Source: Halomicrobium urmianum (GTDB taxonomy: Archaea > Halobacteriota > Halobacteria > Halobacteriales > Haloarculaceae). Taken from it: a stretch of 64,000 nucleotides of DNA. The position numbers were made by a program, and so were the translations under genes. The notes under the pieces were generated by a model. It worked only from the letters and a program-made list of their open reading frames with translations. It did not search any database and was not told the origin of the DNA. Below are positions 1 to 64,000 of this stretch, piece after piece. The DNA is taken from positions 3,286,001 to 3,350,000 of the forward strand of contig NZ_CP084090.1 in NCBI RefSeq assembly GCF_020217425.1, written 5' to 3'. How positions within the stretch are numbered: the first letter of the stretch is position 1; every line of letters begins with the position of its first letter.

Positions 1-216
1 CTCGACCTTCCCGGTCGCGTCGTCGACCCGCCGTAGCCGTGCGGTCCCCACCGGGTCGCCCGCCTCGCACGCGAGGAAGTGGACGGCGGCGGCGTCGCGG
101 CCGTCGCGCTCGCGGTCCTCGGGGACGCCCTGCTCCTCGACGAAGACGGCCCTGCGGACGGACAGTGCGGGCTCCAGCGACTCGTCGTCGACGCGTTCGA
201 CGCCGGCTTCGGGCAC
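1..216 (-). CDS. GNAT N-acetyltransferase (ElaA-like), 3' part outside the window
   Basis: Reading leftward, the N-terminal portion of a GNAT-fold acetyltransferase is visible, including the block RRAVFVEEQGVPEDRE typical of the ElaA-like subgroup and a downstream strand (GDPVGTARLRR) that fits the acetyl-CoA-binding core. The C-terminal part lies beyond base 1. The start is uncertain: I chose GTG at 216, but TTG codons at 240 and 243 are in frame. A TTTAAG box near 318-323 on this strand could be its promoter. The substrate cannot be told from sequence. Confidence 0.7.
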   Translation of the reverse strand, partial: MPEAGVERVDDESLEPALSVRRAVFVEEQGVPEDRERDGRDAAAVHFLACEAGDPVGTARLRRVDDATGKVE

Positions 217-383
217 GCGGGCGCGTAGGTACCGGATCAACAAGGAGTTTTCCGCCTCGCAGTCCGGCAGAGCCGCGCGGCCGGTCCGACGGTCGAAACC
301 GGTGGTCGCACCCGCCCCTCTTAAACACCATTAGCCAGCAAGCAGTCCCCGGTTTCGCGTGGTCCTACTAGGGGAAGGCGACC

Positions 384-1019
384 ATGGACAGACGCCAGTA
401 CCTCGCGAGAGTCGGATCCGGACTAGTCGTCGGAACAGGAGCGCTCGCGGGGTGTACGTCGCCGGGCGCGGAGGAGGCCACCGAGACGGAGGCCGGGGGT
501 GAGGAAACGGAGCCGGAGGCCACGGAAGCGGAGGGGACCCCGACCGAGGGCGTCGAGACGGCGAGGAACGAGACGAATGGCAACGAGTCGGCCGGCGGGA
601 CCGGAGGCGGCGGAAGCGAGGTGGCGATGATCACCGAGGGTCAGGACTACATCTTCGATCCGATCGGCCTCTACGTCGAGCCCGGAGCGACGGTCACCTG
701 GGTCAACGAGTCCGGAAGCCACTCCTCGACGGCGTACACCGAGGACAATCCCCAGTCCGAGGTGAATCGGATCCCCGAGGGCGCCGAGGGCTGGAACAGC
801 GGGACGCTCACCGACGAGGGGGCCGAGTTCATGCACACCTTCGATACGGAGGGGACCTACGACTACTACTGCATCCCGCACAAGACTCTCGGGATGGTCG
901 GGCGGATCGTGGTCGGCGAGCCCAGCGGATTCGAGGATGACCCGCCGGACGGCGCGGTGCCGTCCGAGCAACGGATCGTCGACGAGGGCGCGGTAGCCGC
1001 AGGCGACTTCGAGGGGTAA
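384..1019 (+). CDS. Halocyanin-like blue copper lipoprotein
   Basis: A 211-aa small type-I copper protein expected on the outer face of the membrane as an electron carrier. It starts with a twin-arginine signal (DRRQYLARVGSG) ending in a lipobox LAGC, so it should be Tat-exported and lipid-anchored. A Glu/Thr-rich acidic linker follows. The cupredoxin domain (about residues 75-180) has the expected copper ligands: His in SGSHSS, Cys and His in YYCIPH, and Met in LGMVG. The first Met is preceded by a short leader with AGGGGAAGG. Its redox partner is unknown. Confidence 0.92.
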   Translation: MDRRQYLARVGSGLVVGTGALAGCTSPGAEEATETEAGGEETEPEATEAEGTPTEGVETARNETNGNESAGGTGGGGSEVAMITEGQDYIFDPIGLYVEPGATVTWVNESGSHSSTAYTEDNPQSEVNRIPEGAEGWNSGTLTDEGAEFMHTFDTEGTYDYYCIPHKTLGMVGRIVVGEPSGFEDDPPDGAVPSEQRIVDEGAVAAGDFEG

Positions 1020-1208
1020 GCCCCGCCCCGGTAGGGAAGCGATTTTCCGGAGGCCGCCGACACCGGCTGAACCCGGAGTCCGGTTCGCGTCCGTCGAATG
1101 CGCGCGCCGGCGCGGTCGAGAACCGGTATCGCAGCCCCGCCTGGGAGTCCGCCGACGAAGGGCGCTGTGGAGCGCCGTCTTTTTGTCAGCGGTCCGAGCA
1201 CGGACCGC

Positions 1209-1616
1209 ATGGACCGAGTCCGCGTTTCGACGGGCACCGACTGGGAGCCGCGGGTGGGCTACTCACGGGCGATCAGAACCGGAGACCACGTCCACGTCGC
1301 CGGGACGACGGCCACGGACGACGACGGGGCGGTCGTCGCGCCGGGCGACCCCGAGGCGCAGACGCAGCGTGCACTGGAGATAATCGAGGCCGCGCTGGCC
1401 GGGGCCGGTGCCGACCGCTCGGACGTGGTGCGGACGCGGCTGTTCGTCACGGACGTCGACGACTGGGAGGCGATCGGTGAGGTCCACGGAGAGTACTTCG
1501 GCGACGTGCGACCGGCCGCGACGATGGTCGAGGTCGAGCGACTGATCGATCCGGACGCGGTGGTCGAGATCGAAGCGACGGCGATCGTCGGAGAACGGAG
1601 GGACTGCGGAACGTGA
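1209..1616 (+). CDS. RidA/YjgF/UK114 family protein
   Basis: 135 aa with the compact Rid fold pattern: YSRAIRTGDHVHVAGTTA near the N-terminus, then QTQRALEIIEAALAGAG and a C-terminal VEIEATAIVG strand. Family members usually hydrolyse reactive enamine or imine intermediates from PLP enzymes, although archaeal specificity is untested here. The ATG at 1209 is preferred over an upstream in-frame start at 1098, because the extra residues are arginine/proline-rich and unlike the family. It converges on guaB, 12 bases away. Confidence 0.85.
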   Translation: MDRVRVSTGTDWEPRVGYSRAIRTGDHVHVAGTTATDDDGAVVAPGDPEAQTQRALEIIEAALAGAGADRSDVVRTRLFVTDVDDWEAIGEVHGEYFGDVRPAATMVEVERLIDPDAVVEIEATAIVGERRDCGT

Positions 1617-1628
1617 GGCGCCGGCCGA

Positions 1629-3113
1629 TCAGGCGTCGTCGGGGCTGTAGTTGGGCGCCTCGTCCGTGATCATCACGTCGTGGGGGTGGCTCTCCTGCTG
1701 GCCGGCCGCGGAGACGCGGACGAACTCGGCGCGCTCCTTGAACTCGGGGATGGTCTCGGCGCCGACGTAGCCCATGCCGGACTGCATGCCACCGACGAGC
1801 TGGTGGAGCTCGTCCGCCAGCGGGCCCTTGTACGGCGTCGCGGCCTCCACGCCCTCGGGGACGAACTCCTCGTCCTCCTCTTCCTCCTTGAGGTAGCGCT
1901 CGCCGCTGCCCTCTGACATCGCGCCGACGCTCCCCATGCCGCGGTACTGCTTGTACTTCTTGCCGTTCATCGTGATGACGCGACCCGGCGCCTCGTCGGT
2001 ACCGGCGAAGTACGAGCCGAGCATGACGGCGTCGGCACCGGCGGCGATGGCCTTGATCGCGTCGCCGGAGTAGCGGATGCCGCCGTCGGCGATGACGGGC
2101 ACGTCGTGCTGGCTGGCCACGTCGGCCACCTGCGAGACGGCCGTGATCTGCGGCATGCCGGCACCGGTGACGACGCGAGTCGTACAGATCGAGCCGGGGC
2201 CGATGCCGACCTTGACGCCGTCCGCGAAGTCGACGACGTCCTCCGCGGCCTCGCGGGTGCCGATGTTGCCGACGACGACGTCGGCGTCGACGGTCTCCTT
2301 GATCTCGCGGGCGCTCTCGATGACGTTCAGGTTGTGCGCGTGGGCGCAGTCGATGAACAGCACGTCGACGCCGGCCTCGTCGGCGGCCTCTGCGCGGTCA
2401 ACCTCGAAGGGACCCACGGCGGCGCCGGCGATGGGGCGGCCGTCCTCGTCGCGGGCGGCCTGGTCGTACTCGCGGCGCTGGAGGATCCCCTGCATCGTGA
2501 CGAGGCCGATGAGGCGGTCGTCGTCGTCGACGATGGGGACGCGCTCGATCTTGTGCTCGTACATCAGCTCCAGCGCCTCCCGCGGCGTGACGTCCTCGCC
2601 GGCGGTGATGACCTCGTCGGTCATCGCCTCGCTGACCTGGTCCTCCTCGCCGACCTCCAGGTACGGGCGGATGTCGGTGCCGGAGATGATGCCCAGAACC
2701 TCGTCGTCCTCGTCGACGACCGGGGCGCCAGAGACGCCCTGGCGGCTCATCATCTCGTCGACCTCGCGGACGGTCTGGTCGGGCTCGGCGGTGACGACGT
2801 CCCGGATGATCAGCTCGTCGGCGCGCTTGACGCGCTCGATCTCCGCGACCATCTGGTCGACGTCCATGTTCTGGTGGAGGACGCCGAGGCCGCCGTGGCG
2901 TGCCATTGCGATCGCCAGGTCGCTCTCCGTGACGGTGTCCATCGCCGCGGAGAGGACGGGCACGTTCAGCGTGACGTTCGTCGAGACGCGCGTCGTGGTG
3001 TCGGCCTCGTCCGGCTCGACGCGGGACTCCTTGGGTCTGAGGAGCACGTCGTCGAACGTCAGGGCCTCCGGTACGCGGAGCTTCTCCGAGAAGGGCTCGG
3101 GCTCGTTCGCCAT
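1629..3113 (-). CDS. guaB: Inosine-5'-monophosphate dehydrogenase
   Basis: 494 aa, the usual length for IMPDH, which makes XMP from IMP with NAD+ as the committed step of guanine nucleotide synthesis. The N-terminus [13 protein letters not shown] begins the TIM barrel. Two CBS domains occupy about residues 95-215 ([35 protein letters not shown]). The catalytic loop GPGSICTTR carries the active-site Cys, and the flap region contains YRGMGS. The start at 3113 matches the family; longer upstream frames add low-quality sequence. Confidence 0.97.
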
Positions 3114-3534
3114 GTAAATCGTCGCAGACGACAGGTCAAAAGCGTTGCGAGAGCGCGACAGCGTGCAGGACCGTCCCACGACGGTACGGGAAGAGCAGGG
3201 GCGGGCGGCACAGAAACCTCCGGTAGGAGAGAACGTACGTCCAGTTTCGAGGCCGAGAGGCTGTAATACCTGAACGAATACCCGGGATAGCAATACGAAT
3301 CGAGTGGTGTGGGGACGAAACTCACACAACGCTTATGCATGAATCAATGATAATTACATACATGCGCTCCGCCAGCGCCACCATCGAGAACACCGCCCGT
3401 GGAACGACCGTCGACCAGTCGGTCGTGAAAACATTCGGGGGGACGCGCTGGCGGAACGGCTTCGGCGACCGGTCCGGCGGACGGTACCGACGCCGAGAGT
3501 ACCCACTGGCCGCGGGTGACGGCCCCAGTCCCTG
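3114..3534. other. Intergenic region with no firm gene
   Basis: This gap holds the guaB upstream region and the leader of the DUF5794 gene. An AT-rich patch at about 3328-3362 is the likely promoter area. A 57-codon frame (3362-3535) ends in TGA overlapping the ATG of the next gene (TGATG), which would permit translational coupling, but its composition is not convincing and I do not call it. Confidence 0.4.
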
Positions 3535-4440
3535 ATGAGCAGCTCCCAGCATCCGGTTGCCCTCGCCCTCGAGCGACGCGTCGGCGGCGCGACCAGGCTC
3601 CTCGCGACGGTGATGCTCCTGCCCCTGCTGGACGGGGTGTTCGTCGCCGTCGTCCTCGCGGGCGGGCTCACGACCGTCACCGGCATCGTCGAGGTCGGCC
3701 TGCTCGTGTTCGGCGGGTCCGCGACCCTCGCGGTCATCCTCGCGGAGATGGAGGGTTCACCGAAAAGGATGGCCGTCTCGATCCTGACTGTCGGGGCCGT
3801 GGTCATCGCCGGCGCGGTCCTCGTCGCGGCGCTCGCGCCGACCGTCCGCGGACTGCTCCGACTGGAGGTGTTCGAGCGCTTCGCCGCCGTCATCATCCTC
3901 GCCATCGCGGGCCGCACAGCCAGCGCCCGGATCGGCGAGTGGCTGCCCCGCCCGTCTATCATCCTCCTGCTGGGGTTCGTCGCGAGCGTGACCCCCACCG
4001 GCGTGAGCCTGACCGTCCAGACGGATCCGGCGCTCATGCTCCGCGCGGCGGCGTCCGCCGGCGTCGGCGTCGCCTTCGCCCTCGCCGCCGCGCTCAGCGC
4101 CCCGTGGCTCCGCAACGCCGTCGACATCGATCGCTTCCGCTTCGGCAGCGCCGTCGCGCTGGGCGTCCTCCCGCTGTCCATCTTCGGCGTCCTCGGAAAC
4201 GCCCCCGTCGCGCTGGCCGTCCTCGGCGTGACGACGCTGCTGTCCTTCGACCCCCAGCGGGCCCGAGAGCGCGACGCCGAGTGGGACCCCGACCACGTCG
4301 ACGTCACCGCCGCATTCGCCGACGGCGGGGCGTCACAGGGCGTCGGCCACGACGAGGCCGACTCCGAACCCCATCCGACCGTCGACGTCGACGAGGAGGT
4401 GGAGGAGGACGTCGACGAGGACCGCCTCCCGTGGCTGTGA
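3535..4440 (+). CDS. DUF5794 family multi-pass membrane protein
   Basis: 301 aa with about seven to eight hydrophobic segments between residues 20 and 235, then a soluble acidic tail of some 65 residues rich in Asp, Glu and His. It resembles a haloarchaea-specific family that I know as DUF5794, of unknown function. The next gene is a DUF5795 zinc-ribbon protein. The pair is often seen together in haloarchaeal genomes (recalled, not checked). The ATG overlaps the stop of a short upstream frame. Confidence 0.75.
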   Translation: MSSSQHPVALALERRVGGATRLLATVMLLPLLDGVFVAVVLAGGLTTVTGIVEVGLLVFGGSATLAVILAEMEGSPKRMAVSILTVGAVVIAGAVLVAALAPTVRGLLRLEVFERFAAVIILAIAGRTASARIGEWLPRPSIILLLGFVASVTPTGVSLTVQTDPALMLRAAASAGVGVAFALAAALSAPWLRNAVDIDRFRFGSAVALGVLPLSIFGVLGNAPVALAVLGVTTLLSFDPQRARERDAEWDPDHVDVTAAFADGGASQGVGHDEADSEPHPTVDVDEEVEEDVDEDRLPWL

Positions 4441-4558
4441 GTGATACTGACGGCTGTCCCAGTGAGACCGTGTTCGGCGCTCCGGGCGTCGAATCCGCCC
4501 CGTACGGGCAACCGGCAGTATGAGAAGGTTTAGGGCCGTCACGGTCCACCTCGCTTCC

Positions 4559-4789
4559 ATGACCGAGAACCGCGTGGTTCAGGGTCGGATGGTCACCCCT
4601 GAGAGCCTCGCCGAGCTGATTGAGGACGAAGACGTCCTGGACGCCGAGGACATCGAGGACGCCGACCGCGAGTGCCCCGACTGCGGCGGCGACGTCATCG
4701 CCGTCGGCTACATGCCCAGCGCCGTCGAGTTCGTCACGGGCTACAAGTGCCAGGACTGCGACTGGGCGACGACCGACCGCGACGAATAA
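4559..4789 (+). CDS. DUF5795 family small zinc-ribbon protein
   Basis: 76 aa. Two CxxC knuckles, CPDCGG at about residue 39 and CQDCDW near the C-terminus, would bind one zinc. The N-terminal half is acidic (ELIEDEDVLDAEDIED). It matches the small haloarchaeal family DUF5795; function unknown. It lies 40 bases upstream of tRNA-Trp. The ATG at 4559 is chosen because the frame upstream (to 4520) has no family-like sequence. Confidence 0.78.
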   Translation: MTENRVVQGRMVTPESLAELIEDEDVLDAEDIEDADRECPDCGGDVIAVGYMPSAVEFVTGYKCQDCDWATTDRDE

Positions 4790-4796
4790 TCGTAAT

Positions 4797-4808
4797 CCCT
4801 TTAGGGGA
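4797..4808 (+). promoter_or_regulatory. Probable promoter of tRNA-Trp
   Basis: The sequence TCCCTTTAGGGG is centred about 27 bases before the first tRNA base, the normal distance of an archaeal TATA box from the transcription start. The TTTA core is a weak but usual haloarchaeal form. Confidence 0.5.
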
Positions 4809-4867
4809 ATCCAGCAAAGTGGCTGGTGCGGGGTCGTGGCCTAGTCCGGGAAGGCGGCTGACTCCAG

Positions 4868-4972
4868 AGGCTACGTGCCCGGTGACGACGCTCCAGAGCT
4901 GATATACTGAGCGATCGACTGATCATCGATCGCGTTGATGACCCTCTGGAGTACCGAGGCGCAACCGGAGAT
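4868..4972 (+). ncRNA. tRNA-Trp intron acting as box C/D 2'-O-methylation guide
   Basis: The intron is 105 nt. Box C is GTGACGA (4882-4888), D' is CTGA (4907-4910), C' is TGATGA (4936-4941) and D is CCGA (4954-4957). The D' guide GCTGAT (4898-4903) pairs with the 3' exon, so that A4902, five bases before D', faces U39. The D guide CTCTGGAG pairs with the anticodon loop, so that G4949, five bases before D, faces C34. Both satisfy the N-plus-five rule. Methylation of C34 and U39 by this intron is established in other haloarchaea. Confidence 0.93.
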
Positions 4973-4995
4973 ATCAGCCGATCGGGGGTTCAAAT

Positions 4996-5008
4996 CCCTC
5001 CGACCCCA
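4996..5008 (+). repeat. Left attachment site (attL) core
   Basis: Thirteen bases (CCCTCCGACCCCA) at the 3' end of tRNA-Trp, repeated exactly at 28821-28833. The match stops at mismatches on both sides (T/C before, C/T after). Confidence 0.85.
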
Positions 5009-5013
5009 CTCCG

Positions 5014-5020
5014 TATAAAA
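5014..5020 (+). promoter_or_regulatory. TATA box for the left-end operon of the element
   Basis: TATAAAA lies just inside attL and about 70 bases before the first rightward start codon (5088). It is the best TATA match in this stretch and would drive the rightward operon 5088-7958. Confidence 0.5.
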
Positions 5021-5087
5021 GTAAAGCGGCGCTTCTTGCCGCTTGTACTCCGCCACTCCAGAGCGGTGCGTTCGGGAGGTGGTCGGC

Positions 5088-5210
5088 GTGAGCCGGACTC
5101 GCCGGTCTCACGACCAGCCCCTCCCGCTCATCTGTGAGTTCTGCGGGAGCACCATCGAGGACGGAGAGCAAAGCTGTCCTGCTCTCGACGAAGGGAGGTG
5201 TCGGCCGTGA
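5088..5210 (+). CDS. 40-aa zinc-knuckle protein
   Basis: It starts with GTG at 5088, six bases after a strong Shine-Dalgarno GGGAGGTG (5074-5081). The product has one CEFC knuckle and a second Cys pair spread as C-x7-C. The TGA overlaps the GTG of the next gene (GTGA), and the same RBS-spacer-start pattern is repeated there, so the two are translationally coupled. Function unknown; probably nucleic-acid or protein binding. Confidence 0.6.
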   Translation: MSRTRRSHDQPLPLICEFCGSTIEDGEQSCPALDEGRCRP

Positions 5211-5608
5211 GCTCCGAGTCCGTTATCGGCGACACCGGCCACACGGAAGTCCGAAAGGACTCGGAGTTCATCTGTCCGCGCTGCCTCGCACGCTGCACTG
5301 AGTCGCCCAACAAGCCTATCGAGTACGGTCACTACGAGGGATGTCCTCGTCGAGACGACGATCTCCCGTGGGTCGGCTGTCGTACCTACAAGCCTGAGAA
5401 GGATCCGCTGCTAAAGGGATCACCCGAGGTCGCTGCCGACGGTGGCCGCCTCACTTGTGACGACTGCGGCGATGATATCGATCCCGACCAGCACAAGATC
5501 CAGATCCGGATCAACCAGCATCATCTGGACCTCTGCGCTGACTGCCAGAGCGAGTACAGGGCCGACCGGCAGTATGCTCCCGTCACCGACGGAGGTGAGC
5601 AGCAGTGA
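5207..5608 (+). CDS. Zinc-finger protein with three Cys knuckles
   Basis: 133 aa from GTG 5207, placed by the GGGAGGTG at 5193-5200; an in-frame GTG at 5198 would sit on the RBS itself. Knuckles are CPRC (about residue 23), CDDC (about 83) and CADC (about 109), with an isolated Cys-Pro near residue 45. The last pair belongs to a zinc-ribbon-like core IQIRINQHHLDLC. The stop overlaps the next ATG (5605). Function unknown. Confidence 0.7.
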   Translation: MSSESVIGDTGHTEVRKDSEFICPRCLARCTESPNKPIEYGHYEGCPRRDDDLPWVGCRTYKPEKDPLLKGSPEVAADGGRLTCDDCGDDIDPDQHKIQIRINQHHLDLCADCQSEYRADRQYAPVTDGGEQQ

Positions 5609-6267
5609 CCTGGCCTGTCGAGGTCGACGACTGGGAGTTCCACCCGATCCCCCAGTCGTGGATCGAGCACGGTGTCGACGCCGACGCCGGCCAGAAACCC
5701 CGCGTCTACGCCGTCAGCGCGGCGACCGAGTACGGCGGCCGGATGCTTCAGATCCGGTACGCTCACCCCACCGAGCCCTACGTCATCCGCTACTCTCACG
5801 AAGGATACGAAGGCGAGAACGGCATCGTTCCTGCTGCGCTTTCCGATCGCCAGAGTGAGTGGCCACGTTCGCTCGTTCCAGCTACCGAACCGTCCGACGC
5901 GATTCGGGACTGCGAGTGGGATCACTTGCAAACGCTGTGGGGGGACCGCGTCGGGCGAATCCCCACACCTGACGACGCTGACGACCAACGGCTCATCGCT
6001 GACGGAGGACAGGTCGCGGAAGTTGATCGCACCGAGTTCCCGCGGCTGAAGGCCGATATTGGAGAAGACCCGGCTCGGTGGCTTGCACCGCAGACGGACA
6101 TGGATCCGACACCACGGATCCGTGGCATCAGCGAGCCCGAGGTCGCCGCCGCGTGGCTCGCAGTCGCTCGCCGCCTTGGCGTCGATGGCGACGTCCGCGA
6201 CAAGATCAAGCGTCGGCGCGATTATCTCGCTGATCGCGAGGCCGATCAACGGGGGGTCGACAAATGA
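5605..6267 (+). CDS. Uncharacterised 220-aa element protein
   Basis: A soluble acidic protein. The N-terminal 75 residues form an alternating strand pattern (KPRVYAVSAATEYGGRMLQIRY); the C-terminus is a charged helical segment (VRDKIKRRRDYLADREAD). The stop overlaps the ATG of the following 564-aa protein, suggesting that the two act together, perhaps in replication. I do not recognise the family. Confidence 0.6.
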   Translation: MTWPVEVDDWEFHPIPQSWIEHGVDADAGQKPRVYAVSAATEYGGRMLQIRYAHPTEPYVIRYSHEGYEGENGIVPAALSDRQSEWPRSLVPATEPSDAIRDCEWDHLQTLWGDRVGRIPTPDDADDQRLIADGGQVAEVDRTEFPRLKADIGEDPARWLAPQTDMDPTPRIRGISEPEVAAAWLAVARRLGVDGDVRDKIKRRRDYLADREADQRGVDK

Positions 6268-7958
6268 TCGTAGAGGAGGAGAACCCGATCGGCCTCGAGA
6301 CTCACGGTCTGGGCCAGAACCTTCTCTGGGAGGATCACGGCCTCTCTCCGTACTGGGGCGTCGTCAGTGTCTTCGAGCCCGATCACGACGAGACTCTCGG
6401 CCCGTTCGAGGCCTGCGGCGAAACTTGGGAGATCGTCGGTGCCAAGCACTGGAACGGTCAGCTCGCCCATCCCGAGAATCCCGATGAGTTCGAAGACGGA
6501 CTCTACGAATATCAGTACAAGCTCGAGGCTGTCGACGACTGGGGAGACCGTGACGCTGTTTTCCAGTTCCGGCCCGGCTTTCCCGACGCGATGAACGTCC
6601 ACTCCGGGAACCCGATCCAGTCGATGCCTGACGACTGCCCGGAGTCAATTCGCGTCCAGTCCATCACGACAAACCTCTCAGTCGACGAGTCGCTCGAGTT
6701 GCTTCAGGCACTCGCTGATCACATCGGCCTGAACCCGGATTACTTCCACGAAAATCCGCACCCGTACTCCAGCATCTACCAGTTCGAACGCTACGGGCGT
6801 CTCGATCGGGCTGTCGCGCAGGATCACCTGACCGGGTCCGGCGGCATCATCGACGAGATTGCCGACTTCGCAAAGGATCAGCGCGGCCGTGGCGAGTACA
6901 AGTGGGACCACGAGGAGATTGAGGGCCACTACCAGAGCGTCGCGATCGATCCCGATACTTGGGACCTATTGCTTGAGGATCAGTCCTACGGTAAGCATTT
7001 CAAGTGCTATCACCCATTCCACGTTCGTTCAGAGAGTACGGACCGCGACGATGATCCGCTCGCCGATCCGAAGATCGAGATGTCCTATTCCAGTGAGTAC
7101 CACCCCGGCGAGTCTCTCGACTGGCACGAGCGCGACGAGGTCGTCTCTGAGCTCGACGAGGCCGTCCACAACATCCTCTACTGGGCTGACGTTCCCGTCA
7201 CGCCCGACGCGGACGTCTGGACCGACGAAGATCCCTACTTCGACGGCAACGCTGGCGACGCGGTCGAACTCGTCTCAAATCCGCTGCCTGACCTCCGCGA
7301 TGCAACCGAGCATCACGTCGAAAGCGAGTTCGTTCGCGCTGACGTCACCGATACCGACCTCGAGATCGCGAAGGTCCTCACCGATGGCGGGAACCAGCAC
7401 TACGAGGAACTCGCCGAGAACGCCGACGCCAGCACGTCGGCTGTCTACCGTCTCCTCGATAAGTTCTCCGCGCTCCTGGAGTCAGACAACGGGATCGTCA
7501 AGTTCATCGACGACGCTACGCGCCAGCACGCGACGGATATCCTCGAGCAGGTCCGCGAAACGACCGAATGGGCCGGAGACGCGATTCGTGAGGTCGTCGA
7601 TCGGGATTCGCTGCTTCGTGGCGAAGGCACCTCTGCCCTTGAGAAGTGGATGCAGCGCCACGGGATCAAACTTGTCAACAGCCAGCGAGACCGTATTCGC
7701 CTCAAGCTCGGTCGGCGTGTCGGCGAGCGAGAGCTTATGAAGATTCTCCGCTCCGGGCTCGAGGCCGCCGAGGGCTCTGGTATCCCCACCGAGAAGATCA
7801 GGAACGGCCTGATTGACTGGGTCGACCGCGACGGCAATCCCCGGAAGGGCTGGCAGATCGTCGTCGACGGCAGCATCCTCAGGAAGGGCGGGGGCGACCC
7901 CTACGATTCAGTTTCGTTTACTGGCACGCCTGACGGGAACGTGAATAAGAGCGGCTGA
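6264..7958 (+). CDS. Putative replication-associated protein with winged helix-turn-helix
   Basis: 564 aa, the largest gene in the left operon. The N-terminal 350 residues resemble the large uncharacterised proteins found beside replication regions of haloarchaeal viruses and plasmids (family recalled as DUF7845, not confirmed). Residues about 370-415 make a winged helix: ILTDGG-like turn, HYEELAENADASTSAVYRLLD, then a KFID wing. A basic C-terminal region contains RIRLKLGRRVGEREL. No Walker A, relaxase HUH or polymerase motif is visible, so initiator function is inferred from context only. Confidence 0.55.
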   Translation: MIVEEENPIGLETHGLGQNLLWEDHGLSPYWGVVSVFEPDHDETLGPFEACGETWEIVGAKHWNGQLAHPENPDEFEDGLYEYQYKLEAVDDWGDRDAVFQFRPGFPDAMNVHSGNPIQSMPDDCPESIRVQSITTNLSVDESLELLQALADHIGLNPDYFHENPHPYSSIYQFERYGRLDRAVAQDHLTGSGGIIDEIADFAKDQRGRGEYKWDHEEIEGHYQSVAIDPDTWDLLLEDQSYGKHFKCYHPFHVRSESTDRDDDPLADPKIEMSYSSEYHPGESLDWHERDEVVSELDEAVHNILYWADVPVTPDADVWTDEDPYFDGNAGDAVELVSNPLPDLRDATEHHVESEFVRADVTDTDLEIAKVLTDGGNQHYEELAENADASTSAVYRLLDKFSALLESDNGIVKFIDDATRQHATDILEQVRETTEWAGDAIREVVDRDSLLRGEGTSALEKWMQRHGIKLVNSQRDRIRLKLGRRVGERELMKILRSGLEAAEGSGIPTEKIRNGLIDWVDRDGNPRKGWQIVVDGSILRKGGGDPYDSVSFTGTPDGNVNKSG

Positions 7959-8268
7959 CGCCCGACAGGATAGAGGCATCACTATCCAGCCCCCTGTTTA
8001 TTTTATAAAGGCAACCGCGTTCCAGCCGTTTTATTGCTGAAATATTACCAGTTCTCTCGACGCCTACGGTGGGCTGTTGGTCGCGCTTTGTCGTCGGCTG
8101 GGCATACCCCCTTTAGGGCGTGTACCTAAGGGCACGAATTTCAAATACACCCGGACCTTCGCTGGCGCTCGGTCCGGCTACCGCACTGCAACCGCAATAC
8201 TACCGCCGATCAACAGCCAGTTGGGCTTTGAATGGGGGTTGATAGGTAGATACGTCGCCCCTACTGGC
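7959..8268. other. AT-rich noncoding region, possible replication origin or promoter region
   Basis: There is no credible gene in this 310-bp gap. At 7996-8050 it is distinctly AT-rich, with GTTTATTTTATAAAGG and several TTTATT runs. At 8106-8134 it holds CCCTTTAGGG followed by CCTAAGGG, a near inverted repeat. The location just downstream of the presumed replication gene makes it a candidate origin, but no clear iterons were seen. TTTTATAAAG could equally be a promoter for the methyltransferase. Confidence 0.35.
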
Positions 8269-9071
8269 ATGAGCGTCTCGAAAGCCAGACAGCTCGCTCT
8301 TCAGGGGAACTACCCAATGGCGGCCGTCGAGGCCGTCCCCGAGCCGGCGTTCGCGAGGATCTTCAACCTCCGCACACCACATCGCCTTGGACGACTTGCA
8401 GACGGCACCTGGCGACTCCAGCACGACCGCGACGGTCGGGACTGGATCGTGCCGCGTGCGCACGATGCACTCCGACTCTCACACATCGGCGCGGATCCAC
8501 TGACCCGGACTCGAGAGAAGTACTTCGGTGCCACTCCGACCGAGTTCCACGATAGCGACCGAGACCACGTCGTCGACGTTGGCGCTTTCATCGGCGAGCT
8601 TGCCACCAGCCTCGAGGACGATCACGAGCGGATCCTCGCTGTGGAACCGGATCCACGGAACGCCACCTGCCTCCGACGCAACGTCGGCGAGAGAGTGGAC
8701 GTAGACGGCCGTCTCGCGTGGCACTCGGACGAACCTGTCGAGATGGACCTCGCCACGGATGGCCCGAGTCCTCTGCTCTCGGTCTCGATCGAGGAACCAC
8801 TGCTCGAGACACCACGTCGATCGACGGTCGAACCGTCACGACGATGGTCGACGAGTGGGGATACAACCCGGATCTGGTCAAGGTCGAAGCCGAGGGTGCA
8901 GAGCCAGAAGTCCTCGCCGGGACTGTCGATCTCGACTGCGAGATCGTCGTCGACGTCTCCGACGAGCGGGTCGGAGAGTCGACACGGACGATGTGCGAGG
9001 GGCTGCTCAACTCACACGGCTACGCTACCGAGTTCTGTGCAGCCGAGAGCGTTCTCTACGCCGAGCCATGA
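8269..9071 (+). pseudogene. FkbM-like SAM-dependent methyltransferase, frameshifted
   Basis: The first frame (8269 to about 8810) encodes the N-terminal region and the SAM-binding core HVVDVGAFIGELA and ILAVEPDP. The family's C-terminal block (YNPDLVKVEAEGAEPEVLAG) continues in another frame to the stop at 9071. The break fits a 2-bp tandem duplication, GAGACACCACG instead of GAGACCACG near 8810. Removing AC gives an 801-nt open frame of 266 aa. It may be a true pseudogene or an assembly error. The family methylates sugars or other small groups. The stop overlaps the start of the next gene. Confidence 0.75.
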
Positions 9072-9313
9072 TGGAGAACTGGGATTCGCTTTCTGAGTAT
9101 CTCCTCGACGCCTACATTCACTTGCTGCTGCTCGTCGTTGGATTCCTGTCCGGCTGGCGAGCGAGCAACAACGCCACGCTACAGGAGGTGACGATTGGCT
9201 CTATCGGACAGATCCAGAACGCACCGATATCTGATCCTCCCGTCTGGATCTTCGCCTCGCTCCTTCCTGGAGTCGTCGTGATCCCGCTAAAGATTCGCGA
9301 CTATCTCGACTGA
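9068..9313 (+). CDS. 81-aa two-helix membrane protein
   Basis: Start ATG 9068 overlaps the stop of the preceding methyltransferase (ATGA). Two hydrophobic segments, AYIHLLLLVVGFLSG and WIFASLLPGVVVIPL, flank a polar loop. It converges on the Tat-signal protein 22 bases away. No family recognised; it could be a small accessory membrane protein of the element. Confidence 0.55.
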   Translation: MMENWDSLSEYLLDAYIHLLLLVVGFLSGWRASNNATLQEVTIGSIGQIQNAPISDPPVWIFASLLPGVVVIPLKIRDYLD

Positions 9314-9335
9314 AACAGCCGGCCAGTATTTCTCA

Positions 9336-10070
9336 CTATGAGGTAGTGCCAATGGTGTTTGATCCGTTGTCTGTCACTGGCACCCCCACTATCGTATCCG
9401 CCACACCACCCGAGGTTCCAGAGCTAAATGTTATCGAACCGTTGCCACGGATCTTAGTGAGTAAACAATCAGGCTGATCGACTGTGATTGAGCCGCCCAG
9501 CCAGACCCGTTCAACAGCCGTCTCAGGCCCAGAGACTGTCCAATCCCCAGTTACGTATGTTGAATCTTGATATCTGATCCCTGTACCGACCAGCGTAATA
9601 CCACCGAATGATCGATTAGAAGAATATTCCATCGGCTCAAGAAAGATAAGACTCCCTTCGCTCGGAGCGTCAGATAGCGCGTTATCTAATCTACTGTCAG
9701 GATCAGACCCATCGTACGCGCCAGCATAGAACCATCCGTTGGCCATCTCTTCTACACTGACCGGTCGCAGGAATTCGACTGCGCCCGTATCGTCGACGTC
9801 GGCGACGACATCCCCGCTGGGATCCTTCAGTTCGTCGAGGTAGACGTCGACCTCGTCGCCCGGCGCTCCGGCACGACGTGAGGACGTATCCGATCCGGAT
9901 GCCGTTCCAGCCCCGAAGCCGAGCAGACCAGCGCCTGCCGCCGCTCCGCCGGCCTTCAGTACGTCTCGCCGGTTCGGCATCATCCGCTTGACCATGCTCT
10001 CCAGCTGCTCGATTCGCTCCTCCTGTTCGCGAACTCGCTGTCGCAGTTCGTTGGGATCTTCGTCGGTCAT
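9336..10070 (-). CDS. Tat-exported protein with N-terminal coiled coil
   Basis: 244 aa. Residues 8-30 form a heptad-like coiled coil (LRQRVREQEERIEQLESMV). Next comes a twin-arginine motif (RRDVLKAGG) with a hydrophobic Ala/Gly stretch to about residue 58. The exported part (about 75-244) is beta-rich with repeated short strands (GSLIFLEP, GGITLVGTG, GNGSITFSSG), suggesting a right-handed beta-helix. A coiled coil before a Tat signal is unusual and may hold it in a complex inside the cell. It ends the leftward structural operon and may be a surface or fibre protein. Confidence 0.65.
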   Translation of the reverse strand: MTDEDPNELRQRVREQEERIEQLESMVKRMMPNRRDVLKAGGAAAGAGLLGFGAGTASGSDTSSRRAGAPGDEVDVYLDELKDPSGDVVADVDDTGAVEFLRPVSVEEMANGWFYAGAYDGSDPDSRLDNALSDAPSEGSLIFLEPMEYSSNRSFGGITLVGTGIRYQDSTYVTGDWTVSGPETAVERVWLGGSITVDQPDCLLTKIRGNGSITFSSGTSGGVADTIVGVPVTDNGSNTIGTTS

Positions 10071-10130
10071 AGTTGTCTCGTTGGGTGACCCGCAACCTCG
10101 CCGATTTGCCGGGTCATCGGGAGCGGGTAG

Positions 10131-10610
10131 TCAGCGGATGGCTCTCAACAGGACCGTCGCGGCGACGACGCCGACGACGAATAGCGTCACCGGGTACGCC
10201 CACGTCGGGCCGATCCCGACCGTCAACATCGCGAACGTCGCGACGACGGCGATCACCGCACCTGCGACCGTCCCGACACCTGCACGGAACCCGGACGCCG
10301 CCATCACGCCACCGACGAGCAGGCCGGTCAGGAGTACGCCGGCACTGCCGACGCCGCCCTGGGCTGAGAACCCGCTCCCGATGATGAACGGACCGACCCT
10401 CGTCGCCATGTCGAGGATGCTCGAGAGCGATCCGTCGGTGACGCCCGACATCCACGTCTCGTTTCCGACCTCAGTGCTCTCGTTGTCGTAGTATGGCGCG
10501 TCGTTGGCGGCTGCTGCCGTTCCACCCATCGTGAGGGCCACAACAGTCAGCATCAGTACTCCGACCACGTACGCGGCCGCCACCGCCTGCTTGGTTCGTT
10601 TCTTCATCAT
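10131..10610 (-). CDS. Four-helix membrane protein with signal peptide
   Basis: 159 aa from ATG 10610, supported by GGGGGAG upstream and by ATGATGA overlap with the preceding gene. It has a cleavable-looking N-terminal signal (AYVVGVLMLTVVALTMGG), an N-glycosylation sequon-bearing loop (NESTEVGNET), then three closely packed Gly/Ala-rich membrane segments to the C-terminus. Size and topology resemble internal membrane proteins of pleomorphic haloviruses, but no homology can be claimed. Confidence 0.65.
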   Translation of the reverse strand: MMKKRTKQAVAAAYVVGVLMLTVVALTMGGTAAAANDAPYYDNESTEVGNETWMSGVTDGSLSSILDMATRVGPFIIGSGFSAQGGVGSAGVLLTGLLVGGVMAASGFRAGVGTVAGAVIAVVATFAMLTVGIGPTWAYPVTLFVVGVVAATVLLRAIR

Positions 10611-10984
10611 GCACTCCCCCGGATCAGTCGGACAGTCGCTCCGATGAACGCCATCGAGAACGACCCGCCGAGCAGGACTGTCACGCGCGGCGGTGCGTTC
10701 GCGCTCTGGAGGACTGTAATCGGCCAGAACACGTAGCCGATCAATTTGACGATGAAGTTCCAAACTGCCAGAAGTGGACCACCCAGCTGCTGAAGCGACT
10801 GCTGGATCGGTCCACCCATATTTTCGAGATCGTCCGCGGTCGACTCGTTGGCGTCTACGCCGCCGGTCGTCGGGTCGTCGATGATGAAGCCCCCGACACC
10901 AGCCGAGTCCCACATGATCGCACCGCCACCCCACATGATTGCGCCGATCACGAAGTACGTGAGGATCACGTGCGAGAACCGCAT
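10607..10984 (-). CDS. 125-aa membrane protein
   Basis: Start ATG 10984 follows a strong RBS (GGAGGGGGA) that overlaps the end of the 581-aa gene; the longer frame to 11023 is rejected. It contains an N-terminal signal or TM helix (VILTYFVIGAIMWGGGAIMW), an extracellular acidic loop with NESTADDLENM, and two C-terminal TM helices. It lies in the run of small membrane genes and its stop is coupled to the next start. Confidence 0.62.
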   Translation of the reverse strand: MRFSHVILTYFVIGAIMWGGGAIMWDSAGVGGFIIDDPTTGGVDANESTADDLENMGGPIQQSLQQLGGPLLAVWNFIVKLIGYVFWPITVLQSANAPPRVTVLLGGSFSMAFIGATVRLIRGSA

Positions 10985-10986
10985 CG

Positions 10987-12732
10987 TTAGATCCCCCTCC
11001 TGAGCGCGGTGAAGCTGATCCACGCCACGCTCGAGGCGAAGACCAGCCCGTACTGTACCCAGCCGATCACGCTGAACGCCGCGAGCACCAGCACGACCAC
11101 CAGCCCGATCGACTCCGACGAGAGACGATAGTTGGTCGCCACAGCGCCCGCCATCAGGATCGACAGCAGGACCGACACCATCGTCTGGAACGCCGCCACG
11201 TCGCCAGCAGGCAGCAACGACGGCACGTCACCTGCGACGCTCAGTAGCGAGTTCGGATTCTCGAACTGCCGGTTGATCGAGTAATTCCGGTATCTGGTCC
11301 CGCTTCTGCCGGAGTCCATCTCGAACTGGGTCTTGACCACGAGTGTACTGTCGCTCATGTTGCTGAGGTCAAGTGAGAGCGTCAGGCTCCCGGCCCCTGT
11401 CGCCGAGTCGTTCGCGAGTACCGTCGAGTTCGTCTCGTTCTCGCGAATCGCCGTCACGTTGAACGACGACACCGACTCGTCGAGCTCGCGGACGTCGACC
11501 GTGACGTCCGTCTGGCCCGCCGGGACGACCCCGAGCATCGGCTTGTTGTTGACGATCGGCCCGACGTCGCGAATCTCGATCTCGCCGTCGGCGTGGACCC
11601 GAATCTGCTGTGCGCCGTCCGCAATGGGAGTGTATGGACCGAGGACCATTCGCTCGCCAGTCTCCGTGTTGAGGACAACGAGCCGATGCCTGACGTTATT
11701 CGCCAGTTGGACGCGGTACTCACCCGTCGATCCGATCACGTCGCCCTGGACAGTCCTCCACGATCCGTTGATCGCTCGCTGGACGAGGAGTGCCGTATTG
11801 TCTGCTCCGAATCGGCCAGTGTAATCGCTGTACTCGAAGACCTTCGAGTTGTATTCGGCCGACTCGTTCAGCAGGAACATGTCCTGCTGCTGGTAGAGCG
11901 ACTCGACGTAGACTCGTCGTGGGAGGTATCCATCCGCGTCGACTAGCGCGACGAACTGCGCGTCGCTCGGCAGGCCGGTGAAGTTGACCGTCCCATCAGA
12001 GGACTGCCGTTCAACGACCTCCGTCGACTCCTTATCGTCGACGTAGAACCGAATCTCGGCAGAGACGTTATCAAGCAGTTCGTTGGTCTGCTCGTCCCTG
12101 ATATACAGCGTCTCCGGCGTCTTCCGGATCCGGATGTCGTGGTCACCGCTGGACAGACCCTGGAACGTTGCCCGTCCGTCCGCGTTTGTCGTCGAGGTCG
12201 CCAGAATCTCGTCCGACTGGTCGTCGATTGCCGCGACGTCAGTGTCGCCCGGGAGGCCGCCGATCGAGACGTTCGCCGACGAGGTCGCCGAGTACCGGAA
12301 GTCGACAGTCCCGTCGTCCAGTTCGGTCGCGCTCTCGGGTTGCCACTCGATCGAGTCGAGGCCACCTCCGACCGTCACGCGCTGCTTGTCCGACGGGTTG
12401 ATCGAGATGTCTCCCGTGCTGGCGTCGACTTCCGAGACCGTCGTCCACGACCCCTCGATGTTGTCGAGTCGGGCGCGCGTCCCCGCGGCACCGTCGACGG
12501 TCGCGTTCCCGGCCGTGGAGTTCACCACGATCGTCGACCCGCGCGTGAAGTTGCTCATGTCGACCTCGCACTCGCACTGGACGATCACGTCCGTCCCGTC
12601 GTCGTGACCGAGCGGGACGTTCCGCGTCGGAGTCCAGTAGTCGGCCGCCGCAGCGACGACGCCGGCCGTCAGCAGGAGTGCGATCACGACGTACACGCCG
12701 AGCCTGGCCCTCGGCGCGCTGTCGTCCGTCAT
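10987..12732 (-). CDS. Large surface ectodomain protein with terminal membrane anchors
   Basis: 581 aa. It has an N-terminal TM or signal helix (VYVVIALLLTAGVVAAAA), then about 460 exported residues with many Asn-X-Ser/Thr sequons. Several beta-sandwich segments of the carboxypeptidase-regulatory type are suggested (ATFQGLSSGDHDIRIRKTPETLYI; VNFTGLPSDAQFVALVDADGYLP, quoted in part). Three C-terminal TM helices occupy residues 505-575. This architecture fits a receptor-binding spike or envelope protein. It starts at the 3' end of the three mini-membrane genes with a 4-base overlap. Confidence 0.65.
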   Translation of the reverse strand: MTDDSAPRARLGVYVVIALLLTAGVVAAAADYWTPTRNVPLGHDDGTDVIVQCECEVDMSNFTRGSTIVVNSTAGNATVDGAAGTRARLDNIEGSWTTVSEVDASTGDISINPSDKQRVTVGGGLDSIEWQPESATELDDGTVDFRYSATSSANVSIGGLPGDTDVAAIDDQSDEILATSTTNADGRATFQGLSSGDHDIRIRKTPETLYIRDEQTNELLDNVSAEIRFYVDDKESTEVVERQSSDGTVNFTGLPSDAQFVALVDADGYLPRRVYVESLYQQQDMFLLNESAEYNSKVFEYSDYTGRFGADNTALLVQRAINGSWRTVQGDVIGSTGEYRVQLANNVRHRLVVLNTETGERMVLGPYTPIADGAQQIRVHADGEIEIRDVGPIVNNKPMLGVVPAGQTDVTVDVRELDESVSSFNVTAIRENETNSTVLANDSATGAGSLTLSLDLSNMSDSTLVVKTQFEMDSGRSGTRYRNYSINRQFENPNSLLSVAGDVPSLLPAGDVAAFQTMVSVLLSILMAGAVATNYRLSSESIGLVVVLVLAAFSVIGWVQYGLVFASSVAWISFTALRRGI

Positions 12733-12950
12733 CGTCGACCCCCCGCGGCGGCTTTCCTGAAGATGAGCCCGAAGATGACCAGGACCATCAGCGGCAGCAT
12801 CAGACGGAACAGGTAGATCGTCCCCTGATCCATCTGGCCCAGATTATCCTCGAGGCCGGCCGCGAAAACTGGATACAGCGCTCCGACCATCGCTATCGCG
12901 CCGAGGAACATTGCGACGTCGGGCACCGTGATCCTGGCTCTGTCGTCCAT
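12729..12950 (-). CDS. 73-aa two-helix membrane protein
   Basis: Two hydrophobic helices (VAMFLGAIAMVGALYPVFAA and LFRLMLPLMVLVIFGLIF) are separated by a short acidic loop with EDNLGQMDQG, and the tail is basic (RKAAAGGRR). It is one of three consecutive genes with the same size and topology (12729-13365). They may be paralogues that form a membrane sub-complex. GAGGGT precedes the ATG. Confidence 0.6.
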   Translation of the reverse strand: MDDRARITVPDVAMFLGAIAMVGALYPVFAAGLEDNLGQMDQGTIYLFRLMLPLMVLVIFGLIFRKAAAGGRR

Positions 12951-12952
12951 GG

Positions 12953-13171
12953 TTACCCTCCTCGTCGAGCACTTGCGCCGATCGACAGGATCAGTCCGAT
13001 CAGCAGGATCGGGATCGTCATCTGGAGGAGCAGGCTGCTGAACGGATCCGCTTCCGACGCTGCCATCGACGTGAACTTGCTGAAGAACGGTGCCATCGCG
13101 AGGATTGCGACGAGCGTGAATAACGCCAGGATGGCATCCGTCAGTTGGATTGCCGCGCGGTCGTTCATCAT
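12953..13171 (-). CDS. 72-aa two-helix membrane protein
   Basis: It starts at one of two consecutive ATGs (13171 or 13168), overlapping the stop of the upstream gene. It has two helices (AILALFTLVAILAMAPFF and LLQMTIPILLIGLILSIG), a loop with Asp/Glu and a basic tail (SARRGG). It is the middle member of the three-gene set of similar proteins. Confidence 0.6.
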   Translation of the reverse strand: MMNDRAAIQLTDAILALFTLVAILAMAPFFSKFTSMAASEADPFSSLLLQMTIPILLIGLILSIGASARRGG

Positions 13172-13365
13172 GCCGGACCACCCTCGAGCCACGATGCCAG
13201 GTAGAGCAACGCCAGCAGCGGGAACGTAATGTTCACCAGAAACGTTGACTCCGGGCTCAGGCTATCGACGGTCTGGAAGTTGTTGATGTACCAGAACCAG
13301 ACCGGCGCGATCGCGACCAGCCCGAGGAACGTCAGGAGCGCAAACGGGACTTCAAAAACGTCCAT
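13168..13365 (-). CDS. 65-aa two-helix membrane protein
   Basis: Two hydrophobic segments (FALLTFLGLVAIAPVWFWY and NITFPLLALLYLASWL) joined by a polar loop (NNFQTVDSLSPES). The start overlaps the end of the 1035-aa gene by 14 bases. It shares a P-rich second helix with the next two genes, consistent with duplication. Confidence 0.6.
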   Translation of the reverse strand: MDVFEVPFALLTFLGLVAIAPVWFWYINNFQTVDSLSPESTFLVNITFPLLALLYLASWLEGGPA

Positions 13366-16300
13366 CCCAGAACCCTCCTTCGCTCGAGTCGCCGCCGAAG
13401 GTGAACAGGTCCTCGGCGTCGGCGATCGCCTCGCGCGTCTCCGCGTCGCCGGTCACCTGTGCCTCCGTCGGCAGTTCGCCCGTCAGCCGGAGACCGAGTG
13501 GCTGGCCCTCGAGCGTCTCCGGATCGGGGGCGCGGGCCGCCTCGGGATCTGGGCCGAGTGCCGTCGAGACGACCGTCTCTTGGAACCAGCCCGTTGTGAG
13601 CGAGTTGCCCGAACTTCCACCACTGGCAGACCACGGATCGTCACCCCGGTCCGGCCCGTCCGCGCCGCTGAATTCGAAATCACGGGGCCTGCGGCGTCGG
13701 TTCCGGGAGTTGCTGAACTGGTTCGGATTCGGGAACTCATCGGGCTGTTGGAACCCTTGGCCTGTCTCAGGAGGAGACTCGAACGGATTACTGAGTTGCT
13801 GTGCCAGAGCAGGCTGTGCAACCGCAGCCGTATCGAGAGCTTCTAAACCGCGGGTCCGGGCATCTTCTCTGAACAGCGGCAGCGATCCGACGCCGGGTCG
13901 CGACAGAGGATCTGCTCTACCCGTCGATCCCTCTCCAACGCCGGTCTCTGGTCCGACACCGATTCCTTGGCCGATATCGGGCTGCTGAGCCGCTAACTCA
14001 TCTGCCTCTTGGACTTGTCGTTCGCTCGCTTCATCTGACCTCTGCTGTGCTTCTTGCGACGACTGCTCAGCTGCGCTCTCTCCCGGGACCACGAGCGACG
14101 GGAGGTTTCGTTCTTGGAAGCTTGGTTCATCTTGCTCAGTCACTTCGCGCTGCTGTCCTTGCCTGTAGAGGTCCGAGATTCCGGAACCGCGCTCTTGATT
14201 GATCCGCTGCCCGGGGGCACGATTTCCAGGCTGCTCCGAGATGCGATCGTCGACGAGGTCCTCTTCCGTGATCTCGACGACATCGTCTCCAGTCTGTTCA
14301 CCGACTTCGCCGATGACGATCTGTTCTGTCTGGATCGTCTGCGGATCAGTTTGGTCCTGCTGATCGGGAATCCCAATCTCAGAGGTGACCGTCGGATCTC
14401 GGATCGGGAGTTCCTGCTCAGTTGACTGCTGGTTCTCGGGCACCTGAAGTTCGCCAGTCTGCTCCTGCTGGTCGGGCACCTGGACCTCGGTCCGGTCTTC
14501 GACGGCGTCCCCCGGCTGAAGCTCTCCGTCGTCGGAGAACTCTCCGTAGGCGGCGAGTGCCGGGATGGCGACGGCACCAGCCGCCGCGCCGCCCAGACCG
14601 ACGCTGGTCCCGCCAGCACCGCCGACACCAGTGCCGAGGCCTGTCCCAGTCCCGAAGCCCGTTCCGACGCCGGTTCCGGTTCCCACGCCCGTTCCGACGC
14701 CAGTCACGCCGACAGCCGCGGATGCACGTCCGAGATCTCCAGACGGCACGTCTGACGTGATGTCTTCCGCCTGCTGGTCAGCGTTCTCGATGACGGTATC
14801 GAACCCGTCAGTCACCCAGTCGACCCCACTGCGGACCGTGTTCGCTGCTTCCTGTCGCGTCTCTCGGACGGGCTCGCCGGGGATCCAGAACGCATCCTCG
14901 ATGGTCTGAGCGATCGACTGCTCTGTCTGCCCTTCGACGCCGGTCGCCTCTTCGATGACCCCGAAGAACTGGCGCTCGGGACCGGTCTGCTGGGCATCGA
15001 GTTGAGCTTCTGGCGTGAGCCGGCCCGTCACTTGGCCACCCTCGCGTTCGAACTCCACGTCCTCGCGCGTGACGTCCATCCCAGTCTCGTCTTCCAGCTG
15101 CGCGATGATCTGCTGCTCCGGGTCGCGCTGCTGGCTGCGTTGTGGATTCTGGGGCGTCGGTGACTGCTGATCATTCTCGCCGAACACCCGCTCCTGGCCC
15201 GATTCTGTGAGCCCAGCCTGGACGTTCCCGTCGACGATCTGGACGTCGAAGTCATCAGTCGTCAGGTTCTCGTCGGTCTGGCTCTGGAGCCCCTGAATCG
15301 CCGCGATACGCGCCTGATCCCGTTCCTCGAGGCGCTCTTGCTCTGCGCGGGCCTGCCCGGTTTCGGTGACCTCGACGCTGAGTTGGTCGCCCTCCTGGAC
15401 TACCCGAACGTCCTCCGGAGACTGGAGCGTGTCCGACTGCTCGATTGCCTGTTCTTCGTAGTACTGGGGCGTTATGTCGGCCTGAATCCCGGAGTCAGTC
15501 TCCTCCAGCACGAAGTCGTCGCCCCGCTCCAGCCCACGCTCCGACAGCTGGGAAGTAATCGATTCGGCTGCGCGCTGTTCGCGTGCGGCCGCTGCGGCTT
15601 GCTCTGCCTCTGGACCGACGTAGGCAGCGATATCGCCGGATGGCGTCTCAGCGAGTGCGATGTCGTCGCCCGGATCCGCTTGATCCCGGGCGCGGTTGAA
15701 GATGTTTCGGACCTGACTATCTGAGAGGTCGGTGTCTTCGTACGTGACCGCCGCGTCGGCTTGATAGTCGGTCGGACTCTCGGTTCCGACGTCTGATCGG
15801 TCTGGTTCCGACGTTTCCAGCCCCTGATCACTGTCCGGGAGTCGATCTTCGGCCTCTCGTGCCCGGTCGATCTCCGGCGCGGATGGCGACGACTGGTCGG
15901 CCGTCTGATCCGGAACGCCTCTGGACTCCGACGGGGACGGCTGTCCGCGAGACACCGGATCGTCCATTTCGGACTCCGTTTCCTGGGTCGACCGGTCGAC
16001 CGGATCGGACGGCGTCGGTGCTCCGCGAGACTGTGAGGGTGATGGTTCCGAGCTGCTACTGCCGCTGGACTCATCACTGTCCTCGTCCCCGTTCCGGTCG
16101 TTTCGAGACGAGTCCTGTGTCGACCGGTCGACTGGATCGGACGGCGTCGGTGCTCCGCGAGACTGTGAGGGTGATGGTTCCGAGCTGCTACCGCCGTTGG
16201 ATCCCCCGCTATCCTCGTTTCCGACGCTGTCGTTCCGAGACGAGTCCTGCGTCGATCGGTCGATGGGATCAGTCGGCATTGGTGCTCCACGTGATTGCGA

Positions 16301-16459
16301 GGGCGACGGAGCCGGGCTGCTATCGGTGGTCGACCCATTGCCATCGTCAGGGCCGCTGCTGGTCGAGCCAGATCCGCTCTCAGACGATTCGTCTTCATGA
16401 CCCGACAAGAATCCGGGATTGTCAACCATCCCGTCACCGTCCTCGTCTCCAGCAACCAT
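13352..16459 (-). CDS. 1035-aa repeat-rich element protein, probable structural or scaffold role
   Basis: The start is ATG 16459, seven bases after GGAGGTGA; an in-frame GTG at 16462 is less well spaced. The N-terminal 170 residues carry a 44-aa Ser/Pro/Asp repeat (core SPSQSRGAPTPSDPVDRSTQ). Residues about 240-520 are a charged, glutamine-rich region with repeating EQLxxEDxA-like helices. At about 580-660 there is a Gly/Thr/Val array of GTG-rich dipeptides with a hydrophobic patch (GGAAAGAVAIPALAAYG). The C-terminal third is acidic and Gln/Pro-rich. No enzyme motif is seen. It lies in the membrane-protein operon. Confidence 0.65.
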   Translation of the reverse strand: MVAGDEDGDGMVDNPGFLSGHEDESSESGSGSTSSGPDDGNGSTTDSSPAPSPSQSRGAPMPTDPIDRSTQDSSRNDSVGNEDSGGSNGGSSSEPSPSQSRGAPTPSDPVDRSTQDSSRNDRNGDEDSDESSGSSSSEPSPSQSRGAPTPSDPVDRSTQETESEMDDPVSRGQPSPSESRGVPDQTADQSSPSAPEIDRAREAEDRLPDSDQGLETSEPDRSDVGTESPTDYQADAAVTYEDTDLSDSQVRNIFNRARDQADPGDDIALAETPSGDIAAYVGPEAEQAAAAAREQRAAESITSQLSERGLERGDDFVLEETDSGIQADITPQYYEEQAIEQSDTLQSPEDVRVVQEGDQLSVEVTETGQARAEQERLEERDQARIAAIQGLQSQTDENLTTDDFDVQIVDGNVQAGLTESGQERVFGENDQQSPTPQNPQRSQQRDPEQQIIAQLEDETGMDVTREDVEFEREGGQVTGRLTPEAQLDAQQTGPERQFFGVIEEATGVEGQTEQSIAQTIEDAFWIPGEPVRETRQEAANTVRSGVDWVTDGFDTVIENADQQAEDITSDVPSGDLGRASAAVGVTGVGTGVGTGTGVGTGFGTGTGLGTGVGGAGGTSVGLGGAAAGAVAIPALAAYGEFSDDGELQPGDAVEDRTEVQVPDQQEQTGELQVPENQQSTEQELPIRDPTVTSEIGIPDQQDQTDPQTIQTEQIVIGEVGEQTGDDVVEITEEDLVDDRISEQPGNRAPGQRINQERGSGISDLYRQGQQREVTEQDEPSFQERNLPSLVVPGESAAEQSSQEAQQRSDEASERQVQEADELAAQQPDIGQGIGVGPETGVGEGSTGRADPLSRPGVGSLPLFREDARTRGLEALDTAAVAQPALAQQLSNPFESPPETGQGFQQPDEFPNPNQFSNSRNRRRRPRDFEFSGADGPDRGDDPWSASGGSSGNSLTTGWFQETVVSTALGPDPEAARAPDPETLEGQPLGLRLTGELPTEAQVTGDAETREAIADAEDLFTFGGDSSEGGFWDGRF
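15989..16384 (-). repeat. 132-bp tandem repeat inside the 1035-aa gene
   Basis: Near-identical blocks begin at about 15989, 16121 and 16253, spaced exactly 132 bp (44 codons), each containing GACGGCGTCGGTGCTCCGCG or a close variant. The first two are almost identical over some 70 bp, so duplication is recent. A more diverged half-unit lies at 15900-15960. Confidence 0.8.
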
Positions 16460-16911
16460 CACTCGTCACCTCCCCAGAACGGTGAGTCGAACGTCATCGG
16501 GTCGTCGCTGTCCTCGCGATCGTCGTCGCCCCCGCTGACGACGAACGATTCCATGTCCAGGTCGTTGTCATCGCTGGTCGCTTCGAATCCCGGCCCGTCG
16601 CTGTGAACGAACGACTCCATTTCACCGTCACCGCCGTTCCCGGCGGCCAGGTGCTCGACCTGTTCGGGTCGTCCAGGGACCAGTGTCGCGTCGACCGGTG
16701 CGGCCGTTGAGGCGTTCTCTTCCGCACGGGCGAACATCCGCTCGGCCTCGTCCTCGGGAGGATCAGACCGACCTCCCGAGCCACTGTCTAGCTCCGCGGC
16801 CATCTGCCTGAGTTCGAGATCGGACAGCTGCCGTCGTGCCTGGTTGCCGGCACGACTCGCGGCGTCGCGCCCGTGACCGGCAGCGTTACGGAGCTTCTCT
16901 CTCAGTCCCAT
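16459..16911 (-). CDS. Uncharacterised 150-aa soluble protein
   Basis: A basic, probably helical N-terminus (LREKLRNAAGHGRDAASRAG) is followed by an acidic low-complexity C-terminus containing two similar short motifs, EMESFVHSDG and DMESFVVSGG, which may bind the same partner. The stop overlaps the start of the 1035-aa gene. No known family. Confidence 0.58.
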   Translation of the reverse strand: MGLREKLRNAAGHGRDAASRAGNQARRQLSDLELRQMAAELDSGSGGRSDPPEDEAERMFARAEENASTAAPVDATLVPGRPEQVEHLAAGNGGDGEMESFVHSDGPGFEATSDDNDLDMESFVVSGGDDDREDSDDPMTFDSPFWGGDE

Positions 16912-17036
16912 GATTCACCTCCCATGGCCTCGATCTTCTCGCGGAGTTCCTCGAGGCTGTCCGCCGAGACGATCTCCTCCTTGCCGTACTGCCCACGCTT
17001 CTGGATTACGGAGTACTCGGAACGTCTGGTGCTCAT
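16902..17036 (-). CDS. 44-aa soluble mini-protein
   Basis: It starts at ATG 17036, which overlaps the stop of the upstream gene. The product is a short strand plus an amphipathic helix (SADSLEELREKIEAMGG). Overlap at both ends with larger genes in the same operon supports it being real. Function unknown. Confidence 0.5.
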   Translation of the reverse strand: MSTRRSEYSVIQKRGQYGKEEIVSADSLEELREKIEAMGGESWD

Positions 17037-17623
17037 GGCAGACCACCGCCGAACATCCCCTGGAGGACTGCCAGCGCGATGATCCCGGCGATGAGGTAGG
17101 TCATCACGTCGGACTTGTCCATGTCGATCCGGTCGAACAGGGACGGAGCCTTGCTCGTGACGCGCATGTTGAGCCACTCTTCGGCCTGGTCTGCGGAGAG
17201 GGCGTACTCGGTCGGGTCGTGGAGTGGGATCGGATCCAGCTCCCCGGACTTGTGGACGACGGTCCACATCCCGGTCGATCGATCTGGCAGGAACGCCTCC
17301 CTGGGGAACAGGTAGCGCTGGCCGTTGTGCTCGAGTTCCCTGACGCCGCCGCCCTTCTTCTCGGGCTTGACGAACTTCGGCGACGGGAACGAGTCCTCGA
17401 CGAGATACCAGCGTACGTAGCCCTTCCCAGCCAGTTTCTGGAGCTTCCTCTGATGCTTGTACTGTTTCCAGACCTTTCCGAACGTCCCCAGCCGAGACTT
17501 GAGTCGCGGCGGGTCGAGTGTAACAACGTCAGGATCCTCGTCTGGATCCTCGTCGACGGCTGGCGTCACGTCTTCGGGGAGATCAGGACCGACGTCAGAG
17601 CCGTCTGTTGCTTCGGTCGCCAT
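17033..17623 (-). CDS. Tail-anchored 196-aa membrane protein
   Basis: A long soluble N-terminal part begins with an acidic stretch, followed by a basic segment (KVWKQYKHQRKLQKLAGKG) and a beta-rich domain with VREL, RYLFPREAF and MWTVVHKSG. A single TM helix lies at the very C-terminus (VMTYLIAGIIALAVLQGMF). It would sit on the inner face of the membrane. The ATG at 17623 overlaps the upstream stop (GTGATG). Confidence 0.6.
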   Translation of the reverse strand: MATEATDGSDVGPDLPEDVTPAVDEDPDEDPDVVTLDPPRLKSRLGTFGKVWKQYKHQRKLQKLAGKGYVRWYLVEDSFPSPKFVKPEKKGGGVRELEHNGQRYLFPREAFLPDRSTGMWTVVHKSGELDPIPLHDPTEYALSADQAEEWLNMRVTSKAPSLFDRIDMDKSDVMTYLIAGIIALAVLQGMFGGGLP

Positions 17624-18237
17624 CACTTATCCCTCCGGAGGAGCGAGCGGCCCTTGTCCTCCGTTTCGTCCATGATCCGCTTTACCGACTCGCGCCCGAA
17701 CAGGTTGTCCAGCAGGCGAGCGCCGCGCGATCGCGACGTCTCGTGCCGCACCGCGACCATTCGCCAGTGGGGAGGCGTCCAGCGCTGATCGACGCCCGTC
17801 GCCGTCTCCAGCGCCTCTCGGCGCTGTTCGTCGGATAGGGCCTTCCAGATCTCCTCGCCCTTGCGCTCGATGAACCGGCGTCGATCCTTCTCCTCGCGGT
17901 CGTCTTCGTCGAGATCTTCCCAGCCCTCGATCGCACGCGGCGTCTCTGCTCGCTCGTCGTAGAACGCCTCGCCTTCCAGGGCGAGCTTGCGCTTGGTTTC
18001 CTCCACCGCACGGTCGATGATGCGGTCGCCGAACGCCGACGCTCCGAACATTCCGTAGCGGTAGGACTCGACCTGCTGCCAGCGCTCGCCGTCCTCGTAG
18101 TAGCCCAGGCCGAGGTTGTTATCGTCGAGGAACTCGTCGACCTCCGACGAGTCGATTGCTTTGCCGTACACGTCCAGACCGTCGCGCGGGCGACCGTCGT
18201 CTGCCGTCTCGTTGAGGTTTGGCTGTCTGTTAGGCAT
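17623..18237 (-). CDS. Uncharacterised soluble helical protein, 204 aa
   Basis: ATG 18237 is preferred over GTG 18249 because GAGGTG precedes it. The protein is highly charged and mostly helical (EETKRKLALEGEAFYDERAE; DREEKDRRRFIERKGEEI), with an aromatic-rich N-terminal part (GLGYYEDGERWQQVESYRYG). No TM segment. It overlaps the genes on both sides. No known family. Confidence 0.58.
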   Translation of the reverse strand: MPNRQPNLNETADDGRPRDGLDVYGKAIDSSEVDEFLDDNNLGLGYYEDGERWQQVESYRYGMFGASAFGDRIIDRAVEETKRKLALEGEAFYDERAETPRAIEGWEDLDEDDREEKDRRRFIERKGEEIWKALSDEQRREALETATGVDQRWTPPHWRMVAVRHETSRSRGARLLDNLFGRESVKRIMDETEDKGRSLLRRDK

Positions 18238-18976
18238 CTGGATCGACACCTCGCATAACTAAAACGCCACCGAGCAGCATCCAGACGAATCCGAGGCTGA
18301 AGCTGCCGATGAAGTCGATCTCGGACGTCTGGTACGAGATCTCCGTCGTGTTCGAGTCGACTTGCTCCTCGACCTTGCCGTCGCGCTGCTCGAGGCCTTC
18401 AGTCATCACCATCGCGCCGACTGCCACGACCAGCACGGCACCGATCGACGCGAGACCATTCAGGTTGAAGATATAGCCGGCTCCCCAGACGACGAAGCCG
18501 ACCAGCGTTATCGTAACTGCGGGTACTAAAAGCATGGAATTCTGGGGATGGGGGACTACATCCGGTCCATCACGGCTCTCGCCAGCACGACCAGAGATGA
18601 GCAGTGCGAGGAACAGCGGGAGCAGTCCCGCGATCGTCGTCGTCGTTCCGCTGGTGCTCTCGTAGTCGTAACTGGTGTAGACCGTCTCTCCGTCGGAGAT
18701 GTTACCGCCGCTGAGGGCCTGCAACTCGCCCGATTCGTAGTCCACTTCGTAGTCCGATCCCTCGGAGTACGAGGTCCCATCTTCTGCTTCGACGGTTACC
18801 GAGCCGTCGACCAGCTGGTAGCCGTCGAGTTCGACGTAGTTGCCGACGTCAGCCGTCACTGACTCGTTGGCGACACTCTGCTCGCCAACGTTCGAGTCGA
18901 CGACGCTGATGAATGGACTCACTAAAACGACGGCTATCACCGCAACGATCGCGACACGAGCTACATTCGTTGCCAT
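18230..18976 (-). CDS. Multi-pass membrane protein with exported N-terminal domain
   Basis: 248 aa. A signal or TM helix (VAIVAVIAVVLVSPFISVV) is followed by a beta-rich exported domain of about 75 residues (VELDGYQLVDGSVTVEAEDG) and four TM helices, the last near the C-terminus (SFSLGFVWMLLGGVLVMRG). It is the second gene of the leftward structural operon, right after the putative coat protein. Likely an envelope component. Confidence 0.62.
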   Translation of the reverse strand: MATNVARVAIVAVIAVVLVSPFISVVDSNVGEQSVANESVTADVGNYVELDGYQLVDGSVTVEAEDGTSYSEGSDYEVDYESGELQALSGGNISDGETVYTSYDYESTSGTTTTIAGLLPLFLALLISGRAGESRDGPDVVPHPQNSMLLVPAVTITLVGFVVWGAGYIFNLNGLASIGAVLVVAVGAMVMTEGLEQRDGKVEEQVDSNTTEISYQTSEIDFIGSFSLGFVWMLLGGVLVMRGVDPDA

Positions 18977-18991
18977 GATGATGTGACCCCG

Positions 18992-19237
18992 TTAGATGCG
19001 GCGCATGAGCGGTGCGGCCAGCGCGATCATCACGAGCAGCGCGCCGAAGAGCGGCAGCAGCTCGAGGATCGTCTGCGTCGTCCCGCTTGCGTTCGAGGAC
19101 GCAACCGCATCGTTGACGGTCGGGATGAACACCTGAATGACGACGATTGCGCTGATCAGAACACCGATGATGAGGCTTGTGAGGTTACCCTGTGCGCGGT
19201 CGTCGTCCGGGGTCAGCTTGCTTAGTTTGTTAAACAT
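18992..19237 (-). CDS. 81-aa two-helix protein, candidate coat or pilin-like protein
   Basis: First gene of the leftward particle operon, directly downstream of the divergent control region. The sequence is a charged N-terminus (KLSKLTPDDDRAQGN), a strongly hydrophobic helix (LTSLIIGVLISAIVVIQVF), a polar loop with VNDAVASSNASG, a second helix (LELLPLFGALLVMIALAA) and a basic end. The DRAQGN junction before a hydrophobic helix recalls archaeal type IV pilin processing. The two-helix hairpin also resembles coat proteins of spindle-shaped archaeal viruses. Confidence 0.6.
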   Translation of the reverse strand: MFNKLSKLTPDDDRAQGNLTSLIIGVLISAIVVIQVFIPTVNDAVASSNASGTTQTILELLPLFGALLVMIALAAPLMRRI

Positions 19238-19385
19238 GTGGGGTATTTTTCGTCACCACCTACTCACCACAGCGAGGTCTTAACATATAATTAGTTCGGG
19301 GAATTGATAGGTGTTCTATTGCCGATTAACCGATTAGCTATGCTTTGCTGGTGGTTTTTTAATCGCTTCCTAGACGATTAGACAT
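19238..19385. promoter_or_regulatory. Divergent control region of the particle module
   Basis: This 148-bp AT-rich gap lies between the leftward and rightward structural operons. CGATTA occurs three times (19323, 19331, 19375), the first two as a tandem pair spaced 8 bp. For the leftward genes AATTATATG (reverse strand, about 19283-19291) is a TATA candidate; for the rightward genes TTTTTTAATC (19355-19364) lies about 25 bases before the start codon. Confidence 0.5.
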
Positions 19386-19598
19386 ATGGCGACATCACAC
19401 CGCCGCCAGCAAACTGGACCAGAGCGGAAGATTGTTGGATCGTTCAAACTTACCGGCGACGAGGACAACACGCGGTTGACGATATCCTCAAATCTTGACC
19501 CCGAACCGTTTCCCAACGAGAAGGGAACGAAGGTCTCCGTCGAGTTCGTGAACCCTGACGACGGCCCGGCCTTCCTCGAAGTCCATCCTCATGAGTAG
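19386..19598 (+). CDS. 70-aa beta-rich element protein
   Basis: A small soluble protein with alternating strands (RKIVGSFKLTG, TRLTISSNLD, TKVSVEFVNP). First gene of the rightward operon 19386-21046; probably leaderless or short-leadered, since the TATA candidate is close. The stop TAG lies within the start region of the next gene (ATGAGTAG). Function unknown. Confidence 0.55.
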   Translation: MATSHRRQQTGPERKIVGSFKLTGDEDNTRLTISSNLDPEPFPNEKGTKVSVEFVNPDDGPAFLEVHPHE

Positions 19599-20079
19599 CA
19601 TGAGCGACGATCAGGAACGCGGAGTGAGCACGCGCTGGCAGGGATATAGTGACTACCAATCCGTCAGTCGGCGGATTGCTGAGTCGATACAAGACGCGAC
19701 CGACGCCTGGGCCACACTTCAGCGAGCGCACGTTGAGGACGCCCGTGTCAGTGCCGAACTCGCATCACGGGCCGGATCCCAGATGCTTGCCCCGGCAATA
19801 CTGCTCAAGCAGCATATGGAACGCGATCGCGAGTCGGTCAAGGAGTACGACGAGATTCTCAGTCGATGGGAGGGTAGTGCCGACGACGTCGAGCGGGGTT
19901 ATCTTGAGGAGCTTCGGCGCGTCCAGCTCCATCGCAAGTGTCCCGACTGGCTCGAGCAGTTCGTCCAGGACCTCAACACGGCTGGGCTCGAGCTTGGCTA
20001 CCTCGCTGCCGGCCGGAGCGAGAAGCAGGAAGAAGCGCTCGATCCCATCGACGAATCAGTCAAGGACATGTTCGAATGA
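19591..20079 (+). CDS. 162-aa helical element protein
   Basis: Mostly long helices (YQSVSRRIAESIQDATDAWA; AELASRAGSQMLAPAILLKQ) with no TM segment; a second ATG at 19600 is possible. It precedes a 37-aa membrane peptide and the ATPase in a tightly coupled operon, so it may be an ATPase partner. No known family. Confidence 0.55.
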   Translation: MSSMSDDQERGVSTRWQGYSDYQSVSRRIAESIQDATDAWATLQRAHVEDARVSAELASRAGSQMLAPAILLKQHMERDRESVKEYDEILSRWEGSADDVERGYLEELRRVQLHRKCPDWLEQFVQDLNTAGLELGYLAAGRSEKQEEALDPIDESVKDMFE

Positions 20080-20189
20080 CGTGGTTCCTGTTGACCATCG
20101 CTGTTGGATACGTCGCCGTCGGCCACGTCCTGCTCCTCGCTATCCTGTTCCAGCATAGTCGCGTCAGTAACTCCGGCATAAGGATGTAA
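20076..20189 (+). CDS. 37-aa single-pass membrane peptide
   Basis: ATG 20076 overlaps the TGA of the preceding gene. The product is nearly all one TM helix (FLLTIAVGYVAVGHVLLLAI) with a short polar tail. The next gene (ATPase) begins two bases after its stop. Confidence 0.55.
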   Translation: MTWFLLTIAVGYVAVGHVLLLAILFQHSRVSNSGIRM

Positions 20190-20191
20190 CC

Positions 20192-21046
20192 ATGAAGCCC
20201 TTAGAACCTACTCGACGGTACTACGAACGGTTGTATCGAGACAAAATCACGGAAGACTTCGATGCAGTCATTCCGATTATCGGTGACGAGGGGATGGGTA
20301 AGTCGACATTTATCCTCCAATCAATCTGGATATATCAGCAGGTACGTGGTGTCGAGCCTACGCCAGAATCCGTACTCGACACGATCGTCTGGGGTGGCCG
20401 GGACGAATTCAAGCAGGCGCTGTCAAACCGCCCTGAAGAATCGGCGATTTGCAGTATGGACGCTGCTCGGGTGATGTATAAGAAGGATGCAATGGACCCA
20501 GATCAGAAGAATCTGGAAAAGGACCTGTTGGACGTCAGGATGAAGAATAACGTCTATTTTCTCGGTTTTCAAGACTGGGAAATTGTTCCTACGATGCTTC
20601 AAGAGCGGAGGGCGAAGTACGCGTTCTATATCCCATCACGAGGTGCTGTTCGCGGATATAGTCGAGAGTCGATTGACAAGCGGAACGAAACGGGCTCCTG
20701 GCCCGCTGCCGACATGAAGGACAAGTTCCCAGATCTGGAAGGAACAGACCTCTGGAAGTCGTTTAGGGAACTCGACAAGCAGCATAAGATCGACCGGATC
20801 GACAGCAGCGATGACGACGGGGATGTCGAAGACTCATCGCACAGTCTGAAAGACGTCGTCTCGGACATCAAGGACACTGGAATACAGGACTTCATCTCAA
20901 TCAACCCAGGAAACAAGCAGCCCTACATCGACCCGGATCTCATCGAATTCGAATACGAGTTGAGCGCCAGAAAGGCGAAGAAGGTCAAGAAGGTCCTGGC
21001 GAAGGATCCCGATGTCGAGATTCCAGACGAAGTGGCGAGCGCATAG
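20192..21046 (+). CDS. P-loop NTPase of the particle module
   Basis: 284 aa. Walker A is GDEGMGKST at about residues 31-39; the likely Walker B/acidic strand is SAICSMDAARVM, and a sensor-like NVYFLGFQDW follows at about 114-123. The C-terminal 100 residues are acidic, then strongly basic (RKAKKVKKVLAK). It resembles the packaging or assembly NTPases that accompany membrane-protein modules in archaeal viruses, and lacks any terminase nuclease domain. It ends the rightward operon and faces the leftward early operon. Confidence 0.7.
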   Translation: MKPLEPTRRYYERLYRDKITEDFDAVIPIIGDEGMGKSTFILQSIWIYQQVRGVEPTPESVLDTIVWGGRDEFKQALSNRPEESAICSMDAARVMYKKDAMDPDQKNLEKDLLDVRMKNNVYFLGFQDWEIVPTMLQERRAKYAFYIPSRGAVRGYSRESIDKRNETGSWPAADMKDKFPDLEGTDLWKSFRELDKQHKIDRIDSSDDDGDVEDSSHSLKDVVSDIKDTGIQDFISINPGNKQPYIDPDLIEFEYELSARKAKKVKKVLAKDPDVEIPDEVASA

Positions 21047-21082
21047 CGCGCCCGCAACGCACACACCATACTCAGTTTTCCA

Positions 21083-21308
21083 TTATATTTGCGCGTGAGC
21101 GTTGCCCGCGCGGGCGCGCGCGACCCCGGGTCGAGTTGATCGGCGAAGAGAACCCGCTGATCCCGACTGTTCTCCTTCGAGCTCGCTGTCAACGACGATC
21201 GTCGTCGACGGATCCAGAACAGGGCCGATTTTGACGCTGGTGACGATCTCCACTCCGAGGACTGCACCCGTAGCTGGTAGCAAGTGCAACTATCCAGAAC
21301 AGTCTCAC
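21083..21308 (-). pseudogene. Possible frameshifted small membrane protein
   Basis: GTG 21308 overlaps the stop of the preceding small frame (GTGA) and begins RLFWIVALAT. A plausible continuation GAVLGVEIVTSVKIGPVL lies in a second frame to 21083. The break coincides with GTAGCTGGTAGC (21270-21281), which looks like a 7-bp tandem duplication. If this reading is right, the product is a single-pass membrane protein. The rest of 21047-21384 holds a GC-rich block (CGCGCGGGCGCGCGCG) and no other gene. Confidence 0.3.
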
Positions 21309-21388
21309 GAGAACTCCGCTGTGATTAGCCTCGAGGCCGCCAGCGTTGCATCAGTCCGGGTGATTCGCGTGCGGCCCACGATGGTCAT
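21305..21388 (-). CDS. 27-aa mini-ORF in the leftward early operon
   Basis: ATG 21388 overlaps the stop of the 72-aa membrane gene (ATGA) and its own stop overlaps a following GTG (GTGA). The start/stop coupling matches the rest of the operon, which is the only support; the peptide is basic with no motif. Confidence 0.25.
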   Translation of the reverse strand: MTIVGRTRITRTDATLAASRLITAEFS

Positions 21389-21603
21389 ATCTCACCCAGC
21401 AGCATCGCCGCAGCCACCGCCCAGAACATCATGCCGACTACACCGGCCAGGTAGTCGAGCGGACGATCGGCCTCGTCTCGGAAGATGCTGACCGGCGCAA
21501 CGGCGACCACGTACATCGTCGCAACCATCAACGCAACCGGTGTTAGTCGGAAAGCAATCCTGATGCGCTGAAGCCAGTCCGCTTCGCTGTTTGTTCCGGT
21601 CAT
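21385..21603 (-). CDS. 72-aa two-helix membrane protein
   Basis: A polar N-terminus (TGTNSEADWLQRIRIA) precedes two hydrophobic helices (PVALMVATMYVVAVAPV and LAGVVGMMFWAVAAAMLLG). The ATG at 21603 overlaps the TGA of the upstream gene. It is one of several coupled membrane mini-genes at the end of the leftward early operon. Function unknown. Confidence 0.58.
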   Translation of the reverse strand: MTGTNSEADWLQRIRIAFRLTPVALMVATMYVVAVAPVSIFRDEADRPLDYLAGVVGMMFWAVAAAMLLGEI

Positions 21604-21719
21604 TCGAACACCCTCCAGAGTCGCTTTACGGTTACCTCAATAGCCGGCGCCATCATTACCAGCAACGCGGCGATCATCATTACCCCAGCCAACTTACCAC
21701 CCCGCTCGAAGTAGCCCAT
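21600..21719 (-). CDS. 39-aa single-pass membrane protein
   Basis: The product is one TM helix (LAGVMMIAALLVMMAPAI) with a basic C-terminus (VKRLWRVFE). The stop overlaps the next ATG; the start lies one base after the stop of the upstream 34-aa gene. The length is too small for homology. Confidence 0.5.
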   Translation of the reverse strand: MGYFERGGKLAGVMMIAALLVMMAPAIEVTVKRLWRVFE

Positions 21720-21720
21720 C

Positions 21721-21825
21721 TCAACCCATCCAGAGGTGAAAGACCAGGGCTAGCGTCATTATCCGAGTGGCGGCAGCCATGTTGGGTGGGCTAACACCGT
21801 CTGATTTGGGCATAGTTCCGGTCAT
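21721..21825 (-). CDS. 34-aa membrane peptide
   Basis: Start ATG 21825 overlaps the stop of the upstream gene (ATGA) and follows GGAGGG by nine bases. A polar N-terminus precedes a short hydrophobic C-terminus (IMTLALVFHLWMG). Supported by the operon coupling and the RBS. Confidence 0.42.
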   Translation of the reverse strand: MTGTMPKSDGVSPPNMAAATRIMTLALVFHLWMG

Positions 21826-22010
21826 CGTTCGCAGCCCTCCGATACTTTATGTGAGTACGCCGGGTACAGAGACGGATATTCCGCCTTGTTTTCCCACGGC
21901 CTCTCAAGTGCTGAAGCGACAACCCCGGCGATGCTCAGGGACACTGCGCTCTCTTGTAGCCGGTGGAGCGAATCTACGCGATCGTCTGCTTTCGGAGTGC
22001 TATCGTTCAT
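21822..22010 (-). CDS. Uncharacterised 62-aa protein
   Basis: ATG 22010 gives MNDSTPKADDRVDSLHRL at the N-terminus, then an Ala/Val-rich helix (SAVSLSIAGVVASALE) and an aromatic tail with YPSLYPAYSHKV. It overlaps the end of the upstream zinc-ribbon gene by 11 bases. Function unknown. Confidence 0.48.
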   Translation of the reverse strand: MNDSTPKADDRVDSLHRLQESAVSLSIAGVVASALERPWENKAEYPSLYPAYSHKVSEGCER

Positions 22011-22182
22011 ACTCTGGAACCTCCACGAAATCCTCCGCTGTCCAGTCGTCTGACGTGCCGATACCCATCCGCTCGCAGTGGACGCACCGGGCGGTGAGTC
22101 CGCCGCTGGCACTCTCCATGAGTACCCACGTCCGAGAGCCACACTCGCACTGCGCACGCTCGCCGATCCGGTCCGGCGGCAC
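22000..22182 (-). CDS. 60-aa zinc-ribbon protein
   Basis: The start is GTG 22182, overlapping the TAG of the upstream gene (TAGTG). The four metal ligands are CEC (residues 12-14) and CVHC (about 33-36), a classical small ribbon, followed by an acidic tail (DDWTAEDFVEVPE). Part of the cluster of zinc mini-proteins. Confidence 0.6.
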   Translation of the reverse strand: MPPDRIGERAQCECGSRTWVLMESASGGLTARCVHCERMGIGTSDDWTAEDFVEVPEYER

Positions 22183-22439
22183 TACTGCTCACCCCCGTCC
22201 GACCCTCCGCCGTTCTCGGACCCCTCGATTATCGCGCTCACTTCCTCCGCGTAGCAGCTATCACAGAGCGCGTGAAACACGTCGTTGAACGGTTCGTATC
22301 TTTCCTCCCGCCGCCAGTGCGGTTCCTCCATCTCGTCGCTCTCCGGGTCCTGCTCGACCTCCGCGCCGCACTCCTCGCACTCGACAGTCCGCTCGTGGAG
22401 CGAAAACTCGTAGAGGTCCTTTTCCAGTACGGTCGTCAT
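22182..22439 (-). CDS. 85-aa zinc-ribbon protein
   Basis: ATG 22439 overlaps the stop of the upstream gene. It has one CEEC knuckle at about residue 21 and a second CDSC at about 60, separated by an acidic and aromatic stretch (HWRREERYEPFNDVFH). The tail is Gly/Ser/Glu-rich. Function unknown. Confidence 0.62.
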   Translation of the reverse strand: MTTVLEKDLYEFSLHERTVECEECGAEVEQDPESDEMEEPHWRREERYEPFNDVFHALCDSCYAEEVSAIIEGSENGGGSDGGEQ

Positions 22440-22630
22440 GCCGATCCCTCCAGCATCTCGTGAATCTCGTCGTCGTCCATCTCGGCGATTGCCTCGGCCC
22501 ACGGGTCGTACTCGTACCCCTTCGGGCCGCAGTTGTCGCAGTGGAACACCTCGCAGTAGGACGGGCCGCGCCACTCGTAGCGAACGCCGCCGAAGCGACC
22601 GCAGTTTCCGCAGCGCGGCGGGTTACTCAT
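22436..22630 (-). CDS. 64-aa zinc-ribbon protein
   Basis: ATG 22630 is followed by CGNC and CDNC knuckles (residues 7-10 and 30-33) around an aromatic hairpin (VRYEWRGPSYCEVFH), then an acidic helix (AEAIAEMDDDEIHEMLEG). It overlaps the end of the broken acetyltransferase-like gene upstream. Function unknown. Confidence 0.62.
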   Translation of the reverse strand: MSNPPRCGNCGRFGGVRYEWRGPSYCEVFHCDNCGPKGYEYDPWAEAIAEMDDDEIHEMLEGSA

Positions 22631-23190
22631 CGCTATCACCGTCCGGAACGGGAGTGTTGTCGGGCCTGAGCTGATACACCCATTTCCGCCTCTCGTAGTC
22701 CTCCCACGTGTCGCGGTCCTCGCCGTGGGGAGAGCCAGCCGGAACCGTCCGCCTGCCTCACTTGGGTACACTCGAAACCCGCTGCCTCGTAGACTGTTCC
22801 GTAGTTCCCGGCGACGCCTGAATTGGCGCTAAACGTATCGAAGCCCTCCAGCGAGCCCAATCGCGGGCGCGGGCGATGAGCCACGAGCCCGTGTTCGCCG
22901 GGCGCGGTCGTCGCGGCGACAGTAGCGCGTGATGCTCAACTCCGTCCCGTCGTCCGCCATGCGAGCGACCGGGCGACCGACGACACACCACGGCGACGAT
23001 GCTACCGCGATACCGAGCGGAGAAGCACGCTTTCCAGCCGGGGACACCGCCGAGCGGATGGCGCTGTTCCAGAAACTCATTGATCGGTGCCTTCTCTCGC
23101 TCGCGCACGAGCTCAAGGTCGTCGACCGACGAGGGGCTCGGCGGGCTCCGCGATCGTGCCGACATTTTCGTCTGCTTTGGCCTCACTCAT
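22623..23190 (-). pseudogene. XF1762/Mom-like GNAT-type protein, broken by several frameshifts
   Basis: Fragments of one protein lie in successive frames: KAPINEFLEQRHPLGGVPGW, then VVGRPVARMADDGTELSITR, then ANTGSWLIARARDWA, then SANSGVAGNYGTVYEAAGFE, then EDRDTWEDYERRKWVYQL, ending at TAA 22623. This order matches phage XF1762/Mom-like proteins, relatives of the GNAT fold linked to DNA base modification in some phages. The length of 568 nt is four more than a 564-nt (187-aa) frame. Breaks fit small tandem indels, for example GTCGGTCG in the N-terminal region and a C4 run near 22728. A 9-codon frame (23183-23212) precedes it. Confidence 0.6.
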
Positions 23191-23208
23191 CGGTACCAAC
23201 CAACCGAT

Positions 23209-23514
23209 TCATTGCGTGGGACCGGTCCCACCCTCGCGCTCCTCGAAGCGGAGTCGGTTGTAGGGGGAGAACGTCGCGCCGGAGAACGCCCACCCGGCCC
23301 GCCGCATGATCGTTGCGACGTCCTCGGTCCCGCGACCTGCGTCGTCCTCGACCCGACCGTGATAGTCGTCGGTCGCCAGTCCTCGTCCTCGCCGTCGACG
23401 AGGAGCTCGATAACGCACGGGAGGTCGTAGACCATGTTCGCCAGCTCCTGGCGATCGAGGTCGTCGCGCGCGCGTTTCCTTCGCCTGTTCGTAGGCGTTC
23501 GGAGTAGTGTTCAT
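23209..23514 (-). pseudogene. Uncharacterised about 101-aa protein with two compensating frameshifts
   Basis: ATG 23514 overlaps the upstream stop. The N-terminus MNTTPNAYEQAKETRAR and the C-terminus (ATIMRRAGWAFSG to the TGA at 23209) share one frame. The middle (DDLDRQELANMVYDLPCVIE) reads best in another, with breaks near 23462 (a CGCGCGCG run) and 23385. The total of 306 nt is divisible by three, so the two shifts cancel. The middle may be a real frame change or sequence error. Function unknown. Confidence 0.45.
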
Positions 23515-23745
23515 GGCTCGTAGTTCGGGTCGAACTTCTCCGCCTGTTCGTGCTCGTCGATCAGTAGGACCGTCTCGTCGTCCGCCTCCGCGCCGCAGTA
23601 CGGGCAGGCAGAACGTCGCGTCGTCGTGGCTCTCCTTGAAGCGGTTCGCCCCGACGATATGGGCGTCAGCGCCGCACTCGCCGCAGTCGACGTGATAGAC
23701 GCCGCGGAGGTCGTTGTTCTCTTTGAGGTACTCTATCAGGTTCAT
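23511..23745 (-). pseudogene. Zinc-ribbon protein split by a 4-bp tandem duplication
   Basis: ATG 23745 encodes MNLIEYLKENNDLRGV and a CGEC knuckle. The second knuckle CPYC and the acidic tail (ETVLLIDEHEQAEKFD) are in another frame ending at TGA 23511. The duplication GGCAGGCA on the + strand (23603-23610) explains the shift: removing four bases gives 231 nt (76 aa plus stop) with a normal CxxC/CxxC ribbon. Confidence 0.65.
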
Positions 23746-23876
23746 AGGCCAGCTCCCTCGTAGCGACAGTCGGGACAGACGCGCTTCGGGTCGTAGGTGC
23801 GTCCGTCGCAGTAGCGGCATTCTTTCGGCTCCGGTTCTTCTCGCGAGACTTTCCGCGGGTCGTTGCCTAAGCTCAT
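23742..23876 (-). CDS. 44-aa zinc-ribbon protein
   Basis: It encodes a basic/acidic N-terminus (LGNDPRKVSREEPEPKE) and a compact CRYC-x10-CPDC ribbon, and ends in a stop that overlaps the next ATG. The start at 23876 overlaps the stop of the upstream gene. Probably binds one zinc; function unknown. Confidence 0.6.
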   Translation of the reverse strand: MSLGNDPRKVSREEPEPKECRYCDGRTYDPKRVCPDCRYEGAGL

Positions 23877-24034
23877 TGTTCGTTCTCCTGTGTCCGGGAA
23901 GGCCCGGAGTCGGGACGGTCCATTTCCGGCTGGAATGAACGGCCACATTCCGGGCAAGCGAGCCCGTCGTCCGTCTCCTGTAGCACGAGTTTGCACTCCG
24001 GACAGGCGGGGATCGTGGAGCCAGTGCCGCTCAT
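23873..24034 (-). CDS. 53-aa zinc-ribbon protein
   Basis: CPEC (residues 11-14) and a second CPEC (about 29-32) enclose a hairpin (KLVLQETDDGLA), a textbook zinc ribbon, followed by a Pro/Ser-rich tail. ATG 24034 and the stop at 23873 both overlap their neighbours (ATGA). Function unknown. Confidence 0.62.
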   Translation of the reverse strand: MSGTGSTIPACPECKLVLQETDDGLACPECGRSFQPEMDRPDSGPSRTQENEQ

Positions 24035-24186
24035 TGACGGAACACCTCGACCTCGTCAACCTCGCTACTCTCTTCGACGATTCCTTTGATTGCCTCGGCT
24101 TCCGCCCTGGTTTCCATACCCGGCCCCTCGAACGTGACACCGCCGAGGTGGACCTGGACGTTCCAGTCGTATTGGTTCGCGTTCAT
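24031..24186 (-). CDS. 51-aa soluble protein of strand-helix type
   Basis: It reads as a beta hairpin (DWNVQVHLGGVTFEG) followed by an acidic helix (AEAEAIKGIVEESSE) and a final strand (DEVEVFRQ). Both ends overlap neighbouring genes by ATGA. This fold pattern resembles small accessory proteins of haloviral integrase operons, but there is no proof. Confidence 0.55.
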   Translation of the reverse strand: MNANQYDWNVQVHLGGVTFEGPGMETRAEAEAIKGIVEESSEVDEVEVFRQ

Positions 24187-24230
24187 CGGTCACCACCGTC
24201 CCGGTTTGGTGCTGAGTCGGCACCCGTCAT
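24183..24230 (-). CDS. Possible 15-aa coupler peptide
   Basis: ATG 24230 overlaps the TGA of the upstream gene and its own TGA overlaps the ATG of the next (both ATGA). It may only serve to carry ribosomes across a 40-base gap. Low confidence because of its size. Confidence 0.3.
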   Translation of the reverse strand: MTGADSAPNRDGGDR

Positions 24231-24520
24231 AGGACACCGACCTCCTCGTCAGTCGGGTCGATGACCTCGATGTCGTGGTCCTCCGGATCGATATTGAACT
24301 CGTCGCGCAGCTCCTCGGCGACCCAGTGCGTCACCGCGTCGGGGTGCATCGAGCTATCGCCAGCCCCGATCTGGGCGTCGTACGTGTCCACGACCGGGTT
24401 GTGGCCCCGAACGATCGCCGGCTGGTTGACGTTGACCCAGTTGAAGACCTCGGTCTCTTCGCCATCCTGTACGACCGTCAGCCGCTCTTTCCGCCGAAGT
24501 TCTTGCTCGCTGAAGCTCAT
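24227..24520 (-). CDS. Uncharacterised 97-aa protein downstream of the short recombinase
   Basis: The N-terminus is basic (SEQELRRKERLTVVQDGEE) and the rest an acidic alpha/beta sequence (AVTHWVAEELRDEFNIDPED). The ATG at 24520 overlaps the upstream stop. With the 88-aa gene it forms a pair of small genes directly after the 199-aa recombinase, an arrangement like the three-gene integrase operon of pleolipovirus SNJ2. Confidence 0.55.
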   Translation of the reverse strand: MSFSEQELRRKERLTVVQDGEETEVFNWVNVNQPAIVRGHNPVVDTYDAQIGAGDSSMHPDAVTHWVAEELRDEFNIDPEDHDIEVIDPTDEEVGVL

Positions 24521-24783
24521 GCTGAGTCCTCCACGTCGAACGGGCCAGCGACTTGATAGACCTCGTAGGAGTCGCTGATGCCGATGATAGAGTCGATGCC
24601 GCGCTTGGCCATCTCGACGGCCTTCTCTTCGGCTGTCTCCTCGTCGGAGGCCCGCGGGTGGTAGTGTTCCCAGCGAGCTTCGCCGGGCTCGTCGTCGGGG
24701 CCGTACGCTCTGATTCCGACCTCCCACTCGGGATCTTGCACGTCGTCGTTGTCCTCCGTCAGATTTGGTGCTTTCTCGGACAT
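24517..24783 (-). CDS. Uncharacterised 88-aa protein next to the short recombinase
   Basis: An acidic N-terminus (SEKAPNLTEDNDDVQDPEWE) is followed by an alpha/beta segment (EEKAVEMAKRGIDSIIGISD) and a strand YEVYQVAGPF. It begins two bases after the recombinase stop and overlaps the next gene. It could be an accessory or directionality factor; inferred from position only. Confidence 0.55.
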   Translation of the reverse strand: MSEKAPNLTEDNDDVQDPEWEVGIRAYGPDDEPGEARWEHYHPRASDEETAEEKAVEMAKRGIDSIIGISDSYEVYQVAGPFDVEDSA

Positions 24784-24785
24784 GT

Positions 24786-25385
24786 CTATCTGAGGTTGGC
24801 TTCGTCCATCATCTCGACCGCGAGTTCGTCCGTCTCACGGCCCAGATAGTTGTTCACGAACGTGTCTCGATCAGACCAGCCTCCCCAGCGCATGATGCAA
24901 TCGACGGCGTAGTGCGAGTCGAGTGCGTAGTACGTCGTCGTCGCCCAGGTGCGCCGGAGATCGTGCGGAGAAACGTGGCACCAGTCGTCGTCCTCGAGCT
25001 TCTCTGCCAGCTCCTCGCCGGCCCGACTGACCCAGCGGCGAACGGTCCGACCCGTCGCTTGGATCAGTTCGTCGTCCTTCCGGATCCCGCGAGCGTTTTT
25101 GAGCATCACCATCTGCTCCTTCATCTTCGTCGAGACCGGCGCCTCGCGGTACCCGGTCTTGCCGCCGCGGACGCGCAGCTTGTACGCCTCGGGCTCCGTG
25201 TCGAGCCGGCGGATGCTGTCCGTTCGTACCCACTGGAGTTCGTCCGACCGGAGCCCGTGGAGCATCCCGCGCACGGCCAGCTGGCGCTGAGGCTTCTCCG
25301 ACAGGTGATCGATCAGTTCCTCCTGCTCGTTCTGCGACAACCAGCATCGATACTCGTCGCTTTCTGGCATCGGTTCAAGTTGCAT
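24786..25385 (-). CDS. Short tyrosine recombinase lacking an N-terminal core-binding domain
   Basis: 199 aa. All catalytic residues are present: R46 (HGLRSDE), K76 in the beta-hairpin, H141 and R144 (HDLRRTW), W170 (GGW) in place of the second His, and Y180 as nucleophile. Only some 40 residues precede the first Arg, so the SAM-like DNA-clamp domain is absent, as described for the integrase of pleolipovirus SNJ2. It heads the leftward early operon. It is far from both att sites, so it may catalyse a different event from the 350-aa enzyme or be retained from another element. Confidence 0.85.
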   Translation of the reverse strand: MQLEPMPESDEYRCWLSQNEQEELIDHLSEKPQRQLAVRGMLHGLRSDELQWVRTDSIRRLDTEPEAYKLRVRGGKTGYREAPVSTKMKEQMVMLKNARGIRKDDELIQATGRTVRRWVSRAGEELAEKLEDDDWCHVSPHDLRRTWATTTYYALDSHYAVDCIMRWGGWSDRDTFVNNYLGRETDELAVEMMDEANLR

Positions 25386-25544
25386 TTCTGATAGCCGGTC
25401 TACCAGATATGGGCGGCAAATCGGTCATAAAGCCCCATTCAAAGCTAACTCGTGAGCGCCGATAGGCGGTTCAGACGGAGATTGAGGAACGAAACTCGGC
25501 CGAGAAGGATGATAGACGGACAGTACTACGGATAGGTGACTCAG

Positions 25545-26030
25545 TTAGTGCAGAAGCATCACGTACACCATACTGACCAGTAGAACGCCAAACACTACTT
25601 TAACACTAAACACGGGATCCGCGGGAAGTTCGTCGTCTATTGAGCGTTCTCGATACTTTTCAGGACTGCGAACTGCAAGTACATCACTCTCTGTCGCCAT
25701 TCCAAAAACTACGAGAAACGGTAGTAATACAATCAGAACCGTCAGCGGGTTGATCTCTACAGCTAAGATTCCCAGCGAAAGAATCCATGGGGGTAGCCAA
25801 AGGAATATAGACAGACCAGAAAGCCGTATTATCGCGCCGTCAATCGTCTCTATTCTTTTATGGCGAACAGCCTGCGGCACAAGCCCTCTTGCGATCCGCC
25901 AGTCGACTTCCGGGCCTGTATCCCCGAGTTTACCGACAGCCCAATGACTGCCCTCATGCAGATATGGTGCTATGATAAATCCAATCAGATAGACAGCAGC
26001 ATACGCGAGAGTCCCTTCAACGTCGACCAT
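25545..26030 (-). CDS. Membrane zinc metalloprotease-like protein (HExxH)
   Basis: 161 aa with four to five TM helices. The motif HEGSHW at residues 25-30 lies at the end of the first helix, placing a putative zinc site in the membrane as in site-2-protease-like and DUF3267-type proteins. A third ligand is not obvious. The codon usage is AT-richer than its neighbours, consistent with recent acquisition. Its target, host or viral, is unknown. Confidence 0.6.
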   Translation of the reverse strand: MVDVEGTLAYAAVYLIGFIIAPYLHEGSHWAVGKLGDTGPEVDWRIARGLVPQAVRHKRIETIDGAIIRLSGLSIFLWLPPWILSLGILAVEINPLTVLIVLLPFLVVFGMATESDVLAVRSPEKYRERSIDDELPADPVFSVKVVFGVLLVSMVYVMLLH

Positions 26031-26094
26031 ATTGCCTGAAGGGGACCAGATTCTATAAAGTTAGTTTCCGCACCACGTCCTTCTCGGTCAGTCC

Positions 26095-26229
26095 CTACAG
26101 ACCTCCAAGGTAGTACAGAACTGCACCGAACACCAGTAGGAATGCGAGAATCGCGAGTGCGTAATGGCGGATCAACCATAACGGGGCAAGTAGTATCGCC
26201 CGAAGCTTGTACCAGATCGATCTGATCAT
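26095..26229 (-). CDS. 44-aa hydrophobic membrane protein
   Basis: Start ATG 26229 (or 26238). The basic N-terminus (MIRSIWYKLRA) is followed by two short hydrophobic stretches (ILLAPLWLI; LAILAFLLVFGAVLYYLGG). It ends in TAG. It lies between the protease-like gene and the divergent zinc-ribbon gene; function unknown. Confidence 0.45.
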   Translation of the reverse strand: MIRSIWYKLRAILLAPLWLIRHYALAILAFLLVFGAVLYYLGGL

Positions 26230-26354
26230 GCCACCCATCTGTTTCTCTTCTACCTTATATCTACAGATAAAGCCAGTCTGGTTACCACTTTCACTTTCAC
26301 TACGCGTACAAGGATTTCCACTTTTACATAGGCTATCCTCGGTCGCTCCTGTCT

Positions 26355-26612
26355 ATGTCCCAGAAGGAGCGCATCAACCTCGAAGACGACTACGATCGGT
26401 GGCAGTGGACCTGTCCGAACGGCCACCACGACTGGGAGCCGACGAACCACCACTTCTGGTGTGCCGCCTGCGCTCGGATTCCTGAAGTGGATGCCTCGTT
26501 CGACGAACTCCGAGATCAGAAGACTGGTCGGCTCTACGAGCGCGACGACGTCGAGCTCCACACGCCCGCTGGCCCCTACGACAGCGATCTCGACGGGAGG
26601 GGTTCCGCGTGA
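26355..26612 (+). CDS. 85-aa zinc-finger protein
   Basis: The N-terminal half has a CPNGHHDWE knuckle and a CAAC knuckle separated by an aromatic/His-rich segment (PTNHHFW); the C-terminal half is acidic. This is a recurrent type in haloarchaeal proviruses. It converges on the repressor gene, 11 bases away. Confidence 0.62.
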   Translation: MSQKERINLEDDYDRWQWTCPNGHHDWEPTNHHFWCAACARIPEVDASFDELRDQKTGRLYERDDVELHTPAGPYDSDLDGRGSA

Positions 26613-26623
26613 TCCGAAGACAG

Positions 26624-26959
26624 TCAGACGTGAGGCTCGGGTTCGTCGCGGAGATCCTCCTCCTCGCGGAGATAGTCCTCTCCTTTCTCAGTAATCGCAT
26701 AGTAAGATCCCTCTCCTTCGATCTCATAGATCAAGCCAGCTTCCTCCAACTTGGGGATTCTTCTCTTGAGAGTAGTGTAGGAGATGGACTGGCCCCTCTC
26801 CGCGAAGTTGTTCTCAATCCCGCGCAGACTGTGGCCGGCCCCCGTGTCTTCGAGGAACTCCAGAATACGATCGTCACTCCCAGTCATCCAGTCTGCCCGG
26901 AGACGGCCCATACTGTCTTGGCCAAAAAGCCAGTCAAAAGCGTCTTCGATAGCATTCAT
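26624..26959 (-). CDS. Winged-helix repressor of the phiH1-repressor type
   Basis: 111 aa. The N-terminal 25 residues are variable. The winged helix runs from DDRILEFLEDTGAG through SLRGIENNF and SYTTLKRRIPKLEEAGLI to the wing GSYYAITEKGEDYL, the typical shape of phiH1-like repressors in haloarchaeal proviruses. A second start (at about residue 17 or 25) is possible. It faces the integrase operon across a 167-bp region rich in inverted repeats, so it probably controls lysogeny and its own synthesis. Confidence 0.75.
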   Translation of the reverse strand: MNAIEDAFDWLFGQDSMGRLRADWMTGSDDRILEFLEDTGAGHSLRGIENNFAERGQSISYTTLKRRIPKLEEAGLIYEIEGEGSYYAITEKGEDYLREEEDLRDEPEPHV

Positions 26960-27126
26960 GATCCTGATATAATGGTTCTATTTGGTCCAAAGATAGCCCA
27001 ATATTTATATCCAATGAACCATGATTGGGTCACTACGATCGACGCGGAGCTCCTCGGGGCGTCGTTGCGGAAAAGAGTCGACGCCCGTGTGGCAGCACGG
27101 GCGCCGCGTTGATCGCGACTACAACG
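26960..27126. promoter_or_regulatory. Operator/promoter region between repressor and right-end operon
   Basis: AT-rich patch ATATTTATAT (27001-27010) is a TATA candidate. Around it are two inverted repeats: ATGGTTC (26972-26978) with GAACCAT (27016-27022), and CCCAAT (26997-27002) with ATTGGG (27024-27029). There is also a near palindrome TTGGTCCAA (26982-26990). These are plausible binding sites for the adjacent repressor. Confidence 0.5.
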
Positions 27127-27603
27127 ATGCGAAATATAGAACTCCAGGGTCTTCAAACCCCACGAAAGGCCGCTTCACAGTCATCGATTACTTACGGGTT
27201 ATGTCCCGTTTGTGGAGCGGCTGTTGACGGCATCGATGCCGACGCGCGCGCCACCGCTGAGCCTTGCGGGCACGCGCTCGGAGAAGTAAGCCTTCGACTA
27301 CTCACCATGACAGACTTCCCCGACACCGACGAGCATCGCGACCACCTGCGAGACATCTACGTGCGCGCTGGCGTCGTCGAGCCAGAGCGTGTCGAGGAGA
27401 TCGCCACCGACGGCGGTCACGTCGAGCGCCAGCCCCTCCGAGAACTGGACGGTGCGACGGTTTACTACTACGACCACCGGGACTCGTCGACTCCGACACG
27501 GTCAGAGGACGTTCACGTCGAGATCTACGACGAGTGCGTTCGCCTGCGCTCGCCTGCTGACACGTGGATCCCCCGCCACCTCGTCGAAAAGGTGCTGCTA
27601 TGA
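27127..27603 (+). CDS. Uncharacterised 158-aa zinc-knuckle protein of the integrase operon
   Basis: The start is taken at ATG 27127. It contains a CPVC knuckle and a later CGH at about residues 26-50, then an alpha/beta domain (DEHRDHLRDIYVRAGVVEPE; VHVEIYDECVRLRS). An internal ATG at 27307 would give a 98-aa protein without the knuckle, and I cannot exclude that as the true start. The stop overlaps the next ATG (27600). Confidence 0.5.
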   Translation: MRNIELQGLQTPRKAASQSSITYGLCPVCGAAVDGIDADARATAEPCGHALGEVSLRLLTMTDFPDTDEHRDHLRDIYVRAGVVEPERVEEIATDGGHVERQPLRELDGATVYYYDHRDSSTPTRSEDVHVEIYDECVRLRSPADTWIPRHLVEKVLL

Positions 27604-27704
27604 ACGAGTGCCCGGACTGCGGGAGCGAGCACATCCACCCGTCGGGCGGCTGCCCGTTCTGCCCCGAGTGCGGGTGGTCGAAGTGCGGAGGTGGTCGCGC
27701 TTGA
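27600..27704 (+). CDS. 34-aa double zinc-knuckle protein
   Basis: ATG 27600 overlaps the upstream stop. Seven residues are Cys (CPDC, CPFCPEC, KC), enough for one or two zinc sites in only 34 aa. The stop TGA (27702-27704) overlaps the TTG start of the integrase, and the integrase RBS GGAGGTG lies within its coding sequence, so the two are coupled. Confidence 0.58.
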   Translation: MNECPDCGSEHIHPSGGCPFCPECGWSKCGGGRA

Positions 27705-28753
27705 GTGCGCCCGTCGAGGATCCGAGTGAGCTGTCGGTCCGCGAGGTCTACGAGATGTTCCTCGACGCGAAGCAGCTCGACTACACGGACGAGACGCTCC
27801 GCGACTACGAGACCCGCCTTCGCCAGTTCGTCGAGTGGGCCGAGGACCAGGAGGCGATCGAGACCGTCGGCGACCTCTCGGGCTGGCACCTGGAGCAGTT
27901 CAAGCTGTTCCGGCAGGGGCAGGACCTCGCTCCAACGACGATCAAGGGCCAGATGGCGGCGTGCAAGGTCTTCCTCGAGTACGCCGCCGGCATCGAGGCC
28001 GTCGACGAGATGTTGCCCTACAAGGTCAACATCCCGAAGCTGGAGCAGAGCGAGGAGACCTCCGACGTCCGCCTCGACGCCGATCGCGCGTTCCGGCTAA
28101 TCCAGCACTACCGTGATTCGCCGACTGAGTACGCCAGCGAGCGTCACGTCGCACTGGAACTGGCCTGGTTCACGGGTGCGCGGCTTGGTGCCCTCCGAGC
28201 GCTCGATCTCGACGACTACCGGTCGGACGACCAGATCCTCTGGTTCCGCCACCGGTTGCCGTCGACGCCGCTGAAAAAGAAGGAGCACGGCGAGCGTCCA
28301 GTCGCTGTTCCGGACCCCGTGTGCGAGGTGATCGACGCTTACCTGGAGGGCGTCCGCTACGACAAGCGCGACGAGCACGGTCGCGATCCGCTACTGTCTG
28401 GTCGCCAGGGACGCCCGGCGGCGTCGACGCTCCAGACCTGGGTTTACCAGGCTACGATTCCGTGCGCGGCTGCTCCGTGCCCGCACGACGAGGATCCGCG
28501 GTCTTGCGACTGGACCGCGCGCAACACTGCCAGTAGCTGCCCGTCCTCCCGATCTCCCCATCAGGTGCGTACGGGCAGCATCACCTGGCAGCTGAACAGT
28601 GGCCTCTCCTACGAGGCCGTGGCGGAGCGCGTCAACTCTGACCCTGATACGCTCCGTCGCTACTACGACAAGGCCGACGACGTTGAGCGGCTCGAGCAGC
28701 GTCGTCGGGAGTTTGTCGACCGACTGGAGTTCGATCCCGATGATCAGGACTAA
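27701..28753 (+). CDS. Tyrosine recombinase, site-specific integrase of the element
   Basis: 350 aa from TTG 27701, chosen because GGAGGTG (27687-27693) sits seven bases upstream and TTGA overlaps the stop of the mini-gene. Residues 10-105 form the SAM-like core-binding domain (MFLDAKQLDYTDETLRDYE); the catalytic domain follows with R161 (TGARLGALRAL), H287 and R290 (HQVR) and a terminal nucleophile Y321 or Y322 (LRRYYDKAD). A Cys/His insertion (CAAAPCPHDEDPRSC) before the HxxR box may bind metal. Position 68 bases before attR is the classic place for the integrase. Confidence 0.92.
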   Translation: MSAPVEDPSELSVREVYEMFLDAKQLDYTDETLRDYETRLRQFVEWAEDQEAIETVGDLSGWHLEQFKLFRQGQDLAPTTIKGQMAACKVFLEYAAGIEAVDEMLPYKVNIPKLEQSEETSDVRLDADRAFRLIQHYRDSPTEYASERHVALELAWFTGARLGALRALDLDDYRSDDQILWFRHRLPSTPLKKKEHGERPVAVPDPVCEVIDAYLEGVRYDKRDEHGRDPLLSGRQGRPAASTLQTWVYQATIPCAAAPCPHDEDPRSCDWTARNTASSCPSSRSPHQVRTGSITWQLNSGLSYEAVAERVNSDPDTLRRYYDKADDVERLEQRRREFVDRLEFDPDDQD

Positions 28754-28820
28754 CCCCAACCGGCAGTCGAACGGCTCGTCGTATCGACAAGAAAGTGACG
28801 GAAAGTCGAAATACCGATAC

Positions 28821-28833
28821 CCCTCCGACCCCA
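28821..28833 (+). repeat. Right attachment site (attR) core
   Basis: CCCTCCGACCCCA, identical to 4996-5008 at the tRNA 3' end. Flanking bases differ, so 13 bp is the full perfect repeat. Confidence 0.85.
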
Positions 28834-28935
28834 TATTCTCGCCGCGAACAAACTCGCGAGCTGCGAGTACTGGAAGAGGGGGATTTGGATCACGCGAGAC
28901 GAGCGAAGCGAAGTCCTCGCAGTTCAAAATCCGCC

Positions 28936-29547
28936 CTATCTGTTAATGATCTCCCATTCGTCATCATATCTGATGACGCTGTCGAAGAGGTGGAAGAACG
29001 TCCCGATTGTCTGCTCGTCGTGGACCGACGGGTCCATATGAAAATGAGCGATCGCGTCCTTCCGGGCAAACGTATACGTCACCTTATGAAGGAACTGAAA
29101 CAGTTCCTCGCTGGATACGTACTGGAGAAGCGGCGTCAACGAGTGGAAGCAGACGACGGGTTGCCAGTCCTCGTCCGCGTCTGCGAACTCATCGATTGCG
29201 TTGATGATCTCGATACCGAGACCAGTCAGGTCAGACGGGGAAGCGACGGTCCGCCGGGAAATCGTCTCGCACGAACGGCTCTCATCAGTTGCCGGCTGAG
29301 AGACTGACCGCGTCGACGCGTCAACCTGAACCGCCGTCGCTGCTGCAGGCGCTGAATTGGTATGCTGTTGCCACTGTCGAATCCGGTCGTCCGTCGATTC
29401 CGTTACTGTGACCGAGAGCACCGCCTCATCGGACGGCGGTTCGACAGTGAGCAGGCCCATGCAAACCGGCGAGTCGTCTGCTCCAAATTTCGAACTGAGG
29501 AGGAGAATGTTCTCACCGGGATCTACCGATTGACCAATTGAAGTCAT
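28936..29547 (-). CDS. DUF7504-like haloarchaeal protein
   Basis: About 203 aa. It resembles the RecA-like sensory/regulatory family I know as DUF7504: NILLLSSKFGAD near the N-terminus replaces a P-loop-type turn, then LGIEIINAIDEFAD, QPVVCFHSLTPLLQYV and FLHKVTYTFARKDAIAHFHM. The P-loop itself is not canonical. Starts at 29547 or 29559 are possible; a TATA-like TTTAGATATG upstream suggests a leaderless transcript. First chromosomal gene right of the element. Confidence 0.68.
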   Translation of the reverse strand: MTSIGQSVDPGENILLLSSKFGADDSPVCMGLLTVEPPSDEAVLSVTVTESTDDRIRQWQQHTNSAPAAATAVQVDASTRSVSQPATDESRSCETISRRTVASPSDLTGLGIEIINAIDEFADADEDWQPVVCFHSLTPLLQYVSSEELFQFLHKVTYTFARKDAIAHFHMDPSVHDEQTIGTFFHLFDSVIRYDDEWEIINR

Positions 29548-29673
29548 ACGGCCACCCATCAGATGACAACACATATCTAAACGATATGAAGTTTTCTTTA
29601 ACTAAAGGTATAGAACACGTCTGTCCAAAATGTTAATCTAAACATCACATATCATAGGTGGGATCGAGTACGC

Positions 29674-29802
29674 GTGGAGTGCACCGACTGTCCGTTCGTC
29701 GAGGTCGTCGAGCCCGTGGAGGAGCGGCGGCCCGCGGACGTGATCATCGATCACGGTAGCGAGACGGGCCACACCGTCGTCCCGGAGCTGGCGGAAGAGT
29801 GA
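29674..29802 (+). CDS. 42-aa CxxC...HxxxTGH zinc-finger protein
   Basis: A GTG start at 29674 gives MECTDCPFVEVVE at the N-terminus and HGSETGHTVVPE near the end, so two Cys and two His can hold one zinc. This C2H2-like pattern with an ETGH motif recurs in small haloarchaeal proteins. It is too short for most gene callers. Confidence 0.6.
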   Translation: MECTDCPFVEVVEPVEERRPADVIIDHGSETGHTVVPELAEE

Positions 29803-29879
29803 CTGCCGGCCGTGGGAAGTGGCCGATAGCGTGCCGGGCGAGCGACGGGTCCCGGCGGACACCCGTTCGACGCGGGACC

Positions 29880-30446
29880 TCAGTTGTCGTCGACGTCGAG
29901 GATGTAGTCGGGCCCGCGTCGCCAGTACCGGCGCTTCCACGACCGTACGACGTGGAGCTGCCGGAGCGCGACCAGCGAGAGGCCGGCGATCAGCGCCGCG
30001 CTCAGGCCGAAGAACGTCTGGGTCGCGAGGAACCCCAGCTGTCGGAGGGCGAACAGCGCCAGCACGAGGACGTCGAGCCCGACGATGAGTCCCAGGTACT
30101 TGCAGTCCGGGGCCCCGTTCGCCGCGCATCGGAGGGTGACGCGCTCGCCGGCCTCAGTGATCGAGACCGTCTTGTCGTCGTCGTCGTACCGGACGAGTCC
30201 GATCTGCTCCAGTTTCGGCAGGTGGGTCTGGTACAGCGAGCTGTACACCGAGTCCCGCTTCCGACCGGGGACGTCGCCCGCCGCCGAGCCGTGCTCCCAG
30301 GTGGCGACCCGGTCGACGAGTTCGTCGATCCTCGCGGCGCCGCCGCTGTGGTGGAGGTAGTACAGGATGTACCGGCGCCGCATGTTGCGGACGGCTTTCC
30401 GAATCTGTTCCAGCCCCGTCCCGTCGAGTTCGATCTGGACTCCCAT
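29880..30446 (-). CDS. DUF7344-type winged-helix protein with two membrane helices
   Basis: 188 aa. The winged helix (RRRYILYYLHHSGGAARIDE; VYSSLYQTHLPKLEQIGLV) has the YxSLYxTHLPxLE signature of the haloarchaeal DUF7344 group. Two TM helices follow at about residues 118-165 (LGLIVGLDVLVLALFAL; FFGLSAALIAGLSLVAL), then a basic tail. A membrane-tethered regulator is likely. A shorter relative without TM helices is at 38070. Confidence 0.72.
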   Translation of the reverse strand: MGVQIELDGTGLEQIRKAVRNMRRRYILYYLHHSGGAARIDELVDRVATWEHGSAAGDVPGRKRDSVYSSLYQTHLPKLEQIGLVRYDDDDKTVSITEAGERVTLRCAANGAPDCKYLGLIVGLDVLVLALFALRQLGFLATQTFFGLSAALIAGLSLVALRQLHVVRSWKRRYWRRGPDYILDVDDN

Positions 30447-30660
30447 ACTGTGGCGGAGAAACGTGACGTTTCATCTACACATAAATCAGTGATATCGTGG
30501 GCCCTCTTTCTCGGCGCCTACTCGGCCTGTCGCGTGTGGCGGTTCCGATAACGCTCGCCGTAGTAGCGACGCTGGATGACCATACTCGCTGATAGGGTCG
30601 CGTTTGGCCGACGGAAGCGGCGCCGTCGCGGCCGAATCGAAAAAACGGCGTCCGGGAGCG
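30447..30660. other. Intergenic region
   Basis: No credible gene. It carries the upstream region of the membrane-tethered regulator (AT-rich CACATAAATCAGTGATATC at 30477-30495) and a possible 21-codon basic frame on the reverse strand that I do not call. Confidence 0.35.
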
Positions 30661-32365
30661 TCAGGTCTGCGTCTGGTTGGTCGTCAGCGACGTCGACTGG
30701 CTCTGGTCCTGGTCGATGCCGTCGCCGTCGAGTTCCTGCTCCTGCTGCTGGTCGACGGTAGCGCCCTGAACCTGGCTCTGGCCCTCGTCGCCGTCCGCGC
30801 TCTGGGCGGACTCCTGCTGGACGTCGGCGCTCTGATCGGCGTCCTGCTCGTTGCCGCTACCGCCCCGGATGATCCGGTCCTGTTCCTGGTCGACGGTGGC
30901 GTCCTGGTCGCTCTGCTGGTCGGCGTCGTCGTTGCTGGCCGACTGCTCGCTATCCTGCTGGACGCTGCTGGGTGTCGGTGCCCTCGTCGACGGACTGCTC
31001 CTGACTCTCCGCCTAGTCGACGTCCTGCTCGTTCTCCGTGCCGACCGATGTCTGGCCGCTCCCCTGGCCGGCGGCCTGCGTGCCGTTCGCGTCCTGCTGG
31101 TTGCCGTCGCCGTCGTCGACCGATTGGTCCTGACTGCTCTCCTGATCGACGTCCTGCGCGGCGTCCTGCTGATTATCGTCGCCGAACGCGGCCTGTTCGT
31201 TCTCCTGGCCGGCGCTCTGGGAACTGTCGGCGTCCTGCTGGTCGTCGTCGCCGTCCGCGACGGACTGCTCCTGCTCGGCGCTCTGGTTCGCGCTCTGGTC
31301 CGACGACTGGGCGTTGCCGGCACCGGTGAGGACGACCTGCGTCAGCTCCTGCACGCCGTCGTCGTCGTTCTGTTCGGCGGACTGCGCGTTGCCGTCGCCG
31401 TTCTCGACGCTCCGGGACTGCTCGAACACCTGACCGGTGCTCTGCCCGCCGGCCTGACCGTTCCCGGCCCCGACGACCACGAGCTGGGTCTGTAGCTGCG
31501 CGACGTCGTTGTCGTTCTGCTCGGCGTCCTGCTGGTTCTCGGTCCCGTCTGCGACGCCCTGGGACTGCTCGAGGAGCTCGAGGACGCTCTGCTCGCCGGC
31601 CTGCTCATCGTCCGACCCCTCGATAACGACCTGCGTCAGCGCCTGGGCGGCGTCGTCGCCCGTCTGTTCGGCGACCTGCCCGTTGCCGTCGCCGCCCGCA
31701 ACGTCCTGGGACTGGCCGAAGCGGGACTCGACGCCCTAGTCTCCGGACTGGGACGTCCCGGTACCGAGGACGGCGACCTGTGCCGCCGTCTGGCTGACGT
31801 TCCCGCCCTGAAGCGCGATCTGGTCGGAACCGTTGCCGGATTCGAACGACTGGGACTGGACCAGATACGCCGCGGCCTCCTGCGCGGAGAGCTGTTCGCT
31901 CCCCGTTCCGAAGACGACGGCCTGCACCTGCTCCTGATCGACGTCGCCGGCCTGGGCCGCGCTCTGGTCGCCGTCGTCGCCGGCCGATTGCCGGTCCTGC
32001 GTGTAGAAGACGAGGACGCCCTCGCCCTGGACCTGCTCGTCGTCGGTGCTGTTTATCGCCCACTGATCCTGGCTCTGCAGGAAGTACAACGTCTGAACCT
32101 GCCCCTGACAGTCGCCGCCGTCGTCCTGTGCCTAGCTCAGATCGCCGGCGACTGTCGCGGTCTGGTTCTGATCGATGCCGTCGCTGCCGGTCGCGTTCTG
32201 CGTCGCGTCCTGCGCTCCGGACGTGACCTGTATCTGTCCGCACTCGTCCGTCACCTGCGCGTAACTGGTCCCGACGACCGATCCCGACAGGATCATCCCG
32301 AGCGCGAGGAGCGCGACTATCACTACCGTTCCGTGCCGTAACCCGGTTCCGTTTCTATCGGACAT
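30661..32365 (-). pseudogene. Secreted Gln-rich tandem-repeat protein with three in-frame TAG codons and a frameshift
   Basis: ATG 32365 begins a signal peptide (VVIVALLALGMILSGSVVG). The body consists of imperfect repeats of about 22-25 aa built on G-x-G-N-x-Q and spaced Gln residues (NGDGNAQSAEQ; GAGNAQSSDQ; GDGNQQDANG), like curli-type beta-solenoids. The frame is cut by TAG at 32132-32134, 31736-31738 and 31013-31015; each sits where CAG (Gln) would suit the repeat. Near 30970 the frame moves by one base and the same composition runs on to 30661. TAG is an ordinary stop elsewhere here, so decay is likelier than recoding. Confidence 0.65.
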
Positions 32366-32530
32366 TGTTAGGTGGACGACCACCAGCGAGGGAGTGGAAC
32401 CCACCCCCAATTGTTATCGAGGCGCATCAGTTGGTTACTAGCCATTACCGGACCTGGTAACGGGAGTTACCTCGTCCGCTAAGCCGGCGTTATCGGGGAC
32501 GAACTGTCGCGAACGTCGGCGGCGAGCGCG

Positions 32531-35500
32531 TCAGAGTGCGGCCGACAGAGTCCGGGCGAGGGCGGTGACGGGGCCGCTCAGCGACGACCCCGCCGTCGTC
32601 GCGCCCGGTTGTCCGGTGGTCGTCCCGTTCGCGACCGTGGCCGCCTCGGTTTCCTCCGCCGTCGGGGCTGTGACGGTCGCTGTCTCCGTTTCCCGGCCGG
32701 ACGTGTCCGGTTCGCCGGACTCCGTCGCCGTGGCCGTCGCGTCCGAGTCCGTGCGTTCCGCGTCTCCGTCCTCGACAGTGGCGGCCTCGGTCGCCGGGGG
32801 TTCCGTAGCCGTCCCGGCCACGGCCGACTCGGTCTGCGCGGGCTCGACCACGTCGGTGGGCGTCACGGCGGTCCGATCCGTGGTCGGCGTGACCGGTACG
32901 GTGTCGGTCGCGGTCGGAGCGGTGTCCGTTGCGGTCGTCTCCCGTGTGCTGGTTTCCGCGTCGTCGGCCGCGTCGGTCTCATCGCCGTCGGTCGAGTTCG
33001 ACGCCGAACCGATCGCGGTGCCGGTCGATCCGGTGCTCGACTCCGCCGGGGTCGCCGCGCCCGTCCCCGTCGGAGTTGCGGTGCCCGTCTCTGTCGTCGA
33101 ACCCGTCTCCGTGGCGGTGTTCGCCGCGTTGTCCGGCGTCCCGTTCGTCTCGGTTCCGCTCTCCGCTTCAGTCCCATCGGACTCGTTCGCCGCGCTCGTC
33201 GTCACGTTCGCCGCTGACTGGGACTGGTTCTGCCACTGCTCGCCGGCGACTGACTCGTTTTGCGCCTGCACGCCGTCGTTTCCGGTCGCGGTCTGGTTCT
33301 GCGTCTGGTTCACGGCGACGGTGCTGTTCTGGGTCTGCGCGCTCCCGTTCGCGGACTGGGTCTGGGACTGCTCCTGCTCCAGGACCGCGTCCTGGCTCTG
33401 GTTCTGGACGCGGACGCCCTCGGTCCCGTTCTGCTCACTGGTCTGGTTCGCGTCGAGCGACTGGCCCTGCGCCTGTCGCTGTGCGTCGCCCTGCCTCTGG
33501 GCCTGCCCCTGATCGACGCTGATCGACTGGTTCTCGGACTGCGGGCCCGTCGTCCCGTTCTGGCGCTGCGCCTGTCGCTGGGTCGCCGCGACGCTCTCGT
33601 TCTGCGTCTGCGAGACCGATCCGTCGGTCCAGTTCTGTCCCTGCCGCTGGCTCGCGCCGACCGACTGCGACTGGGACAGGTCGGCGCTGCTCTCCGCCTG
33701 CTCCTGATCCTGCTCCTGGTTCACCGAGATCCGCTGGGACTGGCGCTGCTCTCCGGTCCCGTCGCCGCTCGGCTGTCGCTGCACGCCGAGGAAGGTCACC
33801 TCGAACGCCTGGACCTGCGCCTGCTCTCGGACGGTGTCGTTCCCGATCTGCGACTGGCTCGCGTCGGACGTGACGATCTGGGCCCCCTGCTCGTCCGCGC
33901 CGGGTGCCTGCGTCTGAGACTGGTAGACGAACTCGATCAGCAGGAACTGCCGCTGTCGCTGCCGACTCGCGGTCTGGCCGCCCTGGCGCTGACACTGGGT
34001 CTGGTCGACGGTGACCGACTGCACGCCGCCCTGGACGGTTCCGCCCGCACCGATCTGCTCTCCGTTCTGAGAGACGTAGACGTCCTGCTGCTGGCTCTGG
34101 GACTGCCCCTGGACCGTCTGGTTCTGGCACTGCTCCTGAACGATCGTCACGCCCTGCCCGTGCCGCTGCCCGGGCTCGTCGGGCGCTTCGGTCTCGTCGC
34201 CGCCGTCGTCCGGGTCCCCGGCACCACCGTCGCCGGGATCGGTCTCGTCGCCGGAGTCACCGTCGTCAGTCTCGTCCTCGTCGTCGATCTCGTCGCCGGA
34301 GTCACCGTCGCCCGGCTCTCCCTCTTCACCGCCTCCTGAGTCCTGGTCTCCACCGTCGGCAGCGTCGCCGTCCTCGTCGCTAGAGCCCTCTCCGTCGCCG
34401 TCGTCAGTGCCTCTTTCGTCGCTGCGTTCGCCGTCAGCGTTGTCCTCGTCGTCGCCGGAGCCGCCCTCGCTGCCGTCGTCGGCATCACCGTCGTCAGCGT
34501 CGCCGCGGTCGCCGTCTGCACCGTCCTCGCTCTCGTCGCCGCCGGTATCAGTCTCGTCCTCGGCGTCGTCGCCGTCCTCCGGCGCGCTGCTTGGAGTCGC
34601 TTCGTCGGCGGACGTCTCGTCACCGCCGTCCACCTCGGACGGAGTCCCGGCAGCTCCGTCGTCGGGTTCCGCGCCGGGCGCGGCGTCGTCCCCGGCTCCG
34701 TCAGTCCCGCCCCGGACGCCGTCGTGGCCGCCGTCGGACTCGGCGTCGGACGCGTCGCCGTCTGACCCGTGCTCTACCGCCGGCTCCGCACAGCCGCCGG
34801 TGAACAGGGTCACGCCGGACTCGTTCGACTGATCGCTCGGTCCCGGAGCGCCGACGAGGACGTCGTCGGCCTCGTCGCCCGCGACGTCGCCCGTTGCCAG
34901 CGCGGACCCCGCCCGGGACCGCGGAGACCCGGCGAACTTCGCCATCGCCACGCCGGACCGGTCGGAGCCGCCGTACAGCAGGTAGGCCGCCCCGGCCGCC
35001 GTCCCGTCGATTTCGCGGTGGGGTGCGCCGACGAGGACGTCCGCGCGTCCGTCGCAGTTCACGTCGCCCTCGCCCGCGACGGACTCCCCGAGGCGGTCGC
35101 CGGCAGCCTCGCCGTGCATCGTGGCGACCGCACCGCTCCGGACCGACGCCGTCCCGTCGAGCGCCTCGCCGGCGTGGACCACGTACGCGGCCCCGGCGTC
35201 GTCCCCGCGGCGGTCGGTCCCGGGCGCGCCGACGAGCAGTTCGTGCCGCCCGTCGCCGTCGACGTCGCCGGCGTCGCTCACGGCCGCGCCGAGTTCGGCA
35301 CCCTCGCGCTCCCCGAACACGCTCCCGGCGGCGTCGGAGAGCGGCCGTTCCCCGCCGAACGGGGCCCCGACGACGAACGCTGCGCCTGCGTCCTGCTCGT
35401 CGCCGTCGTAGCCGGGCGCTCCGACGAGCATCGCCGGCGCGTCGTCGCCGCTGAGGTTCCGCGCCCAGGCGACCGATGCGCCCGTCCTGTCCCCCGCCCG

Positions 35501-36268
35501 CTCACCGCGCAGCGTCGCGTCGGCGTCGGCAGTCGAGGCCGGATCGCCGATCGCCGCGCTCGCGAACGCGAACGCAGCACCGCGGTCGCCGTGCGTTCCG
35601 GGAGCACCGAGCAACACGCTCGTGGCTCCGTCGTCCTCGACGCTACGGGCGTCGACTGCGGCCCCGAGTCGGTCGCCGGGTTCGCCGACGACCTTCTCGC
35701 CGACGTCGGCGAGCGCGCGGGTCCTGGTCGGGGACTCGTCGACGACGTACGCCGCCCCGGCGTTCGCGCCGCCGTCGGCGTCGCCCGGCGTGCCCACGAC
35801 GACTTCAGCGCGGCCGTCGCCGTCGACGTCCGCGCTCGCTACCGACTGGCCCGCCCGGCCGCCGTCGGCGCTGCCGCGGAGGACAGCGTCGGCTTCGTCG
35901 AGCGAGACGGTCGCGGGGACGACCGGGCCGTAGAAGAGGTACGCGGCGCCGGACTCCTGCTCGCCCCCAGGCGCACCTATCACCACGTCCCGCACGCCGT
36001 CGCCGTTCACGTCCCCGGTGGTGACGGACCGCCCGGCGTCCCGGTCGGCGCTGTCGGACTCGAAGACCGTCGCGGCGTTCGATGGGTTCAGCAACCCTTT
36101 CGGCGGCGCGTCAGTCCCCGCGTCCGCCGCTGCGTCGCCCTCGAGGGCCGGTCCGTGCTCGATCGGTTCGGCTGCGGTCAGTCCCGGTCCGAAACCGGCT
36201 GTTACCGACCACGCGACCACGAGGGCGACGACGCCGACGGCGCGAGCCGCCCTGAAGGCCTGGTTCAT
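32531..36268 (-). CDS. Giant secreted FG-GAP propeller protein with Gln-rich and Thr-rich regions
   Basis: 1245 aa. A signal peptide (VGVVALVVAWSVTAGFG) is followed by seven FG-GAP repeats to about residue 500, such as DVNGDGVRDVVIGAPGG and DVDGDGRHELLVGAPGT with Ca2+-type DxDxDG loops, enough for a complete integrin-like propeller. An Asp/Gly/Glu-rich stretch to about 735 comes next, then a Gln/Asn/Ser-rich region to about 1030, and a Thr/Ala/Glu stalk likely to be O-glycosylated. No PGF-type sorting end or TM anchor is seen. The Gln-rich part echoes the neighbouring broken gene. Likely adhesion or matrix. Confidence 0.75.
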   Translation of the reverse strand: MNQAFRAARAVGVVALVVAWSVTAGFGPGLTAAEPIEHGPALEGDAAADAGTDAPPKGLLNPSNAATVFESDSADRDAGRSVTTGDVNGDGVRDVVIGAPGGEQESGAAYLFYGPVVPATVSLDEADAVLRGSADGGRAGQSVASADVDGDGRAEVVVGTPGDADGGANAGAAYVVDESPTRTRALADVGEKVVGEPGDRLGAAVDARSVEDDGATSVLLGAPGTHGDRGAAFAFASAAIGDPASTADADATLRGERAGDRTGASVAWARNLSGDDAPAMLVGAPGYDGDEQDAGAAFVVGAPFGGERPLSDAAGSVFGEREGAELGAAVSDAGDVDGDGRHELLVGAPGTDRRGDDAGAAYVVHAGEALDGTASVRSGAVATMHGEAAGDRLGESVAGEGDVNCDGRADVLVGAPHREIDGTAAGAAYLLYGGSDRSGVAMAKFAGSPRSRAGSALATGDVAGDEADDVLVGAPGPSDQSNESGVTLFTGGCAEPAVEHGSDGDASDAESDGGHDGVRGGTDGAGDDAAPGAEPDDGAAGTPSEVDGGDETSADEATPSSAPEDGDDAEDETDTGGDESEDGADGDRGDADDGDADDGSEGGSGDDEDNADGERSDERGTDDGDGEGSSDEDGDAADGGDQDSGGGEEGEPGDGDSGDEIDDEDETDDGDSGDETDPGDGGAGDPDDGGDETEAPDEPGQRHGQGVTIVQEQCQNQTVQGQSQSQQQDVYVSQNGEQIGAGGTVQGGVQSVTVDQTQCQRQGGQTASRQRQRQFLLIEFVYQSQTQAPGADEQGAQIVTSDASQSQIGNDTVREQAQVQAFEVTFLGVQRQPSGDGTGEQRQSQRISVNQEQDQEQAESSADLSQSQSVGASQRQGQNWTDGSVSQTQNESVAATQRQAQRQNGTTGPQSENQSISVDQGQAQRQGDAQRQAQGQSLDANQTSEQNGTEGVRVQNQSQDAVLEQEQSQTQSANGSAQTQNSTVAVNQTQNQTATGNDGVQAQNESVAGEQWQNQSQSAANVTTSAANESDGTEAESGTETNGTPDNAANTATETGSTTETGTATPTGTGAATPAESSTGSTGTAIGSASNSTDGDETDAADDAETSTRETTATDTAPTATDTVPVTPTTDRTAVTPTDVVEPAQTESAVAGTATEPPATEAATVEDGDAERTDSDATATATESGEPDTSGRETETATVTAPTAEETEAATVANGTTTGQPGATTAGSSLSGPVTALARTLSAAL

Positions 36269-36414
36269 ACCCCGCCCTGTTACCCCCCCTCTCTGATTGT
36301 AACAGATCGGTTAGCCCGGAATAGCGGGCGGTAGCCTGACGGAACGGTCACGCTTCCGGACGGGGACGGGGGACGGCGCTACGGTGGCGCTGGTGCGCGT
36401 TCGGATCGATCCGA

Positions 36415-37389
36415 TCAGTCCGTCATGGACTCCTGCCCCTGCGCGCCGACGATGTCCCGTCCGGTCGTGTCGGCCATCGCCGTCGCGACGGCGCCGTAGA
36501 GGCCGACGTCGTCGCCCAGCGTCGTGGGTCGGATCTCGGGTCGGTCGACGAACAGGTAGTCGTCGAGGTAGCGGTCGATGCCCTCGGCGACGCGGTCGGC
36601 GTTGTTCAGCGCGACGCCGCCGCCGAGCGTGACGAGGCCGGGATTGAGGGAGTTGCAGACGGTCGCTACCCCGGCCGCGTTGTATCGGTCGACGCGGTCG
36701 AGGCACTCCTCGGCGAGGGGGTCGCCGGCCCTCGCCGCGGCGAACACGTCCTGGGCGGTGCAGCCGCCGTCGGCGAACTCGCTGCCGTGGTCCTCGTAAT
36801 CGCGGGCCAGGTCCCGGGCGAACTCGGCGATGCCGCGCCCGGAGCAGAAGGCCTCCCAGGCGCCCGTGACGCCCGTGCTTTCGCGGTCGCTCTCGGGTGC
36901 AACTGGAATGAGTCCGAACTCGCCGGCGCGGTCAGATTCACCACGCAGGAGACGGCCGTCTTCGACGGCGCCGCCGCCGATGCCGGTACCCATCGTCAGG
37001 TGGACCACGCAGTCGTGGCCGCCGGGGTCGCCGAACTGCCACTCCGCGAGCGCGGCCGCGTTGCAGTCGTTCGCCAGCGCGACGGGGAGGTCGTGGGCGG
37101 CCGCCACCGGCGGCCCGACTTCCACCGTCGAGACGACGTCGCCCGCGGGCGTGTCGACGTCGTGGACGGTCCCGGCTCCGGCGTCGACCAGGCCGGTACA
37201 GGAGACCCCCACGGCGTCGATGCCGCCGACGGCGTCTTCGAACCGGTCGACGGCCGCGACGATCTGCTGGCCGAGTTCGCGATGGCGCGTGGGCTCGACG
37301 GAGACGTCGGTCAGGAACTCGCCTTCGGGAGTGGCGACGACGGAACGGAAGTTCGTGCTTCCGATGCCGAACGCGGCGACGCGATTCAT
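36415..37389 (-). CDS. ROK family sugar kinase
   Basis: 324 aa. ATP-binding FGIGSTNFRSVV at the N-terminus replaces the usual DxGGT; GTGIGGGAV and the ROK signature region GEFGLIPVAPE follow, with a late GLVTLGGGVAL phosphate loop. The zinc-binding CxCGxxGC of many ROK proteins is not seen; only a GCTAQ remains. It probably phosphorylates glucose or a related sugar; the substrate cannot be fixed. ATG 37389 is used; a 160-residue upstream extension is spurious. Confidence 0.8.
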   Translation of the reverse strand: MNRVAAFGIGSTNFRSVVATPEGEFLTDVSVEPTRHRELGQQIVAAVDRFEDAVGGIDAVGVSCTGLVDAGAGTVHDVDTPAGDVVSTVEVGPPVAAAHDLPVALANDCNAAALAEWQFGDPGGHDCVVHLTMGTGIGGGAVEDGRLLRGESDRAGEFGLIPVAPESDRESTGVTGAWEAFCSGRGIAEFARDLARDYEDHGSEFADGGCTAQDVFAAARAGDPLAEECLDRVDRYNAAGVATVCNSLNPGLVTLGGGVALNNADRVAEGIDRYLDDYLFVDRPEIRPTTLGDDVGLYGAVATAMADTTGRDIVGAQGQESMTD

Positions 37390-37533
37390 GCCCGAGTAGA
37401 GGGGTGAACGCCGGTTAAAAACGCGCTGGCTACCACCGGACGGCGCGCGGTAGCCGGTGCTTACGCCGCTGCCCTGAGGACCGGTACGGGCGTCTCGAAA
37501 GCCATTACCGGCGCGGCCGCCCAGTCGCGGTCG

Positions 37534-37878
37534 ATGACGACCATTCGCGACTCGCTGCCGGAGCGACCCCTCTCGGCGACGGAAGTCAAGGCGCTCGAGG
37601 CCCAGCACGACGACATCGGCGTGGCCCCGGTCGGCTTCTTCCCGGACCTGGGCATCGTGCCGGCGTTCGTCGTGATCGTCGGGGACGAGCGCGGATACAG
37701 CCTGGGGTTCGACAGGGACGACGAGCGCTGGGTCGTCGTGGAGTCGTTCGACGAGGGCGACGCCTTCGCCGACGTGACCGATCGGCTCCGGGACTGGGTC
37801 GGCGACGACTGGGAGGACGTCGATCAGGAGACCGTTGCGGTGGAAGCGGGGCTGGTCGACGATCCGGAGCAAGATTGA
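37534..37878 (+). CDS. Uncharacterised haloarchaeal 114-aa protein
   Basis: A soluble alpha/beta protein with strands VAPVGFFPDLGIVPAF and YSLGFDRDDERWVVVES, then an acidic helix (DVTDRLRDWVGDDWEDVD). It looks like a single-domain conserved protein of Halobacteria, function unknown. It is followed by a promoter-like interval and a DUF7344-type regulator. Confidence 0.6.
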   Translation: MTTIRDSLPERPLSATEVKALEAQHDDIGVAPVGFFPDLGIVPAFVVIVGDERGYSLGFDRDDERWVVVESFDEGDAFADVTDRLRDWVGDDWEDVDQETVAVEAGLVDDPEQD

Positions 37879-38069
37879 AGTGTGTCAACCGATAACACTC
37901 GAACGGAGCCACCGTGCTCCCGGCGGGAACCACCGTCGACGCTACAGGGAGTAGCACCGGTGGACGACCATTTCGGGGCGGCGGGCCTGGCCACCCGCCG
38001 CACGGCGGTTCTTCCGGACGCATCCTCGTTGCGAAACGTTCAACCGCACGAGCGGTTTGTGGACCGATA

Positions 38070-38411
38070 ATGGGTGGTCTGGACGACGTCTATCGGGCGC
38101 TGGTCGACGAGCGACGGCGCATCGTGCTCTCAGTCCTCCGGGAACACCACACCGTTCCGCTGCCAGACCTGGCCGAGTTCGTGGCCGAGAGCGAGTTCGA
38201 CGAGGACGTCGCCGCGATCCCGGGCGAGGACGTCCGGGACGTGTACATGTCGCTCTACCACACGCACGTGCCGCTTCTGGAGGCGGCCGAACTGGTCCGC
38301 TACGAGCAGTCGGACGACGTCGTCGCGTGGACGGAGCGGGCGAGCGAACGGCTGTCCACTGCGCGTGACCGGGTCGACGCGCTGCTCGCCGAGGAGTACA
38401 GTAGAAATTGA
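38070..38411 (+). CDS. DUF7344-type winged-helix regulator
   Basis: 113 aa with the same signature as the 29880 gene (VYMSLYHTHVPLLEAAELV) but no TM helix. The N-terminal helix LDDVYRALVDERRRIVLSVL starts the winged helix. Its last four codons (Ser-Arg-Asn-stop plus the preceding base context) are contributed by the left end of a palindromic MITE-like repeat, so the native C-terminus may have been changed by insertion. Confidence 0.75.
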   Translation: MGGLDDVYRALVDERRRIVLSVLREHHTVPLPDLAEFVAESEFDEDVAAIPGEDVRDVYMSLYHTHVPLLEAAELVRYEQSDDVVAWTERASERLSTARDRVDALLAEEYSRN

Positions 38412-38477
38412 CGCAACGACACACTCGAAGGGGGCCCGGGCACCCTTCGATGTGTGAATCGTTTCGCTTGCTACTAT
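38400..38477 (+). repeat. MITE-like palindromic repeat, copy 1
   Basis: It begins AGTAGAAATTGA and ends CTACTAT. The core ACACTCGAAGGG...CCCTTCGATGTGT is a hairpin around a GC-rich centre. A second copy in the same orientation lies at 61691-61769. No transposase is present. Confidence 0.75.
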
Positions 38478-38606
38478 AGGCAGTCGTCGCCGACGCCGCG
38501 CGACGGCGTGTGGTGACCCGCCGCACGCCCCGAGTCGTGTCAGTTTCCGCGATTCGGCCGGCCGGTCCAAAATACCTTTGACGCACTATCTGAATCAAAA
38601 TCCGAT

Positions 38607-39080
38607 ATGGCCGAGTTGGACGAAGTCGACTACGGGATTCTCCACCTGCTCCAGTCGAACGCACGCGACCAGACGCCGGTCGACATGGCGGAGTCGCTCC
38701 CCGTGTCCGCACAGACCGTCCGGAATCGGATCGAGAAGCTAGAGGAGAGGGGCGTCATCGAGGGCTACGTTCCGGTCATCGACTACGAGGAAGCCGGGTT
38801 CCCCATGCGCGTGAAGTTCGCCTGTACGGCGCCGGTCGGCCGCCGGACGGAACTGGCCAGGGAGGCGCTCGAGATCTCCAACGTCGTCCGCGTCGAGGAG
38901 ATGCTGAGCGCCAGGCGGAACCTGCACCCGCTGGCCGTCGCGCGCAACGCCGACGAGATAACGGCGGTCACGCAGGCGCTGGACGACCTCGGGCTGCGGA
39001 TCGAGAGCGAACGACTCCTCCGGACTCACCACCACCGCCCGTTCAACCACTTCGGCGAGGACGACGTCTCTAACGAGTGA
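38607..39080 (+). CDS. Lrp/AsnC family transcriptional regulator
   Basis: 157 aa. N-terminal helix-turn-helix (DYGILHLLQSNARDQTPVDM; SVSAQ-like SAQTVRNRIEKLEERGVIEGY) followed by an alpha/beta domain with a His-rich C-terminus (RTHHHRPFNHFG) rather than a clear RAM ligand pocket. Such single-gene regulators often control amino-acid or metal-related genes in haloarchaea. Target unknown. Confidence 0.8.
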   Translation: MAELDEVDYGILHLLQSNARDQTPVDMAESLPVSAQTVRNRIEKLEERGVIEGYVPVIDYEEAGFPMRVKFACTAPVGRRTELAREALEISNVVRVEEMLSARRNLHPLAVARNADEITAVTQALDDLGLRIESERLLRTHHHRPFNHFGEDDVSNE

Positions 39081-39188
39081 TCCCTCGACGCGTTCCGTTT
39101 TGAATTTCAAACCTGACTTAAGTCACATACACGCGGTAAAATAATTTAGGCACAGTGTTTTTTGCTGAAGCATACATCGGACGGCTTG

Positions 39189-39449
39189 ATGGATACCCGA
39201 ACTGCTGCCGGGCAGGCCTTTTCCGACGGGGGCGGGCCGATAGCGGACGTGCTCTGGGCGGTCGCCGAGGCCGACGACTGCGATCCGACCGAGCTGCCGC
39301 CGCTCGGTGACGTCATCGACCCCGACGCGTTCGAGCGGCTCGTCGCGGAGTCCTCGTCCCTGGTCCGGATCTCCTTCGCGTACGCCGGCTACGAGGTCGA
39401 GGCCTACCCGGACGGCACCGTCCGAATCCGCGACCGTTCGGAGGAGTGA
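39189..39449 (+). CDS. HalOD1 output-domain protein
   Basis: 86 aa from ATG 39189. The match to the halobacterial output domain 1 is strong: VLWAVAEADDCDPTELPPL, DPDAFERLVAES, and the paired strands VRISFAYAGYEVEAYPDG and VRI. HalOD1 usually ends two-component or sensory proteins but also occurs alone. The next gene starts one base after its stop. Confidence 0.82.
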   Translation: MDTRTAAGQAFSDGGGPIADVLWAVAEADDCDPTELPPLGDVIDPDAFERLVAESSSLVRISFAYAGYEVEAYPDGTVRIRDRSEE

Positions 39450-39450
39450 G

Positions 39451-39642
39451 ATGTATCACTTCGTCTGCCACCACTGCGAGGAAGAGGAGACGTTCCGGGA
39501 GCTCGATCCGGCCCAGACGGCGTTCAACGAGCACGCGCGGCGGGACCACGAGGCCGTGCTGCGGCGCATCGACCCAACGCCGACGGAGCCGACGTCCGGG
39601 GTGGGGAACGGACGCACCGTCGACGGCGACCGCGTCGACTGA
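39451..39642 (+). CDS. 63-aa small zinc-finger protein
   Basis: The start is ATG 39451, right after GAGGAGTGAG which includes the HalOD1 stop. CHHC at residues 6-9 and the pair HARRDH at about 29-34 form a C2H2-like site; the tail is Thr/Pro/Asp-rich. Likely co-transcribed with the HalOD1 gene. Confidence 0.62.
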   Translation: MYHFVCHHCEEEETFRELDPAQTAFNEHARRDHEAVLRRIDPTPTEPTSGVGNGRTVDGDRVD

Positions 39643-39758
39643 TCCGGTTCGACCGCACCGACCGACCCGACCACGACTGGCTCTCGCCGACTGTCCGAGC
39701 GCGCACCCCGCAGCCGACAGCTTCGAGTGGGTCCGCGGGCAACGTGTTCCGACGTCAG

Positions 39759-41117
39759 ATGGGCACCGAGCGCGAGACCGGGTGGTTCGAGGACGACGGG
39801 AGCGACGAGAGTGAGCGCGTCGTCGCCCACGTCGACATGGACTGCTTCTACGCGGCCTGCGAGCGGTTGCGAGAGCCCGCACTGGAGGGCGAGCCGCTGG
39901 TCGTGGGCATGGGCTTCGAACCCGGTGAGACCATCGGTGCCGTCGCCACCGCCAGCTACGAGGCCCGCGAGTTCGGCGTCGAGAGCGCGATGGCCATCTC
40001 GGAGGCCCTCGATCGCCTCCCGCGGAAGGTCGACGCCGCGAGGGACCCGGACCTCGACGTCGAGGCGGCCGGCTTCTACCGGCCCGTCGACATGGAGTAC
40101 TACGAGGACGTCAGTAGCGACGTCAAGGCCGTCCTCCGCGAGCGGGCCGACGTCGTCCGCGAGGTCAGCATCGACGAGGCGTACCTGGACGTGACCGACC
40201 GGGTCGGCTGGGACGGCGTCCGCGAGTGGGCGGCGGACCTGAAGGCGACCGTGGAGGCCGAGGCGGGCGTCGTCGCGAGCGTCGGCGTCGCCCCGACGAT
40301 GAGCGCCGCCAAGGTGGCCAGCGACCGGGACAAGCCCGACGGGCTGGTCGTCGTCCGACCCGGCGAGGTCCGGGCGTTCTTCGCCGACCTGCCGGTCGAG
40401 GAGGTCCACGGCGTCGGCCCCGTCACGGCCGACGAACTGGGCGAGCTGGGCGTCGAGACCGCCGGCGATCTCGCGACGGCCGATCCGGACCGCCTCGCCG
40501 ACCGCTTCGGGGAGCGCGGCCTGGAGATACGTCGGTTCGCACGCGGCGAGGACGACCGCGAGGTGACCCCGCGCGGCCGGCCCAAGAGCCTCTCGCGGGA
40601 GTCCGCCTTCGCCGAGCCGACCGACGACCGCGACGCGGTCCGGGACCGCGTCCGCTCGCTGGCCGACTCCGTGGCCGACCGCGCCGCGAGCAAGGACGTC
40701 CTCTACCAGACCATCGGGATCAAGGTCGTCACGCCGCCCTACGACGTGAACACGCGCGCCCACTCGCTCCCCGGTCCCGTCGAGGACCCGGGCCTGCTGG
40801 CGGAGGTGGCACTGGACCTCCTCGAGGAGTTCGACGGCGAGCGCGTCCGGAAAGCCGGCGTCCGCGTCTCGAAGCTCTCCTTCACCGAGGGCGAGCAGGC
40901 CAGCCTGACCGGCTGGGAAGGAGCGGGCGACGGGGCAGACGAGGCAGCGACTGGCGAGAAGGCGACCGACGACGAGAAGGGGGAGACGGACGAGTCCGAC
41001 GCGGCCGCGGCATCGCTGGACCGCTGGTCGGACGGCGACGGCGACGACGCCGGCGGGGCGGCGGCCGGCGACAGCGAGTCCGACCGCGAGGGCCAGTCGA
41101 CGCTCGGGGACTTCTGA
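39759..41117 (+). CDS. dinB: DNA polymerase IV (Y-family)
   Basis: 452 aa. Palm motifs are VVAHVDMDCFYAACE (first metal-binding Asp) and REVSIDEAYLDVTD (catalytic Asp-Glu). The helix-hairpin-helix segment VHGVGPVTADELGELGV and the little-finger domain to about residue 370 follow. A haloarchaeal acidic linker of some 60 residues leads to a C-terminal PIP box QSTLGDF, which binds PCNA for translesion synthesis. ATG 39759 is preferred to GTG 39744. Confidence 0.95.
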   Translation: MGTERETGWFEDDGSDESERVVAHVDMDCFYAACERLREPALEGEPLVVGMGFEPGETIGAVATASYEAREFGVESAMAISEALDRLPRKVDAARDPDLDVEAAGFYRPVDMEYYEDVSSDVKAVLRERADVVREVSIDEAYLDVTDRVGWDGVREWAADLKATVEAEAGVVASVGVAPTMSAAKVASDRDKPDGLVVVRPGEVRAFFADLPVEEVHGVGPVTADELGELGVETAGDLATADPDRLADRFGERGLEIRRFARGEDDREVTPRGRPKSLSRESAFAEPTDDRDAVRDRVRSLADSVADRAASKDVLYQTIGIKVVTPPYDVNTRAHSLPGPVEDPGLLAEVALDLLEEFDGERVRKAGVRVSKLSFTEGEQASLTGWEGAGDGADEAATGEKATDDEKGETDESDAAAASLDRWSDGDGDDAGGAAAGDSESDREGQSTLGDF

Positions 41118-41133
41118 CCCGCCGCCCGCGGCT

Positions 41134-41520
41134 CTAGTCCAGCCCGTTCTCCAGGTTCTCCAGCAGTTTGCCGACGAACAGTCCCATCCGAGGCGAGAGG
41201 ACGGCGTCCCCGGACGCCTCGGCGGGGCAGGCGGCCAGCGTCGCGACGAACCGCTCGCCGTGGGTCATCGTCCGCATCATGTCCACGACGTCCACGGTCA
41301 GCCCCTCGTCGGCGGTGACCTCCTCCGGATAGCGCCGCTTCTCGGCCGCGGTGTAGCTGATGGTCCAGGCCGGTCCGCCGACGCCCTCGATCACCTCGTC
41401 GAGCGACCCCACCTCGACGGCCCCGTCGCCGCTCTCGACGTAGACGGCCCCGCCCTCGACGAAGGTCCCGTAGCGCGGCATCACGTCCACATCAGCCGAC
41501 CAATCGACGTCACCCGCCAT
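41134..41520 (-). CDS. Uncharacterised haloarchaeal 128-aa protein
   Basis: The N-terminal half is a beta domain (PRYGTFVEGGAVYVESGDGA); the middle has the conserved block PAWTISYTAAEKRRYPEEV, and the C-terminal half is helical (VVDMMRTMTHGERFVATL). It ends in TAG. It converges on dinB with a 16-base gap. I recognise the type as haloarchaea-specific but not its function. Confidence 0.65.
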   Translation of the reverse strand: MAGDVDWSADVDVMPRYGTFVEGGAVYVESGDGAVEVGSLDEVIEGVGGPAWTISYTAAEKRRYPEEVTADEGLTVDVVDMMRTMTHGERFVATLAACPAEASGDAVLSPRMGLFVGKLLENLENGLD

Positions 41521-41816
41521 AGCGTTTGTTCCGGTGGCCCTCCCCACGGAGCCCACGGGAACCCAGTAGTCGTGCCCAGTTGTCCATAGTGTTCGTGCTG
41601 GCCGATCAACGGGGACCTGTAACTGTACTAACCGGTCCCGCACGCATCGATTCGGCAGCTCTCCCCCCGCCGTTCAGTTATTTTTCACCGTGAAAAACAC
41701 TTCTGTAAAAAGAGGTAGGGGAAGCTGTCGGTACGTCCGGGAGTCCGTCGCCCCAGGCGCGTGACGTGCGTCTGACGGAGAGTTATGGGCCGGGAGTGGC
41801 TCCAGTCGGACAACGA

Positions 41817-43841
41817 ATGGCAGAGACCGAGGAAATCACCGTCGCGACGACGAGCGCCGGCGTGGGAGGGTCGGCCGAGCCCGGCCGGTCGGTCGACCTG
41901 CCGGTCGTGGAGCTGCTGACCGGCCGCGGCTTCGTGACCGGGAAGTCGGGGAGCGGGAAGTCCAACACCGCGTCGGTCATCGCCGAGAAACTCCTGGACA
42001 ACGGCTTCGGCCTGCTCGTGGTCGACATCGACGGCGAGTACTACGGCCTCAAGGAGGAGTACGAGATCCTCCACGTCGGCGCCGACGAGGAGTGCGACAT
42101 CCAGGTCACCGTCGAGCACGCCGAGAAGATCGCGTCGCTGGCGCTGGAGGAGAACGTCCCGATCATCCTCGACATCTCGTCGTTCCTCGACCTGGAGGAG
42201 GCCGAGGACCTCCTGACCGAGGTCGCGCGACACATGTTCGCGAAGGCCAAAAAGCAGAAGCAACCGTACCTGCTGCTCGTCGAGGAGTGTCACGAGTGGA
42301 TGCCCGAGAAGGGCTCGATGGGCGAGGTCGGTCAGATGATGATCAAGATCGGCAAGCGCGGCCGCAAGCACGGCCTCGGGATGGTCGGGATCAGCCAGCG
42401 GCCGGCCGACGTCAAGAAGGACTACATCACGCAGTGCGACTGGCTCGTCTGGCACCGGCTGACCTGGAACAACGACACCAAGGTGGTCGGCCGGATCATC
42501 GACAATGAGTACGCCGACGCCGTCGAGGACTTAGACGACGGCGAGGCGTTCCTGATGACCGACTGGTCCGAGACGATCCGCCGGGTCCAGTTCCACCGCA
42601 AGCAGACCTTCGACGCCGGCGCCACGCCCGGCCTGGACGACTTCGAGCGCCCGGAACTGAAGTCCGTCAGCGAGGACCTCGTCTCCGAACTGACCGAGAT
42701 CAGCGACGAGAAGGAGGAGACGGAGGACCGCATCAGGGAGCTCCGGGAGATGCTCGACGAGAAGAACTCCCGCATCGCCGAACTGGAGACGGAGTTGCAG
42801 GACGCGCGCGACCTCTCGCGGATGGCCGAGCAGTTCACGGAGGCGCTACTCGACCACGTCGAGGGGTACAACCCCGGTCGCACCGAGCAGGAGCGGATGC
42901 GCCAGCGCCGCCTCTCCGAGATCGAACCGGACGACGGTGCGACCGGCGGCGACCCGGCGGGCGCTCGCTCGAACGGCGACGCCGCGGCGACCGAGACCGG
43001 CGGTCCGCCGACTCCGGACGCGGACGGAGCGGAGATCGCACCGAACGCGCCCGCGGACCCCGACGCCGCGGCCGACGCGGAGGCGGCGATGGCGGCCGCG
43101 GCGAACGGGGCGACCACGGACGCCGCTGACGCCGCGGTCGACGACGCTTCGAACCCGGACGACGAAGTCGATGCGGGCGACGCGACCGGCGACGGAGAGG
43201 CTGCCGCGGACGCCGAACCCGCACGACCGGACGAGACCAACACCGACGCGGACCCCGCCGACCGGACCTCCGGCGGCGGCCTCGGAGACGCCTTCGGAAA
43301 CTTCGCCGAGGACGGGCCCGCCATCGCCGGCGGGGCGGACGGCGGTCCGTCGGGCGACGGCGACGGCGGAGCGGCCGCCGAGTCCGGCGGGGAGCCGACC
43401 GTGGCCGCGATCGTCGGGGGCGACGCCGGTGCCGAGTCGAGCGCGACGGCCTCGGTCGCGGACGACGGGGTCGCGGCCGACGGCTTCGACGCCTCCGAGC
43501 ACGTCGACGAGGACGGCGCGGTCGAGCGCCACGTCATCGACCTGATCACGGAGGTCAAGGAGATGAACGTCACCGCCCGGCGGATGCTGGCCTATTACGT
43601 CGAGCAGGGGCCGGACACGCCGCTGAACGCTCACTTCTCGGTGGGGGGCTCCGGCGACCGCACCGGCGCGTACTCGAACAACCGGGAACTGCGGCTGTCG
43701 GGCTTCGTCGAGCACGTCGGCCGCGGCCAGTACGACGCGCGGCTGCCCGACCTCGTCCGCGAGGGCGTCGACCGCACGCTGGAGCCCGACCGGGTCGAGC
43801 GGATGGTCGGACGCCTGGAGCGTGTGATCACCGGAGAGTAA
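41817..43841 (+). CDS. HerA-like ATPase (DUF87) with long acidic insertion
   Basis: 674 aa. Walker A is TGKSGSGKSNT (about residue 45), Walker B is YLLLVEECHEW, and the arginine-finger region contains GISQRPADVKK. A coiled coil follows (DEKEETEDRIRELREMLDEK). Residues about 390-560 are an Ala/Asp/Gly-rich disordered stretch; a conserved C-terminal domain (VIDLITEVKEMNVTARRMLA) then closes the protein. The HerA/FtsK fold pumps or unwinds DNA. This subclass lacks a NurA partner nearby. Confidence 0.85.
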   Translation: MAETEEITVATTSAGVGGSAEPGRSVDLPVVELLTGRGFVTGKSGSGKSNTASVIAEKLLDNGFGLLVVDIDGEYYGLKEEYEILHVGADEECDIQVTVEHAEKIASLALEENVPIILDISSFLDLEEAEDLLTEVARHMFAKAKKQKQPYLLLVEECHEWMPEKGSMGEVGQMMIKIGKRGRKHGLGMVGISQRPADVKKDYITQCDWLVWHRLTWNNDTKVVGRIIDNEYADAVEDLDDGEAFLMTDWSETIRRVQFHRKQTFDAGATPGLDDFERPELKSVSEDLVSELTEISDEKEETEDRIRELREMLDEKNSRIAELETELQDARDLSRMAEQFTEALLDHVEGYNPGRTEQERMRQRRLSEIEPDDGATGGDPAGARSNGDAAATETGGPPTPDADGAEIAPNAPADPDAAADAEAAMAAAANGATTDAADAAVDDASNPDDEVDAGDATGDGEAAADAEPARPDETNTDADPADRTSGGGLGDAFGNFAEDGPAIAGGADGGPSGDGDGGAAAESGGEPTVAAIVGGDAGAESSATASVADDGVAADGFDASEHVDEDGAVERHVIDLITEVKEMNVTARRMLAYYVEQGPDTPLNAHFSVGGSGDRTGAYSNNRELRLSGFVEHVGRGQYDARLPDLVREGVDRTLEPDRVERMVGRLERVITGE

Positions 43842-43862
43842 CCGTCGCAGAAGCGATTCCTC

Positions 43863-44507
43863 TTACAGCGGTTCGACCAGGTCCTCCAGCGCCGCCCGCG
43901 GATCGTCGGCCTTGGCGACCCCGCTGGCCAGGAGGACGCCGGAGGCCCCGAGGTCGCCGGCGGCGACGACGTCGTCGCCCGTGGAGATGCCGGCGCCGCA
44001 GAGCACGTCCACGTCCTCGTCGACAGCCGCGGCGGCCTCGACAGCACCGGTGACGACGTCGGGGTCGGCCTGGCTGACGGGCGTGCCCGTGCCGATCAGC
44101 TCCGGCGGCTCGACGGCGACGGCGTCCGGGCCGAGCGCCGCGGCGGCGGCGATCTGGTCTGGGTTGTTCGCGCAGACGATGGTCTCCAGGTCGGTCCGCT
44201 CGGCCGCCTCCAGCGAGGCGTCGATGTCCGCGAGCTTCAGCCGGTTCTCGGAGTGGTTGAGCAGCGTGCCGACGGCACCCGCGTCCGCGGCGGCCTCGGC
44301 GAGCGTGCTGCCGGTGTGGCTGCCGTGCTCGACGGGGCTGACGTGCTGGGCCCACGTCTCGACGCCCGTCTCGGCGACGGCGTCGATGTGGGCGGCCTGG
44401 GGCGCGACGGCGACTCTGACGCCGGACGCCTCGCTGACCTCGCGCGCGGCCTCGGCGACCTCGATCGGATCACACGGATACGCCTTCAGGTTGACGAGAA
44501 CGAACAT
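43863..44507 (-). CDS. tpiA: Triosephosphate isomerase (archaeal short type)
   Basis: 214 aa, the normal length of archaeal TIM. N-terminal VNLKAYP (substrate Asn-Lys), catalytic His in LLNHSENR, catalytic Glu in [12 protein letters not shown], and phosphate loops CGAGISTG and [10 protein letters not shown]. It interconverts DHAP and G3P in glycolysis and gluconeogenesis. ATG 44507 matches the family start. Confidence 0.96.
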
Positions 44508-44739
44508 ACCCGGGACACCGAACGGCTCCGCTATATACGTTGTGCGACGAGACCGATCCGTCAGCGAGGGGACCGGTACCGCGCGACGCGACGGCCGGGC
44601 GTTCGGCACCGCGAGGCGTCGCTAGCGACGCGAAGTCGCGGCCGACCGTAGCGCGATGAGAGTCCCGTCAGCTCCGGATCGGCGATCCGCAACTCGCCGT
44701 CGAGCAACGCCCCACCAGCGCGAGACGTGCGAAGGAGCG

Positions 44740-45285
44740 TCAGTCCTTGCGCTTGACGACGTCGCCGAGCGTGTACTCGCCGCTGGAGGAGCCCCCGCTC
44801 CACTCGGCGTCCTCGTCGCCGCTGCCGCCGGCGCTGAGTTCGACCCCGAGAGCGTTCTCCAGCTTCTCCTGGACGTCGTCGCTGGGGAGCATGTCGCCCT
44901 GTTCGAGCTTGCGGATCAGGCTGGCCTTCTCGTTGAGCTGGTCGGCCAGGTCCTCCTGGCTGAGACCCTCGGACTCGCGGGCCTGCCGGATCCGGTCGTC
45001 GTAGTCCTGGACGATCTCGTCCATCTCGTCGAACATGTCCCGGCGGCGACCGCCACCGGAGCCGCTGGACCCACCCGTGGAACCGCCCGAGGAGCCCCCG
45101 GAGCTACCCCCGCCGCTCCCCGAGGAGCTGCTGGTGGAGTACTTCGTCGAGGTGCTCGACGCGTCCTCCGTGCGGACCTCCGTACCGAACTCGGTGCACT
45201 CGTCGCAGACGTCCAGTTCCGCGCCTTCGATCTTGACCCGGTTCGGGGAGGCGACGTCCGTCCCGCACATCTCACACTGAACCAT
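44740..45285 (-). CDS. Archaeal multiprotein-bridging factor aMBF1
   Basis: 181 aa. N-terminal zinc ribbon CEMC...CDEC, a long Gly/Ser linker of about 35 residues, then a cro/C1 helix-turn-helix (YDDRIRQARESEGLSQEDLA; KASLIRKLEQGDMLPSDD) and the conserved end YTLGDVVKRKD. aMBF1 links to ribosomes or transcription in archaea. The linker is longer than usual. ATG 45285 precedes the ribbon. Confidence 0.93.
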   Translation of the reverse strand: MVQCEMCGTDVASPNRVKIEGAELDVCDECTEFGTEVRTEDASSTSTKYSTSSSSGSGGGSSGGSSGGSTGGSSGSGGGRRRDMFDEMDEIVQDYDDRIRQARESEGLSQEDLADQLNEKASLIRKLEQGDMLPSDDVQEKLENALGVELSAGGSGDEDAEWSGGSSSGEYTLGDVVKRKD

Positions 45286-45325
45286 GTGCGCGCGTTCGGT
45301 GCCGCCGGGTATAAAACGCACGCCG

Positions 45326-45934
45326 TCAGGGAAGTGCCCGCATCGAGTAGTAGAACCGCTGGAGGGCGGTGAAGTGGCCGACGACCGCGAGGAAGACGAG
45401 CAGCCAGCCGACGGGGCCGAGGCCGTAGGCGAGGGCGCCGACGAACGGCGCGACGAACGCGGTCAGGCCGATCAGCGCCAGGCGGTCGGCGCGGCCGACG
45501 ACGCCGCCGTACACCCGGTCGAGGTCGACGGCCTGGGCCTGGGTGCCGAGGTAGGAGGTCATCAGCACGCCCGTCACCGCGGCCAGGCCGAGGTCGTAGC
45601 GGGCGATGCCGGCCGCCAGGCCGACGAGCATCACGATGTCGGCGTACCGGTCGAGCACGTGGTCGAGCAGGTCGCCCGCCCGCGAGGAGGTCGACGTCTC
45701 GCGCGCGAGCGCGCCGTCCAGCAGGTCCAGCCAGCCGTTCAGGAAGACGAGGGCCGCGCCCGCGAGGTACCACGACGGGTCGGCGCCGCCCAGGTAGAAG
45801 GCCGTCCCGGCCCCGACGGCCATCAGGAACGCCACGACGCTGATCCCGTCCGGCGTGAGTCCGATCCTGGCGGCGGCGCCGACGAAGGGATCGAGCATGC
45901 GGTCCGCGAGGGGCCTGAGTCTGTCCAGCGTCAT
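45326..45934 (-). CDS. CDP-alcohol phosphatidyltransferase
   Basis: 202 aa with about six TM helices. The signature D-G-x2-A-R-x8-G-x3-D-x3-D is present as DLLDGALARETSTSSRAGD continuing to HVLDRYAD. It joins a CDP-activated lipid to a polar alcohol (inositol-phosphate, glycerol-phosphate or serine class not resolved). The start overlaps the stop of the adenylate-kinase gene, forming a hisC-adk-transferase operon. Confidence 0.88.
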   Translation of the reverse strand: MTLDRLRPLADRMLDPFVGAAARIGLTPDGISVVAFLMAVGAGTAFYLGGADPSWYLAGAALVFLNGWLDLLDGALARETSTSSRAGDLLDHVLDRYADIVMLVGLAAGIARYDLGLAAVTGVLMTSYLGTQAQAVDLDRVYGGVVGRADRLALIGLTAFVAPFVGALAYGLGPVGWLLVFLAVVGHFTALQRFYYSMRALP

Positions 45935-46437
45935 ATCCAGTCCACGAACGAGACCTCGCCGGCGCTCGGTTCGCGCTCCCCGTCGATCACGGCCGCGATC
46001 TCGGCGGCGACGGCGTCGGGGTCGCGGTCCGTCGTGTCGACCTCGTAGACGGCGTCGCGGCCGTGGCGCTCGACGGCCGCCGAGAGGATCACGTCCAGCG
46101 CCTCGCTCTCGGCGTTCTCCAGCGCCTTCTCCTCCGGTTCGCCTCGATCGGTGATGCGGTCGACGACGGCGTCGGGGTGGGCTCGCAGGACGACGACGCG
46201 GTCGGCGTCGAAGTTGTGCGCGAGGTGGGAGTCGACGACGGCGTCGTCGCGGCCGTCGAGCCACTCCGCGACGGCCTCCATGTCGGCGACGAGGCTGTCG
46301 CGCTCCTCGTCGACGCCCTCCGAGAGGCCCTCCTCGCGGATGACGTCGTTGAGGTGGATCACGTCGAGGTCGGTCTCGAGGCGCTCGGTCGCCGTCGTCT
46401 TCCCCGTTCCGGGGGTGCCCGTCACCGCGACGCGCAT
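45931..46437 (-). CDS. Adenylate kinase family protein (Fap7-like)
   Basis: 168 aa. P-loop GTPGTGKTT at residues 7-15, NMP-binding HLNDVIREEGL, DSHLAHNF and RTD-type DRITDRGEPEEKALEN lid. The short lid and length match the archaeal/eukaryal Fap7 group involved in nucleotide balance and ribosome maturation. It overlaps the next gene by four bases. Confidence 0.88.
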   Translation of the reverse strand: MRVAVTGTPGTGKTTATERLETDLDVIHLNDVIREEGLSEGVDEERDSLVADMEAVAEWLDGRDDAVVDSHLAHNFDADRVVVLRAHPDAVVDRITDRGEPEEKALENAESEALDVILSAAVERHGRDAVYEVDTTDRDPDAVAAEIAAVIDGEREPSAGEVSFVDWI

Positions 46438-46468
46438 CAGGATCGCACCTCCGTCGCTCGCGTCGCCG

Positions 46469-47542
46469 TCATCCGTCGACCACCCCGTTGAGCACGTCGA
46501 CCGCGCGGCGGGCGTCCTCGCGCGTGCCGCAGGTGACGCGGACGCACTCCGGCAGGCCGAAGCTGGAGCAGTCCCGGACGATGACGCCCTCGCGCTGGGC
46601 CGCGTCGGCGACGGCCGCGGCGTCGCCCACCTCGGCGAGGACAAAGTTGCCCCCGCTCTCCCACGTACGGGCGTCGAGGTTCTCGCGGTAGTACTCGCGC
46701 GCCCAGCGGGCGGTCTTGACGGTCTCCTCGACGTGCTCGTCGTCCTCCAGCGCGGCGAGGCCGGCGCGGCAGGCCAACTCGCTCGCGGCGAACGGCGTGT
46801 TGATGCGAGCGTAGGCGTCGGCCCACTCCTCGGGGACGACGGCGTAGCCCAGGCGGACGCCGGCCAGGCCGTAGAGCTTCGAGAACGTCTGCAGGAGGGC
46901 CACGTCGTCGCGCTCGGAGAGCAGCGGGCGCTTGCTCGGCCGCTCGGTGAAGGCGCCGTAGGCCTCGTCGACGACGATCAGGGTCTCCTCGTCGGTCTCC
47001 TCGGCGAGCCGCTCGACCTCCTCGGTCGGCATCTCCGAGCCCGTGGGGTTGTGCGGGCTCGTGACGTAGACGATGCGCTCGCCGTCGTAGTCCGCGAGGA
47101 CGGTCTCGGCGGTCTGGGCGAAGTCGTCGTCCTTCGAGAGGGCGTACTCCCGGACGGTGCCGTGGTGGTACCGCGCGCTCATCGGGTAGTAGGCGAAGCC
47201 CGGGTCGGGCACGAGCACCGGGTCGCCCGGTTCGAGCATCGCCCGCGCGAGGTAGTCCAGCGCGCCGTCGCCGCCGTTGGCGAGCCAGATCTGCTCGTCG
47301 TCGACGTCCCATTCGCCGGCGAGGGCCGCCGTGAGATCCGCGTGGGAGGCCTTCGGGTAGGAGTGCATGGCGGCCGCGGACTCGCGGATGGCCTCGACGG
47401 CGCGCGGGCTGGGGCCGAACATGTTCTCGTTCGACGAGAGCTTCACGAGGTCGTCCGGGTCCAGACCGAGGTCCCGGGCGACCTCCTCGATCCCCCGCCC
47501 CGCCCGGTAGACGGCGTGGTCGGAGAGGTCCCGTGGTTGCAT
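46469..47542 (-). CDS. hisC: Histidinol-phosphate aminotransferase
   Basis: 357 aa, class II PLP aminotransferase. LSSNENMFGPSP at the N-terminus, YVTSPHNPTGS (phosphate/PLP ring contact), VVDEAYGAF, and the Schiff-base lysine in QTFSKLYGLAGVRLGY. It converts histidinol phosphate and 2-oxoglutarate in histidine synthesis. ATG 47542 is the family start. It heads an operon with the adenylate kinase gene 32 bases downstream. Confidence 0.95.
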   Translation of the reverse strand: MQPRDLSDHAVYRAGRGIEEVARDLGLDPDDLVKLSSNENMFGPSPRAVEAIRESAAAMHSYPKASHADLTAALAGEWDVDDEQIWLANGGDGALDYLARAMLEPGDPVLVPDPGFAYYPMSARYHHGTVREYALSKDDDFAQTAETVLADYDGERIVYVTSPHNPTGSEMPTEEVERLAEETDEETLIVVDEAYGAFTERPSKRPLLSERDDVALLQTFSKLYGLAGVRLGYAVVPEEWADAYARINTPFAASELACRAGLAALEDDEHVEETVKTARWAREYYRENLDARTWESGGNFVLAEVGDAAAVADAAQREGVIVRDCSSFGLPECVRVTCGTREDARRAVDVLNGVVDG

Positions 47543-47626
47543 GGGCGGAGGAAGCAGACCCCGACGCTTAAACGTGACCACACGTGGGCACGGGCTCACA
47601 CACACTCGTGCCCCGGTCCGCGGACC

Positions 47627-48925
47627 TCAGCGGCTGACGGGGTTCGCGACGTGGACGTACCGCACGCGGACGCCGACGTCGAGGTCCGTGCCGTCGGTCA
47701 CGGCCTCGCCCACCTCCTCGGCGAGTTGCGGGTAGTGTTCGCCCGGCGGGACGCCGAGTTCCACGACGACGCGCTGTGGCGGATGCGTCACGGCCGTCGG
47801 TTTCTTGACGACCCTGACGCTCCGGACCGTGACGTCCTCGTACCGCGAGTCGTCGATCGCCCGACGCACGTCGTCGTCGACCTGCGTCTCCAGTTGCGAT
47901 CCCTGGATCTTCGAGTTCGTGGTCACGAACAGGGGCACGGACACGGCGAGGATCGCCAGCAGCAGGACCGTCGACCGCTTGAGCAGCGTCCTGCGCGTCT
48001 CCTCGATACCCAGCCACGTCGGCGGCCGGTACCCGAGGTACCAGAACACGCCCAGGCCGGCGAGGTTGATGGCGAGTACGTTCACGACGACGAGGATGCC
48101 GGCGTCGATGGCGACGACCGGGAGGTCCCAGGCGATGCCGATCCCCGCCGTGGCCGCCGGGGGCACGAGCGCGGCGGCGATCATCACGCCGATGATGGCG
48201 TTCTTGGTACGCGTCGCGAGGCTCAGTACGCCCGCCGCGCCGGCCGCGAGCGCGAGGATCAGCGACAGGATGTCCGGAGACAGCCGCGACGCGATCTGCG
48301 CCGTGTTCGCGACGGCTTTGCCCGGCGGGGCGATCGAGGTGATCCGGAGGAGCCACGCGAACACCGACGCGCTCGCCACCGCGGCTAGCACGCCCCCGAC
48401 CTGGTAGACCACGCCCTTTCGGAACAGCGACTGATCGTCGACGACGGTGCCCACGGTCGAACTCAGCGCCGGCCCGAGAAGCGGCGCGATGACCATGGCG
48501 CCGATGATGGCCGCCGCCGAGTCGAGGATCAGCCCCACCGTCGCGACGAGCGCGCTCAGGACGGTCATCTGGACGAACGAGTAGGGGTCCATTATCTGGT
48601 TCGCCGCCTGCGTCTGCAGTTCGGCGTCGGCGATCCGCGCGTGGTGGCCGACGTGCGATTCGGAGACATGATCGCGCCAGATTTCCGTCAGGAGGTCCGT
48701 CTCGACGTCGACGATGACGCCGTGGTCCTCGGCCCGCAGGCCGGCCTCGTAGAGCCGGTGGAGGACCGGCTCGAGGGCGGGCGTCTCGACGGAGAAGTGG
48801 ACGATCGTGTCGTACCCTTTCCCGCTCGTCTCGCGGATAGTGTAGTAGTCGATCCCCTCGTCGTCCAGCGTCCGCTTGACGGCCGGAACGACGTCCGATG
48901 GGAGAGCGAGTTCGACGAGGCGCAT
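47627..48925 (-). CDS. DUF389 (TIGR00341) family membrane protein
   Basis: 432 aa. A cytosolic N-terminal ferredoxin-like domain (EGIDYYTIRETSGKGYDTIV) is followed by at least eight TM helices containing IIGAMVIAPLLGPA and GVMIAAALVPPAATAGIG, the hallmarks of the family. A C-terminal soluble domain ends with VRVRYVHVANP. The transported substrate is unknown. Confidence 0.92.
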   Translation of the reverse strand: MRLVELALPSDVVPAVKRTLDDEGIDYYTIRETSGKGYDTIVHFSVETPALEPVLHRLYEAGLRAEDHGVIVDVETDLLTEIWRDHVSESHVGHHARIADAELQTQAANQIMDPYSFVQMTVLSALVATVGLILDSAAAIIGAMVIAPLLGPALSSTVGTVVDDQSLFRKGVVYQVGGVLAAVASASVFAWLLRITSIAPPGKAVANTAQIASRLSPDILSLILALAAGAAGVLSLATRTKNAIIGVMIAAALVPPAATAGIGIAWDLPVVAIDAGILVVVNVLAINLAGLGVFWYLGYRPPTWLGIEETRRTLLKRSTVLLLAILAVSVPLFVTTNSKIQGSQLETQVDDDVRRAIDDSRYEDVTVRSVRVVKKPTAVTHPPQRVVVELGVPPGEHYPQLAEEVGEAVTDGTDLDVGVRVRYVHVANPVSR

Positions 48926-49274
48926 TGGCCGAAGTTGTCACGTGTGAAACTTATAGAGGTCGCCGCTCCGGTCGAGACAGCGGCGTGTCCGGCGTTGCGA
49001 TCCCAGTGTGCATCCAGTCCGTGCCGGGACGTCCTCCCGACGAAGCGCCCGGTCGTTCGGCGGGAAGCGATCCTCCCGGGCGACGGATAGAACCGGCCGG
49101 AAAGCCGCTGTTACCGCTTCCTCTGCGGGCCGAGCCCGGGCTCTGCGAGCGGAAGCCGACCGACTCGTTCTCGGGCCAGTAGCCTCTGGTTACGGACGTT
49201 ACGGGCCGGGAACCGTCTATCACGGGTCCGATATCGGCTCTATTCTTTCAACGACGCGCGGCGAAGGGTCGGTC
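48926..49274. other. Divergent intergenic region
   Basis: 349 bp between the DUF389 gene and the polysaccharide deacetylase. No credible gene. Promoter-like AT patches lie at 48938-48955 (for the leftward gene) and at 49228-49250 (GATATCGGCTCTATTCTTTC) for the rightward gene. Confidence 0.4.
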
Positions 49275-50174
49275 ATGGGAGACATCGACGTGGCGATCGG
49301 CGTCGACGTGGACGCCGTCGCCGGATGGCTCGGTTCGTACGGCGGCGAGGACTCGCGGGCAGACCTCTCGCGGGGGCTCTCGGCCGGCAACGAGGGCGTC
49401 CCGCGGATGCTCACCGTCTTCGAGAACGAGGGGATCGACACCTCGTGGTACGTGCCGGGACACACCCTGGAGACGTTCCGCGAGGAGATCCAGGCCGTCG
49501 CCGACGCCGGTCACGAGCTCGGGATCCACGGGTACTCCCACGAGAACCCGAGCGACCTCTCGCGCGAGCAGGAGGCCGCCATCATCGAGGCCTCGATAGA
49601 GCTGATCGAGGACGTGACCGGGGAGCGACCGGTCGGCCACCGCGCCAGCTGGTGGGAGTTCAGCGAGAACACGGCCGACCTGCTCGACGAGTACGACTTC
49701 CTCTACGACAGCAGCCTCATGGAGAGCGAGTTCGAGCCCCGGCAGGTACGGACGGGCGACAGCTGGGAGAAGATCGACTACGACGCCGAGGCCGAGAGCT
49801 GGATGGAACCGTACGAGTACGGCGAGGAACTCGACGTCGTCGAGGTACCGATCAGCTGGTACCGCGACGACATCCCTCCGATGCTGTTCATCAAGCACCC
49901 CTACTACAACACCGGGTACGCCGACCCCGAGACGATGCACGAGAAGTACTACAAGGCCCAGTTCGACTACCTCTACGACCGCCGCGGGGCCGGGGTCTAC
50001 ACGCTCACCATCCACCCCGACGTCTACGGGAAGCCCCACATGATCCCCCTGTTGGAAGACTTCATCCGGTACGTCAAGGACCACGACCGCGCCGAGTTCA
50101 AAACGGTCGAGGACGTCGCCCGGAAGTACCAGGAGGACCCGTCGGTGTACGAGCCCGAAGGCGAGTTCGTCTGA
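49275..50174 (+). CDS. Polysaccharide deacetylase family protein
   Basis: 299 aa NodB-type (beta/alpha) barrel. The first catalytic/metal Asp lies in IGVDVDAVAGW, the metal His pair in HELGIHGYSHE, then SWWEFS and the C-terminal LTIHPDVYG. It resembles the PuuE/PgdA-like subgroup with an inserted region after GNEG. It may deacetylate surface glycans or act on allantoin-like amides; not resolved. Confidence 0.85.
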   Translation: MGDIDVAIGVDVDAVAGWLGSYGGEDSRADLSRGLSAGNEGVPRMLTVFENEGIDTSWYVPGHTLETFREEIQAVADAGHELGIHGYSHENPSDLSREQEAAIIEASIELIEDVTGERPVGHRASWWEFSENTADLLDEYDFLYDSSLMESEFEPRQVRTGDSWEKIDYDAEAESWMEPYEYGEELDVVEVPISWYRDDIPPMLFIKHPYYNTGYADPETMHEKYYKAQFDYLYDRRGAGVYTLTIHPDVYGKPHMIPLLEDFIRYVKDHDRAEFKTVEDVARKYQEDPSVYEPEGEFV

Positions 50175-50219
50175 GCGGCCAGCGGCCGTCGGTGATCGGC
50201 CGCAGACGCTTGCAACGGT

Positions 50220-51227
50220 TCAGTCGTCCTCGAAGTGCGCCCGCAGCTCCTCGACGTCCGTCGTCTCGCCGAGCGCGAGGCGGAGCTTCAGCCGCGCCTT
50301 GTGAGCGGGCAGGTCGCCGGCGAAGATGGCGCCGTGGTCGCGGATCGTCTGTCCGCCCCCGGGCGTGCCGTAAATCGGCGCGACGGGGCCCTCGTAAGAC
50401 CGCGAGGTCACGACGACGGGAACTCCCTCGTCGATAGCTGCTGCCACCGCGTCGCCGATGGGTCCCGTCGCGTTGCCGGCGCCCGTCGCCTCCAGCACGA
50501 CGCCGTCGGCACCGCGCTCGACCGCGCGCTGGATCCCGCCGCCGTCGACTCCGACGGCGCTCTTGACCATCTCCACAGTCGGTTCTGCGTCCGCTTCCTC
50601 TCGACCTCCCTCAGCGTTCCCCCGGTCGACGGGAATCGACCCCGACCGGCTCCCCGGCTCGCGGTGGAAGCGGACGTCCTCGCGGGTGAACGACGCCACG
50701 GGCCCGGACTCCGGGGACGCGAAGCCCGCGAGTTTCCGGGTGTGGGCCTTCGTGACGCCCCGGGCGGCGTGGAGCTCCTCGTCGAAGGCGACGTAGACGC
50801 CGCCGGCGTCGCGGACCCGCTCGTCGGTCGCGGCGCGGACCGCGGTCAGCAGGTTGGCAGGGCCGTCCGAGCTCAACTCGTCGGCGGGGCGCTGGGCGCC
50901 CGTGAACACGACGGGCGCGTCGACGTCGAGCGTCAGGTCGAGGTAATAGGCCGACTCCTCCATCGTGTCGGTACCGTGGGTGACGACGATTCCGTCGGCC
51001 GCTCCGGCCGCGTCGCGCACGGCCCGCCGCACGTCCGCGAGCGTCTCGAAGTCCATCTCGAAGCTCGGGACCTGTGCGACCTGCTCGGTCGTCAACTTGG
51101 CATGCTCCCGGATCTCCGGCACGGCGTCGAGTAGCTCCTCGGCCGAGAGCGTCGGCGTCGCGCCCGCCTCGCCCTCCGTGGACGCGATGGTCCCGCCGGT
51201 TCCCAGAACAGTGATAGTGGGTGGCAC
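50220..51227 (-). CDS. L-asparaginase (type I/II fold)
   Basis: 335 aa. Start GTG 51227 gives PPTITVLGTGGTIAS, with the nucleophile Thr in GTGGTIAS, and the second catalytic block VVTHGTDTMEESAYY with Thr, Asp and a later Lys in GVTKAHTRK. It hydrolyses asparagine to aspartate and ammonia. It lacks the extra N-terminal domain of GatD. A charged insertion of some 25 residues lies at about 195-220. The longer frame to 51749 is rejected. Confidence 0.88.
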   Translation of the reverse strand: MPPTITVLGTGGTIASTEGEAGATPTLSAEELLDAVPEIREHAKLTTEQVAQVPSFEMDFETLADVRRAVRDAAGAADGIVVTHGTDTMEESAYYLDLTLDVDAPVVFTGAQRPADELSSDGPANLLTAVRAATDERVRDAGGVYVAFDEELHAARGVTKAHTRKLAGFASPESGPVASFTREDVRFHREPGSRSGSIPVDRGNAEGGREEADAEPTVEMVKSAVGVDGGGIQRAVERGADGVVLEATGAGNATGPIGDAVAAAIDEGVPVVVTSRSYEGPVAPIYGTPGGGQTIRDHGAIFAGDLPAHKARLKLRLALGETTDVEELRAHFEDD

Positions 51228-51254
51228 GGAGGAGAGTTCGGACGGCGTCGCCTT

Positions 51255-51335
51255 ATACTGCCGGCTGTAAGTTCGTAAAGATACTCGCCACCACGGGGGT
51301 GGCGAGTACTTTCGAAATGTTACAGCCGGCAGTAT
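51255..51335. repeat. MITE-like hairpin element with 16-bp inverted repeats
   Basis: ATACTGCCGGCTGTAA (51255-51270) and TTACAGCCGGCAGTAT (51320-51335) are perfect inverted repeats. Inside, TACTCGCCACC and GGTGGCGAGTA also pair, so the whole 81 bp can fold into one long hairpin. There is no coding capacity. It lies 27 bases upstream of the asparaginase start and may affect its promoter. Confidence 0.8.
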
Positions 51336-51408
51336 TAGTTGGGACGCCGGCCCCACTCTGGTCCCGCTGACCGAAACGTACAGGGCGACGCCACCGCTCG
51401 TCGCTGGT

Positions 51409-51684
51409 ATGTCACCGACCGTCGGCGAACTCCGCAACGAGATCCGCCAGTCCGTGGACCGGTTCGAGCGCCCCGAGTCGACCGGGTTCACGAAGGAGAG
51501 CATCGCTGCCGTCTGCGAGGCGTTCGACCGGGACGTCGGGGACGGCCGCCTCCCGCCGAAGTCGGAGATGCGCGCCGCGATCCGGCAGGCGGTCGGCGGG
51601 CTGGACGACGACCCCGACGCCGCCGACCGGCCGTTCCGGAAGGCCGAGCTGGAGGCGATCGCGGCTGCGCTGGACGACAAGTGA
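51409..51684 (+). CDS. Conserved haloarchaeal 91-aa helical protein
   Basis: Two related helical halves: ELRNEIRQSVDRFERPES...FTKESIAAVCEAF and EMRAAIRQAVGGL...FRKAELEAIAAAL (each quoted in part). The internal similarity suggests a duplicated motif. Function unknown; likely expressed with a short leader. Confidence 0.6.
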   Translation: MSPTVGELRNEIRQSVDRFERPESTGFTKESIAAVCEAFDRDVGDGRLPPKSEMRAAIRQAVGGLDDDPDAADRPFRKAELEAIAAALDDK

Positions 51685-51784
51685 GGAGCGTCGGCACGAA
51701 CGATTCGCTCCGGGTCACGCGGAGAGCCGCTGTCTGACCGCGAAACCACACCATTTCAAGAGACGCCGGTCCTCAGACCCGGCC

Positions 51785-52234
51785 ATGGATCCCGTTCTGG
51801 CTGGGGTGTACGCGGTACACCTGCTGTTCGCCGGTCTGTGGACCGGCAGCGTACTGTTCGTGACCTACGCCGTCCTCCCGACGGCCTACGACGGCGACGC
51901 CGAGCCCGGGCCGCTCCTGCGGATGACGGGGAAGCTCACCACGATCTCGCGGGCCAGCGCCCTGCTGCTTCTGGTGACCGGTGGCCACCTGGCCGCGACC
52001 CGGTACGGCTTCGGCGCTCTGCTGGAGAGCGTCCGGGGGAACCTCGTCGTCGCCATGGTCGTCCTCTGGTTCGCGCTGGCCGGGCTGGTCGAGGTCGGCG
52101 CGAGCCGGCTCCGGGACGGCTTCGAGGCCGAGAAGGTTCGGACGCCGGCCCGGAACGCCCGGACGCTGTTCCTCGCCGCGTCGGTCGTCGCGGTCCTGCT
52201 GCTGCTCGACGCCGGCATCATCCTCGGGGTGTAG
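51785..52234 (+). CDS. Four-helix membrane protein, CopD-like
   Basis: 149 aa with TM helices at about 8-28, 55-75, 82-102 and 128-148. N-terminal HLLFAGLWTGSVLFV and GGHLAATRYG carry His residues in the positions seen in CopD/YndG-type proteins. A role in copper or haem handling is possible but unproven. Confidence 0.6.
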   Translation: MDPVLAGVYAVHLLFAGLWTGSVLFVTYAVLPTAYDGDAEPGPLLRMTGKLTTISRASALLLLVTGGHLAATRYGFGALLESVRGNLVVAMVVLWFALAGLVEVGASRLRDGFEAEKVRTPARNARTLFLAASVVAVLLLLDAGIILGV

Positions 52235-52307
52235 GGCGGCGTCGCCGGCATGCCATCGCTTTTCCGGAACCGCAGCCCCCAAAGCCGCGCGTACCCGATG
52301 GGCGGCC

Positions 52308-53228
52308 GTGACCGAGGGCCACGTCAACGCCGGCTTCGAGCGGCTGTTCGGGACGGACGATCTCACGTTCGGCGTCGGGTTCCCGCTGACCGAGTCCCGG
52401 GAGTCCCGGCCGCCGGTCGGCGAGGAGATGGACCTCGCCGCCCGCGCGGAGGCGCTGGGCTACGACGCGCTGTGGGCGCGGGACGTCCCGCTGTACTGGC
52501 CGCGCTTCGGCGACGCCGGGCAGACCTTCGACCCCTGGACCTGGCTGAGCCACGCCGCGGCGCACACCGACGAGATAGCCTTGGGCACCGCAAGCGTCGT
52601 CCTGCCGCTGCGGCACCCGCTCCACGTCGCCAAGGAGGCGGCGTCGCTGGACCGCATCTCCGAGGGTCGGTTCGTCATGGGCGTCGCGACGGGCGACCGC
52701 GACCCGGAGTTCGCCGCGTTCGACGTCGACGCCGAGGAGCGAGGCGAGCGCTTCCGCGAACACGTCGACCTCCTGCGGACGCTCTGGACCGATGAGTTCC
52801 CCGAGGCCGAGGGGTCGTGGGGGTCGCTCGACAGCGAGATGGACCTCGTCCCGAAGCCGACGGCGGAGACGATACCGATGCTCCCGACCGGCCACGCCCG
52901 CCAGGAAGTCGAGTGGATCGCCGAACACGGCGACGGCTGGTTCTTCTACCACCTCCCCGAGGACACGCTCGAATCGTACCTCGACGACTGGCGCGAGGCC
53001 GCGGGCGAGAAGCCCTACGCGACGGCCGTCCGGACCGAACTCGCCGACAACCCGGCGGCCGATCCGGAGCCGCTCCACCTCGGCTACCGCGCCGGCAGCG
53101 AGTGGTACGCCGACTACTTCCGCCGGCTGGACGACCTGGGCGTCGACCACGTCCTCGTCTCGACGTGGGGCGACGAACCGGAGCGGGAGCTGACCCGCTT
53201 CGCCGAAAACGTGATCGAGCGGGTCTGA
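52308..53228 (+). CDS. LLM-class flavin-dependent oxidoreductase
   Basis: 306 aa luciferase-like barrel. FGVGFPLTESRES at the N-terminus, LGYDALWARDVPLYWP, LGTASVVLPLRHPLHVAKEA and GRFVMGVATGD are typical. Start GTG 52308 is the only start near the conserved region. It uses FMN or F420; the substrate is unknown. It converges on a GMC oxidoreductase. Confidence 0.85.
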   Translation: MTEGHVNAGFERLFGTDDLTFGVGFPLTESRESRPPVGEEMDLAARAEALGYDALWARDVPLYWPRFGDAGQTFDPWTWLSHAAAHTDEIALGTASVVLPLRHPLHVAKEAASLDRISEGRFVMGVATGDRDPEFAAFDVDAEERGERFREHVDLLRTLWTDEFPEAEGSWGSLDSEMDLVPKPTAETIPMLPTGHARQEVEWIAEHGDGWFFYHLPEDTLESYLDDWREAAGEKPYATAVRTELADNPAADPEPLHLGYRAGSEWYADYFRRLDDLGVDHVLVSTWGDEPERELTRFAENVIERV

Positions 53229-53230
53229 TC

Positions 53231-53289
53231 TCTGGTATTTACACCCGTCAGATGGTGGCAAATACCCTCTAAAGGTGGCTAATACCAGA
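53231..53289. repeat. Inverted and direct repeats between convergent genes
   Basis: TCTGGTATT (53231-53239) pairs with AATACCAGA (53281-53289), and GGTGGCAAATACC (53254-53266) recurs as GGTGGCTAATACC (53274-53286). It may be a bidirectional terminator or the remnant of a small palindromic element. Confidence 0.45.
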
Positions 53290-53291
53290 AG

Positions 53292-54926
53292 TCAGAGCCG
53301 CTCGTCGAGGTGATCGGCGCACTGCAGCGCCAGCGCGGCGATGGTGAGCGTGGGGTTCATCGAGCCCGCCGTCGGGAAGACACTGGAGGAGGCGACCCAG
53401 AGGTTCGCGACGTCGTGGGTCCGCAGGCGGGGGTTCACGACGCTCTCCGCCGGATCGGTCCCCATCCGCGTGGTACCCATGTGGTGGAAGGCCGGGCCGG
53501 TCTCGTCCGGGCCGACCGTCCACTCGACGTCGGCTCCCAGTTCGCCGAGGACGGCGGTCTGGACCTCGTTCGCCCGCGCAAGCGTCCGCTTGACTCGCGG
53601 GCCCCACGACCACTGTATGTCCGGCACGGGGTTGCCGTGATCGTCGGTGGTGTCAGCGTCCAGCGTCACGCGGTTCTCCGGTCGGGGCGGCTGGCCCACG
53701 AGTCCGCCCATCGCGACGTGGTCGCCGTACGCGTCCCGGAGGTCAGAGAGGAGCGAGTCGCCCCAGTCGTCGGCGTCGACGGCCAGCTCGACCGGTGACG
53801 GGCCGGCGTAGTTGAGGAACTCCAGTTTGATCGGCGACAGCGGCTCGTCGCCGGCCGCCGGCACCACCGTCTCACCGTCGCGCTCGACGGCCTGCCCGGG
53901 GTCGTCGTAGAACTGGTGGGACTCGCTGGTGATGAACCCGACGTGGTTCTGGCGGGTCTCTCGGTCCAGCGTCCCGCCGGCGCCGGCGAAGAGGTGCTCC
54001 ATGAAGTACCGTCCCACGGCCCCCGAGGAGTTGGCCAGCCCGTCGGGGTGGTCCGACGAGCGCGACAGCAGGAGGAGGCGCGGGATCTCGACGCCGCCTG
54101 CGGCGAGGACGAACTCGCGGGCGGGCTGGCGGTGCTCGTCGCCGTCGGGCGTGGCGTAGACGGCCGCCTCGACGCGCCCCTCGCCGTCGGTCTCCAGCCG
54201 CTGGACCGGGGCGCGGTCGACGACGCGGGCGCCCTCGTCCTCGGCCTTCTCGGCGTGGGTGTCCGCGCTGTACTTTGCGCCGGAGGGACAGACTGGCTGG
54301 CACGTGCCGTAGCCGACGCAGGCGCTCCGCCCGTCGTACCCCTCCGAGTTGCGGGCGTTGGGGACGGCGTGGGTCGCGATGCCCAGACGCTCGCACGCTT
54401 TCGCGAACAGCGAGTCGCTGTAGGAGGGCTCGAAGGCCGGCATCGGATGCGGCTCCTCCCGCGGCGGCGCGAAGGGGTTCTCCGAGGAGCCGGCGACCCC
54501 CAGCGCCCGCTCGGCCTCGGCGTAGTAGGGCCGCAGGTCCTCGTAGGAGAGCGGCCACGCCGGGTCGTCGTTGGGCAGGTCGCCGTCGAAGTCCGCCTCG
54601 TGCAGGCGCATCACCATCCCCTGCCAGTGCAGCGTCGACCCGCCGACGCCCTTCACCCGGGCGGCGTCGAGCGGGTAGAACCGATCGCCGGAGGCGGAGA
54701 AGGCGTCGCGCTCGCCGCCCATTCCCCAGACGCCGCCGCGGTCGGGTCTGATGGCGCGTTCCATGCGCCGTTCGCGCTCCTCTCGGTCGCCGTCGAACCG
54801 CGGCCCGGCCTCCAGCACCGTCACGTCGTAGCCGGCGCTGGCGAGCCGATGCGCCACGAGCGAGCCCGCCGGTCCCGCGCCCACGACGCAGACGTCCTGT
54901 CGCGGCGCGGGCGTCCTGTCGGCCAT
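53292..54926 (-). CDS. GMC-family FAD oxidoreductase
   Basis: 544 aa. N-terminal dinucleotide fold VCVVGAGPAGSLVAHRLASA, then GGSTLHWQGMVMR, a Cys-rich stretch CVGYGTCQPVCPSGAKY, and a C-terminal FAD block HHMGTTRMGTDP with SSSVFPTAGSMNP. It resembles glucose/gluconate dehydrogenase subunits rather than choline oxidase. The active site is expected in the cytosol; no Tat signal. A small winged-helix regulator lies upstream. Confidence 0.9.
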   Translation of the reverse strand: MADRTPAPRQDVCVVGAGPAGSLVAHRLASAGYDVTVLEAGPRFDGDREERERRMERAIRPDRGGVWGMGGERDAFSASGDRFYPLDAARVKGVGGSTLHWQGMVMRLHEADFDGDLPNDDPAWPLSYEDLRPYYAEAERALGVAGSSENPFAPPREEPHPMPAFEPSYSDSLFAKACERLGIATHAVPNARNSEGYDGRSACVGYGTCQPVCPSGAKYSADTHAEKAEDEGARVVDRAPVQRLETDGEGRVEAAVYATPDGDEHRQPAREFVLAAGGVEIPRLLLLSRSSDHPDGLANSSGAVGRYFMEHLFAGAGGTLDRETRQNHVGFITSESHQFYDDPGQAVERDGETVVPAAGDEPLSPIKLEFLNYAGPSPVELAVDADDWGDSLLSDLRDAYGDHVAMGGLVGQPPRPENRVTLDADTTDDHGNPVPDIQWSWGPRVKRTLARANEVQTAVLGELGADVEWTVGPDETGPAFHHMGTTRMGTDPAESVVNPRLRTHDVANLWVASSSVFPTAGSMNPTLTIAALALQCADHLDERL

Positions 54927-55008
54927 TCGGCCCGCGATTAGGCGAGCCTAAACTTATGGCTTGCCATGTGGGTGGCGAGCGGCAGCGCGGAAGAGAACGA
55001 GTCGAGCG

Positions 55009-55398
55009 TCAGGCGTAGCGGTCGGCGAACACCTGCTCACGCCGCAGCAATTCCTCGACGCCGTGGTCGAGCATCGCCACGCCGAGCGGACTGACGCGGT
55101 AGTAGGAGTACAGCCCGTCCCGGTCCGGCTCGGACCGCTTGCGGTTCTGCACGAGGCCGACATCGACCAGCTCGTCGAGGTGGTAGTGGAGGTTGTTCGC
55201 TTCGACGTCGAGCGTCTCACGTAGTTCCGTCGCGCTCAGGTCGCCGTTGCGGGCCAGCGTCCGGAGGATCCGGAACCGCGTCTCGTTGCCGATGGCGCGC
55301 TGCATCGCCAGGTAGTCCGCCAGATCGAGGACGCTGTCCTCGGGGAGGAGCGGATCCGGCGGTTCGGCACCCCGGCCTGCGTCGGTTGCGTCAACCAT
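55009..55398 (-). CDS. ArsR-like winged-helix regulator
   Basis: 129 aa. An N-terminal acidic stretch leads to NETRFRILRTLARNGDLS, recognition-helix region EANNLHYHLDELVDVGLV, and wing YSYYRVSPLG. No metal-binding Cys pair is seen. It is transcribed in the same direction as the GMC gene but lies upstream with a 82-bp gap, so it may control it. Confidence 0.8.
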   Translation of the reverse strand: MVDATDAGRGAEPPDPLLPEDSVLDLADYLAMQRAIGNETRFRILRTLARNGDLSATELRETLDVEANNLHYHLDELVDVGLVQNRKRSEPDRDGLYSYYRVSPLGVAMLDHGVEELLRREQVFADRYA

Positions 55399-55497
55399 CG
55401 TTACTAATGGTTACTCTCCGTCACTACTTAGTCGTTGTTGAGTCAGCTTTCGCTGAAAACACCCGGATTTAAGTAGGAAGCGGCCGGGATTTCTACC

Positions 55498-56088
55498 ATG
55501 CGCGACCGGCTGATAGAAACCCTCCCGCCGGTCAGGTACCGGCGATTCCTGATCTACCTGATGGGACCGTACAAGGCGTTCGACGTCGAGGACGTGGTAC
55601 CCGAGGGCGCGGCCGAGGACACCCCGTTCTTGGACGGCACCCCGGACGAGGCCGGTGAGACCGAGGACGTCCAGGCACTGCTCGAACGGACGCGGGACCG
55701 GCTCAGAGAGGAGATCGGCGTCAACGCCTTTCTGGCGATCGACGCGGACATCCCGCTCGACGAGATGGACGCCGCGACCCAGAGTATCGAGTTCGCCCGG
55801 GCGAGCAACGTCGTCGCGCTCGTCGCGCCGCAGATCGGGAAGAACCTCGGCGTGGGGATCGAGACGGGGTCGGTGCTGGAGGGCATCGACGGCCAGCGCC
55901 AGGAGCGGGTCGTCTTCGTCCACGAGACGGGCGTCCGCAGCGCGATGATCGACAGCCTCGCTCGCCGCTGGGACGCGACCGTGGCGACCTACGACGACGA
56001 GGACGAGCTGGTCGATCGGCTCAGGACCTTCGTCGCACAGATCATGAACGCCGAACACACCGGCGAGCTAGAGCGGCTCGACGACTAG
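55498..56088 (+). CDS. DUF7509-like haloarchaeal protein
   Basis: 196 aa alpha/beta protein. YLMGPYKAFDVE near the N-terminus and IEFARASNVVALVAPQIGKN with GIETGSVLEG recall nucleoside 2-deoxyribosyltransferase-like folds, where Tyr/Asp/Glu positions line a pocket. The family is known to me as DUF7509; catalytic function is not established. It ends in TAG, overlapping the convergent FAH gene by four bases. Confidence 0.62.
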   Translation: MRDRLIETLPPVRYRRFLIYLMGPYKAFDVEDVVPEGAAEDTPFLDGTPDEAGETEDVQALLERTRDRLREEIGVNAFLAIDADIPLDEMDAATQSIEFARASNVVALVAPQIGKNLGVGIETGSVLEGIDGQRQERVVFVHETGVRSAMIDSLARRWDATVATYDDEDELVDRLRTFVAQIMNAEHTGELERLDD

Positions 56089-56858
56089 GGAATCCGGACG
56101 GTGTGTCGCAGCGTGCCGACGCCCTCGACCTCGATCTCGACCTCGTCGCCGTCGGTCAGCGGGCCGACGCCCTCCGGAGTGCCGGTGGCGATGACGTCGC
56201 CCGGCTCCAGCGTCATGTAGGCGGTGATCTCCTCGATCAGCTCGGGGATGGAGAAGATGAGGTTGTCGATGGACGAGGACTGCTTCGTCTCGCCGTTGAC
56301 GCGGCTCTCGATGGTCGCGTCGTCCGGGAGGTGTTCCGGGGTGGCCACGAGCGGACCGATGGGCGCCGCGTTGTCGAAGGCCTTCCCGCGGACCCAGTTC
56401 TGCTCTTTCTCCTGGTCGTCGCGGTTCGAGAGGTCGTTGACGCAGGTGTAGCCAGCGATGACGTCCTCGGCGTTTTTGGCGCTGACGTTCTTGCACTGCT
56501 CGCCGATGACGACGCCGAGCTCGGCCTCGTAGTCGATCCGCTCCTTGTCGGCCAGCAACGTCACCGTCGAGTCGTGGCTGGCGACGGTGTTGGGCGGCTT
56601 CAGAAAGAGTAGCGGGCGGTCGGGGACGTCGTTGCCCATCTCGTCGGCGTGGTCGGCGTAGTTCCGGCCGATGCAGACGATCTTGGTGGGTTCGCAGGGC
56701 GGGAGGATGTCGACCTCCTCGGGGGCGTAGGACTCGTCGCCGAAGGCGATGCGGCCGTAGGGACCGGCCGCAGCGGTGACCACCGGCTCGCCGTCCTCGA
56801 CGGTCCACCGGCCACCTCGGACGTTCCCGGCGGAGTCCCGGAATCGGACGCGTTTCAT
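56085..56858 (-). CDS. Fumarylacetoacetate hydrolase family protein
   Basis: 257 aa. Substrate and metal sites: CIGRNYADHADEMG, LLFLKPPNTV, YEAELGVVIG (metal Glu/Glu), CVNDLSNRDDQ (Asp), and a C-terminal GDVIATGTPEGVGPL. Such proteins act as acylpyruvases or decarboxylases in aromatic or sugar-acid pathways. The exact substrate is open. Confidence 0.9.
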   Translation of the reverse strand: MKRVRFRDSAGNVRGGRWTVEDGEPVVTAAAGPYGRIAFGDESYAPEEVDILPPCEPTKIVCIGRNYADHADEMGNDVPDRPLLFLKPPNTVASHDSTVTLLADKERIDYEAELGVVIGEQCKNVSAKNAEDVIAGYTCVNDLSNRDDQEKEQNWVRGKAFDNAAPIGPLVATPEHLPDDATIESRVNGETKQSSSIDNLIFSIPELIEEITAYMTLEPGDVIATGTPEGVGPLTDGDEVEIEVEGVGTLRHTVRIP

Positions 56859-57042
56859 GGACCGGGAATCACGTTGCGCCCTGATAAGCGTTTACAAGGG
56901 CGGGAGCGTTCGCGTCGGGTGGTTCGACGCGCGTCTCTCCCCAGTTCGTCGTCCGTCTCGCACTGTCTCCGGCCGAACCGGCCAGAGCGTTCGAGTCGAC
57001 GCATCGAACCGCTTTTGAGCGGGCGAGGGCTACCCCGGCGCA

Positions 57043-57771
57043 ATGAGACTGCTCGTCGTCGGTGCGGGGGCGATGGGACGGTGGTTCGCCGAGTCCGCGG
57101 CGGGCGAGGAGGACGAGGTGGCGTTCGCCGACGCCGACCCCGACGCGGCGAGGGAAGCCGCCGAGGCCGTCGGCGGCCGCACTGTCGACGCGCCGGTCGA
57201 GGAGACGTTCGACCTCGTCTGCGTCGCCGTCCCGCTCCCGGCCGCGGCCGACGTGATCGCCGAGTACGCCGACGCCGCGGAGCGAGCGATCTGCGACGTG
57301 ACGGGGAGCATGCGCGACCCGATCGCGGCCATGCGCGAGCACTGCCCGGACGGCGAGCGGGCGAGCCTCCACCCGCTGTTCGCCCCGGAAAACGCGCCGG
57401 GGGCCGTCGCCACCGTCGTCGACGAGTCCGGTCCGCTCACGGAGGCCGTCCGCGAGCGGCTGACCGACCGGGGCAACGAGACCTTCGAGACCACGCCCGC
57501 GGAGCACGACGAGGCGATGGAGACCGTCCAGGCGCGCGCCCACACGGCCGTCCTCGCGTTCGCCGTGGCCGCCGAGGAGGTGCCCGACGCGTTCCACACG
57601 CCCATCTCCGAGGGCCTGTTCGACCTGGTCGAGCAGGTCACCGGCGGCGAGGCTCGCGTCTATTCGGACATTCAGGCCGCCTTCGACGGGGCCGACGACG
57701 TGGCCGACGCCGCCCGGCGCATCGCCGACGCCGACCAGGAGGCGTTCGCGGAACTCTACGAGCAACTATGA
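57043..57771 (+). CDS. tyrA: Prephenate dehydrogenase
   Basis: 242 aa. N-terminal nucleotide-binding VVGAGAMGRWFAES and an acidic DADPD that selects NAD(H). DVTGSM, LHPLFAPENAPGAV and the helical C-terminal dimerisation domain match archaeal TyrA. It makes 4-hydroxyphenylpyruvate for tyrosine. It lies 19 bases before the methyltransferase-like gene. Confidence 0.9.
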   Translation: MRLLVVGAGAMGRWFAESAAGEEDEVAFADADPDAAREAAEAVGGRTVDAPVEETFDLVCVAVPLPAAADVIAEYADAAERAICDVTGSMRDPIAAMREHCPDGERASLHPLFAPENAPGAVATVVDESGPLTEAVRERLTDRGNETFETTPAEHDEAMETVQARAHTAVLAFAVAAEEVPDAFHTPISEGLFDLVEQVTGGEARVYSDIQAAFDGADDVADAARRIADADQEAFAELYEQL

Positions 57772-57790
57772 CCCCAGTCAACGACGAACG

Positions 57791-59299
57791 ATGAACCCGG
57801 AGACCCGCGAGCGGATCAGGGACAACGCGAAGTACCTCCGGCAGGTCCGACCGATCGACCCCGAGGAGATCTACGAGTACGTCGAGGGCGAGCCCCACCC
57901 CGCGGTCGTGCGGCAGGTGCTCCGCGAGGAGGCCCCCGACCTCGGTCTGATCGAGCGGGAGGACGGTACGTTCGCCCCGGTCGAGGAGGGGCCGCTGTCG
58001 GTCGACTTCGACGGCGTCGACGCCCTCCCGGACGCCCACGCCAGGCGGCTGGAGGACCGCCTCGTCGCGGAGTTCGGCGCCGGCTGGCCCGAGGGCGAGA
58101 GCGGCGACCGCCTCCGCGAGCGCATCCGCGCCGTCAAGGAGCGGTACCTCCGCCAGCAGTCCGTCGATTACGACGACCTGACGGCGCTTTCCTACGCCGT
58201 CTACCACCTGCCGGACTACTACGCGGCGACCCAGTACGTGCTCGCCGACCTGGCCGCGGACGGCCTCCTGCCGAATCACCTCCGGGTGCTGGACGTCGGC
58301 GCGGGCGTCGGCGGCCCGGCGCTGGGGCTGATCGACCTCCTGCCCGAGGACGCGCTGGTCGAGTACGAGGCCGTCGAACCCGGAGCCGGCGCGGACGTCC
58401 TCGAAGCGATGCTCGACGAGACCGACACGAACGTCCACGCGTCGGTCCACCGCGAGGCGATCGAGGACTTCGAGCCCGGCGACGACGGCGAGTACGATCT
58501 GGTCCTGTTCGCGAACGTCCTGAGCGAACTCGACGACCCCGAGGCGGTCCTCCGCGAGTCGCTGGACTGGCTCGCCGAGGACGGCAGCGTCGTCGCGCTC
58601 GCGCCCGCGGACCGCAACACCGCCACGGGCCTCCGCGAGTACGAGCGCGCCGTCGCCGACCGCGGACCCGCGACCGTCTACGCGCCGACCGTCCGCCTGT
58701 GGCCCGGCGAGTCCCCCGACAGCGAGTCGTGGTCGTTCGACGTCAAGCCCGACCTCGACGTGCCGGGGTTCCAGCGCCGGCTGGACGAGGCAGCCACTGA
58801 ATCAGACCACGAGGGCGACCGAGAGGAGCCCTCGGAATCAGCGAGCGGCCTTGACCAGAGCGAGCGGGAGCCGAGCGAAGCGAGGCGACACGCGAGCCGC
58901 GGGGACGGCGAGTTCGTCAACGTCGACGTCCAGTACGCCTACTCGGTCCTGCGGACCGACGGCCGGACCGGCATCGCCGCCCGCGGCGACCGCTCCCGGG
59001 TCGCCAGGATGGCCGACGCCGAGGACCTGGTGACCAACCGGGTCGACCTCATGGCGGTCAAACTGAGCCACGACCTCGCCGACGGCGGCAACCCGCTCTA
59101 CTTGATCGGCGACGGCAGCCAGCAGGACGACTTCTTCGCCGTCCTCACAGAGGAGGACATTCTCAACGCCGACCTCCGGCGGGCCGACTACGGCGAACTC
59201 CTGTCCTTCGAGAACGCCCTCGTGCTGTGGAACGACGACGAGGGGGCCTACAACGTGGTCGTCGACGACGAGGCCGTCGTCGACCGCGTGCCGCCGTAG
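57791..59299 (+). CDS. Rsm22-like SAM methyltransferase
   Basis: 502 aa. An N-terminal helical domain (residues 1-130) precedes a Rossmann methyltransferase domain with VLDVGAGVGGPALGLIDLLP (motif I), YDLVLFANVLSELDD (motif IV) and GSVVALAPADRNT (motif V). It matches the Rsm22 / mitochondrial-ribosome-assembly family; Cys clusters typical of some members are absent. A low-complexity insertion at about residues 337-375 repeats GAGCG/AGCGAGG at DNA level. Confidence 0.72.
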   Translation: MNPETRERIRDNAKYLRQVRPIDPEEIYEYVEGEPHPAVVRQVLREEAPDLGLIEREDGTFAPVEEGPLSVDFDGVDALPDAHARRLEDRLVAEFGAGWPEGESGDRLRERIRAVKERYLRQQSVDYDDLTALSYAVYHLPDYYAATQYVLADLAADGLLPNHLRVLDVGAGVGGPALGLIDLLPEDALVEYEAVEPGAGADVLEAMLDETDTNVHASVHREAIEDFEPGDDGEYDLVLFANVLSELDDPEAVLRESLDWLAEDGSVVALAPADRNTATGLREYERAVADRGPATVYAPTVRLWPGESPDSESWSFDVKPDLDVPGFQRRLDEAATESDHEGDREEPSESASGLDQSEREPSEARRHASRGDGEFVNVDVQYAYSVLRTDGRTGIAARGDRSRVARMADAEDLVTNRVDLMAVKLSHDLADGGNPLYLIGDGSQQDDFFAVLTEEDILNADLRRADYGELLSFENALVLWNDDEGAYNVVVDDEAVVDRVPP

Positions 59300-59574
59300 G
59301 GACGCCACGGCCCGGCAGCCGCCGTTCGGATCGCGACTGGCCGAACAACTCGGGCGGGACTCCGGAAGGGGCCGATCGGTCGCGGCCGCTGGCGAAGTTG
59401 AGCACCGCAGGGAGCGTAGCGACCGAGGAGCGCAGCGAGCCAGCGGCCGCGAGCGGGAGGGGGCTTCCGGGGGCATCGTCGGAGCGAGCGGTTGCAGCGA
59501 CTGGACGAACGGAGACAGGAGAGCGAGACGTGCCTAGGCGGTGCGTTTTTTGCGCAGAGGGACCCAGACCCGCC
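59300..59574. other. Intergenic region with GAGCG(A)-type repeats
   Basis: 275 bp with no gene. It holds imperfect short repeats like GGAGCGTAGCGACCGAGGAGC (given in part) around 59410-59450, similar to those in the 3' part of the preceding gene at 58856-58890. The surE promoter should lie at about 59545 (TTTTTTG). Confidence 0.4.
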
Positions 59575-60366
59575 ATGGACGAGGAGCCGGTCATCCTGCT
59601 GACCAACGACGACGGCATCGAGAGCGTCGGCTTCCGCGCCCTCTACGACGCCCTCGAGGAGGTGGGCGACGTCACCGCGGTCGCACCGATGTCCGACCAG
59701 AGCGCGGTTGGGCGGGCCATCTCCAGCGAGGTGGCCGTCCGGGAGTACGACCTGGGGTACGCCGTCGAGGGCACGCCGGCGGACTGCGTGGTCGCGGGCG
59801 TCGAGTCGCTGGTCCCGGACGTCGACCTCGTGGTGGCGGGGTGCAACCGCGGGGCCAACCTCGGCGCGTACGTGCTGGGGCGCTCGGGCACCGTCAGCGC
59901 GGCCGTCGAGGCGACGTTCTTCGACGTGCCGGCCATCGCCGTCTCGATGTACATCCCGGTCCGGGAAGACGCGGCCTTCGCGGAGGTTGAGGCCGACTAC
60001 GAGAGCTACGCAGAGGCGACCGGGGCCGCCCGCTACCTCGCCGACGAGGCGCTTGGCGCGGGCGTCTTCGACTGCTGCGACTACCTCAACGTCAACGCGC
60101 CCGTCGCGGACTGGGGGCCGGCCGAGATGGTCGTCACCGAGCCCTCCCGGGTCTACCAGATGGACGCCGAGCGCGAGGGCGAGACGGTGACCTTGCACGA
60201 CCGGATCTGGGAGCGGATGGCCGAAGGCGACATCCCGGATCCGGAGGGGACCGACCGGCGTGCCGTGGTCGACGGCAAGGTGAGCGTCTCGCCGCTGACC
60301 GCGCCCCACTCCTGTCAACATCACGACGCGCTGGACGAACTCGCGGACGGCTACGGGGCGGACTGA
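59575..60366 (+). CDS. surE: 5'/3'-nucleotidase SurE
   Basis: 263 aa. N-terminal metal motif LLTNDDGIESVGF, then APMSDQSAVGRAIS, the second metal site VVAGCNRGANLG, and VDGKVSVSPLTAP at the end. It dephosphorylates nucleoside monophosphates and some phosphorylated substrates. ATG 59575 fits; the longer frame to 59227 is spurious. Confidence 0.94.
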   Translation: MDEEPVILLTNDDGIESVGFRALYDALEEVGDVTAVAPMSDQSAVGRAISSEVAVREYDLGYAVEGTPADCVVAGVESLVPDVDLVVAGCNRGANLGAYVLGRSGTVSAAVEATFFDVPAIAVSMYIPVREDAAFAEVEADYESYAEATGAARYLADEALGAGVFDCCDYLNVNAPVADWGPAEMVVTEPSRVYQMDAEREGETVTLHDRIWERMAEGDIPDPEGTDRRAVVDGKVSVSPLTAPHSCQHHDALDELADGYGAD

Positions 60367-60422
60367 GCGACCGGTATCGGGCCGGTTAAGGGTCCCGGGC
60401 GGCCACGGCACGCTGTCATCCG

Positions 60423-61346
60423 ATGCGATTCAGGAACGCGATCTGCTTCGTCGCGCTGGCGATCGCCTGGGGTAGCGCCTTCACCGCAATCAAGGTCGGG
60501 CTGGAGTTCTTCCCGCCGGTGCTGTTCGCCGCCTTCCGCTACGATCTGGCCGGCGTGCTCGTGCTGGCCTACGCCGCCGTCGCCACGGACCGCTGGCGAC
60601 CCCGGACGAGCGACGAGTGGCTGGAGGTGGCGATCGGCGGCGCGTTCATGATCGCGGCCTACCACGCGCTGCTGTTCGTCGGCGAGCAGGAGACGACCAG
60701 CGCCGCGGCGGCCATCGTCGTCAGCCTCTCGCCGGTGCTCACCACGGGGTTCGCCCGCGCGTTCCTGCCCGAGGAGCGACTCACCGCGGTCGGTCTGGTC
60801 GGCCTCCTGATCGGGTTCGTCGGCGTGGGCGTCCTGAGCGATCCGGACCCGAACAACCTCCTGAACGAGCGGACCGTCTCGCTCTCGCTGGTCTTCCTCG
60901 CCGCGGCGGCCTTCGCCCTCGGGAGCGTCCTCACCCGGCGGGTCGAGACGGACCTGCCCATCGAGACGATGGAGGCGTGGTCGATGCTGCTGGGCGCCGG
61001 TCTGATGCACGGGATCAGCGTCGCCATGGCCGAGTCCGTCGCCGACGTCGAGTGGACCGCCGACGCGCTCCTGGCGCTGGGCTACCTCGCCGTCGTCGCG
61101 AGCGCCGTCGGGTTCCTGATCTACTTCGACCTGCTCGAACGGCTGGGACCGATCGAGATCAACCTCGTCTCCTACGCCGCGCCGGTCGTCGCGGCGGCGA
61201 CCGGCCTCCTCTTCCTCGACGAGCGACCCACGATCGCCACTGCCGTCGGGTTCGCGCTGATCCTCGTCGGCTTCGTCCTCGTCAAGCGCGAGGCGCTGCG
61301 GGCGGAACTGACCGGGCTCCGCGTCACGGACGAGCGGGCGGAGTGA
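60423..61346 (+). CDS. DMT-superfamily exporter (EamA domains)
   Basis: 307 aa with ten TM helices as two EamA repeats of five. AIAWGSAFTAIKVGLEFFPP, FRYDLAGVLVLAYAA, and in the second half SAVGFLIYFDLLERLGP and LLFLDERPTIATAVG are typical. Substrate unknown (metabolite, amino acid or drug). Confidence 0.9.
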   Translation: MRFRNAICFVALAIAWGSAFTAIKVGLEFFPPVLFAAFRYDLAGVLVLAYAAVATDRWRPRTSDEWLEVAIGGAFMIAAYHALLFVGEQETTSAAAAIVVSLSPVLTTGFARAFLPEERLTAVGLVGLLIGFVGVGVLSDPDPNNLLNERTVSLSLVFLAAAAFALGSVLTRRVETDLPIETMEAWSMLLGAGLMHGISVAMAESVADVEWTADALLALGYLAVVASAVGFLIYFDLLERLGPIEINLVSYAAPVVAAATGLLFLDERPTIATAVGFALILVGFVLVKREALRAELTGLRVTDERAE

Positions 61347-61433
61347 AGCGGTACCAGCGCCGACGCGGCGCCCGGCTCCCGGCGACGGGCGTTCGGCGCA
61401 AGGGTGATTCCCGTCCGTGACGCAGGACGAGAC

Positions 61434-61643
61434 ATGACGCAGACGGAGACCCTCGACGTGACCGGCATGTCCTGCGACGGCTGCGAGCAGAACGTCGTGA
61501 ACGCCCTGGAGAGCACCGACGGCGTCGAGAGCGCCGAGGCCGACCACGAGTCGGGCACGGTGGAGGTCGTCCTAGGGGACGACGTCGACGACGAGACGCT
61601 GGAGAGCGCCGTCGACCATGCCGGCTACGAGGTCGTCGCCTGA
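61434..61643 (+). CDS. Heavy-metal-associated (HMA) protein, CopZ-like
   Basis: 69 aa with the single GMSCDGCEQNV metal-binding loop and a ferredoxin-like fold (VVNALESTDGVESAEADHES; LESAVDHAGYEVV). It probably shuttles Cu(I). No copper ATPase lies nearby. ATG 61434 matches the family. Confidence 0.93.
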   Translation: MTQTETLDVTGMSCDGCEQNVVNALESTDGVESAEADHESGTVEVVLGDDVDDETLESAVDHAGYEVVA

Positions 61644-61690
61644 CCGCGTCCGACTGGTTCTCCCGCGGGGTCGCGTCGCCCGGCGGCTGT

Positions 61691-61769
61691 AGTAGAAATT
61701 GAACGCACTGACACACTCGAAGGGTCCCGGGGTCCCTTCGATGTGTAGATAGTGTCACGTTCTACTGTA
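61691..61769 (+). repeat. MITE-like palindromic repeat, copy 2
   Basis: It shares AGTAGAAATTGA, GACACACTCGAAGGG and CCCTTCGATGTGT with copy 1 at 38400-38477. The ends AGTAGAA and TTCTACT are inverted repeats. The core forms a hairpin. It lies between the CopZ-like gene and the sugar dehydrogenase, whose stop codon is inside its right end. Confidence 0.78.
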
Positions 61770-62849
61770 GTCGAGGTCCAGCGACACCCGCTCGCCGGTC
61801 TCGGCGGCCTCGTAGGCGGCGTCGACGATGCGGAGGTCGGTGCAACCGGCCTCGCCGTCCGTCTCGCAGACGGTCCCGGCGAGCACACAGTGCGCGAAGT
61901 AGTCGAACTCCTCGCGGACCTCGTCGATCGCCGCGCCCGTGTACTGGGTGCGCGCGTCCCCTCGCTCGATGACGATCTCCTGGGCGACGGTCCCGCTGAA
62001 CGGCTCGCGCAACAGGATCAGCCCGTCGGTCCCGAGCACCCGGAGGAAGTTGTCCCGCTGGGCGTCGAAACTGGCGGCGCAGGCGGCCGTCACGCCCGAC
62101 GGGAACGTCACCAGGAAGCTGGCGTGCTCGTCCACCCGGTCGAACGGCGGGCCCGAGGAGTACGTCTCCGCCTGGACGGCGACGGGCTCGGTCCCGAGGA
62201 GGAAGCGGCTGGTGTTCAGCGGGTAGACCCCGAGGTCGATCAGCGCCCCGCCGCCGGCGATCTCCGGGTCGAGCCGCCAGGTGTTGGGGCCGACGTCCTC
62301 CAGCACCTTCGACGTGAACCCGGACTGAATCTGGACGGGCTCGCCGATGACGCCGTCCCGAACCGCCTCTCGCATCCGCCGCAGCGCCGGCTCGGTCCGC
62401 AGGCGGTAGGCGGTCATCAGGATAACGCCGGCGTCGTCGCAGGCCGCGACCATCCGCTCGCCGGACTCGGAGTCTGCGGCGAGGGGCTTCTCGCAGAGCA
62501 CGTGCTTGCCGAACTCGGCCGCGGCGACGGCGTACTCGGCGTGGTAGGCGGGCGGCGTGGCGACGTAGACGGCGTCGTACTCGTCGGTCGCGTCCCCGTC
62601 GGTGAACGACTCGTAGTCGAGGACCGTCTCCGCGTTGAACTCGTCGGCCAGCGACGCGGCCTTGTCCGGCGACCCGCTGACGAGGACGCTCAGCTCGGTG
62701 AAGTCGCCGTCCCTGATCGCCGGCAGCGCGCGGTTCCGCGCGAACCCGCCGAGGCCGACGACCGCCATGCGGACGGTCCCCTCCTCGACGGTCTGCCAGT
62801 CGCGGCGAGTGAACTCCTCTCTGAAGTACTGGTCGACGTCGACCGTCAT
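61755..62849 (-). CDS. Gfo/Idh/MocA dehydrogenase, Gfo6/XacA-like
   Basis: 364 aa. FTRRDWQTVEEGTVRMAVVG at the N-terminus is shared with haloarchaeal D-xylose dehydrogenase (XacA/Gfo6). NAD(P)-binding VVGLGGFARNRALPAI, EKP signature CEKPLAAD, and GGALIDLGVYPLN follow. The C-terminus YSRT-stop is encoded by the MITE-like repeat. Sugar specificity (xylose, glucose) is inferred only. Confidence 0.82.
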   Translation of the reverse strand: MTVDVDQYFREEFTRRDWQTVEEGTVRMAVVGLGGFARNRALPAIRDGDFTELSVLVSGSPDKAASLADEFNAETVLDYESFTDGDATDEYDAVYVATPPAYHAEYAVAAAEFGKHVLCEKPLAADSESGERMVAACDDAGVILMTAYRLRTEPALRRMREAVRDGVIGEPVQIQSGFTSKVLEDVGPNTWRLDPEIAGGGALIDLGVYPLNTSRFLLGTEPVAVQAETYSSGPPFDRVDEHASFLVTFPSGVTAACAASFDAQRDNFLRVLGTDGLILLREPFSGTVAQEIVIERGDARTQYTGAAIDEVREEFDYFAHCVLAGTVCETDGEAGCTDLRIVDAAYEAAETGERVSLDLDYSRT

Positions 62850-62960
62850 GTACGTACGGTTCGGACCGACCGAAGTCGGGCTTTCCTCCCGGTTAGTTGT
62901 CCGGTACCGTCCAGTTGCAGGGGTAACATGAATGAACCGCGGGCGCGAACACTCCGCGCC

Positions 62961-63641
62961 ATGGACGAGTCGTTCGTCGACCTGATCCAGCGAAACGCCG
63001 AGCACGCACGGGCCTTCGGAGACCGGTTCGACGGGGTACAGGAGGCGCAACACCCCGTCGCCGTCACCGTCTGCTGTTCGGACTCGCGGGTCCTCCAGGA
63101 CAGCATCTGGAACAACGACGAGCCCGGCCGCATCTTCAGTTGCGGGAACATCGGCAACCGCGTCGTCCAGCGGACGGCCGACGGCGAGGTCGTCTCCGGA
63201 GACGTCCTCTACCCCCTGCTACACACGGGGACGGAACTCGCGGTCGTCGTCGGGCACACGGGCTGTGGCGCCGTCACGGCGACCCACGACGCGCTGACCG
63301 GCGACGTGTCCGACGCCCCGGGGATCGAACACTGCATCGACCTGCTGGGCTCGCACCTCGCGGACGGGGCCGAGGCCCTCCCGGACGGCCTGAATCGGTC
63401 CGACGCGGTCAATCGCCTCGTCGAGTACAACGTCGACCGGCAGGTCCAGTTCCTCCGCGAGAGCGACGACGTTCCCGACGAGGTCGACGTCGCCGGCGTC
63501 GTCTACGACTTCCAGGACGTCTACTCGGACCGACGCGGCGAGGTGCAGGTGATCAACGTCGAGGGCGAGACCGACGTCGACGCCTTGCGCGGTGAGTTCC
63601 CCGAGATCGAGACCCGGATCGACCGCCTCTGGGAGTACTGA
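62961..63641 (+). CDS. Beta-class carbonic anhydrase
   Basis: 226 aa. Zinc ligands are Cys in VTVCCSDSR, His and Cys in VVGHTGCGAV; the catalytic Asp-Arg dyad is in SDSR, with GNIGNRV as the conserved loop. It hydrates CO2 to bicarbonate in the cytosol. ATG 62961 is used; an in-frame ATG at 62928 adds 11 residues and is possible. Confidence 0.93.
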   Translation: MDESFVDLIQRNAEHARAFGDRFDGVQEAQHPVAVTVCCSDSRVLQDSIWNNDEPGRIFSCGNIGNRVVQRTADGEVVSGDVLYPLLHTGTELAVVVGHTGCGAVTATHDALTGDVSDAPGIEHCIDLLGSHLADGAEALPDGLNRSDAVNRLVEYNVDRQVQFLRESDDVPDEVDVAGVVYDFQDVYSDRRGEVQVINVEGETDVDALRGEFPEIETRIDRLWEY

Positions 63642-63650
63642 TACCGGCTG

Positions 63651-63983
63651 TCAGGCCTCCCGCGCCGTCCGCTCGTCGCGGCGCGTGACCGCCAGCGGCA
63701 CCCGGTCGAGCCCCGCCTGTGCGGGCCCGTCGATGACGGACCCGCTGATCGTGAACCGCGAGCCGTCGCAGGGGCAGTCCCAGCTCTCGCCGGCGCCGTT
63801 CCAGACGAGCGTGCAGCCGCTGTACGGGCAGGTGCCCTCGACGGCGCGCCACGCGCCGTCGTCCTCGCGGTAGAGGCCGAGCGTCCGTCCGTGGAGGTTC
63901 ACGACCTGCCCCTCGCCGGGACGCAGGTCCGGGGCCGTATCCCCGCTCTGGAGGCTCCGTTTGCCCTTCGACCGCTGTTTCAT
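63651..63983 (-). CDS. Rieske-like protein lacking both histidine ligands
   Basis: 110 aa. The fold is a Rieske domain: two conserved loops are CPYSGC and CPCDGSRF, followed by the strand SVIDGPAQAGLDRVPL. In normal Rieske proteins these read CxHxGC and CxCHGSxF, so both His ligands are replaced (by Tyr and Asp). All Cys remain. It may bind no cluster, or a differently ligated one. The position and short N-terminus resemble C-terminal domains of FAD oxidoreductases, here standing alone. Confidence 0.82.
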   Translation of the reverse strand: MKQRSKGKRSLQSGDTAPDLRPGEGQVVNLHGRTLGLYREDDGAWRAVEGTCPYSGCTLVWNGAGESWDCPCDGSRFTISGSVIDGPAQAGLDRVPLAVTRRDERTAREA

Positions 63984-64000
63984 CGTCGTCCGGCCGACCG

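Follow-up and report, generated by a model that had tools for sequence, protein, structure and literature searches.

A very probable unitary pseudogene of a secreted glutamine-rich repeat protein in Halomicrobium urmianum and its intact haloarchaeal relatives

Readthrough of stop codons in archaea has been established for selenocysteine and pyrrolysine only (PMC8037382). On the structural side, CsgA of Pontibacter korlensis (PDB 8c50) resembles the predicted fold of the protein family described here in its stacked β-strands every 23–24 residues. The window analysed, a 64,000-nucleotide stretch of Halomicrobium urmianum (NZ_CP084090.1, positions 3,286,001 to 3,350,000), carries one member of this family, cut by three in-frame TAG codons. 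From sequence comparison we conclude that the locus is very probably a unitary pseudogene of a secreted Gln/Asp/Asn-rich repeat protein, and that ordinary decay accounts for it, because the relatives keep an intact gene with its repeats conserved, and the window copy alone is both broken and less constrained.

The repeat-protein frame extends from 32365 to 30661 on the reverse strand (Table 1). Translation of its 5' part gives a start methionine, a signal-peptide-like N terminus and Gln/Asp/Gly-rich repeats, interrupted by exactly three TAGs. An earlier note on this DNA had claimed a signal peptide and three in-frame TAGs, and the translation bears this out at the same coordinates. The frameshift that it had put near 30970 lies between the third TAG and 30950, and the C-terminal 102 residues follow in the next frame. 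The C terminus of the window copy is DQDQSQSTSLTTNQTQT; its counterpart in an intact relative is DQDQSQSTTLTTSQTQD. Matches to relatives cover the window frame with an E-value of 1.5e-82, which exceeds chance. The window protein repeats most strongly with a period of 49 residues and its relatives with one of 47, above shuffled sequence, and each period consists of two halves of about 24 residues. The 22–25-residue repeat proposed earlier therefore holds as a half-repeat and not as the full unit.

Table 1. Coordinates of the decayed repeat-protein gene, its lesions and its neighbours in the window
Feature	Position	Strand	Evidence or remark
5' part of decayed repeat-protein gene, cut by three TAGs	30970..32365	-	Homology to open frames in HArc-gm2 (G005), congener G006 and Halostella pelagica
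TAG codon 78, context C-TAG-G	32132..32134	-	Gln (CAA or CAG) in six relatives
TAG codon 210, context C-TAG-G	31736..31738	-	Gln (CAG or CAA) in six relatives
TAG codon 451, context C-TAG-G	31013..31015	-	Gln (CAG) in six relatives
Frameshift interval	30950..31012	-	Original frame closes at TAG 30952-30950
C-terminal part, shifted frame, TGA end	30661..30969	-	Matches C terminus of intact relatives
Upstream neighbour, intact: FG-GAP repeats and Gln-rich C-terminal region, 1245 aa	32531..36268	-	Same neighbour in relatives
Downstream neighbour: DUF7344 protein (PF24035), 188 aa	29880..30446	-	Similar gene downstream in relatives

The read-through translation of the window copy served only as a search query. 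Among 59 relatives searched, the gene is present in two same-genus genomes, HArc-gm2 and G006. Orthologues are open in Halobacteria archaeon HArc-gm2 (1097 aa), in the congener G006 on both flanks of an assembly gap, and in Halostella pelagica DL-M4 (904 aa). All three share with the window copy the N-terminal region, the repeats, the C terminus and the order of a three-gene cassette, in which the repeat gene stands between the gene for an FG-GAP/Gln-rich protein and a DUF7344-type gene (the profile test for DUF7344 covered the window and HArc-gm2). They differ from it in being open where complete, in being more constrained and in having more repeats; the window copy spans about 568 codons and bears four lesions. 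A family profile built on the first 213 positions was searched over a sample of 392 genomes of the order and matched in 12, H. urmianum and 11 others. Only the H. urmianum copy has stops inside the profile match; the other 11 genomes have no interior stop. Intact homologues, which the earlier note had suggested seeking, were thus found with their repeats conserved, and the alternative picture of many stops and no repeats was not seen. Within the H. urmianum genome, DNA and profile searches returned no second copy beyond short stretches. In distant family members of two further genomes (G128 and G159), the upstream neighbour differs from the FG-GAP gene, as judged on about 1.5 kb of flank.

The window copy has also lost constraint. 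At sites invariant among six homologues it differs in 26 of 83 cases, as against 6–10 of 63–67 for each intact lineage (Fisher p = 0.002 versus Halostella). The ratio of replacement to silent changes is 25:8 on the branch of the window copy and 10:16 on that of Halostella (p = 0.007). The first 540 codons of the FG-GAP neighbour show the opposite trend: here this genome differs least, with 27/195 versus 64/232 for Halostella. For the repeat gene, a comparison limited to the same four taxa yields 42/120 for the window copy and 25/103 for Halostella, a weaker signal (p = 0.11), and the gene-by-lineage contrast of 42:25 versus 27:64 reaches p = 5e-5. These counts come from parsimony on small alignments and describe a contrast, not rates. 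Since the neighbour runs the other way, constraint has been lost in the broken gene specifically; since the excess in the repeat gene itself is weaker with four taxa, the case rests on the neighbour contrast and the six-homologue test. The NG86 dN/dS is about 0.61 against HArc-gm2 (0.456/0.743) and about 0.19 between HArc-gm2 and G006, at high divergence. With GC3 still high, at 0.89, and few lesions, the reading frame of the window copy has escaped severe erosion.

All three TAGs fall on positions that encode Gln in six intact homologues, none of which has TAG there. The first site is CAA in three of the six and the second in one. This agrees with the earlier claim of a single C-to-T change from CAG at each TAG, although some relatives have CAA. 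Single-base changes from the present sense codons to a stop are CAG to TAG in 103 of 177 cases, and the chance that three of three stops arise from CAG is p = 0.2–0.57, depending on transition bias. With CAG as the majority route to a stop in this gene, the C-to-T pattern needs no editing. C-to-T editing of RNA or DNA, or its reverse, is the least probable of the readings that we weighed, barely to be entertained: the shared five-base context and the possible single step from CAG would suit it, but RNA editing that restores Gln would have to convert transcript U to C, and both the frameshift and the loss of constraint would be left unexplained. The context itself is shared, as each TAG sits in C-TAG-G (formerly CCAGG). 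Of the 106 CAG or TAG codons, 15 have a C directly before and a G directly after, which gives a three-of-three chance of 0.0024 for a pattern noticed post hoc, and a context-specific process may have acted at these sites. Cytosine methylated in a CCWGG context deaminates or, in some data, is miscalled. The TAGs could accordingly be methylated CCAGG cytosines miscalled as T, combined with an indel error. One C5-cytosine methyltransferase gene is present in the genome, in keeping with this account. However, twelve CAGs in CCAGG context within the same gene still read as CAG. Across 424 kb (18 spread 20-kb stretches plus the window), CCAGG is common, with some 28 occurrences per 10 kb when both strands are counted, yet no other coding-like frame is interrupted by a C-TAG-G stop. 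CTAGG is not clearly in excess either, with observed/expected values of 1.0 in the 360 kb of samples and 1.38 in the window. General miscalling at CCAGG is unlikely, and errors would leave the replacements at invariant sites unexplained; as an account of this locus, we regard an artefact as improbable by a wide margin.

Amber readthrough would have the TAGs read as Gln or another residue and yield a full-length or graded product. The repeats do continue across each TAG, and every TAG lies at a Gln position. Readthrough cannot bridge the frameshift, however, and with that lesion in the same gene recoding would need a second mechanism. Nor do the relatives, with CAG or CAA at these sites, or the weaker constraint on the window codons compared with those of the relatives, fit such a use of TAG. 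The restriction of established archaeal readthrough to selenocysteine and pyrrolysine also speaks against it. The search for an amber-suppressor tRNA or PylS that the earlier note proposed came back empty. None of 50 tRNA matches carries a CTA anticodon (48 read by ARAGORN and two intron-containing ones, Arg-TCT and Gln-TTG, by eye; the search may overlook tRNAs whose intron is long, as happened with tRNA-Trp), and PylS gave a weak match of 21.5 bits against a cut-off of 178, like most control genomes. We consider readthrough very improbable, somewhat more so than an artefact. The earlier note had taken TAG to be a normal stop nearby; it indeed ends 5 of the 32 other coding-like frames in the window. 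Since TAG ends other genes and the relatives are normal, global recoding is rejected.

Decay unites these observations. Frame-disrupting lesions, three TAGs and a frameshift, stand against open homologues; constraint is relaxed, as in pseudogenes; and the DNA and profile searches found no functional copy elsewhere in the genome, which makes the probable pseudogene unitary. In this lineage the gene has lost constraint and acquired a frameshift along with nonsense changes at three Gln codons, and its product would now be no longer than an N-terminal fragment of 77 residues. The earlier note had offered a pseudogene, amber readthrough and C-to-T editing as options, and only the pseudogene fits a copy that alone is broken and has lost constraint. 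The pseudogene was also called young. The few lesions agree with that description, but constraint has been relaxed long enough for many replacements at invariant sites. The locus should not be cited as a case of archaeal readthrough or editing.

The intact relatives are of more interest than the decayed copy. An AlphaFold2 model was built for 331 residues from the N-terminal part of the intact Halostella protein, using seven homologues alongside it. The resulting model (mean pLDDT 80.3, pTM 0.75) has strands every 23–24 residues and no helix, forming a predicted β-solenoid of ~22–24-residue repeats. An earlier prediction with all 904 residues and four sequences reached a pLDDT of 32 and was not usable. 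When comparing the model with known structures, CsgA had the best Foldseek E-value (2.4e-5), with very low Foldseek probability and TM-score. VIA-align superposed it over 163 residues at 24% identity, with a Z of 14.6 and an rmsd of 8.3. The SufB/SufD solenoids scored a higher Z of 16–17, with an rmsd of 2.9. No Pfam family, curlin included, matched P0001 up to an E-value of 1, nor P0004 and P0006 up to 10, and searching PDB sequences with the family profile gave no match. Literature searches on haloarchaeal curli or solenoid proteins gave no paper whose title and opening lines of the abstract describe the family. The term curli-like used in the earlier note is consequently apt for the fold-level resemblance in the predicted model, and not as membership of the Pfam curlin family.

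On the strength of this model, the intact protein is likely a secreted, curli-like solenoid. In the intact relatives it would most likely be exported and take up a curli-like β-solenoid fold at the cell surface, alongside the FG-GAP/Gln-rich protein. For the ancestral protein we infer a surface location, a solenoid fold and assembly. More tentatively, and with the balance somewhat against it, the family and its FG-GAP/Gln-rich and DUF7344 neighbours could constitute an archaeal curli-like surface fibre system whose main subunit has no Pfam match, the window then capturing one lineage in the course of losing that subunit. The family is sparsely distributed among haloarchaea, its solenoid model is confident and resembles curli, and its neighbourhood is kept in three relatives, which makes it a candidate archaeal functional amyloid that can be tested.

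Further observations concern the rest of the genome. The C5-cytosine methyltransferase gene overlaps one that encodes an HhH-GPD base-excision repair domain (L122 2415-4176, reverse strand, G000:C2), and the two are possibly a pair that repairs deaminated methylcytosine. The PDB relatives of the methyltransferase, which include HaeIII, HhaI and DNMT1, do not tie it to CCWGG. A second interrupted gene carries a single in-frame TGA (L050 position 2142, forward strand; G000:C1:3202142) in a long open frame with aspartate-rich, calcium-binding-type repeats (DxDxDG). Within the window, a tyrosine-recombinase-like protein is encoded at 27389-28753 on the forward strand, with PF00589 and PF02899 matches just below the cut-offs. 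A lower-GC stretch at about 18–30 kb adjoins it, and together the two suggest an integrated element beside the cassette.
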